The notes below the pieces were generated by a model. The model made no database searches, was not told the DNA's origin, and saw only the letters and a program-made list of their open reading frames with translations. A stretch of 64,000 nucleotides of DNA from Enterobacter cancerogenus (GTDB lineage Bacteria > Pseudomonadota > Gammaproteobacteria > Enterobacterales > Enterobacteriaceae), in NCBI RefSeq assembly GCF_019047785.1, contig NZ_CP077290.1:2294001-2358000 (forward strand). The letters are read 5' to 3'. A program made the position numbers and the translations under genes. Positions 1 through 64,000 of this stretch are shown here, piece after piece; within the stretch, counting starts at the first letter, position 1, and each line of letters begins with the position of its first letter.

Positions 1-61
1 GGTAGCGGAGAAATCTCAAATAATCCTCGCCTGCTTTGTCACATACACGGCCCGTTCGACA

Positions 62-104
62 CGTCAATTTTGACGATTGACCGCTTTTCGTCAGGGTTCT
101 GACG
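62..104. promoter_or_regulatory. Pair of inverted repeats upstream of fdhF, possible FhlA sites
   Basis: Two perfect palindromes with the same core lie next to each other: CGTCA-N4-TGACG at 62-75 and CGTCAG-N4-CTGACG at 89-104. They sit about 70-110 bp upstream of the predicted sigma54 start, the usual place for an enhancer-binding activator. In E. coli the fdhF activator is FhlA. Assigning these sites to FhlA is inference. Confidence 0.45.
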
Positions 105-145
105 ACACATCGCCCGTAGCGTCAGGCAATACCCACATCAAAAAC

Positions 146-162
146 ATGGCATAGAAGCTGCA
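146..162 (+). promoter_or_regulatory. Sigma54 (-24/-12) promoter of fdhF
   Basis: TGGCA at 147-151 and TGC at 159-161 give the invariant GG-N10-GC spacing (GG 148-149, GC 160-161). Transcription would start near 172, about 30 nt before the fdhF ATG at 201. E. coli fdhF is transcribed by sigma54 RNA polymerase with FhlA, so this is the expected promoter type. Confidence 0.8.
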
Positions 163-200
163 TAGTCACTGCGAAAGAATTGACTAACGGGAGCAGACTG

Positions 201-2348
201 ATGAAAAAAGTCGTCACGGTGTGTCCTTATTGTGCCTCAGGTTGCAAGATCCACCTGGTGGTCGATAACGGCAAAATCGTCCGGGCGGAGGCAGCACAGG
301 GGAAAACCAACCAAGGGACGCTGTGCCTGAAAGGCTACTATGGCTGGGATTTTATTAACGATACCCAGATCCTTACCCCGCGCCTGAAAACCCCCATGAT
401 CCGCCGCGAGCGCGGTGGCAGGCTGGAATCCGTCTCCTGGGACGAGGCGCTGGACTACGTCGCCACGCGCCTGAGCGCCATCAAAGCCAAGTACGGTCCG
501 GATGCCATTCAGACCACCGGCTCGTCGCGCGGGACAGGGAATGAAACCAACTATGTGATGCAAAAATTCGCACGCGCCGTTATTGGTACCAATAACGTCG
601 ACTGCTGCGCGCGCGTTTGACACGGCCCATCGGTTGCAGGTCTGCACCAGTCGGTCGGTAACGGCGCAATGAGTAATGCGATTAACGAAATAGATAACAC
701 CGATCTGGTGTTTATCTTTGGCTATAACCCGGCGGATTCTCACCCTATCGTCGCCAATCACGTGATTAACGCGAAGCGCAACGGGGCGAAAATCATCGTC
801 TGCGATCCGCGTAAAATCGAAACTGCGCGCATCGCGGATATGCACATCGCGCTGAAAAACGGCTCGAATATCGCGCTGCTGAATGCGATGGGGCACGTCA
901 TCATTGAGGAAAATCTCTACGACCAGGCGTTTGTCGCCAGCCGTACAGAGGGCTTTGAAGAGTACCGGAAAATTGTCGAAGGTTATACGCCAGAGTCGGT
1001 TGAAGCGATAACCGGCGTCAGCGCGCAGGAAATTCGCCAGGCCGCGCGGATGTACGCGGGGGCAAAAACCGCAGCTATCCTGTGGGGCATGGGCGTTACC
1101 CAGTTCTATCAGGGCGTGGAAACCGTGCGTTCGCTGACCAGCCTCGCGATGCTGACCGGCAACCTCGGCAAAGCGCACGTCGGCGTAAACCCGGTACGTG
1201 GGCAGAACAACGTGCAGGGCGCGTGTGATATGGGAGCGCTGCCGGATACCTATCCGGGCTATCAGTACGTGAAAGACCCGGAAAACCGCACGAAGTTTGC
1301 GAAGGCCTGGGGCGTGGAGAGCCTGCCTGAGCACACCGGCTATCGTATCAGCGAGCTGCCGCACCGCGCGGCGCACGGCGAAGTGCGCGCGGCCTACATC
1401 ATGGGCGAAGATCCGCTCCAGACCGACGCCGAGCTGTCTGCGGTGCGCAAAGGGTTTGAGGATCTTGAGCTGGTGATTGTGCAGGACATCTTTATGACCA
1501 AAACGGCGGCCGCGGCGGATGTGATTTTACCGTCGACCTCCTGGGGCGAGCATGAAGGTGTCTACACCGCAGCGGATCGCGGCTTCCAGCGCTTCTTCAA
1601 AGCGGTAGAGCCAAAGTGGGACCTGAAAACGGACTGGCAGATCATCAGCGAAATTGCCACCCGCATGGGTTATCCAATGCACTACAACAACACGCAGGAG
1701 ATCTGGGACGAGCTGCGAAATCTGTGTCCGGACTTCACCGGTGCCACCTATGAAAAAATGGGTGAGCTGGGGTACATCCAGTGGCCGTGCCGCGATGAGT
1801 CAGACGCCGATCAGGGCACGTCGTATCTCTTTGAAGAGAAGTTCGACACCCCGAACGGGCTGGCGCAGTTCTTCACCTGCGACTGGGTCGCGCCTGTCGA
1901 TAAACTCACCGACGAGTATCCGATGGTGCTCTCCACGGTGCGTGAGGTGGGCCACTACTCCTGCCGTTCAATGACCGGCAACTGTGCTGCGCTCGCCGCG
2001 CTGGCAGATGAGCCCGGCTATGCGCAGATCAACACTGCCGACGCCGAGCGTCTGGGCATTGAAGATGAAGCGCTGGTGTGGGTAAGCTCGCGTAAGGGGC
2101 GGATCATTACCCGTGCGCAGGTCAGCGACAGGCCGAACAAAGGGGCGGTCTATATGACCTACCAGTGGTGGATCGGCGCCTGTAACGAACTGGTGACGGA
2201 GAACCTCAGCCCGATAACCAAAACACCGGAGTATAAATACTGCGCCGTGCGCGTAGATCCCATTGCCGATCAGCACGCCGCTGAACGCTATGTGATTGAC
2301 GAATATACGAAGCTGAAAACCCGGCTGCGCGAAAGCGCGATGGGGTGA
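201..2348 (+). CDS. fdhF: Formate dehydrogenase H, selenocysteine-containing (FdhF)
   Basis: Molybdopterin-bis-MGD, 4Fe-4S and selenocysteine enzyme that oxidises formate to CO2 in the formate hydrogenlyase complex on the inner face of the membrane. The N-terminus shows the cluster motif CPYCASGC and later CLKG. An in-frame TGA at 618-620 is codon 140, in the context CCARV-Sec-HGPS, the active-site selenocysteine of E. coli FdhF. Reading through it gives 715 residues, the E. coli length, with near-identical sequence on both sides; without read-through the gene would appear as two open frames. The ATG at 201 gives the family N-terminus MKKVVTVCPYC. Preceded by a sigma54 promoter and followed by an intrinsic terminator. 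Confidence 0.97.
618..660 (+). promoter_or_regulatory. fdhF SECIS element with Sec-encoding TGA
   Basis: The TGA at 618-620 is followed at once by a hairpin-forming segment including GGTTGCAGGTCTGCACC (634-650). The apical GGTCT loop is the part of the E. coli fdhF SECIS bound by SelB, and the segment is nearly identical to the E. coli one. It recodes UGA as selenocysteine. Confidence 0.93.
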
Positions 2349-2372
2349 AGCCGTTAATTAAACGGTGAATAA

Positions 2373-2399
2373 AGGGGATGATATATTCATCCCCTTTTT
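2373..2399 (+). terminator. Rho-independent terminator of fdhF
   Basis: Nine-base-pair stem AGGGGATGA (2373-2381) with TCATCCCCT (2387-2395) and a 5-nt loop, running directly into a T tract, 25 nt after the fdhF stop. Confidence 0.85.
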
Positions 2400-2487
2400 A
2401 TTTTAAATACACTCATTATATTTAAATATATTTATCCCGGAAGGCGTCTCGCAAAATAATGTAATTTGCGTCAAAAAGAATTACATC

Positions 2488-2640
2488 TTTGCATTTCAAT
2501 TCATAAGGATAAGATAGGCGGCGGGTGCTTAAGACTTTCTGTCTTGAGCATTGTTGAGGGACAGAAAGTGGAGAGCCCCGGGAAATTTGCATTTACCCGA
2601 GGCTACCCTCCCCAACTACCAACAAGTTGAGGGTAGCCTC
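2488..2640 (+). ncRNA. Structured leader of the hok-type locus, with likely antisense (Sok-like) target
   Basis: The 320 bp between fdhF and the toxin gene hold two long perfect inverted repeats: ACTTTCTGTC (2534-2543) with GACAGAAAGT (2560-2569), and GAGGCTACCCTC (2599-2610) with GAGGGTAGCCTC (2629-2640). A possible promoter is TTTGCA (2488-2493), 16 nt, TAAGAT (2510-2515). Hok/Sok-type loci have folded leaders and an antisense RNA covering the leader, and the GAGGCTACC arm resembles such loci. The Sok RNA and its ends are inferred, not demonstrated. Confidence 0.5.
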
Positions 2641-2670
2641 TTATTCTTTTTTTGACAAGGAGTAAAAGGC

Positions 2671-2823
2671 ATGACGCCATTAAAAGCTGCGTTAGGCATT
2701 GTTTCAATTATTTGCCTGACTATAGTGATATTCGCCTTTATTAATCGCGGCAAGTTATGCGAACTCACAATAAAGAGTGAACATCAGGAGGTGGCGGCGA
2801 AATTAGCCTGTATTTCAGGCTAA
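2671..2823 (+). CDS. Hok/Gef family small membrane toxin
   Basis: A 50-residue protein starting at ATG 2671 after an AAGGAG ribosome binding site (2657-2662). Residues 5-25 form a hydrophobic membrane helix. It is followed by the Hok/Gef signature RGKLCEL near residues 26-32 and EVAAKLAC at residues 40-47, with the two family cysteines outside the membrane part. Hok-type toxins depolarise the inner membrane when the antisense RNA is lost. The upstream leader carries the long inverted repeats expected of a type I toxin-antitoxin locus, and a 9-bp hairpin GGGCGGAAC/GTTCCGCCC (2831-2852) follows the stop. Family assignment is firm; which Hok subtype, and whether it is active, is not known. Confidence 0.85.
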   Translation: MTPLKAALGIVSIICLTIVIFAFINRGKLCELTIKSEHQEVAAKLACISG

Positions 2824-2830
2824 CCTCATC

Positions 2831-2852
2831 GGGCGGAACAGCCGTTCCGCCC
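2831..2852 (+). terminator. Hairpin after the hok-type gene
   Basis: Perfect 9-bp stem GGGCGGAAC/GTTCCGCCC with a 4-nt loop, 8 nt after the stop codon. There is no clear T tract, so it may be an mRNA-stabilising or REP-like hairpin instead of a true terminator. Confidence 0.4.
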
Positions 2853-2944
2853 GGCTTGTAGGATGCTGAGGTCTTAATGCACCCGTTTTTTTCTTTTGTG
2901 ACCGCGATTATACTGCGCGCTATGTACCTTACTGATAAGAATCC

Positions 2945-3619
2945 ATGAAACCCATTTTACTGTTGTTGCTTGTATTTACCTCGCTTGCCCATGCCGATGA
3001 GATTGGCAGTCAGTACAGGCAGCAGGCCGAAGCGGGCGACGCGCGCGCCCAGTATTATCTGGCCGACACCTGGTTCAGTTCCGGCGACAGCACACAGGCG
3101 GCGCTGTGGGCTGAAAAAGCGGCAAAAGGCGGAGACGTCGACGCCATGGGACTGCTGTCACAGATCCATTTTTCCCAGGGGGAATACGCTCAGGCCATAG
3201 CGCTGGCGCAGCAGGCCACCATCGCGGGCAGTAAACGCGGTGCGATTATGCTGGCGCGTCTGCTGGTGAACACCCAGGCGGGTAAACCCGATTATCCGCA
3301 GGCGATTCAGCTTCTGGAGGGTGCTACCGGGGATATAGAAAGCGATTCGGCCGTTGATGCGCAAATGCTGCTGGGGCTGATTTATGCCAACGGCGTTGAG
3401 GTGGCGCAGGATGACGTTAAAGCCGCCTCCTGGTTTAAGCGCAGCTCCTCGCTGTCGCGGACGGGTTACGCTGAGTACTGGGCGGGAATGCTGTTCCAGC
3501 AGGGCGAAAAAGGCTTTATCACGCCAAACAAACAGAAGGCGCTGTACTGGTTAAACCTGAGCTGTACTGAAGGGTTTGATACGGGATGCGAGGAGTTTGA
3601 TGCATTGAGCGGGGAGTAA
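2945..3619 (+). CDS. yjcO: Sel1-repeat periplasmic protein YjcO
   Basis: 224-residue protein with a Sec signal peptide (MKPILLLLLVFTSLAHA, cleavage near residue 17) followed by Sel1/TPR-like helical repeats, visible as recurring A..WAEKAAKGGD, ..GLLSQIHFSQGEYAQAI and ..LLGLIYANG segments to the C-terminus. Such repeats bind other proteins; no function is established for YjcO. It lies between fdhF and gltP as in E. coli. Length is close to the E. coli protein. Confidence 0.85.
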   Translation: MKPILLLLLVFTSLAHADEIGSQYRQQAEAGDARAQYYLADTWFSSGDSTQAALWAEKAAKGGDVDAMGLLSQIHFSQGEYAQAIALAQQATIAGSKRGAIMLARLLVNTQAGKPDYPQAIQLLEGATGDIESDSAVDAQMLLGLIYANGVEVAQDDVKAASWFKRSSSLSRTGYAEYWAGMLFQQGEKGFITPNKQKALYWLNLSCTEGFDTGCEEFDALSGE

Positions 3620-3690
3620 ATGCCGGGTGGCGGCTTCGCCTTACCCGGCCAACAAATCCGTAGGCCCGGTAGCGCAGCGCCACCGGGCTT
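3620..3690. repeat. REP/BIME palindromic element
   Basis: Two opposed REP-type palindromes, GCCGGGTGGCGGCTTCGCC...CCCGGC (3621-3648) and GGCCCGGTAGCGCAGCGCCACCGGGC (about 3662-3687), fill the space between the convergent ends of yjcO and gltP. Related units occur near 11600-11888 and 16338. Confidence 0.8.
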
Positions 3691-3696
3691 AGGATG

Positions 3697-5010
3697 TTAC
3701 TGATCTGCCGTCTTATCAAATCGACCCAGCACATCGCGTTCATACGCCAGCGCTTTCTTACGGTCAAACTTGTGTTCCCACTTGGCGATCACCAGCACCG
3801 CCAGCGCATTACCCACCACGTTCAGCGCGGTACGCGCCATGTCGAGGATACGGTCGACGCCGGCAATAAACGCCAGGCCTTCCAGCGGAATACCGACGCT
3901 GCCCAGCGTCGCCAGCAGCACCACAAACGACACACCCGGCACACCGGCGATACCTTTTGAGGTGACCATTAAGGTCAGCACCAGCACGATTTCCTGCCAC
4001 AGGGAGAGGTCAATCCCGTACAGTTGCGCGATAAAGATTGCCGCAATACTTTGATAGAGCGTTGAGCCATCGAGGTTAAAGGAGTAACCGGTCGGCACCA
4101 CAAAGCTGGTAATAGACGCCGGGGCACCGTAGGCCTCCATCTTCTCAATAATACGCGGCAGCACGCTTTCAGAGCTGGCCGTAGAGTACGCCAGAATCAG
4201 CTCGTCTTTCAGGATACGGATCAGGATCCAGATGCTCAGCCCGCACAGGCGCGCCACGAGGCCCAGCACCACCAGCGCGAAGAACAGGATCGCGAAGTGC
4301 ACCAGAATCACCAGCTTCGCCAGCGGCCACAGTGAGGCGAAGCCGAAGTTCGCCACGGTCACGGCGATCAGCGCAAATACCCCGACCGGCGCGTAGCGCA
4401 TCACCATGTGGGTCACTTTGAACATGGTTTCAGAGATAGAGCGGAAGACGGTCACCAGCGGTTCACGGTGGGTCGCAGGCAGGGAAGAAAGCCCCAGACC
4501 AAACAATACCGAGAAGAAGATGATCGGCAGCATCTCGCCCTTCGCCATAGACGCCACGATGTTGGTTGGCACCAGCGAAAGAATAGTGCCCATCAGCCCA
4601 TGGGCATGGCTCTGCACATCAGCGGTTGTACTTTGGTATTTCGAAATATCCACCGTCGCCAGTTGCGACATATCAATCCCGGAGCCGGGCTGAAACACGT
4701 TCGCCAGGGTGATACCCAGAATAATGGCGACCGTCGTGATCACTTCGAAATAGATGATGGTTTTAGCGCCGATACGACCCAGCTGCTTCGCATCACCCAC
4801 GCCTGCAATACCGACCACCAGCGTCGAGATCACAATCGGGACGACAATCATCTTGATCAGATGAATAAATATATCGCCTGCCGGGGAGAGCAGGTTCGCA
4901 ATCAGCCACTCGCGGCTGTCGCTATGATAATGGAGGTAACTGCCCAGTAAGATGCCCAGCACAAGGGCCAGCAGGATCTGCCAGGCCAGGCTGACTTTCA
5001 AATTTTTCAT
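3697..5010 (-). CDS. gltP: Proton/glutamate-aspartate symporter GltP
   Basis: Inner-membrane symporter of the dicarboxylate/amino acid:cation family, importing glutamate and aspartate with protons. The ATG at 5010 gives MKNLKVSLAWQ and 437 residues, the E. coli length; a longer in-frame extension upstream to 5142 is not family-like. Family motifs are visible: the serine-rich re-entrant loop TASSESVLP and the substrate/cation motif NLDGSTLYQS, among about eight hydrophobic segments. Divergent from acs. In E. coli the nrf genes separate gltP and acs; here only about 420 bp do. Confidence 0.95.
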   Translation of the reverse strand: MKNLKVSLAWQILLALVLGILLGSYLHYHSDSREWLIANLLSPAGDIFIHLIKMIVVPIVISTLVVGIAGVGDAKQLGRIGAKTIIYFEVITTVAIILGITLANVFQPGSGIDMSQLATVDISKYQSTTADVQSHAHGLMGTILSLVPTNIVASMAKGEMLPIIFFSVLFGLGLSSLPATHREPLVTVFRSISETMFKVTHMVMRYAPVGVFALIAVTVANFGFASLWPLAKLVILVHFAILFFALVVLGLVARLCGLSIWILIRILKDELILAYSTASSESVLPRIIEKMEAYGAPASITSFVVPTGYSFNLDGSTLYQSIAAIFIAQLYGIDLSLWQEIVLVLTLMVTSKGIAGVPGVSFVVLLATLGSVGIPLEGLAFIAGVDRILDMARTALNVVGNALAVLVIAKWEHKFDRKKALAYERDVLGRFDKTADQ

Positions 5011-5433
5011 AAAAACAGACTTCCTCAATGAAATCTCCACTCCATCAGAACTGCATGAAAATGGGGACATACTGAAAGGGTATGAATTGTGTTGCGTTGG
5101 TTTATGGGATTTTTTAACGCGCCGTATGAGTATCATTTGCACGGCATGCTGCGCAAGCCTTAAAGAACGAGGCTTTTCACTACAAAAAGGGTCTGTGACG
5201 CGAATTTGTAATAATTCTTATAAATAACCTTTTGTTATAAAAACGCTTTTTTCCAACTAAATGTGAATAATCTTTCGCGTAAATTATTTCCCTTCAAAGT
5301 GTCATTCGCTCATTTTTCAACCTGGACAGACAATGCGTGATCTGCCGCCCAAATCCTAAACAAAGCTTGTAAAGCCCCTACTCTTAACGTTTTTGCGACA
5401 TATTATTAACATCTTACAAGGAGAAAAAAAGCC
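5011..5433. promoter_or_regulatory. Divergent gltP/acs regulatory region
   Basis: AT-rich 423-bp intergenic stretch. TGTGA half-sites at 5194-5198 and 5262-5266 lack a good second half for CRP. A strong ribosome binding site AAGGAG lies near 5418-5423 in front of acs. No gene was found here and the promoters could not be placed with confidence. Confidence 0.4.
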
Positions 5434-7392
5434 ATGAGCCAAGTACACAAACACGACATTCCCGCAAACATTGCGGACCGTTGCCTGATAAGCCCCGAGC
5501 AGTACCACGAGAAGTATCAGCAATCCATCACCAGCCCGGATGCGTTCTGGGGTGAGCAGGGTCATATTCTTGACTGGATCACGCCCTATCAGAAGGTGAA
5601 AAACACCTCCTTCGCGCCGGATAACGTCTCCATTAAATGGTATGAAGACGGCACGCTAAACCTGGCGGCAAATTGCCTGGATCGCCACCTTGCCGAGCGC
5701 GGCAATGAAACGGCCATCATCTGGGAAGGCGACGACGCTTCTCAGAGTAAACACATTACCTATAAAGAACTGCACCGCGACGTGTGCCGCTTTGCCAACG
5801 TGCTGCTGGACCAGGGCATCAAAAAAGGCGACGTTGTGGCGATTTATATGCCAATGGTCCCGGAAGCGGCCGTGGCGATGCTGGCCTGCGCGCGTATCGG
5901 CGCGATCCACTCCGTTATTTTCGGCGGCTTTTCGCCTGAAGCAGTGGCCGGGCGCATCATCGACTCCAGTTCTAAGCTTGTGATCACCGCCGATGAAGGC
6001 GTACGCGCCGGGCGCGGCATTCCGCTGAAGAAAAACGTCGATGAGGCGCTGAAAAACCCGAACGTAAAAACCATCAGCAACGTTATCGTATTCAAACGTA
6101 CCGGCGGCAACATCGACTGGCACGAAGGACGCGACCTGTGGTGGAGCGACCTGATGGCGAACGCCAGCGACCAGCATCAGCCAGAAGAGATGAACGCCGA
6201 AGATCCGCTGTTTATCCTTTATACCTCCGGGTCGACCGGCAAGCCGAAGGGCGTGCTGCACACCACCGGCGGCTATCTGGTTTACGCGGCGACCACCTTC
6301 AAATATGTGTTCGATTACCATCCGGGCGACATTTACTGGTGTACCGCCGACGTAGGCTGGGTCACCGGCCACAGCTACCTGCTGTACGGCCCGCTGGCCT
6401 GCGGGGCCACCACCCTGATGTTCGAGGGCGTGCCAAACTGGCCGACCCCGGCGCGCATGTGCCAGGTGGTCGACAAACATCAGGTTAACATTCTCTATAC
6501 CGCCCCTACGGCGATCCGCGCCCTGATGGCGGAAGGGGATAAGGCGATTGAAGGCACCGACCGCTCTTCGCTGCGCATTCTGGGTTCTGTGGGCGAGCCG
6601 ATTAACCCGGAAGCCTGGGAGTGGTACTGGAAGAAGATCGGCAACGAGAAATGCCCGGTGATGGATACCTGGTGGCAGACCGAAACCGGCGGGTTCATGA
6701 TCACCCCGCTGCCGGGTGCCACGCCGCTGAAAGCGGGGTCGGCAACGCGTCCGTTCTTCGGCGTGCAGCCGGCGCTGGTGGATAACGAAGGTAATCCGCT
6801 TGAGGGCGCCACCGAGGGCAACCTGGTGATCGTTGATTCCTGGCCTGGCCAGGCCCGCACCCTGTTTGGCGATCATGAGCGCTTCGAGCAGACCTACTTC
6901 TCCACCTTTAAAAACATGTATTTCAGCGGCGACGGCGCACGGCGTGACGAAGACGGTTACTACTGGATCACCGGGCGCGTGGATGACGTGCTGAACGTCT
7001 CCGGCCACCGTCTGGGCACGGCAGAAATCGAATCCGCGCTGGTGTCCCATCCGAAAATTGCTGAAGCCGCAGTTGTTGGGATCCCGCACAACATTAAGGG
7101 CCAGGCGATTTATGCCTACGTCACGCTGAACCACGGCGAAGAACCGTCGCCAGAGCTGTATGCCGAGGTGCGCAACTGGGTGCGTAAAGAGATTGGCCCG
7201 CTTGCCACGCCGGATGTTCTGCACTGGACCGACTCGCTGCCGAAAACCCGCTCCGGCAAGATCATGCGCCGTATCCTGCGCAAAATCGCGGCGGGCGATA
7301 CCAACAACCTCGGCGATACCTCAACGCTTGCCGATCCTGGCGTGGTGGACAAACTGCTCGAAGAGAAGCAGGCCATCGCAATGCCTTCGTAA
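5434..7392 (+). CDS. acs: Acetyl-CoA synthetase
   Basis: AMP-forming acetate:CoA ligase that turns acetate, ATP and CoA into acetyl-CoA, the high-affinity acetate scavenging route. 652 residues, the same as E. coli Acs. It shows the adenylation P-loop [11 protein letters not shown] (about residues 263-273), the WWQTETGG motif, and the C-terminal [11 protein letters not shown] with Lys609, the residue acetylated by Pat/YfiQ to switch the enzyme off. First gene of acs-yjcH-actP. Confidence 0.97.
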
Positions 7393-7398
7393 TTTTCT

Positions 7399-7487
7399 CC
7401 CTCTCCCCGTGGGAGAGGGCCGGGGTGAGGGCATCAGACCGCTCCTTCCTTCACCCTCACCCTAACCCTCTCCCTCAGGGAGAGGGG
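7399..7487. repeat. G/C-rich double-palindrome intergenic repeat
   Basis: Two copies of the same hairpin, CCCTCTCCC/GGGAGAGGG at 7399-7419 and again at 7466-7486. Between them GGGGTGAGGG and CCCTCACCC can also pair, so the whole element folds as a large cruciform. It lies inside the acs operon, after the acs stop, and resembles the mobile intergenic palindromes dispersed in enterobacterial genomes. Confidence 0.65.
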
Positions 7488-7524
7488 ACAAAAACAAACC
7501 AACCTTACCTTTGGAGACTCTGTG

Positions 7525-9485
<1,961 letters not shown>

Positions 9486-9491
9486 GCCTCC

Positions 9492-9515
9492 CTCCCCGGC
9501 CGCAGGGCCGGGGAG
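9492..9515. terminator. Hairpin between convergent actP and LrgB-type gene
   Basis: Perfect 10-bp G/C-rich stem CTCCCCGGCC/GGCCGGGGAG with a 4-nt loop. It ends one base before the stop of the convergent minus-strand gene. The downstream T content is poor, so termination efficiency is uncertain. Confidence 0.5.
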
Positions 9516-10205
9516 TTAAAACATCACCCACGCCACCAGCGGCGCGATCAGCACCATCACCACGCCCGAAAGCATCATCACCAGGCTTGCCACAACGCCC
9601 TCCTGCTGACCCAGCTCATACGACCGCGCCGTGCCTGCACCGTGCGACGCCGCACCAAATCCTGCCCCTTTGGCCATCCCTTCACGGATGGAGAGACGCA
9701 AAAACAGCATATCGCCAACCGCCATGCCAAACACGCCCGTGACGACCACAAACAGCGCCACCAGATCCGGCTGGCCACCGAGCGGTTTCGCCGCCGCCAG
9801 CGCAAACGGCGTGGTGACCGAGCGCACGGCCAGGCTGCGCTGGATCTCATCGGAGAGGGTAAACAACCGCGCCAGCCAGACGGAGCTGCACACGGCCACC
9901 ACCGTGGCGGTCATCACCCCCGCGCTCAGCGACATCCAGTGGCGTTTGATGATCGCGAGGTTGTCGTACACCGGCACCGCAAAGGCGATGGTCGCCGGGC
10001 CGAGCAGCCACAGCAGCCAGTGGGACTCGCCGATGTAGTTCTGCCAGGAGATGTGCCCGAACACCAGCATCAGCACCAGCAGGATCGGCGTGAACACCAG
10101 CGGCATCAGCGGCAGCGCGTGAAAACGACGATACAGCCGCTTGTTGGCAAAATAGATAACCAGGGTAGCCACCAGGCACAAAACGCTGATCTGAAAATTA
10201 GTCAT
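9516..10205 (-). CDS. CidB/LrgB family membrane protein
   Basis: 229-residue integral membrane protein of the CidB/LrgB (YohK) family. It has the family segment SVTTPFALA and the C-terminal GAASHGAGTARSYEL and QQEG motifs, with about six or seven hydrophobic helices. Members act with CidA/LrgA partners in murein hydrolase control or in export of overflow metabolites. ATG 10205 gives MTNFQIS and overlaps the upstream cidA-type gene by 8 nt. E. coli has yjcF at this place, so the pair is a local replacement or insertion. Confidence 0.88.
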   Translation of the reverse strand: MTNFQISVLCLVATLVIYFANKRLYRRFHALPLMPLVFTPILLVLMLVFGHISWQNYIGESHWLLWLLGPATIAFAVPVYDNLAIIKRHWMSLSAGVMTATVVAVCSSVWLARLFTLSDEIQRSLAVRSVTTPFALAAAKPLGGQPDLVALFVVVTGVFGMAVGDMLFLRLSIREGMAKGAGFGAASHGAGTARSYELGQQEGVVASLVMMLSGVVMVLIAPLVAWVMF

Positions 10206-10608
10206 GCTTCTGCCTGCTGATTTCAAAGCGGTAGACTTTATCCACCACCCACGCGGTAGCACCCAGCACCATCAGCGTGCTCAGCGCGATGACCGCAAAA
10301 ATACGCCAGCCGTCGACCATCAGCAGCTGCGCGTAGTTCACCACCGCCACCACCGCCGGCACAAAGAACAGCAGCATTTCCGCCAGCAGCCAGCGCGCCC
10401 CGGCGCGCACCCAGTTCAGGGGAAGTATGCGGCAGAGAATGAGCGTCAGCATCAGCACCATCCCCACCAGATTGGCGGGCAGCGGCAGATGCAGCCAGCC
10501 GACAAGATATTCAGCAAAAACAAAGAGTCCGGCATAAAGCAGTACCTGAACCGGTACCTGGAGTCGTTGTACAACGGCAGGCGTGAAACGGCCTAACGCC
10601 ACGGCCAT
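10198..10608 (-). CDS. CidA/LrgA family holin-like protein
   Basis: 136-residue protein with four membrane helices and the CidA/LrgA segment LPANLVGMVLMLTL around the second helix. CidA/LrgA proteins are holin-like and are paired with CidB/LrgB. ATG 10608 gives MAVALGRFTPAVVQ; a longer frame to 10656 runs into the likely promoter. First gene of a two-gene operon, divergent from a LysR regulator. Confidence 0.87.
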   Translation of the reverse strand: MAVALGRFTPAVVQRLQVPVQVLLYAGLFVFAEYLVGWLHLPLPANLVGMVLMLTLILCRILPLNWVRAGARWLLAEMLLFFVPAVVAVVNYAQLLMVDGWRIFAVIALSTLMVLGATAWVVDKVYRFEISRQKHD

Positions 10609-10710
10609 GGGTGATTTCCTCAAAAATGAGACGGAGCGCCAGTATAGTGAGCGCACGCCCCGGGCAGAAATGAATTAAAATCATCGAAGGTATAGTTCCG
10701 AGGAATAATC

Positions 10711-11598
10711 ATGGACATAAGAACGCTGCGCTATTTTGTCGAAGTTGTTCGCCAGCAAAGTTTTACCCGCGCAGCGGAGAAGTTATTTGTCACCCAGCCC
10801 ACCATCAGCAAGATGCTAAAAAACCTTGAAGATGAACTGAACTGTACCCTGCTTATCCGCGACGGGCGCAAGCTTCTGCTGACCGACACCGGGCGCGTGG
10901 TGTTTGAGCGCGGGCTGGCGATCCTCGCGGAGTTTCGCCAGCTGGAAGCGGAGCTGGGTGATATCAATCACCTGACGAAGGGGCTGCTGCGCCTGGGCAT
11001 TCCGCCGATGGTTGGCATGATGATGGCCGGGCCCATCAGCCTGTTTCGCCAGCGCTACCCCGGCGTGGAGCTTAAAATTGCCGAGTTTGGCGGCCTGACG
11101 GTGCAGCAGGCCGTGACCAACGGCGAACTGGACGTGGCGATGACGGCGCTGCCGGTTGAGGAGGAGAGCGGTCTGGCGACGCTGCCCCTGTTCAGCCATC
11201 CGCTGTGCGTGCTGGTGCCACGTTCCGGTGAATGGCTGCACATCGACTCGGTGAAACCCGAGCAGCTCGGCGAGCATCCGCTTTTGATCTACAACGAAGA
11301 TTTCGCGCTCAGCCGCCAGCTGATGGCGCTGTTTCAGCAGCATAACGTCAAGCCGCGCATCGCGGTACGCAGCGGCCAGTGGGACTTTCTGGCGGCGATG
11401 GTGCAGGCGGGCGTGGGGATTGCGATCCTGCCGCAGCCCATTTGCGAACGGCTGGATAAAAACACCCTGCGCTGGATCCCGCTGGAGAGCGAGCTGCACT
11501 GGCAGCTGGGCATGATTTGGCGCGAAGGGGTCTATTTGTCGCACAGCGCACAGGCGTGGCTGAAATGCTGCGAGGGGTTTTGGATGCCGCCTGAATAG
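10711..11598 (+). CDS. LysR-family regulator of the adjacent cid-type operon (CidR-like)
   Basis: 295-residue LysR transcription factor. It has an N-terminal winged helix-turn-helix (FTRAAEKLFVTQPTISKMLK, about residues 18-37) and a co-inducer domain from about residue 90 with GVGIAILP near residue 230. It is divergent from the CidA/CidB-type pair, the usual arrangement for a LysR activator of its neighbour. In Gram-positive bacteria CidR responds to acetate or low pH, and this copy sits beside the acetate genes acs-yjcH-actP. The link to acetate here is inference. The last 12 codons are duplicated downstream in a tandem repeat. Confidence 0.85.
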   Translation: MDIRTLRYFVEVVRQQSFTRAAEKLFVTQPTISKMLKNLEDELNCTLLIRDGRKLLLTDTGRVVFERGLAILAEFRQLEAELGDINHLTKGLLRLGIPPMVGMMMAGPISLFRQRYPGVELKIAEFGGLTVQQAVTNGELDVAMTALPVEEESGLATLPLFSHPLCVLVPRSGEWLHIDSVKPEQLGEHPLLIYNEDFALSRQLMALFQQHNVKPRIAVRSGQWDFLAAMVQAGVGIAILPQPICERLDKNTLRWIPLESELHWQLGMIWREGVYLSHSAQAWLKCCEGFWMPPE

Positions 11599-11888
11599 CC
11601 GGGTGGCGGCTTCGCCTTACCCGGCCTACTCGTCCTGAAATGCTGCGAGGGGGTTGGACACCGCCTGAATAGCCGGGTGGCGGCTTCGCCTTACCCGGCC
11701 TACTCGTCCTGAAATGCTGCGAGGGGGTTGGATGCCGCCTGAATAGCCGGGTGGCGACTTCGCCTTACCCGGCCTACTCGTCCTGAAATGCTGCGAGGGG
11801 TTTGGATGCCGCCTGAATAGCCGGGTGGCGGCTTCGCCTTACCCGGCCTACAGGACTTGTAGGCCCGGTAAGCGCAGCGCCACCGGGC
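11561..11888. repeat. Tandem 74-bp repeat (four units) made of a LysR gene end plus a REP palindrome
   Basis: Units begin at 11561 (within the LysR gene; 75 bp), 11636, 11710 and 11784. Each contains a copy of the LysR gene 3' end including its stop (TGAAATGCTGCGAGG...CTGAATAG) followed by a REP palindrome and CTACTCGTCC. The last unit is closed by an opposed REP (GGCCCGGTAAGCGCAGCGCCACCGGGC, about 11862-11888). Units differ at only a few positions. The period is not a multiple of three and each unit carries a stop, so it does not extend the protein. Confidence 0.93.
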
Positions 11889-11894
11889 AAAACG

Positions 11895-13541
11895 CTACTG
11901 ATTCTCTACCAACAGCGCTTCCAGCAGGTCCAGATCGTGCAGCAGCTTTTGCAGCGTCTCGTTGCTGATCTGGCGCGTGGCGCGCAGGTGATACAGCTCG
12001 GCGCGCTCGGAGCGCAGCGCCGCCAGGCGGAACCGGCGCTCCAGGTTCTCTTCCTGCAGCGAGCTTTCCACGTCGTTACGTCCGTCCGCGCGGCGACGTA
12101 AATTACCGATCACGCGGGAACTCACCTCGGTCAGCAGCTGGTTATCAATGTTCTCTTCGCTGTCTGCGGCAAGGCGCTCCTCCATCTTCTGGATCGCCAC
12201 AATCGCCACTTCGGCGGTGGCCGCCCGGGCAATCCGCTCCTCTTTGTGCTGCTGGCCAGAATCACCGACATCAATATGCTGGAGCAGCATCGGCAGCATG
12301 ATCACGCCGACAAACAGCGAGAACAGGATCACGCCCGCCGCCAGGAAGACCAGCTCGTAACGCGCCGGGAAGACGTCGCCCGTGGGCAGCAGTAGCGGAA
12401 TGGAGAGCACACCGGCGAGGGTAATCGCCCCGCGCACGCCCGCAAAGGAGGCGATCAGCAGCTCGCGGGTGGACCACGAACCGAACTCCATCGGCTTTTT
12501 CTTCAGGAAGCGCATGCTGAAGTTCTTCATCGTCCACAGCCAGCCGAAACGCACCAGCATCAGCGCCAGGTAGATCAGCACGATATCGGTGAACAGCATC
12601 CAGGTTTCGACGTTAGGGTCAGCTTCTGCCGCCACCAGCGACGACTCCAGAATGCCCGGCAGCTGCAGGCCCAACAGCAGGAACACCATGCCGTTAAAGA
12701 CAAATTCCAGCATCGCCCAGGTGCTGTTGGCGCGCAGACGCATCGCCAGCGGCGCGCGGCGCATCACGCCGGAGCGGGTGATGGTCATCCCCGCCGCAAC
12801 CGCCGCCAGAATGCCCGACACGCCAATGTGTTCGGCAATCAGGTAAGAGGCAAACGGCAGCAGGAACAGCAGCACGATCTGGGTGGCCGGCTCATCGCCG
12901 CCCCAGCGGCTGAGGAAGCGCAGCGAACGGCCATACAGCCAGCTCACCACGAAGCCCGCCAGAATACCGCCGATCGCCACCTTAAAGAATTCCATGGTCG
13001 CGCCGCCCACGGTGAAGACCATCGTCCCCATCGCGACCGCCACGGCAAACTTCAGGGCGACCAGGCCAGAGGCGTCGTTCATCAGCGCCTCGCCCTGCAA
13101 AATGCCCATGATTTTCTTCGGAATACGACCTTCGCCGACAATGCCGGACAGCGCCACGGCATCGGTTGGCGAGAGCACGGCCGCCAGCGCAAAGGCCGGA
13201 ATAAGCGGAATGCCCGGCACCGTCCAGTAGATCAGGTAGCCAATCCCGACCACGGTGACCACCACCAGCGCCAGCGCCAGGCCGAAGATCTCTCGCCCGT
13301 GCTCAAGGAATTCGCGGGTCGGCGTTTTCCAGCCATCGGCGAACAGCAGCGGCGGAATAAACAGCACGAGGAACAGTTCGGGGTCGAACTCGACGTGCAG
13401 GCCAAACGTCGGCCACGCCAGCAGCGCGCCGATAGCAATTTGCATAAGTGGAAGCGGTAGCTGGAAGGGCAGTACGCGTGTGACCACCCCCGATAACGAA
13501 ACCACCAGGATCATGATGAGTATTGTGAAGAAGATTTCCAT
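11895..13541 (-). CDS. yjcE: Na+/H+ exchanger family protein YjcE (CPA1)
   Basis: Monovalent cation:proton antiporter of the CPA1 family in the inner membrane. 548 residues from ATG 13541 (MEIFFTILIMILVVSLSG), matching E. coli in length and start; an upstream in-frame extension of 12 codons is not conserved. About 12 membrane helices, with the acidic motifs LSPTDAVALS and EALMNDASGL that carry the ion-binding Asp residues. A charged cytosolic tail of about 120 residues follows (EERIARAATAEVAIVAIQKM...). Substrate in vivo is not firmly known. Confidence 0.93.
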   Translation of the reverse strand: MEIFFTILIMILVVSLSGVVTRVLPFQLPLPLMQIAIGALLAWPTFGLHVEFDPELFLVLFIPPLLFADGWKTPTREFLEHGREIFGLALALVVVTVVGIGYLIYWTVPGIPLIPAFALAAVLSPTDAVALSGIVGEGRIPKKIMGILQGEALMNDASGLVALKFAVAVAMGTMVFTVGGATMEFFKVAIGGILAGFVVSWLYGRSLRFLSRWGGDEPATQIVLLFLLPFASYLIAEHIGVSGILAAVAAGMTITRSGVMRRAPLAMRLRANSTWAMLEFVFNGMVFLLLGLQLPGILESSLVAAEADPNVETWMLFTDIVLIYLALMLVRFGWLWTMKNFSMRFLKKKPMEFGSWSTRELLIASFAGVRGAITLAGVLSIPLLLPTGDVFPARYELVFLAAGVILFSLFVGVIMLPMLLQHIDVGDSGQQHKEERIARAATAEVAIVAIQKMEERLAADSEENIDNQLLTEVSSRVIGNLRRRADGRNDVESSLQEENLERRFRLAALRSERAELYHLRATRQISNETLQKLLHDLDLLEALLVENQ

Positions 13542-13641
13542 GCGTTCCCTGTTTGCTGTGTTGCTTATGTACTTCAAAAGGCGTCGTGCCTTTCAGTCTA
13601 TCCTCTCCAGAGTAACGCAAAAGGCAACGAGATGAGTTCTG

Positions 13642-13672
13642 AAAATAAAAACGGGCGGCCTGAGCCACCCGT
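13642..13672 (-). terminator. Rho-independent terminator of ghxP
   Basis: On the minus strand a 9-bp stem ACGGGTGGC/GCCGCCCGT (one G-T pair, 13651-13672) with a 4-nt loop is followed by a T-rich run (13642-13650), 20 nt after the ghxP stop. Confidence 0.75.
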
Positions 13673-13691
13673 TTTCGCAGGAAAAGACAAA

Positions 13692-15041
13692 TCAGATGGC
13701 CCAGCCGCCCGCGTAGAACGCCACCAGCGCGATGGCGATCACCACGGTGCCGATGTTCAGCTTGCGCCACTCGCCGGAGACCAGGCGACCAATGACCAGC
13801 GACGCGAAGCCGATCATGATACCGGTCACGATGTTGCAGGTCAGCACGATGAACACTGCGGTAATGAGGCCTGACATGGCATCCACAAAATCGGCAAAGT
13901 CGATTTTCGCCACGTTGCTCAGCATCAGCAGGCCGACGTACATCAGCGCCGGTGCGGTTGCGTAAGCAGGCACCAGGTAGGAGAGCGGAGAGAGGAACAG
14001 GATCAGCAGGAACAGCACGCCCACGGTGATCGCCGTCAGGCCGGTTTTACCGCCTGCCGCCGTGCCCGCTGCGGACTCAATGTACACCGCTGCCGGGGCC
14101 GCCCCTACCAGGCCGGAGAAGACGCTGCTCAAAGAGTCGGTCGTCAGCGCTTTGCCGCCATCAATAATCTGGCCGTCTTTATCCAGCAGGTTCGCCTGAC
14201 CGGCGACCGCGCGGATGGTCCCGGTGGCATCAAACACCGCCGTCATCACCAGCGCCAGCACGCTTGGCAGGATCACCGGGTTCAGTGCGCCCACGATATC
14301 CAGGCTGCCAATCAGGGAGTTGCCGTTGTCATCGCTCAGCGACGGCATGGCAAAAATGCCGGAGAAGTGCACGGTCGGGTCGAAGATCAGGCCAACAATG
14401 GACACACCGATAATGGTCAGCAGAATGCCGCCAGGCACTTTCAGTTTTTCCAGACCAATAATCACCGCCAGCCCCACCAGGGACATGATCACCGGGAAGC
14501 TGGCGAAGTTGCCCAGCGCAACCGGCAGGCCGTCCAGCGGGTTCTTGATCACCAGGCCAACGCCGTTTGCGGCAATCAGCAGCAGGAACAGGCCGATACC
14601 GATACCGGTGCCGTGCGCCACGCCCTGCGGCAGGTTGCGCAAAATCCAGCTACGAATACCGGTTGCGGAGATAATGGTAAACAGCACGCCCATCAGGAAC
14701 ACGGCACCGAGGGCAACCGGTACGCTAATGTGTTGACCCAGCACCAGGCTGAACGCGGTAAAGGCGGTCAGCGAGATGGCGCAGCCGATAGCCAGCGGCA
14801 GGTTCGCCCACAGGCCCATGACGATTGAACCAACGCCCGCCACGAGGCAGGTGGCAACAAAGACAGCCGCTGGCGGGAAGCCCGCCTTGCCCAGCATGCC
14901 CGGCACAACGATGACGGAGTAAACCATCGCCAGAAACGTGGTCAGCCCGGCAACAACTTCCTGACGCACGGTGCTGCCGCGCGCAGAAATTTTAAACATG
15001 GCGTCAAGCGAACCGCCGGTACGCGCAGATGGCGTAGACAT
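13692..15041 (-). CDS. ghxP: Guanine/hypoxanthine permease GhxP
   Basis: NCS2-type nucleobase:proton symporter of the AzgA-like group, importing guanine and hypoxanthine. 449 residues from ATG 15041 ([14 protein letters not shown]), the E. coli length. Signature segments include [26 protein letters not shown] and [15 protein letters not shown], with about 12 to 14 hydrophobic helices. At least two PurR-like boxes lie upstream, which predicts repression when purines are plentiful. Confidence 0.95.
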
Positions 15042-15156
15042 AGAAAACATCCCCTGAGAATTTTTTTAGATCGCCTGCAAACGTGGTGGAGACTCCACTG
15101 CCAGCTAAACGTCAAATCCTTGTGCTACGTTTGCGACGAAAGGGGCGTCACAAAAA

Positions 15157-15172
15157 AAGCAAACGTTTAGCT
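15157..15172 (-). promoter_or_regulatory. PurR-like operator 1 upstream of ghxP
   Basis: AAGCAAACGTTTAGCT matches the PurR consensus (A-GCAA-CG-TT-C-T type) at nearly all positions and has the central CAAACGTTT palindrome. It lies 116 bp upstream of the ghxP ATG. Confidence 0.6.
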
Positions 15173-15201
15173 CCGCGCTTACAAAACGGGTGGTCAATTT
15201 A

Positions 15202-15217
15202 AGGCAAACGATTATCT
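15202..15217 (-). promoter_or_regulatory. PurR-like operator 2 upstream of ghxP
   Basis: AGGCAAACGATTATCT, one deviation from the generic PurR box, 45 bp from the first box. A third, weaker look-alike GCGCAAACGTTACCGT is at 15301-15316. Confidence 0.5.
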
Positions 15218-15337
15218 AGCCTAATCCCCGCCCTTTTCAACTGAACTTTCTCGTTTTGGACTAATTTTCGCGTATGTCGCCGAAGAAATAAGCAGAGGAT
15301 GCGCAAACGTTACCGTGGATGCGCATTTTCGTAACAG

Positions 15338-16009
15338 TTACGCGTCACCGGGAAGGGTCAGCGACCCTCCTTTTTCGAGGGTTCTCTGCCAGGCCGGGAG
15401 GTTCTCAACTTTTGCTTTCCATGCGCGGGTGTGCGGCAGGTTTTCAATGCCGCCTCGCGACAGCAGGGCGAAAATCGGGAAGCTCATCTGAATATCGGCC
15501 ATGCTCAGCGTCTCCCCGGCAAACCAACTGTGTTGCGCAAGATGGGATTCGATAAAGCGCGCGTGGGTTTCCAGCTGGCGGTTGAGATAGGCTTTTTGTA
15601 CCCCCTGCCCCAGCGCTTTACCCAGCGTTCGCAGGCCAAACGGCACCGGCGGTTTGCCGAGGCTGTTGAAAACCAGCTTCATCAGGAGCAACGGCATCAG
15701 CGAGCCTTCGGCATAATGCAGCCAGAAGCGGTACTGCACCTTGTCGGCGGCATCCTGCGGCTTGAGCCGGGAATCGGCATCGTAGGTTTCCTGCAGGTAT
15801 TCGAGGATCGCGCCGGATTCCGCCAGAATCAGGCCGTTATCTTCCAGCACCGGCGATTTCCCCAGCGGGTGCACTTTTTTGAGCGACTCGGGTGCCAGCA
15901 TCGTCTTTTCACGCTGGTAGTGAACAATCTCATAGGGCAGAGAAAGTTCTTCAAGCGCCCAGATGACCCGATGTGAACGCGACTGGTTAAGATGGTGGAC
16001 CTTTAGCAT
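15338..16009 (-). CDS. Glutathione S-transferase family protein
   Basis: 223-residue cytosolic protein with an N-terminal thioredoxin-fold GST domain (MLKVHHLNQSRSHRVIWALE at the start, then the cis-proline and ESGAILEYL motif near residues 52-73). A C-terminal helical domain from about residue 90 contains the SMADIQMSFP N-capping segment. The first-strand motif has Ser10/Ser12 as candidate catalytic residues. Substrate unknown. Its place next to soxRS suggests a stress or detoxification role, which is inference. Confidence 0.85.
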   Translation of the reverse strand: MLKVHHLNQSRSHRVIWALEELSLPYEIVHYQREKTMLAPESLKKVHPLGKSPVLEDNGLILAESGAILEYLQETYDADSRLKPQDAADKVQYRFWLHYAEGSLMPLLLMKLVFNSLGKPPVPFGLRTLGKALGQGVQKAYLNRQLETHARFIESHLAQHSWFAGETLSMADIQMSFPIFALLSRGGIENLPHTRAWKAKVENLPAWQRTLEKGGSLTLPGDA

Positions 16010-16130
16010 CGTCTTCTCCTGTGAATGATCACTTTTAACTATAGAAAATCGAACAACATCGCGAAAAAATTTCGGCTAAAAAGCGTTCAGCTGCGCTGGC
16101 GAAATAGCCGGGCCTGGATAGAATTAAAGT

Positions 16131-16277
16131 GTCAGCACAAACCGGAACCTCACCCAACTTGCTCGACACGAGGGGTGCTGATGTCGGGGGAAACCCTCCT
16201 GTGAACCAGCGGGATAGAGAGAAAGACAAAGACCGGGAATAAACTAAAGCGCCCTCCTGTGGCGCTTTAGTTTTTTT
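16131..16277 (+). ncRNA. sraL: Small RNA SraL (RyjA)
   Basis: The segment GGGGGAAACCCTCCTGTG (16194-16211), the following GACAAAGACCGG and the terminator AAAGCGCC...GGCGCTTTAG closely match E. coli SraL, which is also encoded beside soxR. A -10-like TAGAAT at 16119-16124 places the start near 16131. The 3' end is the strong intrinsic terminator CTAAAGCGCC/GGCGCTTTAG (16244-16270) plus seven T (16271-16277), giving about 145 nt. In Salmonella SraL is stationary-phase induced and acts on tig and rho mRNAs. The 5' end is approximate. Confidence 0.85.
16244..16277 (+). terminator. Intrinsic terminator of SraL
   Basis: Ten-base-pair stem CTAAAGCGCC/GGCGCTTTAG with a 7-nt loop followed by seven T residues. 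Confidence 0.92.
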
Positions 16278-16337
16278 ATGCGTGCGGGAATTTGCCGGGT
16301 GGTAGCTGCGGGATTGAGGATTGCGGGCAAAACGCAG

Positions 16338-16363
16338 GCCGGGTAAGCGAAGCGCCACCCGGC
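16338..16363. repeat. REP palindrome downstream of soxR
   Basis: GCCGGGTAAGCG...GCGCCACCCGGC, a single REP-type palindrome between the end of SraL and the soxR stop, related to those near 3620 and 11600. Confidence 0.75.
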
Positions 16364-16375
16364 GAACGCACGCAT

Positions 16376-16834
16376 TCACTCCTCCTCCAGCAATCGCGCC
16401 CCTGTGCCCTGCTCGCCCAGCCTGTCGCCGGGGTTACGCAACGGGCAATCGCTTCGCGACAGACACCCGCAGCCAATGCACCCGTCCAGTTCATCGCGCA
16501 GGGCCACCAGGGTGTGGATGCGCCGGTCAAGCTCCTCCCGCCACTGGGATGACAGCTCCTTCCACTCTTTTGGGCTAAGGGAGTGGCCTTCCGGCAACAC
16601 GCCAAAGGCATCGCCGATGGTCGCCAGGGGGATGCCGATGCGTTGCGCAATTTTGATAATCGCCACATAGCGCAGCACGTCGCGGGTGTAGCGCCGCTGG
16701 TTGCCCGCATTGCGGATGCTTTTAATTAACCCTTTGCTTTCATAGAAGTGGAGCGCCGATACCGCCACGCCGCTTCGCTTAGCCACTTCTCCGGGGGTTA
16801 ACAGCGCTTTTATTCGCGGCAATCTCTTTTCCAT
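16376..16834 (-). CDS. soxR: Redox-sensing transcriptional activator SoxR
   Basis: MerR-family dimer with a [2Fe-2S] cluster that senses redox-cycling drugs and nitric oxide and switches on soxS. 152 residues, close to the E. coli length. Winged helix in residues 12-50 ([20 protein letters not shown]), a dimerisation helix, then the cluster ligands Cys119, Cys122, Cys124 and Cys130 in [13 protein letters not shown]. Divergent from soxS, sharing the operator at 16847-16864. Confidence 0.97.
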
Positions 16835-16842
16835 AAAACCTC

Positions 16843-16873
16843 TTTACCTCAAGTTAACTTGAGGAATTATACT
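16843..16873 (+). promoter_or_regulatory. soxS promoter with SoxR operator
   Basis: The perfect 18-bp palindrome CCTCAAGTTAACTTGAGG (16847-16864) lies between a -35 TTTACC (16843-16848) and a -10 TATACT (16868-16873), which are 19 bp apart. This overlong spacer is the hallmark of MerR-family promoters that the activator untwists, and it is the same as in E. coli. Confidence 0.95.
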
Positions 16874-16932
16874 CCCCCGCAGAGAAAACGACGAATTAAC
16901 CGAGATAGATGTATCTACAGAGGGGCAACCTT

Positions 16933-17259
16933 ATGTCGCATCAGCAAATTATTCAGACACTTATTGAATGGATTGATGAACATATCGACCAACCGTTGAA
17001 CATTGATGTGGTCGCAAAGAAGTCGGGCTATTCAAAATGGTACTTACAGAGAATGTTCCGCACCGTCATGCACCAGACGCTGGGTGAGTACATCCGCCAG
17101 CGCAGATTACTGCTGGCGGCGCAGGCGCTACGCTCTACGCAGCGGCCCATTTTTGATATCGCGATGGATCTGGGATACGTGTCGCAGCAGACCTTTTCCC
17201 GCGTCTTCCGCCGCGAATTTGACCGCACGCCGAGCGATTATCGCCACCAGTTGAACTAA
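16933..17259 (+). CDS. soxS: Superoxide response regulator SoxS
   Basis: AraC/XylS-family activator of the superoxide regulon, 108 residues and almost entirely a DNA-binding domain with two helix-turn-helix motifs (NIDVVAKKSGYSKWYLQRMF and PIFDIAMDLGYVSQQTFSRV). ATG 16933 gives the E. coli start MSHQ; an upstream in-frame ATG at 16909 adds eight residues not found in SoxS. Controlled by SoxR from the promoter at 16843-16873. Confidence 0.97.
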   Translation: MSHQQIIQTLIEWIDEHIDQPLNIDVVAKKSGYSKWYLQRMFRTVMHQTLGEYIRQRRLLLAAQALRSTQRPIFDIAMDLGYVSQQTFSRVFRREFDRTPSDYRHQLN

Positions 17260-17265
17260 GGCGTG

Positions 17266-18831
17266 TTAGCCCAGAGGTTGCTGCTGCCAGGAGATAAACT
17301 CCTGCGGCGGCATCGCTTTCGCGAAGTGCCATCCCTGACAATACTGCACGCCGCGCTTTAACAGCCAGCTCACCTGCTCTGCCGTCTCCACCCCTTCCGC
17401 AATGGTTTTCAGACGCAGGCTCTGCGCCATTTCGATGATGTGCTCGGCAATCAGGTGGCTGGTGCTGTTGGTGGCTAAGGTATCGATAAAGGATTTATCA
17501 ATTTTCAGAATATCGACGTTCAGGGAATAGAGGTTGTGCAGGTTGGAATAGCCGGTGCCGAAATCATCGATTGCCACCTCATAGCCCGCCTGGCGGAAGG
17601 CCTGGATCACCGGCGTGGTTTTCGGCACATCGATAAACCCGCGCTCCGTCACCTCGATTTTGATCTGCTGCGCGCGCACGGCGAAGTATCTGGCCTTGTC
17701 AGAGATCATGGCGATCAGCCGCGAGGAGTGGAAGTCCGATGCCGAAAGGTTAATCGAGATATACAGCTGCGGATGGTTTGCCAGGTAGTGTCCGAGATCG
17801 CTAAAGACCTCTTCCACGACGTAGTCCGTGATGCGTTCGATCATCCCCTCTTTTTCAGCCAGCGGGATGAACTCTGCCGGGCTCATCACCTGCCCGTTAA
17901 ATCCCGGCCAGCGCAGCAGCGCCTCTGCACCGACGCACTGATTATTTTTAATATCGATAATCGGCTGGTAGTGCACGCAAAGCTGGCGTTTATTCAGCGC
18001 CCGATGGAGCAATCGCCCCGGAGAGTTGAATTCACGGTGGGTACGCGACCAGACCAGCAGAATAATCAGGCTGCAGATCATGCCCAGCGGCAGCGTCAGG
18101 GTTGCCTGGTGATAAAGCGTTTCATAAAAGCGGGCAGTGGATGTGGACACAATCGCCGCTATAGGTCGTTTTTCAGATTTGACGATCGTATAGAAGCGGT
18201 CATCTTTTTGAAATGCCGATTCCTTATCGCCAATCACCGAATTTAATAATGAAATATCCGCTTTTGCGCTGACGGAAAATAATGCATTGGTGACCGTGTC
18301 ATACATCCCCCACAACAATGAATGGTCGGATGACATCACTTCGCTGTAAAAAAGCGGATTGACCACCACCACATAATTTCCCCGCTGCATATACGTCATT
18401 TTATAGCCCGGAAAAAAGGGCGTATCGCGATAATAATAGATAGCGACGTCGGGTTTACGGATGAAATTGGCGGTGGGGATAGCGTAAGGCTGGTCTGGGG
18501 TTAATACGGTCGAACAGAGAAAATTTTGCCCCTCGGCATAAATTAAATCAGCGACGAACAGGCGGGCGCGAACAACATTCAACATATATTGACGATGCGC
18601 AGGGGTACACCGCTCACCCTGATATTTTTCGGCATCGTCCCGGGCTAAATCCACCTGTTGAATCACCAGCTCGGTTTTATCCAGCGCCAGTTCGGCAAAG
18701 GTGCGCAGCTGGCTGGTGGTCTCCGACACGGCTCTGAGCTGGGCAAACCATAGCGCAAGCATCACCGGCAGCATAACTACCATGATGATCCCTACCACCC
18801 TGAGCAGCTTGCGCCGCGCGCTACGATTCAT
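17266..18831 (-). CDS. pdeC: CSS-domain EAL c-di-GMP phosphodiesterase PdeC
   Basis: Inner-membrane phosphodiesterase that hydrolyses c-di-GMP. N-terminal membrane helix (about residues 9-30), a periplasmic CSS redox-sensing domain with cysteines in ERCTPAH and FLCST, a second helix, then an EAL domain. The catalytic motifs are EALLRW, INLSASDF, EVTERGF, DDFGTGYSN and KIDKSFI, so the domain should be active. The CSS motif reads CST instead of CSS. 521 residues from ATG 18831 (MNRSARRKLL); an in-frame start at 18912 is possible. The soxS neighbour is conserved from E. coli. Confidence 0.92.
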   Translation of the reverse strand: MNRSARRKLLRVVGIIMVVMLPVMLALWFAQLRAVSETTSQLRTFAELALDKTELVIQQVDLARDDAEKYQGERCTPAHRQYMLNVVRARLFVADLIYAEGQNFLCSTVLTPDQPYAIPTANFIRKPDVAIYYYRDTPFFPGYKMTYMQRGNYVVVVNPLFYSEVMSSDHSLLWGMYDTVTNALFSVSAKADISLLNSVIGDKESAFQKDDRFYTIVKSEKRPIAAIVSTSTARFYETLYHQATLTLPLGMICSLIILLVWSRTHREFNSPGRLLHRALNKRQLCVHYQPIIDIKNNQCVGAEALLRWPGFNGQVMSPAEFIPLAEKEGMIERITDYVVEEVFSDLGHYLANHPQLYISINLSASDFHSSRLIAMISDKARYFAVRAQQIKIEVTERGFIDVPKTTPVIQAFRQAGYEVAIDDFGTGYSNLHNLYSLNVDILKIDKSFIDTLATNSTSHLIAEHIIEMAQSLRLKTIAEGVETAEQVSWLLKRGVQYCQGWHFAKAMPPQEFISWQQQPLG

Positions 18832-19167
18832 TTCCCGCCCTATATCCCTGCATGTTGTACGCCTGTAGTACTGAAGGCCGGATGCTTTGACAAACAGGTG
18901 ATTACGTTGCATGAATCATGCGAAGTTAGCAACTGACTTTTCGTATTAAAAATCTTAAAAATCGTTATGACGATAATATTTTCCCGTAAGCCAAACTGAA
19001 GGAATTCGTTCCGTTTCAATTAAGGAAAATAATTATCCACCAAAAGCAGGACGTTTAAGATAACACAGCCGGGGATCGTTGATTAAAACAACTGACGTCA
19101 GCATGAAAAAAGTACAGCCTGAACATAAATGTCGCGTTATTTGCGCACACGGCGTTAATGCGTTGCG
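18832..19167. other. Intergenic region between pdeC and the diguanylate cyclase gene
   Basis: 336 bp, AT-rich, carrying the pdeC promoter region. No gene, repeat or clear terminator was recognised. Confidence 0.4.
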
Positions 19168-20568
19168 TTATAAATAATCTGACGCCACCACGGTTTTTCC
19201 TCTTCCCGTACGTTTGGCATCATATAATGCTTTATCGGCTCGCGTGAGTAACGCCGACGAGTCGCGTTGTCCCAGGCACACCTCGACCACGCCCGCGCTA
19301 AAGGAGAGCACCAGGCTTTTATTCCCCACCTGCAGAGGTTTGCTGCTAAGCATCGTCCGTAACCGGGCGGACAACCGCGTGGCCGCCTCCCCATTGCCCC
19401 CTGCCAGCAGAAGTAAAAATTCCTCACCGCCCACGCGCCCCAGCAGTGAACCCGCCGGGCTAAGCGCGCGAATGCAGTCGCAGAAATGGCGCAGCGCCGC
19501 ATCGCCCACCTGATGTCCCCACCCATCGTTAATCTGCTTGAAATAATCCAGGTCGAACATCAGCACGCAGAAATGGCTGCGGGGATCGTGACGGGAGTTC
19601 ACCGCCAGCGCCATTTTCAGCTGGTGCAAAATGGCGGAACGGTTAAGGCAGCCGGTGAGATCGTCAGTGGTCGCCTTCACGGCCAGCCGTTGCTCGGCTT
19701 TTTTACGTTCGGTGATGTCGAGGCCAATATTGAGAATGGAGTTGTCCGGCAGCAGGATATTCGACCAGAGGATGGTGAGCGGCGTGCCGTCCTTGCGTAC
19801 CGGATGCCATTCATACATGTCTTTTAGCGGCGAGTGATGAACCGACTCTCTGACCCGCCGTCGCTCGTCCGGATCGGGATAAAACAACGTTAGCGGGTCC
19901 GCATGGGCCGCAATCTCCGCCCTGCTCCAGCCGAACACCTTTTCACACTCGGCGTTCCACAAGACGCAGCGGTTATGCCTGTCGAACGCGTTCATTAACA
20001 CCGGTGCACGTTCAAACAGGGTTTTATATTGCGTGACGACCCGCTGCATTTCCTGCGCCGTTTTTTCACGGGCAAGCATCTCTTCAAAGTAGTCTTTTAA
20101 TTTTTCGACCAGCAGCGCAACGATATTTTTCAGGATCGGCAAAGCAGACAGTTTTTCATCGAACGCCAGAAAGAAATACCCGCTGCACTGCCCGTGCCGG
20201 GTTGAGAGTTTGCAGAGCACCCCGCTCTGCAATTGCGCACAGCCCGGATGCTGCGGGGCAAAGTGCGCCCGACCAATGTTTTCTTTCCAGTAGATCACGC
20301 GCCAGGCGCGATGATGGCGTTGCAGCAATGTGCTGGCAAGAAAATCCGCCACTTCAAAGGGGTGGCAGGTGACCTCACCTGCGCTCACCACCCGCTGCAC
20401 CCCTTCCCCGTCAACGCTGACCCAGGCAAGCGTCGAGCCCAGCGCGCCGTTGATGGTTTTCAGCATCTCCGCCAGGGAACACTGTGCGTTAAGTTGAGGG
20501 ATCAGTTTTGCCAGAGCGTGCAGCGCCTGCATGCTGTCATTAACAATCTTGTTTCTTTTTACTTTCAT
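19168..20568 (-). CDS. PAS-GGDEF diguanylate cyclase
   Basis: Soluble enzyme predicted to make c-di-GMP from two GTP. Residues about 10-170 form a GAF-like sensor (with SLAEMLKTINGALGSTLAWV). A PAS domain follows (TLFERAPVLMNAFDRHNRCV to ITERKKAEQRL) and then a GGDEF domain with FDLDYFKQIND and the active-site motif GGEEF near residue 380. There is no RxxD inhibitory site five residues before GGEEF, so product inhibition is probably absent. Start uncertain: ATG 20568 (MKVKRN, after a purine run), ATG 20586 or GTG 20604. Not in this place in E. coli; it sits between pdeC and yjcB. Confidence 0.87.
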   Translation of the reverse strand: MKVKRNKIVNDSMQALHALAKLIPQLNAQCSLAEMLKTINGALGSTLAWVSVDGEGVQRVVSAGEVTCHPFEVADFLASTLLQRHHRAWRVIYWKENIGRAHFAPQHPGCAQLQSGVLCKLSTRHGQCSGYFFLAFDEKLSALPILKNIVALLVEKLKDYFEEMLAREKTAQEMQRVVTQYKTLFERAPVLMNAFDRHNRCVLWNAECEKVFGWSRAEIAAHADPLTLFYPDPDERRRVRESVHHSPLKDMYEWHPVRKDGTPLTILWSNILLPDNSILNIGLDITERKKAEQRLAVKATTDDLTGCLNRSAILHQLKMALAVNSRHDPRSHFCVLMFDLDYFKQINDGWGHQVGDAALRHFCDCIRALSPAGSLLGRVGGEEFLLLLAGGNGEAATRLSARLRTMLSSKPLQVGNKSLVLSFSAGVVEVCLGQRDSSALLTRADKALYDAKRTGRGKTVVASDYL

Positions 20569-21006
20569 CTTTTTTTCGCAGGTCATTAATGAAATAGCAA
20601 CCACAGCAAATCAGATAAGAAAAAGAATAAACCGAATGGTCAAATAAGGGCTGAGTGTAAATGAAAAGGTACGAAATAATAAAAAAGCCAAATAAATCAT
20701 CAATCTGACGTATTTGCCGCTGGTACATTTATTTATCCACTCAAGCATAATCCATAGGTCTGATACTGTAAACGTTATACACCTTACGGGTTATTGCCGC
20801 GCTTTGCCTATCCTGATGAATTTATTATAAAGAGGAGGAGAAAACGCCTGCTGCGCCTGCGAAGATATATTTTCACTGGTTATAAATACCCGCTTTTTAC
20901 CCACCTGAGGCTGGCGAATAAATCTACAAACGTGATATAGTTCACACATATTATGTAACGCAAGACACTGTTTCAGTGTAGTTCGTCTGTTTTGAGGATG
21001 GGTTTT
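20569..21006. other. Intergenic region between the diguanylate cyclase gene and yjcB
   Basis: 438 bp, strongly AT-rich, with divergent promoters expected. AAAGAGGAGGAG at about 20829-20840 looks like a ribosome binding site but has no usable open frame after it. Nothing else recognised. Confidence 0.35.
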
Positions 21007-21288
21007 ATGGCAACCATTACAACCAGCATGGTTCTCCTGCGCTGGCCCTTGTGCAGTGCGGTATTGATGTTTTTAGCCAGCACGCTGAATATTCAGTTTC
21101 GTAAATCTGACTACGCCGGTCTCGCGGTGATCAGCACCTTGCTGGGCGTCGGCGCGGCCTGCTGGTTCGCTACGGGACTGCTTGGCATCACCCTGCTGGA
21201 TATCGCCGCCATATGGGAAAACGTCAAAGTGGTGATGGTAGAAGCCATGAGCCATACCCCACCCGACTGGCCGGTCGTCATTACCTGA
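21007..21288 (+). CDS. yjcB: Small inner-membrane protein YjcB
   Basis: 93-residue protein with three hydrophobic segments, matching E. coli YjcB in length and sequence pattern (MATITTSMVLLRWPL..., FLASTLNI, GLLGITLLDIAAIW). ATG 21007 is preceded by GAGG at a good distance; an in-frame ATG at 20998 is too close to it. Function unknown. In E. coli yjcB is next to ssb, so the genes that follow here are additional DNA. Confidence 0.85.
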   Translation: MATITTSMVLLRWPLCSAVLMFLASTLNIQFRKSDYAGLAVISTLLGVGAACWFATGLLGITLLDIAAIWENVKVVMVEAMSHTPPDWPVVIT

Positions 21289-21343
21289 TCCGCGTTTCCC
21301 TTTGCCCCCATCCCTGACGATGTTCAGACAAAGGGACCTCGCC

Positions 21344-21862
21344 TCAGAAGATCCCTTTCTGGCGGATCTTCTGCATTTTCTCTACCGGTGCGTCAACCTT
21401 GCTCACTTCAACGTTATCGCGTTCGGGCGCTGGCGCGCTGGCGGTCTTTGCCGCCATGCGTAGCTGCTGCAGTGCGAGTTTGTGCTGTTCCATCAGAGGC
21501 TTAAGCGCGGCGACCTCCTCACGAATTTTTTGCAGTTCCATCAGCTGTGCGGATGGCTCCTCCTGCTTTTCCGGTGCGGGCTGAAGCTCGCCCAGCAGCG
21601 CACTGAGCGTGAGATTTTCGCGCCCCAGCGACTCCGCCACATGGTGGCAGAGCGCCGGATCTAACAGAAACAGCTGCAAACCGGCCAGGTAGACGTCACG
21701 ATGAAAACCACGGATAGCCATGTTGGCATCGTCAACGCTGTCTGCCTGGTTTACCGACTGATGCCATTTTTGCAGCTGCTGCATCGCACGCCGATCCGCG
21801 TGCGACTGTTCCGGCGTCAGGTGAAGGGAGAGGTTAACGCGGCGGATCTGCCCCTTATGCAT
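21344..21862 (-). CDS. StbB-like partition accessory protein
   Basis: 172-residue protein encoded directly after and overlapping the ParM-like gene by 8 nt, the arrangement of plasmid parM-parR or stbA-stbB. The N-terminal part (KGQIRRVNLSLHL, then basic and helical segments) would bind DNA. The C-terminal part is a coiled-coil-like region (LMELQKIREEVAALKPLMEQ, about residues 105-135) and a charged tail ending in QKIRQKGIF. Function is inferred mainly from gene order and the partner; the sequence is not strongly diagnostic. Confidence 0.6.
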   Translation of the reverse strand: MHKGQIRRVNLSLHLTPEQSHADRRAMQQLQKWHQSVNQADSVDDANMAIRGFHRDVYLAGLQLFLLDPALCHHVAESLGRENLTLSALLGELQPAPEKQEEPSAQLMELQKIREEVAALKPLMEQHKLALQQLRMAAKTASAPAPERDNVEVSKVDAPVEKMQKIRQKGIF

Positions 21863-22904
21863 CCTCGCCCACCTCGGCCATTAACGGTTCATCGATGGTC
21901 TGCGCGCCCGCGTCCGAGTGATAGAGGCAAATTTCGCGCGACAGCGCGCTTTGCGGGTTGTCGATAGTGACCACGCGGTCGCCAAGGGTGGCGTACGCTT
22001 CCCGAATCGCGCCTTCAATCAGATGCGCACCGCCACCCACCAGGTAAACGCGGTTCGGGTTTTTGGCAAATTTCTTCGCCTCATACGCCACCTGATCGCC
22101 CAGTTCCTGAATCTTGATGTCGATTTTTTCGAGGATCTCGTCGATACGCGATTCGTCGTTAATGACGCTTTTCACGAAGTCGAGGTCGTGACGGCGCTTG
22201 ATCAGCTCATTCGCCACCAGGTAGCTTGAGTCGCTGTCGGCGGCGGCGAGCAGCTTACGCGTCGCGTCCGTGACCATCGCCACGCCAATTTCATTGTTAC
22301 CGTAAATGGCGGAAACATCGTCAAATTCCCCCACGACGATGCCCATATCCAGGGTGGTGCCACCGCAGTCCACCACCAGCGATTTTGTGAATTCGTTAAC
22401 GCTGGAATTCAGCAGATGCGACAGCGCGGCTGGCAGGCTTTCCGGCATCACCTGAACATCGACGATACGGAACAACTCGCCCTTGTTGAGCGTAATATCG
22501 CGCATCAGGTTCTGACGCTTCGCCTCAATGCGATCTTCATTGCGCTGGCAGTCGTCCGGGTTATAGAACTGGGTGATCGGCAGCGTCACAATCACTTCAA
22601 CGTCACACGGGGTCACGCCGGTTTGCAGCAGCGCGTGGTGTACCGCCAGCAGGTTCAGATCGTCGTACTGATAGTCGATATGGGTGGTCGACAGCGCCTT
22701 GTCCGAGGTGGCGTCGTAGGTGTATTTGGTGGTGCCGATGGTGTAGTTATGCACCGCCTGGCCGCGCAGCAGCGCCGCGCTCTTCCAGTCTTTACGGAAA
22801 GAGTTGGGCGAGACCACGGTTTTCAGCGTGCCATTCTCAATCCAGCTGATTTTGACGTTGGTGGAGCCATCATCAATGGCAAATTTTTTACGCGTCTGGT
22901 TCAT
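21855..22904 (-). CDS. ParM/StbA family actin-like protein
   Basis: 349-residue actin-fold ATPase related to ParM of plasmid R1. The phosphate-1 loop is IDDGSTNVKISW (about residues 10-21), followed by SPNSFRKDW as in ParM, LNLLAVHHALLQTG, the phosphate-2 motif VVDCGGTTLDMG (about 178-189) and the adenosine motif YLVGGGAHLIEGA near residue 290. ParM filaments push plasmid copies apart with the help of ParR. A chromosomal copy beside a flagellar island may be a remnant of an integrated plasmid or may have another role. No parC-like repeat array was seen in the 80 bp upstream or in the 55 bp downstream of the pair. Confidence 0.88.
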   Translation of the reverse strand: MNQTRKKFAIDDGSTNVKISWIENGTLKTVVSPNSFRKDWKSAALLRGQAVHNYTIGTTKYTYDATSDKALSTTHIDYQYDDLNLLAVHHALLQTGVTPCDVEVIVTLPITQFYNPDDCQRNEDRIEAKRQNLMRDITLNKGELFRIVDVQVMPESLPAALSHLLNSSVNEFTKSLVVDCGGTTLDMGIVVGEFDDVSAIYGNNEIGVAMVTDATRKLLAAADSDSSYLVANELIKRRHDLDFVKSVINDESRIDEILEKIDIKIQELGDQVAYEAKKFAKNPNRVYLVGGGAHLIEGAIREAYATLGDRVVTIDNPQSALSREICLYHSDAGAQTIDEPLMAEVGEDA

Positions 22905-22984
22905 ACAAGTCTCTCAGTCAATCTTTATACAGGAGGGCCATCCCTGGCGGCGCATACCTTGAGGGGGTATTCAGCGTCAGGCCG

Positions 22985-23749
22985 TTACAGGACGGCCTCT
23001 TCAGTTAATATCCGGCGGGCACCGAGGTAGTGGTCCTGCCAGAAGCTGTCGGAAAGCTGGCTCACGCGGATATTCAGACCGGTGCGCGGCGCTTCGATAA
23101 ATTGTCCGTCGCCCAGGTAAACGCCGACGTGGTCGGCCCCCGGGCGCTGGCTAATGTTGAAAAAGACCAGGTCGCCGCGACGCAGTTTCTCTTGTTTGAT
23201 CGGGCGCAGCGTGCGGTCCTGGAACATCCCGTTGGCCGTGCGCGGCAGGGTGCGGCTCAATACCGGGTTAAAGGCGTAGAACACCAGGCCGCTACAGTCG
23301 AACCCCTGCTCCGGCGTCTCGCCGCCCCAGACGTAGGGTTTGCCAAGCTGCTGCTGCAACAGGTGAATCACCTGTTTAAGCGAGGCCTGCAGGCGCGGGC
23401 TGATCTTCTCGCCCGGCAGCGGTTCCCAGATCATGTCAGTGGACAGCTTTCCGGGCTGCCAGCGCTTGTGCATCGCCAGCAGCTCGCGGTTTTCTGCGCG
23501 CTCAAGACGACGCTTTTCGCTTTCACGTCGCTTCTGTTCCGGCGTGACAGGCACCACCGCCAGGCGCACGCGGCTCTTTTTCAGCAGCGCTTCCCGGTTG
23601 CGCATCCTGGCCTTGGCCGCCTTTTCCTTCTCGGTGGCCGCCATTTTTTCACTGCGTGGCGCAGCCTGAACGGAAGGGCTGCACGCCATCATCAGCGCGG
23701 CGGCGAGGGCCAGTCCGGCCGCTTTTTGCAGGGGGTTCAGAGTAAACAT
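22985..23749 (-). CDS. NlpC/P60 family peptidoglycan endopeptidase
   Basis: 254-residue exported protein. The N-terminal hydrophobic signal ends in LMMACSPS, a possible lipobox with Cys22. A long charged linker (about residues 30-100) follows, then an NlpC/P60 domain from about 120 with catalytic Cys152 in FDCSGLVFYAF and His207 in ADHVGVYLG. The third catalytic position, often His in xHA, reads FIEAP (Glu219). Such enzymes cut stem peptides of the cell wall. It follows lafU by 10 bp on the same strand, so it is probably cotranscribed with the lateral motor genes. ATG 23749; a longer frame overlaps lafU. Confidence 0.85.
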   Translation of the reverse strand: MFTLNPLQKAAGLALAAALMMACSPSVQAAPRSEKMAATEKEKAAKARMRNREALLKKSRVRLAVVPVTPEQKRRESEKRRLERAENRELLAMHKRWQPGKLSTDMIWEPLPGEKISPRLQASLKQVIHLLQQQLGKPYVWGGETPEQGFDCSGLVFYAFNPVLSRTLPRTANGMFQDRTLRPIKQEKLRRGDLVFFNISQRPGADHVGVYLGDGQFIEAPRTGLNIRVSQLSDSFWQDHYLGARRILTEEAVL

Positions 23750-23759
23750 CGTAAAATCG

Positions 23760-24680
23760 TTAGTTCTGCTGCGTGAGTTTATCGACGATCGGCTTGATGA
23801 CCTTTTCACCGTGTTGGCCAAAGAACTGGTACAGCGAGTCGCTGGCCGAGTGGGTCAGGACCATGATCTCAATACGCCTGTTCGATGAGCTGAGCGGATT
23901 CGCCGGATCGAGAAGCATCTGATCCGCCATACCGCTCACCTGCAGCACCTTGTCCTGATCCAGCCCGGCATGGGTCAGCACTTTGCGCGCCTGCATTGCG
24001 CGTTCGCCGGACAGGTTGTAGTTGTTATAAAGATCCTGGTCGCGAAAACGCGTGGCATCCGTATGCCCGGTAATGATGATCTTGTTGTCGATCTTGTTCA
24101 GCGCCGGGGCAAACTCGGTTAACAGGCGTTTGAAGAACGGCGTTAAGATCGCGCTGCTGCGCTGGAACATTTCGCGTTTTTGATCGTCGGTGATCAGAAT
24201 GCGCAACCCTTGCGGCACAATCTCAATTTTGAGGTTTGACTGTGCATCATAGGCTGACGTGATTTTCATGATAATGCGGGCGAGATCTTCAATCTCGTTC
24301 TGCGAACGCGACTTCACGTCGTCGAGGCTGGCGCTTTTGGCCATCGCCGCTGGCGTCGGCGTCTCTTTCTGCGGGTGCTTATGATCGCCGCGATCGCGTT
24401 TTTCGGTCACCGCGATTTTGCCGCCCACGCCGTTAGGCTGGGTGATGGGCGACAGCGTCTGTCCGTCAAAAATGGATTCGCCGTTAAGCTGAGAAACGAT
24501 CTCTTTACGCTCCTCCTCCGTTACCGACCCCATGATCCACAGCACCATAAACAGCGCCATCATGGCGAGGGTGAAGTCGGCAAAGGCCACCTTCCACGCG
24601 CCGCCATGAAAAGTATCATGGCTTTTGCGCGAGGAGCGTTTGATGATCGTGGTATGTTCTTTACCGCGAGTGCCACGCAT
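23760..24680 (-). CDS. lafU: Lateral flagellar motor stator protein MotB type (LafU)
   Basis: 306-residue stator subunit that anchors the motor to peptidoglycan. A single membrane helix (about residues 28-50, WKVAFADFTLAMMALFMVLW) carries the proton-binding Asp35. A linker follows, then an OmpA-like peptidoglycan-binding domain (about 165-290) with ITGHTDATRF and LSGERAMQARKVL and SSSNRRIEIMV. Its start overlaps the stop of lafT. Full length, no sign of the truncation seen in many E. coli lafU remnants. Confidence 0.93.
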   Translation of the reverse strand: MRGTRGKEHTTIIKRSSRKSHDTFHGGAWKVAFADFTLAMMALFMVLWIMGSVTEEERKEIVSQLNGESIFDGQTLSPITQPNGVGGKIAVTEKRDRGDHKHPQKETPTPAAMAKSASLDDVKSRSQNEIEDLARIIMKITSAYDAQSNLKIEIVPQGLRILITDDQKREMFQRSSAILTPFFKRLLTEFAPALNKIDNKIIITGHTDATRFRDQDLYNNYNLSGERAMQARKVLTHAGLDQDKVLQVSGMADQMLLDPANPLSSSNRRIEIMVLTHSASDSLYQFFGQHGEKVIKPIVDKLTQQN

Positions 24681-25543
24681 CAGGATTCACCCGTCATTTG
24701 GTTCACCCAGCTGTCCAGCGTCGCGAAGGTCGGTTTTGAATCCAGCGGCAGCATTTTGCGCCCCGCATCCACCGCCAGCAGCGTGGGTTTACCGGCCACG
24801 TGGTTGACCAGCACGGTACGCACGCACTCGATAACCGCCATCTGCTTCTTGGTCCGCTGCTCCATGGCGTTCGCCACGGGATCCATCAGGCAGTAGCAGA
24901 AGAACACGCCGAGGAAGGTGCCGACCAGCGCCGCCGCCACTTTGACGCCGATCACCGCAATCGAACCATCGATCGACTGCATGGTGATGATGATCCCCAG
25001 TACTGCCGCGCAGATCCCGAAGCCCGGCATCGCTTCCGCGGTACGCTGCAGCGAGCGGGACGGCTGCAGCAGGTTCTCTTCCATCGCCACCAGCTCCTGC
25101 TCCAGGATCCCTTCCAGCTCGTGTTCGTTGATTTTGCCCATCGCCATCAGACGGAAGTTATCCGCAATAAAGGTGATGATGGCTTTGTTTTGCAAAATCA
25201 GCGGGTACTTCTGGAAAAGCGGGCTGCTTTCTGGCACTTCGATGTGTTCATCCAGCACCTTCAGACCGCCGTCCTGCACCAGCTCCAGCAGTTCAAACAG
25301 CAGCATCAGAAGCTGACGCTGATACTCATCGGTGTATTCGTTTTTACGCATAATGCCGCGAAACTGGCGATACATTTCCGCCAGCACCGGCTTGGGATTA
25401 GCCAGCACCATGGCGCCCAGACCGGCACCGAGAATGATGATGATCTCACCGGGCTGCCAGAACGAGGCCAGCCGCCCACCGGACATAAGAAAACCGCCGA
25501 CGACGCAGGCGAAAATGATGAAAATACCGAGAAACTTTTGCAT
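24680..25543 (-). CDS. lafT: Lateral flagellar motor stator protein MotA type (LafT)
   Basis: 287-residue proton-channel subunit with four membrane helices (about 1-20, 32-50, 168-190, 205-225). The conserved channel prolines are visible in AMPGFG and LMDPVA. It aligns without gaps to E. coli MotA over residues 80-105: the torque residue Arg90 is Gln90 here and Glu98 is Asp98 (see findings). Partner of LafU; 1-nt overlap with it. Confidence 0.94.
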   Translation of the reverse strand: MQKFLGIFIIFACVVGGFLMSGGRLASFWQPGEIIIILGAGLGAMVLANPKPVLAEMYRQFRGIMRKNEYTDEYQRQLLMLLFELLELVQDGGLKVLDEHIEVPESSPLFQKYPLILQNKAIITFIADNFRLMAMGKINEHELEGILEQELVAMEENLLQPSRSLQRTAEAMPGFGICAAVLGIIITMQSIDGSIAVIGVKVAAALVGTFLGVFFCYCLMDPVANAMEQRTKKQMAVIECVRTVLVNHVAGKPTLLAVDAGRKMLPLDSKPTFATLDSWVNQMTGES

Positions 25544-25550
25544 ATACCTT

Positions 25551-26252
25551 TCACTTCTGGAAAAAACACTGGATCTTTTGAGCGATCTTTTTATTGAGCT
25601 GACAAACGCGCGCCTCGGTTAAGTCGAGCACTAACGCGATCTCCTTCAAACTCATCTCATGCTGGTAATAGAGCGAGAGAATTAACTGCTCGCGCTCATC
25701 AAGGCTTGCCAGCGCAGCCCTTAACGTCCCGCTGGTGACCATTTCGTCCTCCAGCGAACGGGTATTTAGCGTACCGTTCAGGGCATCCCCGCCCAGTAAT
25801 TCATCGAGACTTTCCAGCGTCTTGGCACAGTCCAGCAGCAAGTATTCGTGGTACTCCTCGGCGGTGATGGAAAGATGCGTGCTCAGATCCTCAAAGCTCG
25901 GCGTTCGGCCCAGCTTGCGGGTCACTTCGCGGATCGCGTCGTTTAGCTTATGGCTCTTCTGTCGCAGCCGACGTGGACGCCAGTCCAGCTCGCGCAGCTC
26001 ATCCAGCACCGCTCCGCGAATACGCTGGGCGGCGTAGGCTCCAAACTGCTCGTCCGGGTGACCATAGCGGCGCAGAGCGGTCAGCAGCCCCATCAGGGCG
26101 ATCTGTTCCATATCCTCTCTGTCCATGACGCTGCTGGTCTGCCAGGCGAGCTGTTTCACCACGCGATGTACCAGGGGCAACCAGGCGCTCACGTATTTCG
26201 CTTCATCCGCCGGGGTCAGCGAGTCATCCGCAATAAAATCATTCATTTCCAT
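25551..26252 (-). CDS. lafS: Lateral flagellar sigma28 factor (FliA type, LafS)
   Basis: 233-residue sigma factor for late lateral flagellar genes. Region 2 shows WLPLVHRVVKQLAWQ, DREDMEQIALMGLL and FGAYAAQRIRGAVLDELR; region 4 shows LSLYYQHEMSLKEIALVLDL with TEARVCQLNKK, a clear FliA pattern. Held inactive by LfgM until the hook is finished. The start could be ATG 26252 or ATG 26246. Confidence 0.93.
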   Translation of the reverse strand: MEMNDFIADDSLTPADEAKYVSAWLPLVHRVVKQLAWQTSSVMDREDMEQIALMGLLTALRRYGHPDEQFGAYAAQRIRGAVLDELRELDWRPRRLRQKSHKLNDAIREVTRKLGRTPSFEDLSTHLSITAEEYHEYLLLDCAKTLESLDELLGGDALNGTLNTRSLEDEMVTSGTLRAALASLDEREQLILSLYYQHEMSLKEIALVLDLTEARVCQLNKKIAQKIQCFFQK

Positions 26253-26265
26253 CAACGGCCGTTAC

Positions 26266-26736
26266 TTACTGGAAAACCATTTTGCTGATGATTACGTCCT
26301 TAAACGGCATCCGCGTATTCAGGCTCTTGAAGCGTTCCGAATAGGCGTTCATCAGCTTGTCGCGCAGCACTTCCACACTCATCGCGCGCACGGCGTCGTA
26401 ATCCATTGCCGACAGCAGGTTGACGGTCGCCCCGCGAATGGCGGGTGAAAGCTCTTCGGCACGGTGCGTATCGGCCGCGCTTCCCGTGGTCAGCGCCAGC
26501 TCAAGCAGCAGGTAGCGCTCGGAATCGCCGCGGCTTTTTAAGGTGACGACCACGTTTTTAATTTCTACAAACTCCACCACGCTCTCGTCATCGGAAGAGG
26601 TAAAGAGGCTGGTGATGGCCGAGCGTTTATGCTCGTCCTGGCTCAGAAGGTGTGTACCCACAACGGTGAGTACAGCGGCGAACGTTGCTGCGATAAGGGC
26701 AATAACCAGCCCTAAAGAAAAAGTCTTCAATGTCAT
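26266..26736 (-). CDS. lafF: Flagellar basal body protein FliL type (LafF)
   Basis: 156-residue protein with one N-terminal membrane helix (residues 5-27) and a periplasmic FliL domain (VEFVEIKNVVVTLKS..., ending in ISKMVFQ). FliL rings surround the stator and support torque. It lies between lafE and lafS, the usual lateral order. Confidence 0.88.
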   Translation of the reverse strand: MTLKTFSLGLVIALIAATFAAVLTVVGTHLLSQDEHKRSAITSLFTSSDDESVVEFVEIKNVVVTLKSRGDSERYLLLELALTTGSAADTHRAEELSPAIRGATVNLLSAMDYDAVRAMSVEVLRDKLMNAYSERFKSLNTRMPFKDVIISKMVFQ

Positions 26737-26747
26737 AATGGGTATGC

Positions 26748-27806
26748 TTAAACCGTAAGTAGTACTGAATCGTCGTGGTCAGCCGTCGTAAAGCCGTCGT
26801 CTGCGTCTATCACCGCGCCCGCCATCGGGTTTGCTTCCTGAGCGCTGCCCGACTGCTGCTGTCGCTGCTGATGCTGTCCCGACTGGGAAGAGACCTGCAC
26901 GTTGACCTGAACAAAGTTTTGCTCGGTCAGGCTCTGGCGCAGTTCATTGCTGATCTGCTGGAGCGAGCGGTAGGTCTCGCCGTTGCTGGCGCTGATATGC
27001 ACCTGCATGCGCCCGTTTTCGATCTGCAGGGAGATATCCACTTTGCCCATCTCCGGCGGATCCAGACGGATCGTGGCGTGCTGAACCTGGTTTCGGACCT
27101 GGATCTGCAGACGATCGTTAAGCGCGCTGTGCAGCTGCTGCGCCCACTTTGCTTCGTCGGCGTCCATCTTGATCGGCGGCAGGTTAACCGGCTGTTTGTC
27201 CGTCACGGTGGACGGGGTCTGCACGGCAGTCGGTTGCCCGGCCACGGGCAGCACCGTTGCCAGCGTTTTGGTGAATTCCGTCATCGCCGGTTTGATCGCC
27301 GCATCCGTTGCAGGCTCGGGCGTGAGGGATAAGGTCATCGGCTGCGGCACGGCTTTCAGCGGTGTGGCAATGGGCGGATTGCCCACGGCGAAACTCTGCA
27401 TCTTCAGCCTGTCGCCGGGTAGCGGTACGCTCTCCGACGTCGCGTTAAGCGTTTTCGTCGGCATCCGGCTGGCCATCAGCAGCGCATCCAGCAGTTGCTG
27501 CGGCGAACCGATCAGGTTTTGCGCCAGCGTTTGTGCATCAGGGGTCTGCGTGTCCTGGTCGTCATCGCTGTCGTCTTTCGCTTTCACGTCGGCCAGAACC
27601 ATGGCGTTGTCGCGCGGCTGCTCGCCGCCCAGCAGCGAATTAACGATATTCAGCAGCGCGTCGTTAAAGGCAGGTGTGGCCTGGCTGGCCGCATCCTGAT
27701 TTTCGGGCACAGCGGCAGCCCCGGCGTCGGCGGGCTGCACCGGCGCGACGTCGGTCGGATCGGCAGCAACGGGAAGCTGCGTCATCTGTGAAAGCATCAG
27801 GTTCAT
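26748..27806 (-). CDS. lafE: Flagellar hook-length control protein FliK type (LafE)
   Basis: 352-residue secreted ruler protein. A long low-complexity Ala/Pro/Asp-rich N-terminal part (1-250) precedes the conserved FliK C-terminal domain (about 235-325) with LQIQVRNQVQHATIRLDPPE, MGKVDISLQI and VQVNVQV, followed by a Gln-rich tail. The C-terminal domain switches export specificity at LfhB when the hook is complete. Its first codons overlap the lafD stop by 4 nt. Confidence 0.9.
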   Translation of the reverse strand: MNLMLSQMTQLPVAADPTDVAPVQPADAGAAAVPENQDAASQATPAFNDALLNIVNSLLGGEQPRDNAMVLADVKAKDDSDDDQDTQTPDAQTLAQNLIGSPQQLLDALLMASRMPTKTLNATSESVPLPGDRLKMQSFAVGNPPIATPLKAVPQPMTLSLTPEPATDAAIKPAMTEFTKTLATVLPVAGQPTAVQTPSTVTDKQPVNLPPIKMDADEAKWAQQLHSALNDRLQIQVRNQVQHATIRLDPPEMGKVDISLQIENGRMQVHISASNGETYRSLQQISNELRQSLTEQNFVQVNVQVSSQSGQHQQRQQQSGSAQEANPMAGAVIDADDGFTTADHDDSVLLTV

Positions 27807-28111
27807 TGGCCCCTATCCTCAGCATCGGCAAACAGCGCGTAGGCGGTCGCCCCTTCCCGATTACGACGCGCGCTCGCCATCTTCTGCTCCAGGTCGTCGC
27901 TTTGCGCCTGGCAGAATCGGCTGACGTTGGCGTGCGTTTGCTGAAGGTCAGCCAGCGCCTCGCGTTTTTCCGCGCTCAGGGTCTGGCCTTTCAGCGAGGC
28001 CAGCAGCGCAGCGATCTGGGCGTCAACGTCCTGCATTGCCGGCCAGTCGTGCTGACTGGCCGCATGAGTCAGGGAACGCGCCAGATAACGCATGACCTGT
28101 ACATCATCCAT
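27803..28111 (-). CDS. lafD: Flagellar FliT-like chaperone (LafD)
   Basis: 102-residue, mostly helical small protein (LARSLTHAASQHDWPAMQDV ... LADLQQTHANVSRFCQAQSD). It sits between the fliS-type and fliK-type genes and overlaps both (8 and 4 nt). Position and size match LafD/FliT, the export chaperone of the filament cap; sequence conservation in this family is low. Confidence 0.72.
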   Translation of the reverse strand: MDDVQVMRYLARSLTHAASQHDWPAMQDVDAQIAALLASLKGQTLSAEKREALADLQQTHANVSRFCQAQSDDLEQKMASARRNREGATAYALFADAEDRGQ

Positions 28112-28502
28112 TCTGCTGCGTCCCCATTCTTTCCCAGCCGTCCTGCAGGTTAGCGAGGATCACCTCCACTTCTTCGATGCTTGCGACGGAGAGCTTGTGG
28201 CTGGCATCGTAAAGCCGATACACGCAGTAGTCGTAAAGGTTGGCCAGGCTTAACGCCAGCTCGCCGCCCTTTTCAAAATCCAGCGAGCTGGTGAGGGCAT
28301 TGAGAATATCGATGCACTTGTTGATACTTTGCGCCTTTTGCTCATAGCGGCGGGCCGCAATATGACTTTTGGCGCGAACCAGCTCGTCCATCAGGCCGTT
28401 AAAAAGCATCAATACCAGCTGATGAGGGTTCGCGGCGGCAGCCTGAATAGCTAAATCAGACTGCTGATAACTGCCGTAACCCTGCTGTTCGTTCCCATAC
28501 AT
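28104..28502 (-). CDS. lafC: Flagellin export chaperone FliS type (LafC)
   Basis: 132-residue helical chaperone that binds the C-terminus of flagellin before export. It has the FliS pattern HQLVLMLFNGLMDELVRAKS (about 28-47), KAQSINKCIDILNALTSSLD and LYDYCVYRLYDAS. Downstream of lafB in the same operon. Confidence 0.93.
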   Translation of the reverse strand: MYGNEQQGYGSYQQSDLAIQAAAANPHQLVLMLFNGLMDELVRAKSHIAARRYEQKAQSINKCIDILNALTSSLDFEKGGELALSLANLYDYCVYRLYDASHKLSVASIEEVEVILANLQDGWERMGTQQNG

Positions 28503-28515
28503 AACTTTTCTTTCC

Positions 28516-29808
28516 TTACGCTAAGCCAAACATGCTCATGGTGCTGTTCATCGACGTCATCGCTTTCTGCAACTGGGTGAATTGCTTCAGGTAGCGGTTG
28601 TAAGACGATTCATAGCGCGCGTTCATGGCTTCGGTTTTGGTGTCGATATCGCCCTGCTGTCGGTCAAGCACTTCCTGACGGCCCTTCAGCAAGCCGTTGG
28701 TGGAGTTCAGGTAGCGGTCGAGGGATTTATCCATGCCGGACAGCAGCCCCTCTTTGCCGTTAAAGAGATCGTTAATCTTGTGGGGATCGGCCTTCAGCGC
28801 CTCATCAAGCTTTTTGCTATCAAGCTCAAGCTTGCCGTCTTTATCAGCGGTGATGCCGAAATCGGACATACGCGCATCGCCAAACACTTTACGCAGGGTG
28901 TCGTTCAACTCGCGATCGAGCGAAGAAATGGTGGCATCACCGGCAAACGCGCCGCGCTCTTCCTTATCGTTTCCGCTCTGGGTCAGCTTTTTAAGGGTAT
29001 CTTTCAGAGTGTTATAGGAATCGATAAAGCCTTGCAGCTGCTCCGTCGTACCTGCAGTATCGGTGCCAACGGTGATGGTGAGCGGCTTGCCGTCGGTGGT
29101 GGCGGTTAAATCAATCGTGACGCCTTCAATCAGCTTATCGAGCTTGTTCGAGCTGCTGGTGAAAGTCATATCGCCCATCTTAAGTTCAGCATCACGCGCA
29201 GGAGAAATTTCTTTTGGCGTTAAGGTCCCCTGCCCGAAACCTGCGCTGCCGCCAACGGTGATTTCATTGGCCACACCGCTCTCGTCGCTGCTCAGCATGA
29301 GGGTCACTTTGCCATCCGTGCGCATCAGCGACGCGGTGACACCAGGGTTATCTTCATTGCCGTTGATTGCCTTGGTCAGATCGCTCAGGCTAGACATGTC
29401 CGTCAGGTCAACGGTGAGCGTTTCTTCGCCCACGGTAATATCCAGCGTGCCGGAAGCGTTTTTAATGTACTCATCCGACATGCCATCGAAACCAACCTGG
29501 TGCGCTGAGGCAAGCGCGTTAACCTGAATATTGTAGGTCCCTTTCGAAGCAGTCGTGCCTGCGGTCACGGTCGCGACCCCGTCACGACTGGTAGTGGCAG
29601 CATTTTTTAACATGCCGCTACCGGTTCCGTTTAGCCCGCTCATTGCACTACGGAAATCAGTTAACGCAGTACGCAGAGAGTCCAGCGCTTTTTGCTGGCT
29701 ATTGAGCGTAGACGTTTTGGTGCCGAGCTGGTTCTGCAGCGCTGTGATTGACATCATCGCCATCTGCTGCGCCAGCGTTTGGGGGTCGATACTGCTGAAA
29801 TCTGCCAT
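28516..29808 (-). CDS. lafB: Lateral flagellar filament cap protein FliD type (LafB)
   Basis: 430-residue cap protein that polymerises flagellin at the tip. ATG 29808 gives MADFSSIDPQTLAQQMA; seven further codons upstream lack support. N- and C-terminal coiled-coil regions are visible (TLNSQQKALDSLRTALTDFR; YNRYLKQFTQLQKAMTSM near the end). The middle is a FliD-type domain with GTYNIQVNALASAHQV. Preceded by a consensus sigma54 promoter at 29853-29869. Confidence 0.93.
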   Translation of the reverse strand: MADFSSIDPQTLAQQMAMMSITALQNQLGTKTSTLNSQQKALDSLRTALTDFRSAMSGLNGTGSGMLKNAATTSRDGVATVTAGTTASKGTYNIQVNALASAHQVGFDGMSDEYIKNASGTLDITVGEETLTVDLTDMSSLSDLTKAINGNEDNPGVTASLMRTDGKVTLMLSSDESGVANEITVGGSAGFGQGTLTPKEISPARDAELKMGDMTFTSSSNKLDKLIEGVTIDLTATTDGKPLTITVGTDTAGTTEQLQGFIDSYNTLKDTLKKLTQSGNDKEERGAFAGDATISSLDRELNDTLRKVFGDARMSDFGITADKDGKLELDSKKLDEALKADPHKINDLFNGKEGLLSGMDKSLDRYLNSTNGLLKGRQEVLDRQQGDIDTKTEAMNARYESSYNRYLKQFTQLQKAMTSMNSTMSMFGLA

Positions 29809-29852
29809 TATTCTGTTCTCCAGACGCACCTGTTGCTCAATACAACATCGTT

Positions 29853-29869
29853 AAGCAAACACCGTGCCA
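29853..29869 (-). promoter_or_regulatory. Sigma54 promoter of the lafB operon
   Basis: On the minus strand the sequence reads TGGCACG-gtgt-TTGCTT, a full match to the -24/-12 consensus with GG-N10-GC spacing. The start would fall near 29843, about 35 nt before the lafB ATG. LafK, encoded at 54322-55353, is the likely activator. Confidence 0.88.
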
Positions 29870-29960
29870 ATTTTTAATCCATTGATATAAAATAGATTTT
29901 AAATAAAGAGGAAGCATGTCTTCCCTCAACGGGGAAGGCAGGAAAGGGAAAATTGCAAAC

Positions 29961-29988
29961 AAAAACACCGCCCTAAAGCGGTGTTTTT
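29961..29988 (-). terminator. Rho-independent terminator of lafA
   Basis: Eleven-base-pair hairpin AAAAACACCGC/GCGGTGTTTTT with a 6-nt loop, 15 nt after the lafA stop. It isolates the flagellin gene from the lafB operon. Confidence 0.88.
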
Positions 29989-30003
29989 CAAGCGAGACCG
30001 TGA

Positions 30004-30945
30004 TTAGCCCAGCAGGGACATGACCATACCGGACATGCTGTTGGACTGCTTCAGCATGGACATACTGGTTTGTACCAGCATCTGGTTCTGCGTCATGCTC
30101 GACGCTTCAGACGCGAAATCAGCGTTCTGAATGTTACCAATCGCCAGGTCGGTGTTGTCTTTCATATTCGCGAGGTTCGCCGCGGTATGGCCCAGACGGT
30201 TAATGTTGGCACCCAGCTTCGCACGTACGTTACCGACGCTGTTCAGGGTAGATTCCAGGTCTTTCATAAAGGCCTGTGCCGCTTCAGCATCTTTAAGGTC
30301 GATGGTAGTTGTTGCTGATGCGCCGCTCGCGCCGCTTACGGTAGACAGGTATTTAGAGCCGGACGCGCTAATACCGGTGAAGTTACCATCTGCGTCGATC
30401 ATGGAAGTGGCAGCACCGGATGCGCCAGATGCGGAAACTTTGAATTCTTTGGACAGATCGACGGTCATCTTCTCATCTGCGGTTGAACCGATCTGGAAGT
30501 TCATCTCTTTGGTGAATTTACCGCCGGAAGCGAAAAGTTTTTCGCCGCCGTAAGAGGTGTTTTTCATGATGTTGTTCAGTTCTGAATTCAGTTCGTTCAG
30601 TTCCTGGTTGATCGCATCACGGTCTTTTTCCTGGTTCGTGTCGTTCGCTGCCTGGGTTGCCAGGTCTTTCATGCGGTACATAATGTTGCTTACTTCATCA
30701 AACGCGCCTTCAGCGGTCTGCATCAGCGCGGTTGCATCAGAGATGTTGCGCTGTGCAACGGCCATACCGTTGGACTGACCCTGAAGACGGGTAGCGATCT
30801 GCAGGCCTGCTGCGTCATCCGCTGCGGAGTTGATGCGTTTACCGGTACCCAGACGCTCCATTGCAGTAGACAGCATGCTGTTGGATTTATTCAGCGCGTT
30901 AACAGAAGCCATGGAAGAGGCGTTAGTAAAAATAGAAAGTGCCAT
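30004..30945 (-). CDS. lafA: Lateral flagellin (LafA)
   Basis: 313-residue flagellin, the filament subunit. Conserved D0/D1 ends are visible: MALSIFTNASSMASVNALNKS and RLGTGKRINSAADDAAGLQI at the N-terminus; NINRLGHTAANLANMKDNTD and MLVQTSMSMLKQSN with LLG at the C-terminus. The central variable part is short (about 140-215) and rich in Ser, Ala, Gly and Thr (SASGASGAAT at 171-180, SGASGASATTT at 204-214), possible sites for O-linked sugars. Strong ribosome binding site AAGGAG before the ATG; own terminator downstream. Confidence 0.96.
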   Translation of the reverse strand: MALSIFTNASSMASVNALNKSNSMLSTAMERLGTGKRINSAADDAAGLQIATRLQGQSNGMAVAQRNISDATALMQTAEGAFDEVSNIMYRMKDLATQAANDTNQEKDRDAINQELNELNSELNNIMKNTSYGGEKLFASGGKFTKEMNFQIGSTADEKMTVDLSKEFKVSASGASGAATSMIDADGNFTGISASGSKYLSTVSGASGASATTTIDLKDAEAAQAFMKDLESTLNSVGNVRAKLGANINRLGHTAANLANMKDNTDLAIGNIQNADFASEASSMTQNQMLVQTSMSMLKQSNSMSGMVMSLLG

Positions 30946-31132
30946 GTTTGAATTCTCCTTTTGAACCTGTCTGTCAGGTTCTTCTCTCTGGTACTCAGGT
31001 AAAACGACACAGCGTGATGGCGAATTAAATCGAAAATGAAAAAAAATTATTTATCTGTTTATCGCACCCGATACGCGCGCTTCGCCGGGAAGCGAATAAG
31101 AAAGAACTTAAAAAACAATTAAAAAAGAAATA

Positions 31133-31160
31133 AAAGCGGCACAGAGAGTCCGAAACTTAA
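31133..31160 (-). promoter_or_regulatory. Candidate sigma28 promoter of lafA
   Basis: On the minus strand TTAAGTTT (31160-31153), 12 nt, GCCGCTTT (31140-31133). The sigma28 consensus is TAAAGTTT-N11-GCCGATAA, so the -35 has one mismatch and the -10 keeps only its GCCG half. This would leave a leader of about 180 nt. Confidence 0.35.
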
Positions 31161-31559
31161 ATTAATATTACAATTGCTTACGTTTTTTATTTACAAAAAG
31201 GAAAGAATCTCATTCGCAAAATATCTGCACAGATCAATTTAATTACAACGCGGCAAAAACTGTTAACAACAATATCAAAACTTGATATTTTTTAACTTTT
31301 AATGAAAGGTATTAATACGCCATCAAATTATTCGTTTAATAATTTGTTGCACATCACACTTTTATAGCGTAAAAATGTGTCCCGGAAGCGAATCTTCCTA
31401 ATCACGCCTACGAAAAGGCCTAAATCGCCAGGTTAATTTTCCCCCTGCAAACCGGGAATTGTAGCTTTTCACACCAGGCTGTGTCTTTTCTTTGCACCAT
31501 TTCCGCAGGCAAGCGGCAATTCCCAGCGAATTTTAAACGGACTTAATGATTAATTTACA

Positions 31560-31590
31560 TTAAGCATTGTGCTTAACTTGTGCACAATGC
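31560..31590. promoter_or_regulatory. Overlapping palindromes upstream of lafZ
   Basis: TTAAGCA-TTG-TGCTTAA (31560-31576) and GCATTGTGC-N9-GCACAATGC (31564-31572 with 31582-31590) share bases, so only one can form at a time as a hairpin. They lie 47-77 bp before the lafZ ATG and may be an operator or an RNA switch. Confidence 0.45.
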
Positions 31591-31636
31591 CTGGCAAATT
31601 AAATTCTTCAGGAGTGGATATCCACCATCACTTGCC

Positions 31637-32560
31637 ATGAATAAAACCTATTATTCAATCAACAACTGGTTAGTCGATTTACCCTCAGGCGCGATTATTA
31701 GCCTTGTTACAGGTGAAAGAAAACGTCTGGGCGAGTATCAATTAAAGCTACTTGATGTCCTTGTAAACAATGCCGGAAAAATACTGACCCGAGAAGAACT
31801 TACCACCCTCGTCTGGGAGCGGCGGGTTATCGGGAATAATAGCCTTCCAAACGCCATTCACGCATTACGCACCGCGCTGGAAGATGATGGCAAAGCTCAA
31901 AAAATTATTAAAACCATTCCCAAAAAAGGGTATTTGCTGGAGCAGGCCTGGTGCCGCGCCGTTGAGCATGACAGTGAAGACATCGAGCCGCCCGCCGCGC
32001 AGGTTGAGGAGGTTGTGACCGAGGAGCCAGACATACTGCCGCCCGCGCCGGATCTCCTCGTTCAGCCGGAGCCGGAAGCCGTTCAGCTCCAGGCGATGAC
32101 CTTTCAGGACGCACCGCGGCCACGGCGTCATCACCTGTTCATCGCTTTACTGGTTTTCATCGTGGTGGCTATCAGCGGGGCGGCGGGCTGGCAATACGCC
32201 ACATCGCAGGGTTCACGCCTGATCGCAACCGAACAGGAGACGGGCGTTTACAGCAATATCCGCATCTACGAGATCTCCGAAGCCAACCGCCTGGCGATGA
32301 ATAAAGAGGATTTTTACAGCAAGATTAAAGATTCGCTTTACGCCATTAATCAGCAACTCAAGCCGCAGTCAGTGCAGATGACCGTCTATTACCAGAGCAT
32401 CAACCAGACGCTGAACTACACCTTCGCGTTAAAAAGCCGCTGCGACAGCAAACAGCTGGTGATGGCGATCTACCACTGGCGCATCGACCCGACGCAACTG
32501 AACAATCTCATACTTCGCGAAACGAGGAGGAAAATCAGTGAGATGGAAACCTGTTCTTAA
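31637..32560 (+). CDS. lafZ: Membrane-bound winged-helix regulator (LafZ, CadC/ToxR type)
   Basis: 307-residue one-component regulator. Residues 1-104 form an OmpR-type winged helix (NAGKILTREELTTLVWERRV, then KIIKTIPKKGYLL). A Pro/Glu-rich linker (115-160), one membrane helix (about 167-187) and a periplasmic sensor domain (190-307) follow. It should sense the periplasm or envelope and regulate lateral flagellar genes, as proposed for the LafZ regulators next to lafA. ATG 31637 is chosen since the winged-helix domain starts there; the ribosome binding site is unclear. Confidence 0.8.
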   Translation: MNKTYYSINNWLVDLPSGAIISLVTGERKRLGEYQLKLLDVLVNNAGKILTREELTTLVWERRVIGNNSLPNAIHALRTALEDDGKAQKIIKTIPKKGYLLEQAWCRAVEHDSEDIEPPAAQVEEVVTEEPDILPPAPDLLVQPEPEAVQLQAMTFQDAPRPRRHHLFIALLVFIVVAISGAAGWQYATSQGSRLIATEQETGVYSNIRIYEISEANRLAMNKEDFYSKIKDSLYAINQQLKPQSVQMTVYYQSINQTLNYTFALKSRCDSKQLVMAIYHWRIDPTQLNNLILRETRRKISEMETCS

Positions 32561-33002
32561 CTGGAAGTGGCTGCTGAGCTACGTTCTGATTGCCGCCGCG
32601 GTCTTTACCGGCGTGCGGGTATGGCACACCCCCGTTTCGCCGCAGGCCAATATCGAAGGTTTTTTGCAGCTGGGCTTTTACGACCTCATGTCGAAACGTA
32701 AAGAGATTTACGACTCGCATATGCAAACCGTCAACCATGCCATTTTGACGACCATCACCAGCCCGAATGACAACCGGTTCGTGCTGAAGGGCAAATTCAC
32801 TGAAATCAACGAGCAAAACGGTAAGCGGTTCTATTCCTATACGCCGATCTACTACAGCACCGCCCAGAAGGGGCTGATGATTGATGGCCTGGTGGATATG
32901 CTGATGCACGTTGATTTTTGGATGCAGCCGGTCAATGGCAGTGCCGAACAGCTGGTGGCAGGGCAAAGCGGGGCGATATTTTTGTATCCCCTGCGCAAGT
33001 AA
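32538..33002 (+). CDS. Membrane-anchored hypothetical protein coupled to lafZ
   Basis: 154 residues from GTG 32538, preceded by GGAGG (32525-32530). It overlaps the lafZ 3' end by 23 nt, so the two are translationally coupled. One N-terminal membrane helix (about residues 10-27) and a periplasmic domain of about 120 residues. Pairs of a ToxR-type regulator with a small periplasmic partner (ToxR/ToxS logic) suggest it stabilises or modulates LafZ. No family was recognised. Confidence 0.7.
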   Translation: MRWKPVLNWKWLLSYVLIAAAVFTGVRVWHTPVSPQANIEGFLQLGFYDLMSKRKEIYDSHMQTVNHAILTTITSPNDNRFVLKGKFTEINEQNGKRFYSYTPIYYSTAQKGLMIDGLVDMLMHVDFWMQPVNGSAEQLVAGQSGAIFLYPLRK

Positions 33003-33030
33003 ACGCAGAGGCGGTTTCTGCAAGACGTCG

Positions 33031-33054
33031 GGGCGGCAGCCATCAGCCGCCCCG
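33031..33054. other. Hairpin between the convergent lafZ partner gene and lafW
   Basis: GGGGCGGC/GCCGCCCC stem with an 8-nt loop, in the 66 bp between two convergent genes. There is no T tract on the plus side, so terminator function is uncertain. Confidence 0.35.
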
Positions 33055-33068
33055 GCCGGAAAAAAAGC

Positions 33069-34079
33069 TTAACCCAATAAATTCTTCACCGTGGTCAGCG
33101 AAACGTTCCCCTGCGCCGACAGCGCCTGAGAAAGCAATCCGAACTGCTTACCGCTTTTCGCCAGGGCATCGCCCAGCGCCCGCGCCGTGTCGAGCGCTTC
33201 GCGCGGCGTATAGGCCGTCGACATATCCTGAATACGCGATGAGACGCGCTCCTGATGCTGATGCAGCTTGCTCCGCTCGCGGGTAATTTTTTCCAGCGTC
33301 TGCTGAAGCTTGCCGCTGGCCCCCCGCTCCCACTGGCGCGTAAGCTGCCCGACTTCATCCTCCTGGCTGACTTCCGCCTGCGGCGCAAGTAGCGTAAAGG
33401 CCTCCGCCGGGAACTGCTGCCCTTCACCGCGCACGCTCAAATGCTGGCTTACCCGCGGCCAGCGCGCCTCATCCACCTGAAACACCGCCTGCCCGTCGCT
33501 TTTTAACGCGGCGTGAATGCCCAGCCGACCCAGCCCGACGTTAAGCTGTACCAGCGCCTGACGCGGCGTGGCGTTTGCCGGTATCGACACGCCCGTCAGC
33601 TCACGCTTGCTGCCGCCGAGTGCAAACACCAGCGTCTCGCCCGGGGTTTGTTCGAGTATTTTTTCCAGCCCAGGCAGGGTAAACGTCACCTGGCTTTTTT
33701 GCTGCAGGGTGACGTTAAAGTTGCGATCAACCGTTCCGCCCGACAGCGTGCTGCGCTGCTGCAACAGCGCGTTAACGGAGGCCGACGGCTCGCTGGCGTT
33801 GCCGCGCGTCGCCTGATGGCGCAGCATCAGCAGCTGCGTCTCGGTTTCTGAGAGATAATTTTCCGCCTTTTGCACCGCCGTGAGCTGCTGGTTCAACTGA
33901 ACGTTGTAGCGCAGCGGGCGTCGTGAAAGCAGCGCAGATTCGGGAAACGACGGCGCGTTGTGACGTACGTTTTCCGCCTGCCCGGTACGCGCAATAGAGG
34001 GTGCCGCGCCCGGCGTCGTTCTGACGGCGCCGGGCGTGGTGGTTAACGAGGTTGTTTTTAAGCCGACTTGCATAACCAT
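33069..34079 (-). CDS. lafW: Lateral flagellar hook-associated protein LafW
   Basis: 336-residue protein whose C-terminus resembles filament and hook-associated proteins (SGKQFGLLSQALSAQGNVSLTTVKNLLG). It has a coiled N-terminal helix (LTAVQKAENYLSETETQLLML). It starts in the TAATG overlap with the lfgL stop, so it belongs to the lfg operon. This matches the Flag-2-specific LafW, proposed to be a hook-filament junction or alternative cap protein; the exact role is not known. Confidence 0.75.
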   Translation of the reverse strand: MVMQVGLKTTSLTTTPGAVRTTPGAAPSIARTGQAENVRHNAPSFPESALLSRRPLRYNVQLNQQLTAVQKAENYLSETETQLLMLRHQATRGNASEPSASVNALLQQRSTLSGGTVDRNFNVTLQQKSQVTFTLPGLEKILEQTPGETLVFALGGSKRELTGVSIPANATPRQALVQLNVGLGRLGIHAALKSDGQAVFQVDEARWPRVSQHLSVRGEGQQFPAEAFTLLAPQAEVSQEDEVGQLTRQWERGASGKLQQTLEKITRERSKLHQHQERVSSRIQDMSTAYTPREALDTARALGDALAKSGKQFGLLSQALSAQGNVSLTTVKNLLG

Positions 34080-34996
34080 TACAACATACTGAAGAGCGAG
34101 AGCTGGCTAATCATGCTGTACGCTTTGTTGGTGATCTGCACCGAGTTGGTATAGAGCTGCAGGTTAATCGAGGTCGTCGCCGGGTCGGCGTCGGAGAGAT
34201 CGCGTACCACCTGGTCGTTCGCCATGCTGACATCCGTATGCGCATCGGCCAGCATCGTCAGGCGGTTTTGACGGCCACCCAGGTCGGTAAACAGCGCCGC
34301 CACCTTGTCACGGGTCTGACCGGAAAGCGAAATCATCTCGTTGATATCGTCCTGATAGTCCGTGACCGGCACATTCGGGTCCTGCATCTTATCGCTCAGC
34401 GCCTTGAGCTTGTTCAGCATCTCCAGATCGTCGCCGCTGCCGGAGAACGCCGCCGTGACGTTGGTGTTTTCCGTCACGTTTACGCCATTCGCCACCGTGG
34501 TTTCACGCGTGCCGTTATTGCCCTGATAAACGTATTTGCCCTGGGTTTCATCCCACACCACCGGTTTGGTATCGGTTTTGGTGCCGGAGAAGAGGTATCC
34601 GCCGCTTTCGTTTTGGGCGTTGATCGACGCCACCAGCGAATCGAGCATGGACGACAGTTCCGCGCCAAACCCTTTCATATCTTCACTGCTGTGCGTGCCG
34701 TTGGCGGCAGCCAGCAGCTTATCGTTCATCGACAGCAGCTGGTTGCTCATGGCGGTCACGTGCGCCTCCTGGCCTGAGAGTGAACCGCTCAGGCCGGTGA
34801 TGTTGCTCTGGTACTGCTTAATGGCCGACTGTTCGCGGTTAAGCTGCACCAGGCGCGTGGCGGCAACCGGATCGTCTGACGGGACGTTGATCCGCTTCTG
34901 CGTGGCCATCTGTTCCATCAGCTTGCTCATGCGGGTGCCGTTAACACCAAGCTGCGCCATCATGGCGTCGGAGTTATAAAGACTACTGATTCGCAT
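34079..34996 (-). CDS. lfgL: Hook-filament junction protein FlgL type (LfgL)
   Basis: 305-residue HAP3 protein joining hook and filament. Flagellin-like N-terminus (MRISSLYNSDAMMAQLG, then RINVPSDDPVAATRLVQLNR) and C-terminus (ATTSINLQLYTNSVQITNKAYSMISQLSLFSML). Last of the HAP genes downstream of lfgK. Confidence 0.92.
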   Translation of the reverse strand: MRISSLYNSDAMMAQLGVNGTRMSKLMEQMATQKRINVPSDDPVAATRLVQLNREQSAIKQYQSNITGLSGSLSGQEAHVTAMSNQLLSMNDKLLAAANGTHSSEDMKGFGAELSSMLDSLVASINAQNESGGYLFSGTKTDTKPVVWDETQGKYVYQGNNGTRETTVANGVNVTENTNVTAAFSGSGDDLEMLNKLKALSDKMQDPNVPVTDYQDDINEMISLSGQTRDKVAALFTDLGGRQNRLTMLADAHTDVSMANDQVVRDLSDADPATTSINLQLYTNSVQITNKAYSMISQLSLFSML

Positions 34997-35017
34997 AGTT
35001 GGGTTCCTTAACGCCGG

Positions 35018-36388
35018 TTAAAACAGGCCTAACAGATCGTTGAAAATCTGGTTGCCGGTGGCGATCACCTTGACGTTGGACTGATACGCCTGCATGTAAA
35101 CCTGCAGGTTAATCGCCTCTTCGTCATTGTTTACCGCACTGAGGTTATTGCGCTGCAACTGCGCCTGGTCCAGTACGCCCTGTGCCGCTTCAAGCTCGCT
35201 TTTGGATTTTTTACTGGCGATACCGATATTGGAGATGATCGCCGCGGCCCCTTCGTTGAGGCTCATATTGCCCATGCCGCCGATGTCGACCTTCTGGTTT
35301 TTAATCTTGATCAGCTCCTGCAGGTTGCCATCGTTACCCTGCTCGTCCGGATTGTCGGAGAGGGCCAGCTCGTCCTGCTTGAGATCGTTAACCTGCAAAA
35401 TCCCGGCCGGGTTTTTCAGGTCAAAAGTGAACAACGGTTTACCAGGATTACCGTTCTTATCGAAGCCTTTCGCCAGCTGGTCGTTGAAGAGCGTTGCCAC
35501 GGCCTCTGCCATGCCCTGCACCGACGACTGCATCTGTGCCAGTTCGCCGGTTTCATAGTCGTACAGCGCGCCGAGCTGCCCGCCCGTCGACGGATTTAAT
35601 GAGAAGCTGGTATTGGAGAAGTTCAGGCTTAACACCGGATTACCGTTGCCGTCGAGGCTACTGCTCAGCTCGCCCGCCACTTTGCCGCTGACCAGCGGCT
35701 GACCGTTTTTCATCGCCACGGCGTAGCTGCCGTTGCTGTCCTCAGTGACTTTCACATCGGCATAGGTGCTTAGCTGTTTGACCAGCTCATCGCGCTGGTC
35801 GCGCAGCACGTTGCTGTTGCCGCCGGTGGAGTCCATCTCCATGATTTTTTTATTGTAATCCGCGATCCCCGCCGTCAGGCTGTTGATCTGCCCTACCATG
35901 GTGTTGCGCTGGTTAGTGACCGACGTCTTCTGGCTGTTAATGAAGTCGTTCATGTTGTTAAAGCGGGTCGCCAGCGAGCCGGCCTGGTTCAGCAGCTGCT
36001 GACGGCTTGCTTCGCTTTCCGGTTCTTTGGTCAACGCGCTTAATGCGGAAAAGAAGTCGTCCAGACCGGTGCCCAGGCTGGTGGAATCGGTGCCGATCAC
36101 TTTCTCAAGCGAACTAAGATACTGGTTGTTGATGCCGTAGTAGCTGGCCTTGCTGTTGCTCTGCCACACCTGATTGGTCAGGTACTGATCGGAGACGCGG
36201 CGAATACTCTCGACCTGCACCCCGGCCCCGGCGGACATGCCGCCCTGGCCCATGGTCACCACCGAGCTCTGGATAATACCCTGACGGCTGTAGCCCGGCG
36301 TCAGCGCGTTAGAGATGTTCATGGAGGTCACGCTCATCCCAAACTGCGCCGCCTGCAAACCGCTCCAGGCAATATTGATCATGTTCAT
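35018..36388 (-). CDS. lfgK: Flagellar hook-associated protein 1, FlgK type (LfgK)
   Basis: 456-residue HAP1, the first junction protein on the hook. The axial-protein N-terminus is NISNALTPGYSRQG (about 24-37) and the C-terminal helix EEAINLQVYMQAYQSNVKVI is near the end. The protein is shorter than E. coli FlgK (about 547 residues), with a reduced middle domain. Confidence 0.94.
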   Translation of the reverse strand: MNMINIAWSGLQAAQFGMSVTSMNISNALTPGYSRQGIIQSSVVTMGQGGMSAGAGVQVESIRRVSDQYLTNQVWQSNSKASYYGINNQYLSSLEKVIGTDSTSLGTGLDDFFSALSALTKEPESEASRQQLLNQAGSLATRFNNMNDFINSQKTSVTNQRNTMVGQINSLTAGIADYNKKIMEMDSTGGNSNVLRDQRDELVKQLSTYADVKVTEDSNGSYAVAMKNGQPLVSGKVAGELSSSLDGNGNPVLSLNFSNTSFSLNPSTGGQLGALYDYETGELAQMQSSVQGMAEAVATLFNDQLAKGFDKNGNPGKPLFTFDLKNPAGILQVNDLKQDELALSDNPDEQGNDGNLQELIKIKNQKVDIGGMGNMSLNEGAAAIISNIGIASKKSKSELEAAQGVLDQAQLQRNNLSAVNNDEEAINLQVYMQAYQSNVKVIATGNQIFNDLLGLF

Positions 36389-36391
36389 GGT

Positions 36392-36784
36392 TTACTCCTG
36401 CCCGCGACGCATTACCGGCACAACGGGGGTTTTTAATTCCTGTGGATGTTCCTCTAAAGCGACCGCGCGGGACCCATTCTTAAGCGACGCGCTCTCCTGC
36501 GGCCCCAACTGCGCAATAATCATCTGCGCCATGCCGGTGCTGCGCTGCGATGCCAGCTGAGAAGTGAGCTTGTCGTCGTAGAACTCCTGCATCATGCGCT
36601 GCTGTTTGCTGTCGAACGGGTTATCGTCCACCAGCGCCTGAGACGCTTTTCGCATCTGTTTCATCATTGAGCGTAAAAACATGGCTTCGAACTGCTCCGC
36701 CGCCTGCTCAAGGTTCTGCGGTTTCACCTGCCCGGTGATATCACCGGGCAGTACGCTGGTCTGAGAGTGAATCGCCTGTAGCAT
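36392..36784 (-). CDS. lfgJ: Rod-assembly protein FlgJ type without muramidase domain (LfgJ)
   Basis: 130 residues covering only the rod-binding half of FlgJ (LEQAAEQFEAMFLRSMMKQM at about 25-44, then NPFDSKQQRMMQEFYDDKLT). The C-terminal glucosaminidase domain of E. coli FlgJ (313 residues) is absent, with a normal stop and a ribosome-ready lfgK start 3 bp later, so this is the natural short form and not a frameshift. Local cell-wall cutting must come from another protein. Confidence 0.88.
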   Translation of the reverse strand: MLQAIHSQTSVLPGDITGQVKPQNLEQAAEQFEAMFLRSMMKQMRKASQALVDDNPFDSKQQRMMQEFYDDKLTSQLASQRSTGMAQMIIAQLGPQESASLKNGSRAVALEEHPQELKTPVVPVMRRGQE

Positions 36785-36793
36785 GCTGTCTCC

Positions 36794-37885
36794 TTAAATG
36801 ACGACCAGTTCCGCATCCAGCGCGCCCGCTTCATGCAGTGCCTGCAGGATCGCCATCGTGTCATCCGGCGCGGCACCCAGGCTGTTCAGCGTGTTCACAA
36901 TGCTGCGCAGGCTGGTTCCCGCCGAGATCTCAACCATCTGCCCACGGCCACGATCGACGTTGACGTCGCTGTCCGGGGTGACCACGGTCCGGCCCTGGCT
37001 AAAGGCGCCCGGCTGGCTGACGTTGGACGATTCGCGTATGGTCACGGTCAGATTGCCGTGCGACACCGCCGCCGCGCGCACCACCACGCCGTCGCCAATC
37101 ACCACCGTTCCGGTGCGGGCGTTAAACACCACGCGCGGCGGCTGCTTGCCGGCGTTGATCTGCACATCTTCCAGCATCGACATAAAGGCCACGCGCTCAC
37201 CGGCAGCCAGCGGGGCGTTAACCGCCACGTTCGTCGCGCTCTGCGCCGTCGCCGTGCCCGAGCCAAACGCATTGTTCAGCGCAACCGCCACGCTGTTGGC
37301 GGTTTTGAAGCTAGGGCGTTTCAGGTTGAGGATCACCTGCTGGTTTTGCTGAAAATCGGACGCAATTTCGCGCTCCACCGAGCCGCCGTTCGGCACGCGA
37401 CCTACGGTGGGAGTATTGATGGTCACGCTGGAGCCGCTGTTGCCTTCGGCCTTAACGCCGCCGACCACCACGTTCCCCTGCGCCAGGGCGTAGACTTCAC
37501 CGTCCGCACCGCGCAGCTGGGTGAGGAGCAGCGTTCCGCCGCGCAGGCTTTTGGCATCGCCGATGGAGGAGACGGTCACGTCAATTGCCTGACCCCGCGC
37601 GTAGCCCGGCGGCAGCGTGGCGCTGATCGCCACGGCGGCGACGTTCTTCACCTTCGGGTCAATTTTGGTCGGCAGCTGAACGCCAAACTGGCGCAGCATG
37701 TTGGTCACCGACTGGCTGGTAAACTTCACCTGATTTTTATCGCCGGTCCCGTCCAGACCAACCACCAGGCTGTAGCCCACCAGCTGGTTGCCGCGCACGC
37801 CCTGAATATCCACGACGTTGCCCAGACGCTCCGCCGCCGCGCCTGTCGACCACAGCAGCATCAGAAATAGCATTGCTTTACGCAT
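36794..37885 (-). CDS. lfgI: Flagellar P-ring protein FlgI type (LfgI)
   Basis: 363-residue periplasmic ring protein with a Sec signal peptide ([18 protein letters not shown]). Typical FlgI segments are [20 protein letters not shown] and [19 protein letters not shown], ending [15 protein letters not shown] 37885 has GGAG six bases before it; ATG 37897 upstream is possible and would overlap the lfgH stop. Confidence 0.95.
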
Positions 37886-37896
37886 GGCAGACTCCA

Positions 37897-38562
37897 TTAA
37901 ATCGGGAACAGCGGATGGTTGAAGAAGCGGGTCAGCCAGCCTGCCGAGTTGGCATCGCTGAGCGCGCCGCGTCCGGCATAGGAGATCCGCGCGTTGGCAA
38001 TGCGCTGAGACGAGACCGAGTTATCGCGCTCGATATCCTCCGCACGCACCAGCCCGGTGACACGCATGTACTCATCCCCCTGGTTGAGGGTGAGCCATTT
38101 TTCCCCGCGGATCGCCAGCACGCCGTTCGGCAGCACCTTGTAGACCGCAACGGTGATGGCACCGCGCAGGCTGTTCTGCTGCTGTGAGGTGGCATTACCA
38201 TTGAAGTTACGGTTGCCGTCTATCGAGCCAGAGAGCTTATCCACCGAGTGGCCGAAAGCCTCCGGCACGCCGATAGAGACATCGTTTTTCTTACCAAAGT
38301 TGGTGCGCGCCTGCTTGCTGGCCTGAGTGGATTCATCCAGCTTTACCGTCAGAATGTCGCCCACGCGGTAGGCGCGGCGATCCTGGGTTAACGACCAGTT
38401 GTAATTGGCGTTGTAGAGACCGCCCCCCTGTACCTGAGTGGGTGGCAGACTAAAATCTTCCGGCGGCGCGAAGGCCGCGTCGTCTTTATGCACCAGCAGG
38501 GCCGGGCTTTCACACCCGGCCAGCAGCAGCGCAAAAAAGCCGATAACTAACTGCTTTTTCAT
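37897..38562 (-). CDS. lfgH: Flagellar L-ring lipoprotein FlgH type (LfgH)
   Basis: 221-residue outer-membrane lipoprotein forming the L-ring. The signal peptide ends in the lipobox LLAGC (Cys about residue 16). Family segments include [20 protein letters not shown] and [23 protein letters not shown] 38562 gives [17 protein letters not shown]; a GTG further upstream adds seven residues. Confidence 0.94.
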
Positions 38563-38586
38563 TTTTCGTTCACTTCGCTTCACGCG

Positions 38587-39372
38587 TTACATCGACTGCG
38601 TGACAAACTTCAGCATGTCATCCGCCGCCGAGACCATTTTGGCGTTCATCTCATAGGCGCGCTGGACGGTGATCATATCGACCATCTCTTCCACCACCTG
38701 GACGTTCGAGCCTTCCAGCGACCCCTGCTCGAGTTGACCGAACGCCTCTTCTCCCGCCACACCCTCTACCGCTTCACCGCTTGCTGCCGTTTCGCGATAG
38801 AGATTGCCGCCGATGGCTTCCAGTCCGGCCGGATTGACGAAATTGACCAGCGTAATCTGGCCCAACTCCACCGGATCGGTTTCGCCCGCTACCGTGGCGG
38901 TGACGGTGCCGTCTTTGCCAATCTGGATATCTTTCACGTTGTCCGGCAGCTCAATCTGCGGCACCAGCGGCAGCCCCTGCGCGTTGGTCAGCATGCCGTC
39001 CGGGTTTTTCTGGAAGTTACCAGCGCGGGTATAGGCAATATCGCCATCGCTGGTTTCAACCTGGAAAAAGCCCTGACCGGTGATCGCCACGTCCAGCTTC
39101 TGTCCGGTGTTCTGAATGTTGCCGGTCGAGAACTCTTTCTGGGTGCCGAGGATTTTTACGCCGGTCCCGAACTGAATACCGGTTGGCGAGGTGTTGTTTT
39201 GATCAAGCTGGCCACCCGGCGTGCGCTGATTCTGGTAAAACAGATCGGCGAACATCACGCGGTCGCGCTTGAACCCGGTGGTATTAACGTTCGCCAGGTT
39301 ATTGGAGATTGCGCTCATCCTGGCGTCTTGCGCGGCAAGACCGGTTTTACTGATCCATAAAGCAGGATTCAT
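38587..39372 (-). CDS. lfgG: Distal rod protein FlgG type (LfgG)
   Basis: 261-residue distal rod subunit. N-terminal axial motif SAISNNLANVNTTGFKRDRV (about 21-40) and C-terminal LEGSNVQVVEEMVDMITVQR with AYEMNAKMVSAADDML. Length equals E. coli FlgG (260). Confidence 0.95.
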   Translation of the reverse strand: MNPALWISKTGLAAQDARMSAISNNLANVNTTGFKRDRVMFADLFYQNQRTPGGQLDQNNTSPTGIQFGTGVKILGTQKEFSTGNIQNTGQKLDVAITGQGFFQVETSDGDIAYTRAGNFQKNPDGMLTNAQGLPLVPQIELPDNVKDIQIGKDGTVTATVAGETDPVELGQITLVNFVNPAGLEAIGGNLYRETAASGEAVEGVAGEEAFGQLEQGSLEGSNVQVVEEMVDMITVQRAYEMNAKMVSAADDMLKFVTQSM

Positions 39373-39389
39373 CGTTATTCCTTACTACA

Positions 39390-40121
39390 TCAGGTGTTAC
39401 GCAGCAGGCGGTTGCCTGCCGTCGCCAGATCTTCCGCCGCCTTCATCATCTTGATTTGCGCTTCGAACTGGCGGTTAAGGGCAATGCTGGCGACCATCTC
39501 AGAAATCGCCGACACGTTAGAGCTTTCGAGATGGCCCGAGACCAGCTCCACCTCCTCCGTGCGCGGATTGACGTTGGCGTTAGTGATCATAAATCCGGCC
39601 GCATCTTTGCTGAGCTGCGACGCGGGGATATCCACCAGCTTGATGCGGTCGACGTCCATCGGCGCGGCCACGTTGCCGTCGTCCGGTACGATGGAGATCA
39701 CGCCGTCGTCAGCGATGTTGATGGACGAGAACGGCGGCAGCACGATCGGGCCGTTGTCGCCAGCCACGGGCAAGCCGTCGATGGTCAGATCCCCTTCCGG
39801 GCCGACCTGGATCTGGCCGTTGCGGGTATAGACCTCGCGGTTGCCGCTCACCAGCGCAATCAGGCCGCTGCCTTTGATGGCAACGTCGAGATCGCGCCCG
39901 GTGTCACGCGTGGCGCCCGGCGTCAGGTCAACGCCGCCCTGCTGCTGCTGCACCAGAAAGCGTGAGGCATACCCCTCGCCCTGGATCTGCTGCGACAGGG
40001 CGTTATCCAGATCGTGACGGAACCCCTGCGTGTTGACGTTCGCCAGGTTGTTGGCGTGGATCTGCTGCTGCGCGAGGCTACGGGAGGCCCCGCTCACGGC
40101 GGTATAGATTAAGTGGTCCAT
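39390..40121 (-). CDS. lfgF: Proximal rod protein FlgF type (LfgF)
   Basis: 243-residue proximal rod subunit starting MDHLIYTAVSGASRSLAQQQ, with HANNLANVNTQGFRHDL and the C-terminal motif SNVSAISEMVASIALNRQFE. Its start overlaps the lfgE stop by 1 nt. Confidence 0.94.
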   Translation of the reverse strand: MDHLIYTAVSGASRSLAQQQIHANNLANVNTQGFRHDLDNALSQQIQGEGYASRFLVQQQQGGVDLTPGATRDTGRDLDVAIKGSGLIALVSGNREVYTRNGQIQVGPEGDLTIDGLPVAGDNGPIVLPPFSSINIADDGVISIVPDDGNVAAPMDVDRIKLVDIPASQLSKDAAGFMITNANVNPRTEEVELVSGHLESSNVSAISEMVASIALNRQFEAQIKMMKAAEDLATAGNRLLRNT

Positions 40122-41308
40122 TACACCGCCTGGAACAGCGCCGTCATCATGCTGTCGTTGGTGCTGATCACTTTGGTGTTGGCCTGATAGTTACGCTGGG
40201 CGGTCATCAGCCCGACCAGTTCATCCGTCAGGTTCACGTTAGAGCCTTCCAGGGTGTTGGAGGTCAGCGCGCCCAGCAATCCGGTGCCCGGCGTGCCGAG
40301 CAGCGGTGCGCCGGAGCTGGCGGTCTGCGTCCAGGTGGTGCCGTTTTGTGAGGACAGGCCGTTCGGGTTAGAGAAGTTCGCCAGGACCACCTGCCCCTGC
40401 AGCAGACGCTCGCCGTTAGAGAAGGTCGCGTATACGCTGCCGTCTTTATCAATGGTCTGGCCGGTACGCTCGCCGGAGGCATAGCCATTACCGTTGTTTT
40501 TGCTGACGGAGAAATCGGAGCCAAACTGGGTCGTGCCGTTGTAGTTCAGGTCCAGGGAAATGCTGTCCGCACCGGGGATGGCGGCAGTGAGATTGACCGC
40601 ACCGTTAGGCTTCAACAGAATGCCCTGCTCGTTAAAGGTCATGTCCTTCGCGTCGCCCATGGACTTATCGTCCATGTAGTAGTGCACCTGCCAGGTGTTA
40701 TCGTCGGTTTTCACGAAGTACTGCTTCAGGGTGTGTTCACGGCCTAACGAGTCATACACCTGGGTGGCGTAGGTGTGGTTGTAGGAGGTTTCGTCGGTCG
40801 GATCAAACGTTGCCGTCTTCGGTTTGTCCTCGTTGGCGTTGAGGTTAGCCGTGAAGTCCAGCGAGCTGGTTGCTTTTGCCGGAAGTGAGCCACTGCTGAT
40901 GGTCAGGTTGCCGACGGTCCCGGTCTGGATCACGCCGTTAGCATCGACTGGATAACCCTGCAGGTACATGCCCTGGTTATTGACCAAATTACCGTTGCTG
41001 TCGGTCTGCATGTAGCCCGCGCGGGTATAGGCCGTGGTGCCTGAACTGTCGCGCATGACGAAAAAGCCCTGGCCGTTGATCGCCAGATCGAGGCTGCTGG
41101 CAGAGGCAAAAACGGTTCCGTTTTTGGAAATACTCTGCGCAACGTTGGTCACGCCCACGCCCAGCGGCTGACCTTCGGCATACAGAGACGCAAACTCCGC
41201 ACGGCCAGACTTGAACCCCACGGTCCCGGAGTTAGCAATGTTGTTAGAGATCGCGCCCAGCTGCTCGTTGATGGCGTTCAAGCCAGAAATTGCAATATCA
41301 AAGCTCAT
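40121..41308 (-). CDS. lfgE: Flagellar hook protein FlgE type (LfgE)
   Basis: 395-residue hook subunit. N-terminus MSFDIAISGLNAINEQLGAI then SNNIANSGTVGFKSGRAEFA; C-terminus LEGSNVNLTDELVGLMTAQR NYQANTKVI pattern. Close to E. coli FlgE (402 residues). Confidence 0.95.
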   Translation of the reverse strand: MSFDIAISGLNAINEQLGAISNNIANSGTVGFKSGRAEFASLYAEGQPLGVGVTNVAQSISKNGTVFASASSLDLAINGQGFFVMRDSSGTTAYTRAGYMQTDSNGNLVNNQGMYLQGYPVDANGVIQTGTVGNLTISSGSLPAKATSSLDFTANLNANEDKPKTATFDPTDETSYNHTYATQVYDSLGREHTLKQYFVKTDDNTWQVHYYMDDKSMGDAKDMTFNEQGILLKPNGAVNLTAAIPGADSISLDLNYNGTTQFGSDFSVSKNNGNGYASGERTGQTIDKDGSVYATFSNGERLLQGQVVLANFSNPNGLSSQNGTTWTQTASSGAPLLGTPGTGLLGALTSNTLEGSNVNLTDELVGLMTAQRNYQANTKVISTNDSMMTALFQAV

Positions 41309-41320
41309 AAAGGTTCCTGA

Positions 41321-42025
41321 TTAACTCATCAATTTTTTGGAAGTGTTGGTGTTCGACTGCGTCTGGCCAAACTGCGTGATCTGGTGATAAGGCACATCGC
41401 CAATGCCCGGAATATTGAGCACAATCGCGCTGCCATCGACGGGGATACGCACGTTGTTCACCACGCCGCTCACTTCGATCGGCACCTTCTGCTCATCGGT
41501 GTCGGTAACGACCGTCATGGTGTATTTACCCTCTTTCAGCCCCAGTGCTTTCGGGTCGACGGTAAAGTTCACCTCTCCGGCTTCCTGCTTGCCCAGCTCA
41601 ACTTTGGTTTCCTTGCCGCTCTCGTCTTTCAGAATGACGGTAACGGTATTGGCGGCATGTTCCAGCGTCAGGCGGCCATCGACGCTGGTGCTGCCATCGG
41701 TCTGGAGCGTGTCGGTTTGCACCATCACTTTTTGCCCGACGAGGTTGCCCGTCGACAGGGTTTGCAGGTTGTCCATCAGCACGCCGATGTTCTGCATCCC
41801 CACCGTCATGTTTTCCATCGACTGCACCTGCGTCAGCTGCGCGAGCTGGCCGACGTACTCGGTCCCGTCCGTCGGGTTAAGCGGATCCTGGTTCTGGATC
41901 TGCGCCACCAGCAGCTTCATAAAGAGATTGGTCATCCCTGCTGCACTGTTGTCGTTGGGGGCGATGCCGCTGTCCGTTGTGGTTGCGGTATCGCTCGCTT
42001 GAGTCGAAACGCCGTTTACGCTCAT
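41321..42025 (-). CDS. lfgD: Hook capping protein FlgD type (LfgD)
   Basis: 234-residue hook scaffold. The N-terminal FlgD motif is LFMKLLVAQIQNQDPLNPTD (about 34-53), followed by EYVGQLAQLTQVQSMENM, a FlgD Ig-like/tudor region and a short tail. Confidence 0.94.
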   Translation of the reverse strand: MSVNGVSTQASDTATTTDSGIAPNDNSAAGMTNLFMKLLVAQIQNQDPLNPTDGTEYVGQLAQLTQVQSMENMTVGMQNIGVLMDNLQTLSTGNLVGQKVMVQTDTLQTDGSTSVDGRLTLEHAANTVTVILKDESGKETKVELGKQEAGEVNFTVDPKALGLKEGKYTMTVVTDTDEQKVPIEVSGVVNNVRIPVDGSAIVLNIPGIGDVPYHQITQFGQTQSNTNTSKKLMS

Positions 42026-42028
42026 GTA

Positions 42029-42454
42029 TTACGCCTCACCAAGACGCAGCAGGCTCTGCTGCATGCTTTTCACATTGTTAAGAACATCGACGTTGGTTTC
42101 GAAGTTACGCGACGCCGACATCATGTCGGCCATCTCTTCCACCACGTTGATGTCCGGGTACCAGACGTAGCCGTCCGGGTTAGCCATCGGGTGATGCGGC
42201 TCGTAGCGTTGCACCGCATTTCCTGATTCCACCACGTCCAGAACCTGAACGCGGGCACCGGACAGGGCCTTGTCGCTCATCAGCTCATCGTTCTGGTAAA
42301 CCGCGGCAAATACCGGACGACGCGCCTTGTACACATTCCCCTCATCCACCGCCGGGGTTTCGGCGTTGGCGAGGTTACTGGCGATGGTATTGAGGCGAAC
42401 GGTTTGCGCCGTCATTGCTGAACCCGAAACGCGGTAGATATCGCTAAAAGCCAT
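42029..42454 (-). CDS. lfgC: Proximal rod protein FlgC type (LfgC)
   Basis: 141-residue rod subunit with LNTIASNLANAETPAVDEGN near the N-terminus and YPDINVVEEMADMMSASRNF near the C-terminus. Between lfgB and lfgD. Confidence 0.94.
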   Translation of the reverse strand: MAFSDIYRVSGSAMTAQTVRLNTIASNLANAETPAVDEGNVYKARRPVFAAVYQNDELMSDKALSGARVQVLDVVESGNAVQRYEPHHPMANPDGYVWYPDINVVEEMADMMSASRNFETNVDVLNNVKSMQQSLLRLGEA

Positions 42455-42473
42455 TTTCTGTCACCTGATTCAA

Positions 42474-42824
42474 TTACTTACCTTCAATTGCCTTCTTCAG
42501 GCCGGTGAATTTCATGTTTAAAAACGCCAGGCTCATCTGGTAGTCCTGCACGTTTTTAGAAAACTCCGCCTGTTCCACATCCAGCGCGACGGTGTTGCCG
42601 TCCGAGGAGGGCTGATAGGGCACGCGATACATCTCCTGCGGCGCTGAGCCGGGAAAGAAATCCCGCTGCGAACGTTGCATCTCAGCGGCAAAATCAATAT
42701 CTTTAGCCTGGAAATTGGGGGTATCGACGTTAGCCAGATTTGCTGAAAGCAGTTCCGCCCTGGAAAGTCGAAGTGCTACAGCCTGCGGATGAACACCCAA
42801 TGCCTTATCAAACGTAATACTCAC
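42474..42824 (-). CDS. lfgB: Proximal rod protein FlgB type (LfgB)
   Basis: 116-residue rod subunit with SANLANVDTPNFQAKDIDFA (about 28-47) and the C-terminal MSLAFLNMKFTGLKKAIEGK. First gene of the long lfgB-to-lafW operon, 60 nt downstream of a perfect sigma54 promoter. Confidence 0.94.
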   Translation of the reverse strand: MSITFDKALGVHPQAVALRLSRAELLSANLANVDTPNFQAKDIDFAAEMQRSQRDFFPGSAPQEMYRVPYQPSSDGNTVALDVEQAEFSKNVQDYQMSLAFLNMKFTGLKKAIEGK

Positions 42825-42880
42825 AACTCACTCCTTCGTGATGATGGACGCTGCGATAGTCCTGTTGCTTCAGCCTTTTA

Positions 42881-42897
42881 AAGCAACTATCGTGCCA
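42881..42897 (-). promoter_or_regulatory. Sigma54 promoter of the lfgB operon
   Basis: On the minus strand TGGCACG-atag-TTGCTT, a complete -24/-12 consensus (GG 42896-42895, GC 42884-42883). Start near 42871, about 47 nt before the lfgB ATG. Nearly the same sequence as the lafB promoter, so both should answer to one activator, LafK. Confidence 0.9.
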
Positions 42898-42910
42898 GGT
42901 TTACAACATC

Positions 42911-43696
42911 ATGATTTATAAAGATTTACCTACAACCGCGACCGCAAACGGGAAGCGCCGTTTCCGCCGGGCCATGCCGACTGCGCTGCTCTGCTTTCTC
43001 GCGTTTTCCGCCGTGGCACAGCCGCAACCCTCCACCGCGCGCAAGCAGGTCTATGCCCGCGTTCAGCAGCAGGCCGCCGACCTCATTCGTCATGAGGCGG
43101 AACGTCAGCGCTGGGAGGATTACCAGGCGAAGCTCAACCTGTTTATTCCCGCCGAGATATCGAACTACGCCCCGTGCCCCGTGCCGCTGAGCCTCAGCTC
43201 ACCGGGCGGCGAGCGCCTGGACTTGCGCCGCCTGCGCTTTGACGTGCGCTGCGACGCCGCAAGCGGGTGGGACATCGCCGTCACGGTCAAACCGGACATC
43301 TACCTGCAGGTGCTGATGGCCAAAAACACCCTGGAGCGCGGGCATGTGATGACCGCGTCCGACATCACGCGCAGAAAATTCAATATCAGCAATTTGCGCA
43401 GCGGCTACATCACCCGCCCGGACGACGTGGTGGGCCTGACGCTGAAACGCCGTATCCGCGAGTTGCAGCCGCTGAGCCTGAGCCAGCTGGATTCACCGGT
43501 CATGGTCGAGCGCGGCCAGCGGGTGTTAATGATTGCCGACCAGGACGGCGTGGAAGCACGCACCATGGGGATTGCGTCGAAAAAGGGCCGTAAGGGGGAG
43601 ATGATCAAGGTGAAAAACGAGAGCAGCGAGCGCGAAGTGACGGCAATGGTCATTGATATGGGCGTTGTCAGAACCGGCTATAGCGCGGCGAAATAA
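42911..43696 (+). CDS. lfgA: P-ring assembly chaperone FlgA type (LfgA)
   Basis: 261-residue periplasmic chaperone with a signal sequence (RRAMPTALLCFLAFSAVAQ, cleavage near residue 37, after an unusually long charged N-region). A SAF domain follows (KNTLERGHVMTASDITRRKF) and the FlgA C-terminal domain (GQRVLMIADQDGVEARTMGI to VIDMGVVRTGYSAAK). The ATG at 42911 may be too far upstream; ATG 42974 would give a more normal signal peptide. Divergent from lfgB. Confidence 0.9.
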   Translation: MIYKDLPTTATANGKRRFRRAMPTALLCFLAFSAVAQPQPSTARKQVYARVQQQAADLIRHEAERQRWEDYQAKLNLFIPAEISNYAPCPVPLSLSSPGGERLDLRRLRFDVRCDAASGWDIAVTVKPDIYLQVLMAKNTLERGHVMTASDITRRKFNISNLRSGYITRPDDVVGLTLKRRIRELQPLSLSQLDSPVMVERGQRVLMIADQDGVEARTMGIASKKGRKGEMIKVKNESSEREVTAMVIDMGVVRTGYSAAK

Positions 43697-43816
43697 AATC
43701 CTCGCCGCATTTAAGTTTTGCCGTTCATGCGCCGCTTTACCCTGGTAAGGCGCCCGGAAAGCCACTTTCCGCCCCGGCGAAAACGACCAATAAAAATCCG
43801 ATGATGGAGTAATGCG

Positions 43817-44089
43817 ATGAAAGTGACATCCAGCCAGTATGCAATGACGAGCGCGATCAACCAGGCCAGCTCTGCGGCCCCGGTGCGCAAGACCGGCGCT
43901 GAAGAGATGAAAACGACAAAAACCGCAGCCATCGACCCCGTTCTTGGCGATGCGCAGACCCAGATGGCAGCTCTGCCAGAGGTCGACATGGCGCGTGTAG
44001 CCAGTATGAAAGAAGCGATTGCCAGCGGGAAAATCAGCGTCGATCTCGACTCGCTGACCAGCGCAATCGAGAAATATTATCAGAGGTAA
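43817..44089 (+). CDS. lfgM: Anti-sigma28 factor FlgM type (LfgM)
   Basis: 90-residue protein that binds the sigma28 factor (LafS) and is exported once the hook is complete. C-terminal FlgM helices are VDMARVASMKEAIASGKISV and DLDSLTSAIEKYYQR. Good ribosome binding site GGAG at 43806-43809. 2 bp before lfgN. Confidence 0.9.
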   Translation: MKVTSSQYAMTSAINQASSAAPVRKTGAEEMKTTKTAAIDPVLGDAQTQMAALPEVDMARVASMKEAIASGKISVDLDSLTSAIEKYYQR

Positions 44090-44091
44090 AA

Positions 44092-44532
44092 ATGAGTAAC
44101 GCCGCACAGTGCGTCAAAACGCTGGTTCAGGGTATGGTCGAAGACCGCGACACCTATGGCAAACTGAAAACCCTGCTCGCCGACCAGCGCCAGTGGCTTA
44201 TTGCACGCGATACGGCAAAGCTGGACCAGCTTAACCCGCAGCTTATCGCCTGCTACGAGCAACTGTCGCACAACAGCAAACAGCGCTACCAGCTGCTCAC
44301 CCAACTGGGTATTCCCGTCGGCACGCCCGGCCTGCGCACGCTCTTTTCTCGCCTTCCTGCTGCCCACCAAAAACAGTTAACCACCCTCTGGGGTTCCCTT
44401 GAACAGGTCGCCGCCGAGTGCAAGGCGCTGAATGATCGCAATATTACGGTGCTGACCATGCAGCAGGACATCCTGCAAAATCTGTTAAATATCAGCGAGC
44501 CGGAAAACTGGCTGTATGAGCAGGGGCGCTAA
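44092..44532 (+). CDS. lfgN: Flagellar chaperone FlgN type (LfgN)
   Basis: 146-residue helical export chaperone for the hook-associated proteins LfgK and LfgL. FlgN-like pattern YGKLKTLLADQRQWLIARDT and the C-terminal NDRNITVLTMQQDILQNLLN. It overlaps the next gene in TAATGA. Confidence 0.87.
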   Translation: MSNAAQCVKTLVQGMVEDRDTYGKLKTLLADQRQWLIARDTAKLDQLNPQLIACYEQLSHNSKQRYQLLTQLGIPVGTPGLRTLFSRLPAAHQKQLTTLWGSLEQVAAECKALNDRNITVLTMQQDILQNLLNISEPENWLYEQGR

Positions 44533-45665
44533 TGATCGGTTTTTACATGGAAACGATTGAAAACACGCGTTTCTACTGTCGTGTTATTCAAGGATTGCCC
44601 GTCAGCGAGCAGCAGAACATTATTGCCATCTCCCCCTGGCAGCAGATTACCGACTGGCTGAGTACACAGCCAGGTCAGCACGCGATTTTGGGGATTAGCG
44701 GTGAAATCGACATCCCTTCGCCACAGGCCTTTCAACAGCATAAGCCCGCGATATATTCCCGTATTGAACGCGACATTCGTATTTCCCGTGAATTTTTAAT
44801 ACAGGGAATGTCCTTTGAGCGTTGCTGGAATCTTTATTTGTATCTTCTGCTGCAACTGATGAATAAGCCCGAACTTAGGGCCCTGACGAAAATGATCCTT
44901 TGTTCCGGCAATGGGCTGGCAGAAAAGCCTGCCGCGCTTTTTTGTCAGCAACACAATATTGTCACGCGTTATACCGAACTGGCGAATTTTCCCAATAAGG
45001 TGTTTATCGATCCCGAGGGGGCAAATGCGCTTTCCGCGCTGGCGAAAAACCCTTCATGCCTTGATGCCCTTCCTGCCGTGTCAGACGAATTTCATGCAGA
45101 ATGGATGGCCTACTACGAAACTGAAAAACGCCAGCCACCGCTGCAGGCACGCAACAATCCCTGTACACCTCTGATTGCGAAAATCGCAAAAGACACCGTT
45201 CTGCCGCGCAAACAAGGCTTTCTGTTCCTGCCGCTGCAGGTCTCGTACGATACACAGCTTTGGCTTAATGCCGAGCTGCGTAATAAAGAGGCTATTCTTC
45301 ACGGCTGTCGCGCCGCACGACAGGAAAAGCGGGAACTGGTGGTCAAGATCCATCCGGCGGAAACTGCACCCGACGAATTGCTTGATATCGCTCGTCTCCA
45401 GCAGCAGCATAATTTTATTATTACGCAGGAGAACACGCTGGATTTGATCAAAGCCTCTGGCCGGGTACTAACGATTAACTCGACCGTAGGAATAGAAGCG
45501 CAGCTGTATCATAAACCTGTTGAAATCTTAGGCCGCGCCTTTTACAAACACTTCGATCATGAGCGATTGAAAAAGTATCTTCATCATTATCTCTTTACCG
45601 GCGTTGAGGTTCGCGCCCAAACGCCTATCGCGGAAGCCACCGCCCGCGCGTTTATCAGACATTAA
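44532..45665 (+). CDS. Capsule-type (KpsS/LipB-like) glycosyltransferase in the flagellar cluster
   Basis: 377-residue cytosolic protein. The C-terminal half matches the capsule polysaccharide synthesis (Kdo-transferase-like) pattern: LPLQVSYDTQL near residue 235, KIHPAE near 275, and LTINSTVGIEAQLYHKPVEI with LGRAFY near 315-340. The N-terminal half is not recognised. It starts inside the lfgN stop (TAATGA), so it is cotranslated with flagellar genes. This suggests modification of lateral flagellin, not capsule synthesis, since no capsule gene is near. Donor and acceptor are unknown. Confidence 0.75.
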   Translation: MIGFYMETIENTRFYCRVIQGLPVSEQQNIIAISPWQQITDWLSTQPGQHAILGISGEIDIPSPQAFQQHKPAIYSRIERDIRISREFLIQGMSFERCWNLYLYLLLQLMNKPELRALTKMILCSGNGLAEKPAALFCQQHNIVTRYTELANFPNKVFIDPEGANALSALAKNPSCLDALPAVSDEFHAEWMAYYETEKRQPPLQARNNPCTPLIAKIAKDTVLPRKQGFLFLPLQVSYDTQLWLNAELRNKEAILHGCRAARQEKRELVVKIHPAETAPDELLDIARLQQQHNFIITQENTLDLIKASGRVLTINSTVGIEAQLYHKPVEILGRAFYKHFDHERLKKYLHHYLFTGVEVRAQTPIAEATARAFIRH

Positions 45666-45670
45666 CGCTT

Positions 45671-46333
45671 ATGGAAACTATTCACTGGGACGCGTTTTCC
45701 CGCATCATCTATATCAACCTCGCCCATCGTCGCGATCGGAATGTGCGCATGAAGCATCATCTCCGTGAACTGCTTGCGCCGAAAGAGAAAATCATCCGCT
45801 TCGATGCTATCAAGGCGTCGCCGGGTGCCCTTGGCTGCGTGAAGTCACATATCGCCGTACTGGAGATGGCGATGGAAAGCGATTGGGAAGATGTTTTAAT
45901 TTTTGAAGATGATTTTCAGTTTGTGCGCGACGATGAGAATATTTCACGTCTGAACAAATGGCTTCATACGCTCGATGCCGTCCGTTGGGATGTGGCGTTT
46001 CTTTCCGCCAACTATCATCGCGTAACGCCTTTAAAAAGTGTCGATTACCTGCTTCGCGTTAATCAGGCGTGGTGCGCCTGCGCCTACCGGGTGAAACGTC
46101 ACTATTATCCCCATCTGCTGGCCAATTTCCGCCAAAGCCTGGCTTATCTTGAGCAGGGCGGTGACCCACAATGCTTTGCGCTGGATGTTCACTGGTGGCA
46201 TTTAATGATGAAAGACTGTTGGCTGGGCCTTTACCCCTGCGCCGGCTATCAGGCGCCTGATAAGAGCGATATTGAGCAAACCCACATTGACTACCGCCCG
46301 TTATTCTTTAAACCCCTTGATGCGATAACGTAA
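45671..46333 (+). CDS. GT25-family glycosyltransferase in the flagellar cluster
   Basis: 220-residue protein of glycosyltransferase family 25 (LPS/collagen galactosyltransferase type): IIYINLAHRRDRNVRMKHHL at 12-31, FDAIKASPGALGCVKSHIAV near 44-63, and the metal/nucleotide-sugar motif VLIFEDDFQFV near 75-85. It has a C-terminal region with DVHWWHLMMKDCWLGLYPCA. 5 bp after the KpsS-like gene, and followed by a terminator, so it ends the lfgA-lfgM-lfgN transcript. Predicted to glycosylate lateral flagellin or a related acceptor. Confidence 0.82.
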   Translation: METIHWDAFSRIIYINLAHRRDRNVRMKHHLRELLAPKEKIIRFDAIKASPGALGCVKSHIAVLEMAMESDWEDVLIFEDDFQFVRDDENISRLNKWLHTLDAVRWDVAFLSANYHRVTPLKSVDYLLRVNQAWCACAYRVKRHYYPHLLANFRQSLAYLEQGGDPQCFALDVHWWHLMMKDCWLGLYPCAGYQAPDKSDIEQTHIDYRPLFFKPLDAIT

Positions 46334-46358
46334 AAAAAGCGGCAACAGCCGCTTTTTT
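46332..46358. terminator. Bidirectional terminator between the GT25 and methylase genes
   Basis: AAAAAAAGCGGC/GCCGCTTTTTT hairpin with a 4-nt loop and A/T tracts on both sides, between two convergent genes. Confidence 0.88.
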
Positions 46359-47296
46359 CAGATTAACGATAATCCACACAGCAGCACGAAATCCGCACTG
46401 ACATCATTCTCGTCTTCACTCGCATCCTGAGCCTGCCAGGCGTACCACGCGCTGAACAGCCCGGTAAACTCATCTGCCGTTAATTGTGCGTTATCTTCAA
46501 GCCACATGGCACAGAGCATCTTCAACTGGAAGAACTGCCGCGTTAAGGATTTTAACGCCACGCCATAGTTGCTGACGTTACGGCACGGGAAATAGTCGCC
46601 GTACAAACGATACAGCAGGACGTTGTGCACAATGAAGGGCTGCTCAGAAAAGAGCGGGATCTGTTTCGCATCGAGTTCGCGTAAACGTTCCTGCAGTCGT
46701 GCCGGCTGCATTACCGCCAGTTCGCTGAGCTTGAACATCAGCATCATTTTCTGCATACCCGGCACATTCAGGTTCAGGCGCATTGCGCCCATCTCGCCCA
46801 GCGCCTCGACGCGGTTCACCTCAATCGGCGGCAGCAGAGACAGTTGCTCGTTTAAAATGCCCGCCTCAGCCAGCTGCGCAAGCTGTTCGCCCATGGCGAT
46901 GAGATCCTGCGGGTCGCACTGGTTCTCATCACGATAGCGCTGCGCCTTGCTGAGGAGCACGCCGATGGCGTAGAGGCGGCTTTCCAGCGTCAGCCCTGGA
47001 TGGACCGCCATGTTTATACACTGCTGGTTTAAGGCTTCATCCCAGAGGCTATGCTCCGCAATGCCGTCAGTTTCGGTTTCGCCGGAATGCAGCATAAAGG
47101 CTTCCGGGTTTAGCAGGATCTCCCGCGCCGCGCTTTCGCAGGCCGCGTTGAGGCTCTCTCGCTGCTGGTTTCCCACCGTCAGACGCGTTTTTGGCCAGTC
47201 GCCAGCGGCGTCCTGACAGGCCGGGCATTCGCACGCCGCGTCGCGTGCGTTAAACCTGATCACGTATTCAGGTTGGTACTGTTCTATCAATTCCAT
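46358..47296 (-). CDS. FliB-like flagellin lysine N-methylase
   Basis: 312-residue protein resembling FliB, which methylates surface lysines of flagellin. The N-terminus has the FliB opening QPEYVIRFNARDAACECPAC (residues 8-27), and VLLYRLYGDYFPC lies toward the C-terminus. The cysteine cluster of the family (FRC...C...CC.GW) is changed: the first Cys is Ala/Asn, leaving Cys22, Cys24 and Cys27 before GDW. Length is below Salmonella FliB (about 400). ATG 47296 has GGAG eight bases upstream; ATG 47335, overlapping the preceding gene, is the alternative. Function is a family-based guess and activity is uncertain. Confidence 0.62.
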   Translation of the reverse strand: MELIEQYQPEYVIRFNARDAACECPACQDAAGDWPKTRLTVGNQQRESLNAACESAAREILLNPEAFMLHSGETETDGIAEHSLWDEALNQQCINMAVHPGLTLESRLYAIGVLLSKAQRYRDENQCDPQDLIAMGEQLAQLAEAGILNEQLSLLPPIEVNRVEALGEMGAMRLNLNVPGMQKMMLMFKLSELAVMQPARLQERLRELDAKQIPLFSEQPFIVHNVLLYRLYGDYFPCRNVSNYGVALKSLTRQFFQLKMLCAMWLEDNAQLTADEFTGLFSAWYAWQAQDASEDENDVSADFVLLCGLSLI

Positions 47297-47331
47297 ACAT
47301 GCTGCTCCAGCCGCTACAGTGGCGGCGATAC

Positions 47332-48717
47332 TCATTGAAAGTTTTTGCGAAAAAACCAGTGGGTACAGTCGATAACGTCACCGCTGGCGGGATCGGGGAT
47401 CTCAGGTAAAAAGGCAAAGCTGGGCTGTAACCCCAGCCAGCAGTGAGACTGCATCTGCATGGGCCAGCAGGCGTCGAGGCTGACGCCATGCTCGTGCGCC
47501 TGTTGGTAAAAATCACGCAGCGTCGGGATATAGCTGCCGTTAACGGCATAGGCACAGCCGCAACCGGCGCTCAGCACACGCGCTACGCCGGGCAACGCTT
47601 TCAGAAGCGAGATGTCGTTATATCGCGCCCCCAGCAACACTACCTGCCAGTCGATATGCGGCAAACGGCTCAGCAGCTGATTGACCGTTTTCAGCGAGTT
47701 CTCTTTGCGCACATACTTCAGGCGAGCATCAAGCAGCACCACGCTGCGCCACTGCTCACGTTGCGCCACGTCCAGCACCTGAATGTGCGCCTCCAGCTCG
47801 CTATGGCCGGGGTCGCGGGCGAACGGCACCAGATGGTGGTTATCAAGCCCCAGCGAGGAGAGCGCCTGCAGCTGCGCCGCAAGAACCTCGGGCTGCGCCG
47901 GGTCATACATCACCGCCACCTTGTCAAACGCGGCCCAGTCCACCGAGGTGCTCAGCGGTGCCTGGCTCAGACGCCGGTAGTGGCTCAGCAGGTTGCGGTC
48001 GGTGACAAAATCCTCCAGCGTCAGGTCCACCGGCGTGGAGGAGCCAAGCACAAAATCTTTGTCGTAGGTGTTGGCGCTGTGGGAGATACACAAAATCGCG
48101 TCGCGCGGATCGATCTGCTGTATCGGCGCGGTGAAATTGTTCAGAAACGCCTGCTCTTCCGCGAGGGTGGCCGTGTCTTCATAACGGTGATTTTTCAGGA
48201 AGTTGCGGTGATAGCCGAACGTGCCGTTGAGCGCATGGCGCTCACCAAAAGCGTGCGTGCGGTAAATTTTATCGAGATGGCTGTACCAGATATAGATGGT
48301 GTCGCTACCGGAAAACAGCGCGTTGTTATGCTGCATCGCCGCCACCTGCGTGCTGATTTTGGTCGGCGGATAATAGTCGTCATCGTCAAAACAGAGGATG
48401 TACTCGCCGCTCGCCATCTCGTTCAGCATGTTGCGCTTCTTACCGAGATCGAGCCGCTCCGGGCTGTGCACGTAGCGCACGTTACCCACCGCAGGGTCGA
48501 CCATCATGGCGATCAGGTCTTCGTTACTCTGTTCCGAATCATCAAGAATAATCAGCTCGCGCTTGTCGGCCGGGTAGTCCTGATACTGGAAGATATAGAG
48601 CAGATAGGGCAAAAACGCCCGGCGATTCCAGGTCGGACAGACGACGCTCACAAACGGGGTCGCGTAGGTCTTTTTCTGCTGCTGGCGTTTCAGCAGCGTC
48701 TGCATCAGGTTGCTCAT
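47332..48717 (-). CDS. Two-domain glycosyltransferase (GT2 plus degenerate GT25)
   Basis: 461 residues. The N-terminal domain (about 20-230) is a GT-A family 2 enzyme with SVVCPTWNRRAFLPYLLYIF, LIILDDSEQ and the DxD-type motif YILCFDDDDYY. The C-terminal domain (about 255-461) parallels the GT25 protein at 45671-46333: IDWQVVLLGARYN, a CGCAYAVNGSYIPTL segment and MQSHCWLGLQPSFAF. Its acidic motif (EDD in the GT25 gene) reads LLDARL, so this half may be non-catalytic. It starts right at the lfiJ stop and overlaps the methylase frame at its end. Likely flagellin glycosylation. Confidence 0.82.
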   Translation of the reverse strand: MSNLMQTLLKRQQQKKTYATPFVSVVCPTWNRRAFLPYLLYIFQYQDYPADKRELIILDDSEQSNEDLIAMMVDPAVGNVRYVHSPERLDLGKKRNMLNEMASGEYILCFDDDDYYPPTKISTQVAAMQHNNALFSGSDTIYIWYSHLDKIYRTHAFGERHALNGTFGYHRNFLKNHRYEDTATLAEEQAFLNNFTAPIQQIDPRDAILCISHSANTYDKDFVLGSSTPVDLTLEDFVTDRNLLSHYRRLSQAPLSTSVDWAAFDKVAVMYDPAQPEVLAAQLQALSSLGLDNHHLVPFARDPGHSELEAHIQVLDVAQREQWRSVVLLDARLKYVRKENSLKTVNQLLSRLPHIDWQVVLLGARYNDISLLKALPGVARVLSAGCGCAYAVNGSYIPTLRDFYQQAHEHGVSLDACWPMQMQSHCWLGLQPSFAFLPEIPDPASGDVIDCTHWFFRKNFQ

Positions 48718-49161
48718 TTATCGGTGTCGCTGTGCCTGTTGTTGACGCAGCCAGCACTGGGCGGAGACCGCGTCCGTGGTTTTCTGATCGCGGCGCTCCT
48801 GCGCCAGACGATGCTCTTTCCGACGCGATTCCAGCACCACTTCGAGGCTTTTTTCGCGGCGAGACTCCGCCAGCAGGTTGCCCTGAAGTTTTTGAGCCTC
48901 GACGTGCGCCAGCGCCTGCTCCTGCTTCTGCCAGTCGATCACGCGCTGAATATGGCGCTTATAGCCGGACTGATTGCACAGCAGCGTTGCGCTGCCCTGC
49001 ATCTCCTGCACGCTGTTGTTCGCCAGGTGGGTCAGGGCGTCAATATTCTTCTCCAGCCGCTGGCACAGCTGCTGCTGGGAGGCCAGACGGGCACTGAGAT
49101 CGTTCACCGCGCGGTTGCGCAGCAGGTGTAGCTGTTCAAGGGTAGTAATCAGTTTGCTCAT
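48718..49161 (-). CDS. lfiJ: Flagellar export protein FliJ type (LfiJ)
   Basis: 147-residue coiled-coil protein (LEQLHLLRNRAVNDLSARLA, then LEKNIDALTHLANNSVQEM) ending in Gln/Arg-rich helix. FliJ is the stalk-like activator of the export ATPase. It follows lfiI by 6 bp. Confidence 0.85.
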   Translation of the reverse strand: MSKLITTLEQLHLLRNRAVNDLSARLASQQQLCQRLEKNIDALTHLANNSVQEMQGSATLLCNQSGYKRHIQRVIDWQKQEQALAHVEAQKLQGNLLAESRREKSLEVVLESRRKEHRLAQERRDQKTTDAVSAQCWLRQQQAQRHR

Positions 49162-49167
49162 CGCGAA

Positions 49168-50487
49168 TTATCCTGCCTGGGCCAGCGCGTTAAGGTCGGC
49201 AATGGTGTTGCCGAGCGGGGCCGCGTTCTGCACTTCCTGCTGCAGGAAACGGGTTATCGCCGGCGAGAGGTTGACCGCTCTGTCGGCCACGGGATCGGCT
49301 CCCGCCACGTAGCCACCCAACGGGATCAGCGGCTTAATGCTCTGGTATTCGGCGTAAAGCTGCTTGAGGGTGCGGGCGGCGCGTTGATGATCCTGTTCCG
49401 TCACCTGGCTCATACAGCGGCTGATGGACTGACCGATATCAATCGCCGGATAGTGCCCGGCCTCTGCCAGATGACGCGAGAGGACGATATGGCCGTCGAG
49501 CACGGCGCGCGCGCAGTCGACAATCGGGTCCTGCTGATCGTCACCTTCTGCCAGCACGGTGTAGATGGCAGTCATGGAGCCCAGGCTTTCACTGTTGCCC
49601 GCGCTTTCAACCAGCTTCGGGATCAGGCCAAACGCCGACGGCGGATAGCCTTTAGTGGCAGGCGGTTCGCCCAGCGAGAGCGCGATCTCACGCTGCGCCA
49701 TGGCATAGCGGGTAAGGGAATCGACCAGCAGCAGCACGTCCTTGCCTTTGTCGCGGTAGTAGCTGGCGATGGTATGGCACAGCTCGGTGGCTTTAATGCG
49801 CATCAGCGGCGACTCATCCGCCGGGGCGGCGACAATCACCGATTTACGGCGTCCCGCCTCGCCCAGCGAGTGGTCGATAAACTCTTTGACCTCGCGTCCA
49901 CGCTCGCCGATAAGCCCAACCACCACCACTTCGGCCTGGGTGTAGCGGGTGATCATCCCGAGCAGCACGCTTTTCCCCACGCCGCTGCCCGCCATCAGCC
50001 CCACACGCTGGCCTTTGCCAATGGTCAGCAGGCCGTTGATCGCCCGCACGCCAACGTCGAGCGGCTCCGCAACCGGCTGGCGTTTTAGCGGATGAACCTG
50101 CGGGAGCTGCTGCGGCAGCACGGTATCGCCGGTCAGCTTGCCTTTGTCGTCGATCGGTTCGCCAAGGCCGTTGACCACGCGCCCGAGCCACTGGTCGCCA
50201 ATCAGCACTCCGTGCTGTTTGTCCATCGGAAAGACGCGCGCGCCCGCCATCAGTCCGGCAGGCTGTTTGAAGGGCATCAGAAAGGTGACGTCGCGGTCAA
50301 ACCCGACCACCTGGGCGTCAATCAGCTCGCCCTCGCCCCCTTCCACCTGGCACAGCTGGCCCACGGCCAGACGGCAGCCGACGCACTCCAGCAGAATGCC
50401 CGCCACGCGCACCAGCCTTCCGGCCACGCGGGCGAGGTTAATGTTTTCAAGCGAGCGCAGGACCTGCTCGAAATCGTGATCACTCAT
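49168..50487 (-). CDS. lfiI: Flagellar export ATPase FliI type (LfiI)
   Basis: 439-residue ATPase of the type III export apparatus. Walker A AGSGVGKS (166-173), Walker B VLLLVDSLTRYA with Asp256, the GERGREVKEF motif (195-204) and PPATKGYPPSAF are all intact. Its start overlaps the lfiH end by 8 nt. Confidence 0.96.
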   Translation of the reverse strand: MSDHDFEQVLRSLENINLARVAGRLVRVAGILLECVGCRLAVGQLCQVEGGEGELIDAQVVGFDRDVTFLMPFKQPAGLMAGARVFPMDKQHGVLIGDQWLGRVVNGLGEPIDDKGKLTGDTVLPQQLPQVHPLKRQPVAEPLDVGVRAINGLLTIGKGQRVGLMAGSGVGKSVLLGMITRYTQAEVVVVGLIGERGREVKEFIDHSLGEAGRRKSVIVAAPADESPLMRIKATELCHTIASYYRDKGKDVLLLVDSLTRYAMAQREIALSLGEPPATKGYPPSAFGLIPKLVESAGNSESLGSMTAIYTVLAEGDDQQDPIVDCARAVLDGHIVLSRHLAEAGHYPAIDIGQSISRCMSQVTEQDHQRAARTLKQLYAEYQSIKPLIPLGGYVAGADPVADRAVNLSPAITRFLQQEVQNAAPLGNTIADLNALAQAG

Positions 50488-51226
50488 CGTGCGATTCCGG
50501 CAGCAGGTTAGCTTTCAGAGCGTCCATACACTGATCGAGGCGGTGCTGGCAGCCCACGTCCATCTCGGTGGTATTGGTGATCACCCGGCACTCGCCGGGC
50601 GGCAGGTCGGGGTCTGCGGTCAGCCCCCAGTGCGCCGCTTTGTCCGGCTCCGCTTCGCTGATGCGGCGATGCTCGTCGCTGTTGAGCAGCACTTTGACCT
50701 GCTCCGGCTGCTGCGGCAGCGCGGCAAGCGCCTCCTCCACGAGGGTAAGGATTTGCGTCGGATGCAGGGTCAGCTCGCAGCGGATCACCTGGCGGGTCAC
50801 TTTTTCCACCAGCTGCAATAATTCTTCCCGGCGACGCTGTTCGTAATTCGCCATGAAGCTTTCCATCGAGGCGATAATGCTGTCCAGCGGGTGCGCGGCT
50901 TCGAGGAACTGCTGGCGCGCCTGCGTTTTGCCTTCAGAGCGGCCCTTGCGCACCCCCTCGTCAAAACCGAGGCGTAATCCTTCCTGATATCCTTCCTCTT
51001 TGCCCTCTTCCAGCCCCTGCGCGAAACCGCTGTTCAGCCCTTCCTGAAAGCCCTGCTGCAGTTGGGATTGCAGGGCGGCATCGTCCGGGACGTGGCGCAT
51101 CTCGTCGGGGAGACTCTGGGCCACGCGACGTTTGCGCAGCGGCGGAAACTTGTGCAGACGCGGTTTAATCACCGCCTGTCGGCTGTTGGTCAGGGCGCTC
51201 AGCGGTAAGCTTTGTTTTTTGTACAT
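50480..51226 (-). CDS. lfiH: Flagellar export regulator FliH type (LfiH)
   Basis: 248-residue stator of the export ATPase. It contains the FliH glycine-repeat helix (GFQEGLNSGFAQGLEEGKEE and GYQEGLRLGFDEGVRKGRSE, about residues 58-98) with GxxxG periodicity, then a C-terminal ATPase-binding domain. Confidence 0.91.
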   Translation of the reverse strand: MYKKQSLPLSALTNSRQAVIKPRLHKFPPLRKRRVAQSLPDEMRHVPDDAALQSQLQQGFQEGLNSGFAQGLEEGKEEGYQEGLRLGFDEGVRKGRSEGKTQARQQFLEAAHPLDSIIASMESFMANYEQRRREELLQLVEKVTRQVIRCELTLHPTQILTLVEEALAALPQQPEQVKVLLNSDEHRRISEAEPDKAAHWGLTADPDLPPGECRVITNTTEMDVGCQHRLDQCMDALKANLLPESHDE

Positions 51227-51229
51227 GGG

Positions 51230-52264
51230 TTACTCCATGGTCTGCTCGGTGAACAGCTGAACCTGAATTTCGCCCTCTTCCGCCAGCTGGCGCACCGTCG
51301 CCATGATCTCTTTACGCACGTGTTCGATACGGCTCACCGGCACCGGCCCCAGACGGGTGGTGGTGGATTGCAGCAGCGTCACCTGGCGTTTCGGCATCAC
51401 GTTGAAGATGGCCTGACGCAGCACCGGCTCGGTGCCCTTAAGCGCAATCGCCCACTCTTCAATGGCAATTTCTTCCATCAGGCGTTGCAGCGTCGCCGGG
51501 GTTTGACGGCTGAGGATGAAGAACTCGTACATCTCCTCTTCCAGCTCATCCACCACGTCGGCATCGCGCTCGCGCAGTTGGTCGAGCAGTTGCTGCTGGT
51601 TGCCGGAAATGCGGTTGACGATGTTGGCCGCGTGTTTGATGCCAACCACTTTTGAACCGTGCTCGGAAAGCACCGCCACGCCGCGCTCGATGAGCCGGTC
51701 CAGCTCGTCAATCACGTCGCGGTTAACGTCGTCCAGGCGCGCCACGCGCCAGACAATCTCATCCTGACGCTCCGGGGACAGCGCGCTCAGCACCCCCGCC
51801 GCCACGTCCGGGGGCAGAAACGCGAGGAACACGGCCTGAAGCTGGAGGTGTTCCTGCTCGATCAGCGCCGCCAGCTGCGGGACATCCACCCACTGCAGGC
51901 GCGCCATACGGTGGCGGATTTCATCGCCGTAAATGCCGTTGATCACGCTGCTGGCAATCTCGCCGCCCAGCGCTTTTTCGAGGATCCCGCGCAGGTAGCT
52001 GCGCGACGCGCCGTTGATGCCGCTCTGCTCGCGGTAGTCATCAAAGAAGTTGTTCATCGCGTGGCGGGCGTGATCGACTTTTACGCCGTGCAGACGCGCC
52101 ATGGTGTCGCTCAGCAGAATGACCTCATCGCGGTTCATCTTCTGCATCACTTTCGCCGCCGCTTCTTCGCCCACGCTGAGCAACAAAATGGCGGCCTGTT
52201 CCAGTCGGCTGCGTCCTGTTTTGACGCTGCCCTTACTGCTGTTACGTATTGTCAGTTCGCTCAT
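51230..52264 (-). CDS. lfiG: Flagellar motor switch protein FliG type (LfiG)
   Basis: 344-residue rotor protein. N-terminal FliF-binding domain, a middle EHPQ-like position reading EQEHLQ, and a C-terminal torque domain. Gap-free alignment with E. coli FliG from IALKG to GP shows Arg281 kept as Arg293 but Asp288 and Asp289 replaced by Ser300 and Thr301, and Arg297 replaced by Pro. It overlaps lfiF by 23 nt. Confidence 0.94.
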   Translation of the reverse strand: MSELTIRNSSKGSVKTGRSRLEQAAILLLSVGEEAAAKVMQKMNRDEVILLSDTMARLHGVKVDHARHAMNNFFDDYREQSGINGASRSYLRGILEKALGGEIASSVINGIYGDEIRHRMARLQWVDVPQLAALIEQEHLQLQAVFLAFLPPDVAAGVLSALSPERQDEIVWRVARLDDVNRDVIDELDRLIERGVAVLSEHGSKVVGIKHAANIVNRISGNQQQLLDQLRERDADVVDELEEEMYEFFILSRQTPATLQRLMEEIAIEEWAIALKGTEPVLRQAIFNVMPKRQVTLLQSTTTRLGPVPVSRIEHVRKEIMATVRQLAEEGEIQVQLFTEQTME

Positions 52265-53915
52265 TGCTGTTGATCCATTGTTTCAGTACTTCAGCCATAC
52301 GTTCCGTTTCGTTTTCCGCCAGCATTTGCAGGTACTCCACCTTGGTTTCAAGGCCAGAGCTTTGCGGCGGCAGTTCGGTGTCCTGATTGAACGCCGGGCC
52401 AGGCAGGCCGGTCAGACCGGATTCGGTGGTTACCATGTCGTTCTCAATCGCCTCGGTCTGGGCGCTTCCTTCAATCGCCGCCAGCTCGACAGGTTCACGT
52501 CGACCGTAGCGCTGCGCCAGCGGACGCAGGCCGAACAGCAGCGCGAGCAGGATCAGCATGCCGATGCCGCCGTTTTGCCCCCAGTACTGAATGTTCGGGT
52601 CCTGCCACCACTTCGGCTCCGGGAAGCCGTCTGGCGTTCTGTCGATAAAGGCCAGCCGGTCCAGCGTCAGGGAATCACCGCGGTCTTTTTCAATGCCCGC
52701 CGCGTCTTCCACCAGCCGGGTTAAGGCGGTGAGTTGTTCCGGCGTCATGCTGGCGAGCGGCTTAGCCGCCTGGTTTAACGCCACCGCCACGCGCAGTTTC
52801 TCCAGCTTGTAGCCGGGATGGCGGATATGACGAATGTCGCGGTCGAAGGCATATTTACGCTGCTCCTGCGAACGGCTGGAGAGCGAGCTGGGCGTGCGGT
52901 TTTGCGTCTCGGTTTGTGCCGTCTGCGCGTTAGCCGCCATCGGCGGGGTAGCGGGCGCAGGCTGGTTTACCGGGCGGTTGCTGAGCGAACCGGGGATACC
53001 CATCGCCAGCTCGTTAGTGGTGTTCTCGCGCGAGATATTTTCATCGCTGACCTGGGGTTCTTTACCCAGGCGCTCCTGCGTCTCTTCGACGCTGCTCATG
53101 TCAACGGTCGGCGTCACGCTGATGCGGAAATTCTCGTTGCCAAACAGCGGGGACAACAGCGCGGCAATATTGTTGGTGGTTTCGTTTTTGATGCGCTCAA
53201 TGACGTCACGCCCCTGACGAATGCTCGCCATGCTGGTGCCGCCCTGCTGGCCGTTTTCCGAGAGTAAATTGCCCGCCTGATCCACCACGCGCACGCTGCC
53301 CGGCTGCATACCCGGCACGCTCCCCGCCACCAGCTGGACAATGGCCGCCACCTGCTGTTCATCAAGATGCTTGCCGTAGCGCAGCTGGAGCATCACCGAG
53401 GCGCTGCTCTGGGGTTTGTTGGTCATCACAAACGAGCTGGACTCGCTCAGCCCCAGGTGGACGCGCGCATTCTCGACCGGATCCAGCGCCATAATGCTGC
53501 GGGCCAGTTCTCCCTCCAGGCTGCGCTTGTAGCGAACGTTTTGCACAAACTGGCTGCTGCCGAGCATCTCGTCTTTGTCCATCAGCTCGTAGCCGTCCGG
53601 CATCACGGCGGTAATGCCTTTTGCCGCCAGCGCCATACGCGCGCGCGGGAGTTTATCTTCCGGAACGAGGATCTGGCCGTTGTCAGGATTGATGCGATAC
53701 GCAATGGACTCTGCGCCCAGCACCTCAACCACCTGCGCCACCGGGAGTTTTTCATCGCTGCCGTACAGTGCGACATAGCCCTGATTGCTGCGCCAGAGAG
53801 AGAAAACGATCGCCGCCACCAGCAGCACACCACCCGCCGCCATAAGCCATTGCGGTTTGATGCGCCCGGTCGGCAGCGGGAGGGCAGAAAATGTATCTTT
53901 TAACTTTGTCAGCAC
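52242..53915 (-). CDS. lfiF: Flagellar MS-ring protein FliF type (LfiF)
   Basis: 557-residue ring protein with two membrane helices (about 22-42 and 440-458). Secretin-like domains lie between, with GDEKLPVAQVV-like N-terminus and the FliF segment RARMALAAKGI. The C-terminal cytosolic tail (ETKVEYLQMLAENETERMAE, VLKQWIN) binds LfiG. Confidence 0.95.
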   Translation of the reverse strand: MLTKLKDTFSALPLPTGRIKPQWLMAAGGVLLVAAIVFSLWRSNQGYVALYGSDEKLPVAQVVEVLGAESIAYRINPDNGQILVPEDKLPRARMALAAKGITAVMPDGYELMDKDEMLGSSQFVQNVRYKRSLEGELARSIMALDPVENARVHLGLSESSSFVMTNKPQSSASVMLQLRYGKHLDEQQVAAIVQLVAGSVPGMQPGSVRVVDQAGNLLSENGQQGGTSMASIRQGRDVIERIKNETTNNIAALLSPLFGNENFRISVTPTVDMSSVEETQERLGKEPQVSDENISRENTTNELAMGIPGSLSNRPVNQPAPATPPMAANAQTAQTETQNRTPSSLSSRSQEQRKYAFDRDIRHIRHPGYKLEKLRVAVALNQAAKPLASMTPEQLTALTRLVEDAAGIEKDRGDSLTLDRLAFIDRTPDGFPEPKWWQDPNIQYWGQNGGIGMLILLALLFGLRPLAQRYGRREPVELAAIEGSAQTEAIENDMVTTESGLTGLPGPAFNQDTELPPQSSGLETKVEYLQMLAENETERMAEVLKQWINSNERTDNT

Positions 53916-53925
53916 GAGGGAAACC

Positions 53926-54300
53926 TTACAGCGGAGTATTCATCACTTCGTCGAGCGCAGTGGTGAGCTTGTTACGAACCTGCATCATGGCGGAGAAGGC
54001 CACGCTGGCTTTTTGCGATTCAATCATCGCCCCGGCCAGATCGTCACTCTGACCCAGCTCAATGGCTTTTTGCTTTGCCCCTGCGGCGTGCTGCATGGCA
54101 TCAACGTTGTCGATAGCGTTATTCAGAACCTGCGAAAAAGAGAGATCGCGTGCGCTGTTCACGCCTTGGAAATCGGCACCTGGCGCAATAAACGTCGACG
54201 CGCCGATCCCCCCCGAGGAGGCCACGGCGGCGGTGTTGTGCAGTCTGTCCAGCATCGCCTGCTGGCGGGCCTGCATACCGAGAGCGGTAATGTTGTCCAT
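53926..54300 (-). CDS. lfiE: Hook-basal body protein FliE type (LfiE)
   Basis: 124-residue adapter between MS-ring and rod. FliE pattern: FSQVLNNAIDNVDAMQHAAG and SQKASVAFSAMMQVRNKLTT with ALDEVMN at the end. ATG 54300 (MDNITALG); six more codons upstream are possible but not family-like. Confidence 0.92.
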   Translation of the reverse strand: MDNITALGMQARQQAMLDRLHNTAAVASSGGIGASTFIAPGADFQGVNSARDLSFSQVLNNAIDNVDAMQHAAGAKQKAIELGQSDDLAGAMIESQKASVAFSAMMQVRNKLTTALDEVMNTPL

Positions 54301-54321
54301 GGTGTTAGTCTCTTGCACGCA

Positions 54322-55353
<1,032 letters not shown>

Positions 55354-55832
55354 AACAACTCACCAACATTTAAGCTAATTGTTAACCTGGAGCGAATACG
55401 GGCCCGCTGCACCTTTTCAGGTACATTATCAAAAGACGCCTATTCAATATGGATAACAGCGAATTAACCGGGTATTTTTCAATACGGGAATTCATGACTG
55501 GAGCGCATTATAACTCACCGTTAGGAATTGTCTTGTTTTTAATGGGTATTAAAATCTTAATCCTTAAAAATCATTAAGTTACAGGATTTATTAATGCACA
55601 TTAATCGAGCTAAAATAACGAATTAATAATCCATGGCATCTTGATTATGACAGACGAACAGCGTCTAATTCATATCCCTAATAAAGCCACCCGACAATAT
55701 GGCTTTATAGTGACGCAGACCGACTCACTCACAAAGCGACACGGTTAAACAAAACTTAAATATTTTTATGCCGCTAAGCAATGTGTAAAGACATCTGCTT
55801 TATGCTTACGGCGATCGTTATCCGGAAGATCT
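55354..55832. other. Divergent regulatory region between lafK and lfiM
   Basis: 479 bp, AT-rich, without a gene. A GG-N10-GC pair on the minus strand (55374-55387, AGGTTAACAATTAGC) resembles sigma54 only in its invariant bases and lies very close to the lafK start. No consensus promoter was found for lfiM. Confidence 0.4.
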
Positions 55833-56714
55833 ATGCAAGCAGCTCCTCAGCGAATCAGAATCTACCAACGTCAGGCGCTCCCCGATATGGTAAAGCTCGA
55901 CGTGAGCAAGCTTGGACGTCCGTGGCATAAATTGCCCAAGATGATGAACGACAGTTTTGATATCTTCGATGCGCGTTTAAGCATTTATTTTCTGAAAAAA
56001 TTGCGTGTCAACGTCGCGCTGCAGTCGATGACCTTTGCCATCGACCAGACATATAAAAATACGCAGCTCTTTTCAACGCCGTTTGGATCAATGGCCTTTA
56101 GTATTGAACGCACGCTGCTGTTGCAAATACTTCACGATTATTACGGACTGGGAAAAGAGAGCCGTAATAAATCGCTGGACGTTCATCAGCCGGTGACAAA
56201 AACCGAAGATCGCCTGAAAAATAAAATTGGGCTGGATCTCACGCGATTATTAATCGACAAAGAGACGTTCGGCCAGGACGTTGAGATTAAAAGTGATAAC
56301 ACCACCGTCATTAATCAGTGGTCCTGGTGCGTCACCTTTACCCTCGAAGGCTATGAGCAGGGCAGCTTTACCCTGCTGTTTGATAACGCGCATGTCGATC
56401 ACCTGCTGGCAAAACTGCGCTCGCCTGACGCCGATCAGGCCACCAGCCGACAAGCGCCGCCGACGCCCGCCCAAATCGAAAGGATATTTTACGGTCTGCC
56501 GCTGAAGCTTCACGGCCATGTGACCAGCCTCAACCTCACCGTGGCCCAGCTGGCGCGGATAAAGCCGGGGGATATTATCCCGGTCAATATTAACGAAAAC
56601 ATTCCTGTGTATATCGGCAAAGAACAGATTTTTGACGCCAAAATCGCTGAAGATCGCGGCAAGTTATTACTCTGTGAATTTAACGACAGAACCATTGAGA
56701 AGCATTATGAGTGA
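55833..56714 (+). CDS. lfiM: Flagellar motor switch protein FliM type (LfiM)
   Basis: 293-residue C-ring protein, shorter than E. coli FliM (334). The middle domain and C-terminal SpoA domain are present (LKLHGHVTSLNLTVAQLARI, KPGDIIPVNINENIPVYIGK near 235-270). The N-terminal CheY-binding segment (EIDALL type) is missing: the protein opens MQAAPQRIRIYQRQALPDMV. The conserved GGxG loop reads YGLGKES. First gene of the lfiM-lfhA operon; overlaps lfiN by 8 nt. Confidence 0.88.
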   Translation: MQAAPQRIRIYQRQALPDMVKLDVSKLGRPWHKLPKMMNDSFDIFDARLSIYFLKKLRVNVALQSMTFAIDQTYKNTQLFSTPFGSMAFSIERTLLLQILHDYYGLGKESRNKSLDVHQPVTKTEDRLKNKIGLDLTRLLIDKETFGQDVEIKSDNTTVINQWSWCVTFTLEGYEQGSFTLLFDNAHVDHLLAKLRSPDADQATSRQAPPTPAQIERIFYGLPLKLHGHVTSLNLTVAQLARIKPGDIIPVNINENIPVYIGKEQIFDAKIAEDRGKLLLCEFNDRTIEKHYE

Positions 56715-57108
56715 TCTGCAACAAGACCTGAGCCAGTCCCTGGATTTTGGCGACCTGAATCTCGGCGAGATGCCGCGTGAAGAGACCGTTGAGGGCAATA
56801 TCCGCATGGACATCCAGGCGGAACCGGAATCGCCGGCAGGCATTGACGATCTGCGCAAAATGGCGCTGTTCAGCCGTATACCCGTCACGCTGACGCTGGA
56901 AGTGGCCTCCGTTGAGGTGTCGCTGGCAGAGCTGATGACCGTCGGTCACGACTCGGTGATTGAGCTGGATAAAATGGCCGGCGAGCCGCTGGATATTAAA
57001 GTCAACGGCATCCTGTTTGGTAAAGCGGAAGCGGTTGTGCTGAACGATAAGTACGGCCTGCGCATTCTCGAATTCAATAGCAAAGAGCTGGGCGAGTTAA
57101 CAAGATGA
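56707..57108 (+). CDS. lfiN: Flagellar motor switch protein FliN type (LfiN)
   Basis: 133-residue C-ring protein with a C-terminal SpoA domain (FSRIPVTLTLEVASVEVSLA to GKAEAVVLNDKYGLRILEF). ATG 56707 (MSDLQQDL) overlaps the lfiM stop; a longer frame upstream lies inside lfiM. Its stop overlaps lfiP in ATGA. No fliO gene follows. Confidence 0.94.
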   Translation: MSDLQQDLSQSLDFGDLNLGEMPREETVEGNIRMDIQAEPESPAGIDDLRKMALFSRIPVTLTLEVASVEVSLAELMTVGHDSVIELDKMAGEPLDIKVNGILFGKAEAVVLNDKYGLRILEFNSKELGELTR

Positions 57109-57857
57109 CGTTGCACCTGCGCACCGCCCTGCCGTGGCTGCTGTTGGGCGGTTTACTGGTCTCTCCGCAACTGCTGGCGGCGAACGGCGATATCACCCTG
57201 TTCAGTTCGTCCACTACCGCTGGCGGCCAGGATTACAACGTCAAAATTGAAATCCTGATCCTGATGACATTGCTGGGTCTGCTCCCGGTGATGCTGATGA
57301 TGATGACCTGCTTTACGCGCTTTATCATCGTGCTGGCGATCCTGCGCCAGGCGCTCGGCCTGCAGCAAAGTCCACCCAATAAAATCCTGACCGGGATTGC
57401 GCTGGCGCTCACGCTGCTGGTGATGCGCCCGGTGTGGACCACCATTTATCAGGACGCCATCGTGCCGTTTCAGAATGACGAGATCACCATGAAGCAGGCG
57501 TTCGGCAAGGCGGAAGCGCCGCTGAAAAACTTTATGCTGGCACAAACCAGCAATAAAGCCATGTCGCAGATGATGACGATTGCGGGCGTGACGGGCGATC
57601 CGAAAGAGCAGGATTTAACGGTGGTGACCCCGGCGTATCTGTTGAGCGAGCTGAAAACCGCGTTCCAGATAGGCTTTATGATCTACATTCCTTTCCTGGT
57701 CATTGACCTGATTGTCGCCAGTATCCTGATGGCAATGGGGATGATGATGCTTTCGCCGCTGATTGTTTCGCTGCCGTTCAAGCTGATGCTGTTTGTCCTG
57801 TGCGACGGCTGGACGCTGATTGTCGGTACGCTTACCTCCAGCGTGCAGGGGCTTTAG
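57105..57857 (+). CDS. lfiP: Flagellar export gate protein FliP type (LfiP)
   Basis: 250-residue core of the export gate with a signal peptide (LPWLLLGGLLVSPQLLAANG) and four membrane helices. FliP motifs are MTCFTRFIIVLAILRQALGL, QQSPPNKILTGIALALTLLV and PFKLMLFVLCDGW. In this cluster it follows fliN directly. Confidence 0.96.
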   Translation: MTLHLRTALPWLLLGGLLVSPQLLAANGDITLFSSSTTAGGQDYNVKIEILILMTLLGLLPVMLMMMTCFTRFIIVLAILRQALGLQQSPPNKILTGIALALTLLVMRPVWTTIYQDAIVPFQNDEITMKQAFGKAEAPLKNFMLAQTSNKAMSQMMTIAGVTGDPKEQDLTVVTPAYLLSELKTAFQIGFMIYIPFLVIDLIVASILMAMGMMMLSPLIVSLPFKLMLFVLCDGWTLIVGTLTSSVQGL

Positions 57858-57859
57858 CA

Positions 57860-58132
57860 ATGGTCACGATGGACATTGCCGGGGACATCATGGCAACCGG
57901 CATTAAGCTGGTGCTGATTATCTCCGCCGTAGCGATTATTCCCAGCCTGATTGTCGGCCTGTGCGTCAGTATCTTTCAGGCGACCACGCAAATTAACGAA
58001 CAAACGCTGAGCTTCCTGCCGCGCCTTCTGGTCACGCTGGCGGTGCTGATTATTGGCGGTAAATGGATGCTTACCCAACTGGTAGATTTCACCGTCAATA
58101 TTTTTCAGCAGGCGGCGGCGCTGGTGGGATAG
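57860..58132 (+). CDS. lfiQ: Flagellar export gate protein FliQ type (LfiQ)
   Basis: 90-residue protein with two membrane helices and the FliQ segment IFQATTQINEQTLSFLPRLL (about 40-59). ATG 57860 gives MVTMDIAGDIMATG; 2 bp after lfiP. Confidence 0.94.
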   Translation: MVTMDIAGDIMATGIKLVLIISAVAIIPSLIVGLCVSIFQATTQINEQTLSFLPRLLVTLAVLIIGGKWMLTQLVDFTVNIFQQAAALVG

Positions 58133-58138
58133 CGGGCA

Positions 58139-58912
58139 ATGGGCATTGATATCTCTACGCTGATCAACCCGCTGCTGGCGCTGGTTTTTCCGTTTTTCCG
58201 CATTCTGGCGTTTCTGCACTTCTGCCCGGTGCTGGACAACCGCGCCTTCAGCCGACGTATCAAAACCGTGCTGGCACTGGCGCTGGCGGCAATCATCACC
58301 CCGATGCTGCCGGAAAAAGTGCTGATCACCGAGCTGATGTCGATGCGCACTGTCCTGCTCATCGGTGAACAGCTGCTGTGGGGCATGCTGTTTGGCATGG
58401 CGATGCAGCTGGTCTTCGTTGCGCTGCAAACGGCGGGACATATTCTTTCAATGAATATGGGTCTCGGCATGGCGATGATGAACGACCCGGTGAACGGCAG
58501 CTCAACCACGGTGATTTCGCAGATGATCTACATCTTCTGCGGCCTGCTGTTTTTCGTGATGGACGGGCACCTGCTGGTGGTCACTATTCTCTACAAAGGC
58601 TTTGTCTGGTGGCCCATCGGCCAGGCCATCAATAAACCCACCCTGCTGCTGATTGTGCAGAGCCTGGGCTGGATTATGTCGTCGGCCACGCTTATCGCGA
58701 TCCCGACCACCTTTGTAATGCTGATTGTGCAGGGCGGCTTCGGGCTGCTTAACCGCGTCTCGCCTACGCTCAACCTGTTCTCGCTGGGCTTTCCAATCAG
58801 CATGCTGTTTGGCCTGCTCTGTATTTCGATGATGATGACCAATATTCCCGACCACTATCTCAACCTGACCACCGAAATCCTGGCCAGGCTCGAAGCCGTG
58901 AGGACGCACTGA
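58139..58912 (+). CDS. lfiR: Flagellar export gate protein FliR type (LfiR)
   Basis: 257-residue membrane protein with six or seven helices (FFRILAFLHFCPVLDNRAF at the start, NMGLGMAMMNDPVNGSSTTV in the middle). Length equals E. coli FliR (261). Stop and lfhB start overlap in TGATGG. Confidence 0.94.
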   Translation: MGIDISTLINPLLALVFPFFRILAFLHFCPVLDNRAFSRRIKTVLALALAAIITPMLPEKVLITELMSMRTVLLIGEQLLWGMLFGMAMQLVFVALQTAGHILSMNMGLGMAMMNDPVNGSSTTVISQMIYIFCGLLFFVMDGHLLVVTILYKGFVWWPIGQAINKPTLLLIVQSLGWIMSSATLIAIPTTFVMLIVQGGFGLLNRVSPTLNLFSLGFPISMLFGLLCISMMMTNIPDHYLNLTTEILARLEAVRTH

Positions 58913-60042
58913 TGGCGGCCGGTGGCGATAAAAGTGAAAAACCCACAGCGCAAAAGCTGCGCAAAGCGCGCGAAAAGGGTGATCTCCCGCGTTCCAAAGA
59001 TCTCACTATGGCCGTGGGCCTGCTGGCGTCGTTCATCACCATGGGCACCTTTTTCCCCTATTACAAAACGCTGGTCGAGGAGTCTTTTACCTCGGTCGGC
59101 ATGATGGCGGGACGGCTGGATGACCAGGGGGCGTTGAGCCAGTTTTTGATGTTGAACGTGTGGGTGATTATCCGCTTTATCATCACCCTGGCACCGATCC
59201 CCCTCGCCTGCATCGTGGCAAGCCTGGTCCCGGGCGGCTGGGTGTTCACCGTTTCAAAGCTCAAGCCCGACTTTAAAAAACTCAGCCCCATCAGCGGCGT
59301 GAAGCGCATGTTCTCCAGCAGCCACTACGTTGACGTCGGCAAGATGATGCTCAAGTGCGGCATTATTCTGGCGGTGCTTTACACCATGGTGCACAGCTCG
59401 CTCAACCCGCTGCTGCACCTGCAGCGGCTGAGCCTGAGTCAGGCGATTCATCACGGGTTTGGCATTCTGCATCACGTGCTGGTCTATTTCATTGCGGTGA
59501 TTGTGATCTTCGCCCTGCTCGACGTGCCGCTGGCGAAGTTCATGTTCACCAAAAAAATGCGCATGACCAAGCAAGAGGTGAAAGAAGAGTACAAAAACAA
59601 CGACGGTAACCCGCAGATCAAAGGCCGTATACGCCAGCTTCAGCGTCAGATGGCGATGGGGCAGATCAACCGTACCGTGCCGGAGGCAGACGTGATTATC
59701 ACGAACCCGACGCACTACGCGGTTGCGCTCAAATACGATCCGAAAAAAGCCGAAGCGCCCTACATCGTGGCAAAAGGCATGGACGATATTGCGCTCCATA
59801 TCCGGGACGTGGCTCGCCATCACCAGATTGAAGTGGTCGAATTCCCACCGCTGGCGCGTGCGGTTTACCACACCACCCGCGTAAACCAGCAAATTCCGGC
59901 CCAGCTTTTTCGCGCGATTGCGCATGTGCTGACCTACGTCATGCAGATTAAATCCTGGCGTACCGGCCAGCTTGAACAAAAACCCCGCCTGAACAGGCAG
60001 ATAAACATTCCAAAAGAGGTCTTAAAAGCCGATGGCGAATAG
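58912..60042 (+). CDS. lfhB: Flagellar export switch protein FlhB type (LfhB)
   Basis: 376-residue membrane protein that switches export from hook to filament substrates. Starts with the FlhB pattern SEKPTAQKLRKAREKGDLPR; four membrane helices; the self-cleaving NPTH motif is at residues 265-268 (IITNPTHYAVAL). It overlaps lfhA by 11 nt. Confidence 0.96.
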   Translation: MAAGGDKSEKPTAQKLRKAREKGDLPRSKDLTMAVGLLASFITMGTFFPYYKTLVEESFTSVGMMAGRLDDQGALSQFLMLNVWVIIRFIITLAPIPLACIVASLVPGGWVFTVSKLKPDFKKLSPISGVKRMFSSSHYVDVGKMMLKCGIILAVLYTMVHSSLNPLLHLQRLSLSQAIHHGFGILHHVLVYFIAVIVIFALLDVPLAKFMFTKKMRMTKQEVKEEYKNNDGNPQIKGRIRQLQRQMAMGQINRTVPEADVIITNPTHYAVALKYDPKKAEAPYIVAKGMDDIALHIRDVARHHQIEVVEFPPLARAVYHTTRVNQQIPAQLFRAIAHVLTYVMQIKSWRTGQLEQKPRLNRQINIPKEVLKADGE

Positions 60043-62128
60043 TAAGTTACAGCAGGCGCTTGCCATACTCAGTAAAGGGCGAATAGGCGTTCCGGTACTG
60101 CTTCTGTGCGTGCTGGCAATGGTCATGCTGCCATTGTCCCCGCTGATGCTGGATATCTTATTTACCTTCAACATTGTGCTGGCGGTAGTGGTGCTGCTGG
60201 TGGCGGTCAATATGCAGCGTCCGCTGGATTTTGCCGTCTTCCCGACGCTGCTGCTGATCACCACGCTGATGCGACTTACCCTGAACGTCGCCTCTACCCG
60301 CGTGGTGTTGCTGCATGGTCATGAGGGCGAAGGCGCGGCCGGTAAGGTTATCGAAGCCTTTGGTCAGGTGGTGATTGGCGGCGACTTCGTGGTCGGGTTC
60401 GTGGTCTTTATCATCCTGATGATCATCAACTTTGTGGTGGTCACCAAAGGGGCGGAACGTATTTCTGAAGTGTCGGCCCGCTTTACGCTGGATGCCCTGC
60501 CGGGTAAACAGATGGCGATCGACGCCGACCTTAACGCCGGGCTGATTAACCAAAACCAGGCGCGAGACCGCCGTAAAGAGGTGTCGAAAGAGGCCGACTT
60601 CTACGGTGCGATGGACGGTGCCTCGAAGTTTGTGCGTGGTGACGCCATCGCCGGGATCATGGTGCTGGTCATCAACGTCATCGGCGGGATTTGCATCGGT
60701 ATCTTCAAATACAATCTGGATGCCAGTCACGCCTTCCAGCAGTACGTTCTGCTGACCATCGGTGACGGCCTGGCCGCGCAGATCCCGTCCCTGCTGCTCG
60801 CCACCGCCGCCGCGATTATCGTGACCCGCGTCAGCGACGGCGACGACGTCAGCGATGAGATTAAAACGCAGCTGCTGGCGAAACCGCAGGTGCTGTATAC
60901 CGCCGCCTTCGTCATGTTCATCCTGGCGATTGTCCCCGGCATGCCGCACATCGCGTTCCTGTGCTTCACCGCCCTTTTGCTGTTTGCCGCCTGGCGACAG
61001 AGCAAGATCGTGAAGCCCGCCGCCGAAGAGACCGACTACGACGCCATTAGCGACGCGCTGGCAACGGACGCGACGCCTGCGATTAACTGGGAAAGTATTC
61101 CGCTCGTCGAGCCGATTGGGCTGAATCTGGGCTATAAGCTGGTGACGCTTATCGATACGGCGAAAGGAAGCCCGCTATCGCAGCGTATTCGCGGCGTGCG
61201 TCAGGTGGTGTCTGAACAGTGTGGCGTGCTGCTGCCGGAGATCCGCATCCGGGAGAACTTCCGCCTGAAGCCCGCCCAGTACGCGATCTACATCAATGGC
61301 ATCCGCACGGCGCTCGGCGAAGTGTATGCCGAGAAGCTGATGGCCATTCCAGGCGCAGAGCTGTACGGCGAAATTGACGGCGTGCTGGATACCGATCCGG
61401 CCTACGGCATGGCGATCGTCTGGATCGATCCTGACCAGAAGGCCAAAGCGCTGAACCTGGGCTATCAGGTGGTGGATTGCGCCAGCGTGGTGGCAACGCA
61501 CGTCAACAAGGTGGCGCGCGAGCATCTGCCGGAGCTGTTTAATTATGACGATATCACCCACCTGCACGCGCGTCTGGCGCTGCAGGCGCCGAAGCTGGCG
61601 GAAGATCTCTCGAATGCGCTCAACTTTAGCCTGCTGCTGCGCATTTACCGGCAGCTACTGCTGGAGCAGGTGTCCCTGAAGGATATTGTCACCATTGCCT
61701 CTACGCTACTGGAAAGCTCAGCCGTGACCAAGGATCCGATTCTGCTTACCGCTGACGTGCGTTACGCGCTGCGCCGCGCCATCCTCCACGCCATTAACGG
61801 CGATCGGCAAAAGCTGGCGGCTTATACCATTGATAACGCGCTGGAGAATATTTTGCTGGCAGCGTTGAACCAGTCTCAGCAAACCGGCAAGGTGGCGCTG
61901 GACAGTTTTGCCGTTGATCCGAACATCCTGACGCAGCTGCAAAACACGATGCCTGTGATTCAGGAGCAGATGAAAGCGAAGGGTCTGCCGCCGCTGCTAC
62001 TGGTGACGCCTCAGCTGCGGCCGCTGATTTCACGTTACGGGCGTCTGTTTGCCAGCAACCTGCACGTGCTGTCGTACAACGAAGTGCCGGACGACAGCGA
62101 TCTCACCATCGTCGGCACGCTGGCGTAA
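60032..62128 (+). CDS. lfhA: Flagellar export gate protein FlhA type (LfhA)
   Basis: 698-residue export gate protein. Eight membrane helices in the first 320 residues, with the FHIPEP-family motif TLLLITTLMRLTLNVASTRV near 70-89. A cytoplasmic nonameric ring domain follows (about 350-698). Full length: in many E. coli strains the flag-2 cluster is deleted to fragments of lfhA and lafU, but here both ends are intact. Its stop abuts the stop of the convergent DUF1311 gene with no spacer. Confidence 0.96.
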   Translation: MANSKLQQALAILSKGRIGVPVLLLCVLAMVMLPLSPLMLDILFTFNIVLAVVVLLVAVNMQRPLDFAVFPTLLLITTLMRLTLNVASTRVVLLHGHEGEGAAGKVIEAFGQVVIGGDFVVGFVVFIILMIINFVVVTKGAERISEVSARFTLDALPGKQMAIDADLNAGLINQNQARDRRKEVSKEADFYGAMDGASKFVRGDAIAGIMVLVINVIGGICIGIFKYNLDASHAFQQYVLLTIGDGLAAQIPSLLLATAAAIIVTRVSDGDDVSDEIKTQLLAKPQVLYTAAFVMFILAIVPGMPHIAFLCFTALLLFAAWRQSKIVKPAAEETDYDAISDALATDATPAINWESIPLVEPIGLNLGYKLVTLIDTAKGSPLSQRIRGVRQVVSEQCGVLLPEIRIRENFRLKPAQYAIYINGIRTALGEVYAEKLMAIPGAELYGEIDGVLDTDPAYGMAIVWIDPDQKAKALNLGYQVVDCASVVATHVNKVAREHLPELFNYDDITHLHARLALQAPKLAEDLSNALNFSLLLRIYRQLLLEQVSLKDIVTIASTLLESSAVTKDPILLTADVRYALRRAILHAINGDRQKLAAYTIDNALENILLAALNQSQQTGKVALDSFAVDPNILTQLQNTMPVIQEQMKAKGLPPLLLVTPQLRPLISRYGRLFASNLHVLSYNEVPDDSDLTIVGTLA

Positions 62129-63121
62129 CTACTCGTCGAGAAAACGCACCTTCCAGGCGGCCAGCGTACGCGGCATTTTACGCTGGTCGCTGCCGTCGGT
62201 GCTGTAGTAGCGCAGTTCCAGCCCGCCACCTTTCACCGGAGAGATCCGGCCTGCCCAAATCTCGCCTTTTGGCGTGTACATGATGATAGCCGTGCGGCTG
62301 TTCGCGGCACCCTGAACCCACATTGAGAGCACGCGCGCGCCGATATTGTCGATATCGTTCTGGTAGATATAGACGTTGGCACTGTCGACGAAGTTTTGAT
62401 AATCCTCCCCCACCAGGGCGCGGAATTTCTCATCCAACGCGCTATCCGGGAAGATACCGAGAGAGAGCAAGGTGGCTTTTGGCCGGGGGTCGGTTTCGGA
62501 AAGCTTATACGCGCCGTCCAGGAACACCCCGGTGGGCATGGATAAACGGCATCCCCAGTCGGAATTACTGTATACCTGCAACGAGCCGTCCTTTCTGGGG
62601 ATCAGCAAGAGCTTGCAGTTGCTGGTGTCCACCACGCGTTCAACGGCCAGCATGCCGTACAGCCGCCTTGCTTCGGCGGTAAATTCGTCTTCATTGATGC
62701 CTGCCCAGGCGCGAATATCCAGGGTGACGCTCCACTGGGCGTTTCGGCTGAACTGGATCACGCCGCCGCTCATATTGGGCGCCAGCATGTTCCACCATTT
62801 TCCTTCCCATTTGAAATTACGGTCGGTGTCGGAGATCGCACTGATGCCGGCATAGTAAGCACGTTCTATGCAGGTGTCTGAGGTACATTTCTCCAGCAGC
62901 TTTTCCCACTCGTCATATTTTTTATCGATGTCTGCTACCCCCTCCTCCAGAATCGCCTGGTTATAGATCAGGGAGAGGGTGCTATTCAGCCAGTGGAGAT
63001 TGTCATTATTGCAAATGGTATTCTCCAGCGGCGTGACCGCGCGCTGGCAGTTTATCGCCATCGCGCCGCCGCTAAACAATAATGTTAGTAAAAACAGTAG
63101 GCTAAAGCAGCGGTGTTTCAT
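62129..63121 (-). CDS. Exported DUF1311/LprI-like protein
   Basis: 330-residue exported protein with signal peptide (MKHRCFSLLFLLTLLFSGGAMA). The mature N-terminus has the DUF1311/LprI pattern CQRAVTPLENTICNNDNLHW and LNSTLSLIYNQAIL, with a second cysteine pair in CTSDTCIERAYYAG. Some relatives inhibit lysozyme. The C-terminal 220 residues are not recognised. Convergent with lfhA and outside the flagellar operons, so it marks the island's right side or flank. Confidence 0.72.
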   Translation of the reverse strand: MKHRCFSLLFLLTLLFSGGAMAINCQRAVTPLENTICNNDNLHWLNSTLSLIYNQAILEEGVADIDKKYDEWEKLLEKCTSDTCIERAYYAGISAISDTDRNFKWEGKWWNMLAPNMSGGVIQFSRNAQWSVTLDIRAWAGINEDEFTAEARRLYGMLAVERVVDTSNCKLLLIPRKDGSLQVYSNSDWGCRLSMPTGVFLDGAYKLSETDPRPKATLLSLGIFPDSALDEKFRALVGEDYQNFVDSANVYIYQNDIDNIGARVLSMWVQGAANSRTAIIMYTPKGEIWAGRISPVKGGGLELRYYSTDGSDQRKMPRTLAAWKVRFLDE

Positions 63122-63294
63122 TTTTGTTCAACTTTCATTCAAAAGGGCGGCTATTGTGGCGAAGGAGAGGCTTTATTGCAATATAAACCATTCACCGTAG
63201 TTATATGAATGGACAATGCAGCAATTCTGTTAAGTTATGTACAAATTTTGTCGCATTTTTAATACGGAATGTATTAACTCTGGAAAAATGAGCG

Positions 63295-63543
63295 ATGAAA
63301 ATAGACAGCAGTAATCTGACCATGGCGACGGTTGCCGCCTATGGCTCCCAAACGGATCCCACCCGGCGTCCTCTGGGGATTAAACGCGCCAGCGGGAATA
63401 TTTGCCCACAAAGTGGTTTATGGCAAATCGATCATTCTGCCGTAACGAATGTTGTAAATGTTAAAAAGGGAGAAACATTACCCTGGCAAAATGGTTATCC
63501 CGTTAACTGGACGCTCATTGAATACGATTTAAGAAACGAATAA
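63295..63543 (+). CDS. Small hypothetical protein (Imm71/72-like C-terminal motif)
   Basis: 82-residue cytosolic protein without signal or membrane segment. The pattern CPQSGLWQ...VNVKKGETLPWQNG...NWTLIEYD resembles the repeated C-P-x-x-G-x-W ... G-E-x-x-P ... W ending of type VI secretion immunity-type proteins (Imm71/72 families). Here it stands alone with no visible effector or secretion gene. Weak ribosome binding site (GGAAAAA before ATG 63295). Followed by an intrinsic terminator. Function unknown. Confidence 0.55.
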   Translation: MKIDSSNLTMATVAAYGSQTDPTRRPLGIKRASGNICPQSGLWQIDHSAVTNVVNVKKGETLPWQNGYPVNWTLIEYDLRNE

Positions 63544-63583
63544 TTAACATCTGTTATTCTGCAGGAAATAGATTTTCCTTATT

Positions 63584-63611
63584 GCAGGAAAGGGTATTTC
63601 CTGCCCTTTTG
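63584..63611 (+). terminator. Terminator after the small orphan gene
   Basis: GCAGGAAA/TTTCCTGC stem with a 5-nt loop and CCTTTT after it, 40 bp downstream of the stop at 63543. Confidence 0.65.
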
Positions 63612-64000
63612 GCATAAAACCCACATTAATTTCATAACGAACGCATTGCATTCGCTTTAGCCTCTCCCTCGCCATACAACATCATGCAACATACTGATTA
63701 TATTAATACTAACCAAAAACTTACGACCATAAAGATCGTTTTAACCAATCAATGTGAATATATCGATCGATAATAGTTATGTATTTTTTCCAAAAAAATC
63801 ATGATTGATTTCATCGATCAATATTTATTATTCGATCGACTTTGACAATCAAAAAGTGAGCAGGTACCCTTTGTCTTCAGCGTTATTTTTACTCGTTGTT
63901 AACTGTTTGTAGTTCAGAGCCATTATCCCAACGCATTTAAACATTTCCTCAACGAGTTGCCATTATCCCGCTAAGTACATACCTCTTGTCTGGTATAACG
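63612..64000. promoter_or_regulatory. AT-rich regulatory region at the right edge, promoter reading outward
   Basis: About 390 bp without a gene. Palindromes with a CGATCG or ATCGAT core recur: ATCGATCGAT (63762-63771), ATCGAT (63813-63818) and TCGATCGA (63832-63839). Just after them is TTGACA (63842-63847), 17 nt, TACCCT (63865-63870), a possible promoter for a gene beyond the window. What binds the palindromes is unknown. Confidence 0.4.

Follow-up and report, generated by a model that had tools for sequence, protein, structure and literature searches.

The slot between lfgN and lfiJ in flag-2 loci was named variable region 1 (VR1) by De Maayer et al. (2020), who reported it in 382 of 592 flag-2 loci, with glycosyltransferases in 341/592 and LafV in 342/592; GT25 proteins spanned 26 taxa, and TagB and TagD were found in 65 and 235 strains, respectively (PMC6993521). 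The commonest VR1 glycosyltransferase, GT2-1 (222 strains), may be the GT2-GT25 protein described below. As glycosylation and methylation of the flagellin were already proposed for VR1 in that paper, neither the slot nor its variability nor the role suggested for it is a new finding. The slot analyzed here is the same one and likewise holds GT2/GT25 glycosyltransferases, LafV and variable content. However, section 9 of the paper names TagB/TagD and sialyltransferase cargo but mentions neither a Kdo-type transferase nor an acceptor motif, and words starting in "kps" or "capsul" are absent from the main text.

The retaining beta-Kdo transferases WbbB (GT99), KpsC (GT107) and KrkA (GT140) (PMC9587256, PMC10148158, PMC12887879) have a QxxxD motif, an HP motif and a whole-chain fold in common with the KpsS-like protein of this locus, and the use of a CMP-ulosonate would be expected from that likeness. 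These enzymes have O-antigen, capsule lipid or capsule repeat as their targets, whereas the KpsS-like protein is associated with a flagellin slot and a GT2-GT25 protein. The flagellin glycosyltransferase CbMaf performs Ser/Thr O-modification of flagellin, as proposed here for the cassette, and accepted Kdo as a substitute donor in engineered E. coli, adding 220 Da per Kdo (PMC11339370). CbMaf is, however, a Maf enzyme, and none of the four cassette proteins matched the Maf family. In a literature search that reached few subscription papers, and so does not prove absence, CbMaf was the only case of a Kdo-modified flagellin noticed among titles and abstract openings, and no paper on a Ser-Gly motif or sequon in lateral flagella was recognized by title or start of abstract.

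Genomes and Sequences Analyzed

The window, the 64,000-nucleotide stretch of DNA analyzed here, is part of a 4.82 Mb single-contig genome (G000). An LfiJ match was found in 63 of 392 family genomes, of which the 58 stronger were used and five weak ones (G098, G154, G209, G310, G370) left out. Thirteen genomes were added from 15 LfiJ matches in 61 genus genomes (two were already counted), resulting in 71 flag-2 genomes. Slots truncated at a contig end or without lfgN in the stretch read (G165, G237, G145) were kept, and three slots (G325, G363, G362) were read as two pieces each. LafA was read in 61 of the 71 genomes, one copy each though many have more; the other ten were G069 and G237 (no match), G040, G115, G125, G147, G265, G267, G313 and G388, among which G040 and G069 lack the GT2-GT25 gene. 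As a flag-1 control, 19 flagellins were picked from the search matches. Group comparisons were made with Fisher and rank tests that take no account of kinship.

Organization of the lfgN–lfiJ Slot

Four intact ORFs lie between lfgN and lfiJ, the position of VR1 cargo, and form two convergent pairs (Table 1). The KpsS-like and GT25 genes are co-directional with lfgN, and the GT2-GT25 and lafV genes with lfiJ. The original prediction of a four-gene set coupled to flagellar genes was confirmed at both borders, with one base common to lfgN and the KpsS-like gene (CTAATGATC) and a zero gap between the GT2-GT25 gene and lfiJ. Within the pairs, a 5-base gap separates the KpsS-like and GT25 genes, and the lafV and GT2-GT25 genes overlap by 4 bases. 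Enterobacter asburiae INSAq146 (L137) displays an identical gene order from lfgN to lfiJ, also with a 5-base gap between the KpsS-like and GT25 genes. The G+C content was 49.6 and 50.7% in the first pair compared to 56.5 and 57.9% in the second and 56–64% in lfgM, lfgN, lfiJ and lfiI.

At the convergence point lies an inverted repeat of 46 bases in total (arms 46323–46343 and 46348–46368; core AAAAAAGCGGC-AACA-GCCGCTTTTTT), which is probably the bidirectional terminator that had been proposed. It was absent from the list of the terminator scan, whose yield was 9 sites compared to 9.0 in shuffled sequences. No sigma-70-type promoter-like sites were found by the scan of 42400–50600.

Table 1. 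Features of the slot, its borders and the proposed acceptor (positions in the window).
Feature	Position	Strand	Evidence
lfgN, flag-2 chaperone, left slot border	44092..44532	+	PF05130, 78.6 bits
KpsS-like protein, retaining beta-Kdo-transferase-type GT, swappable cargo, 377 aa	44532..45665	+	PF05159; QxxxD = Q236..D240; HP = H274-P275
Stand-alone GT25, intact EDD, 220 aa, tends to accompany KpsS-like gene	45671..46333	+	PF01755, 30.6 bits; EDD
Inverted repeat between convergent pairs, probable bidirectional terminator	46323..46368	.	21-nt arms, 81% complementary, 4-nt loop
lafV, FliB-like putative flagellin lysine N-methylase, resident, 325 aa	46358..47335	-	NF038110, 57.6 bits, below cut-off 85
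GT2 + GT25-like two-domain glycosyltransferase, resident, 461 aa	47332..48717	-	PF00535, 63.5 bits; DDDD 111-114 intact in GT2 half; EDD not kept in GT25-like half
lfiJ, right slot border	48718..49161	-	PF02050, 54.9 bits
lafA, lateral flagellin, proposed acceptor, 313 aa	30004..30945	-	five [AVTIL]SG motifs in centre

Family and Fold of the KpsS-Like Protein

The PF05159 match of the KpsS-like protein (51.5 bits) covers residues 221–339 only. Q236 and D240 are invariant in the 37 aligned sequences, with the QxxxD motif aligned to the position of the nucleophile Asp of WbbB (D232). H274-P275 is also invariant in the 37, and KxHPxE is present in all six flag-2 copies. The sequence alignment further displays E149 as invariant in the 37; the general base of WbbB is Glu158. 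The predicted structure has, across the whole chain, the modified GT-B fold of the retaining beta-Kdo transferase superfamily (GT99/GT107/GT140), and its top fold matches are CMP-Kdo enzymes, the nearest being the O-antigen enzyme WbbB, with 10–18% identity in the structural alignments. On this predicted fold the protein belongs with the retaining beta-Kdo transferases, and the "capsule-type transferase" first read from the sequence proved to be a misleading family name. The capsule KpsS model NF050054 gave 29.5 bits, far under its curated cut-off of 600, and no partner PF05159 protein (KpsC) was found in G000, where the KpsS-like gene is the sole PF05159 match. We consider it very likely that the protein is a CMP-ulosonate transferase.

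Full-length relatives are known at 71–87% identity. The identical cassette was not seen beside capsule or LPS genes, and eight of the 392 family genomes had partial KpsS-like matches only, mostly to the C-terminal half. Three of these partial-match relatives (L007–L009) adjoin genes that by eye resemble O-antigen genes (flippase, Glf).

GT25, GT2-GT25 and LafV Proteins

The stand-alone GT25 protein scored above the PF01755 cut-off of 24 bits, with the EDD motif present. The GT2-GT25 protein has its PF00535 match in the first half and no Pfam match of its own in the second, which is similar to the stand-alone GT25 protein (34% over residues 302–454, E 2e-18). In place of EDD this half has D330 A331 R332 (placed by eye against EDD), and 32 of the 36 aligned sequences have D in column 330, while columns 331–332 are variable. 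The AF2 model (pLDDT 89) has a two-domain build resembling the human collagen galactosyltransferase COLGALT1; with an rmsd of 8, 12% identity and a Z tied with those of single-domain GT2 matches, the likeness does not imply a shared function. The two also differ, since in GT2-GT25 it is the first domain, and not the GT25-like second one, that retains the acidic motif. Burkholderia and Pandoraea (P0171, P0172, P0177, P0178) encode GT2-GT25 relatives at ~50% identity.

LafV had no Pfam match, and its score against the NCBIfam FliB model remained under the cut-off, for which it is called FliB-like here. The methylation of LafA that had been predicted is suggested by this sub-cut-off match, and lysine counts in the LafA centre (see below) were of no help to it.

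Resident and Swappable Modules Across Flag-2 Loci

Across the 71 flag-2 genomes the slot content varies while the borders stay, a few slots being cut or rearranged, which agrees with the VR1 of PMC6993521 and with the variable cargo slot suspected from the window. Two main layouts were seen: layout A, lfgN> [cargo] <LafV <GT2-GT25 <lfiJ, and layout B, lfgN> LafV> GT2-GT25-X> ... <lfiJ, in which X is a third module fused C-terminally. GT2-GT25 was present in 59 genomes and a LafV profile match in 58, with both in 56, GT2-GT25 without LafV in three, a LafV match only in two (G195, G434) and neither in ten. In the family sample all 47 GT2-GT25 matches below 1e-100 were in genomes with a flag-2 LfiJ match.

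A TagB-like module, separate or fused, occurred in 31 of 71 genomes and was fused in 22; when three fusions with module X were scanned, two gave PF04464 scores below the cut-off of 22.1 (19.9 and 18.7 bits) and the third was unlisted. The KpsS-like module occurred in six genomes (G000, G096, G402, G419, G426, G446), never together with the TagB-like one. A stand-alone EDD-bearing GT25 ORF (<260 aa) was present in 5/6 KpsS-type genomes compared to 3/53 other GT2-GT25 genomes (p = 6e-5, kinship ignored); that of G419 is short (113 aa), and G426 has the KpsS-like gene without it. In G096 the KpsS-like part forms the C-terminus of a GT2-GT25-KpsS fusion (883 aa), and LafV and a separate GT25 are encoded in the same slot, which is made of the four parts of the window cassette with one junction fused. 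In place of the single dedicated four-gene system originally predicted, the slot comparison gives a resident pair (LafV and GT2-GT25) and a swappable pair (KpsS-like and GT25).

The sister genomes G445 and G446 (L162, L168) have an identical LafA centre and different slot cargo, which suggests a recent module exchange and is consistent with an end module that can be replaced while the acceptor stays as it is. One slot (L104, G086) contains ORFs that by eye resemble Rhs repeats and an IS3-type transposase between glycosyltransferases. LafV or GT2-GT25 was split into two ORFs in three slots (L092, L101 and L116 in G265, G147 and G355, respectively), a sign that the cassette may be decaying in part of the lineages.

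A Ser-Gly Motif in the LafA Centre

The short Ser/Ala/Gly/Thr-rich centre described for LafA was verified, with SASGASGAAT at residues 171–180 and SGASGASATTT at 204–214 composed entirely of S, A, G and T. The Ser+Thr count of the LafA centre had a median of 22 in genomes with GT2-GT25 (n = 51) compared to 11.5 in those without (n = 10; p = 7e-5, kinship ignored), and within layout A alone it was 16 (n = 28) compared to 11.5 (p = 0.003, kinship ignored). The number of Lys in the centre did not differ with GT2-GT25 (p = 0.41), and methylation by LafV therefore gains no support from it. After a conserved F-x-[IV]-G, ASG was found in 41/51 genomes with GT2-GT25 and 0/10 without, and [AVTIL]SG in 49/51 and 1/10. 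[AVTIL]SG occurred 102 times compared to 26 ± 5 in shuffled centres, but once compared to 1.5 in the GT-less set, so it is the enrichment and not the absence that surpasses chance. The strict LafA centre of G009 and G419 is without the motif although both have GT2-GT25.

On a 68-genome tree (FastTree, midpoint-rooted, without support values) GT status changed at least seven times and motif status eight times. The ten GT-less genomes with LafA occupied five places: the clade G196/G270/G075/G434/G374, the pair G180/G060, and G195, G273 and G171 as singles, each adjoining genomes with GT2-GT25. The LafA of these ten genomes lacked the motif except in G374 (one ISG). The link between Ser-Gly and GT2-GT25 is a correlation among related genomes. 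Among the flag-1 flagellins, [AVTIL]SG was present in 10 of the 15 sampled from genomes with GT2-GT25 and in two of the four from GT-less genomes, the corresponding figures for ASG being 7/15 and 0/4, and the FliC of G000 itself has one ASG; since they hold the motif too, [AVTIL]SG is not peculiar to LafA. Thus, of the decoration of LafA that had been predicted, the tracking of glycosyltransferase genes by the Ser/Ala/Gly-rich centre is in favor, and the part of the motif seen in flag-1 flagellins counts against.

Sugar Donor and Alternative Explanations

TagD-like proteins were found in 27/31 TagB-like slots compared to 1/40 others and 0/6 KpsS-type slots (p = 3e-14, kinship ignored), and TagB-type cargo therefore seems to bring its own CDP-glycerol supply. 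The two TagD-like proteins scanned gave 123 and 116 bits with TIGR01518, below its cut-off of 165. TagD-like genes beside the TagB-like module (L082, L088, L120 and others) suggest glycerol-phosphate on those flagellins. As the KpsS cargo comes without TagD, the one CTP_transf_3 match of G000 is KdsB and no NeuB was found in that genome, CMP-Kdo from LPS synthesis is the simplest donor, and we hold with moderate confidence that Kdo is what the KpsS-like protein transfers. Fold and motif are not enough to identify the donor, because the related GT118 enzyme (KpsS1) uses CMP-Pse (PMC12887879). Another CMP-activated ulosonate or a CDP-polyol might thus supply the LafA glycan, and this would also fit the CDP-glycerol implied by the TagB-like module and TagD in the slot elsewhere, and G419, which has NeuB and a second CTP_transf_3 cytidylyltransferase elsewhere in its genome. 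We regard such a donor as rather unlikely, given that four further KpsS-type genomes, like G000, have a single CTP_transf_3 match each and no NeuB, that KpsS-type slots are devoid of TagD and that CMP-Kdo enzymes head the fold matches.

The glycosyltransferases might instead have LPS, O-antigen or a lipid carrier as their substrate, the slot being a mere convenient insertion site, as O-antigen and capsule are the targets of WbbB and KpsC, the distant KpsS-like relatives adjoin flippase- and Glf-like genes by eye, and GT2-GT25 relatives near 50% identity exist in Burkholderia and Pandoraea. This is quite improbable when set against the confinement of strong GT2-GT25 matches to genomes with a flag-2 LfiJ match in the family sample, the fusion or overlap of cassette genes with each other and their abutment on flagellar genes, and the LafA motif that tracks GT2-GT25. 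That the cargo is decayed or silent and now without a function is a very improbable explanation, since all four ORFs are intact, three keep catalytic-type motifs, they overlap or adjoin flagellar genes, and full-length KpsS-like relatives persist at 71–87% identity; it would draw on the deletions and suspected non-functional flag-2 loci reported by De Maayer et al. (PMC6993521), on the split ORFs of G265, G355 and G147, and on the negative promoter scan.

Proposed Modification of LafA

We are highly confident that the cassette modifies the flag-2 filament, and lean slightly toward reading it as a kit in the VR1 slot that O-glycosylates and methylates LafA in the cytoplasm. From the gene anatomy, motifs, predicted fold and co-occurrence we infer the catalytic steps, their order, the donor and the acceptor as follows. 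The resident GT2-GT25 would place the first sugar on the Ser of [AVTIL]-Ser-Gly in the LafA centre, as its co-occurrence with the motif suggests; that it initiates at Ser-Gly has an even chance of being right. The stand-alone GT25 would then add a sugar. The KpsS-like enzyme would cap the chain with Kdo from household CMP-Kdo by double displacement via a covalent Asp240-Kdo intermediate, a step in which fold and motif are present in the protein, and donor, intermediate and acceptor are presumed from them. LafV might N-methylate LafA lysines, the weakest of the steps, and the modified LafA would then be exported. The second and third steps could be exchanged for a TagD/TagB-like, presumably glycerol-phosphate, module, with the first and fourth unchanged.

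What is newly proposed here, judged from sequence, is the Kdo-type enzyme in the slot together with its possible target motif. Taken as a whole, we advance only tentatively, as something that may well prove wrong, that some enterobacterial flag-2 flagellins are natively O-glycosylated at [AVTIL]-Ser-Gly by a tandem GT-A GT2-GT25 enzyme and Kdo-capped from the LPS precursor pool by a flagellin-dedicated retaining Kdo transferase, the end module alternating between Kdo and glycerol-phosphate chemistries while the acceptor and the initiating enzyme stay. If true, a native flagellin would carry Kdo, which is known chiefly as a sugar of LPS and capsule, and an acceptor motif and an initiating enzyme would be offered for flag-2 filament glycosylation. 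The variability of VR1 would be explained by a core (GT2-GT25, LafV) that stays and an end-group module that is exchanged, and annotators would learn that PF05159 proteins encoded among flagellar genes are not necessarily capsule proteins. Another flagellin of G000 (L297, G000:C1:4563747-4564643) likewise has an Ala/Thr/Ser/Gly-rich centre with an ASG and might be a second acceptor.
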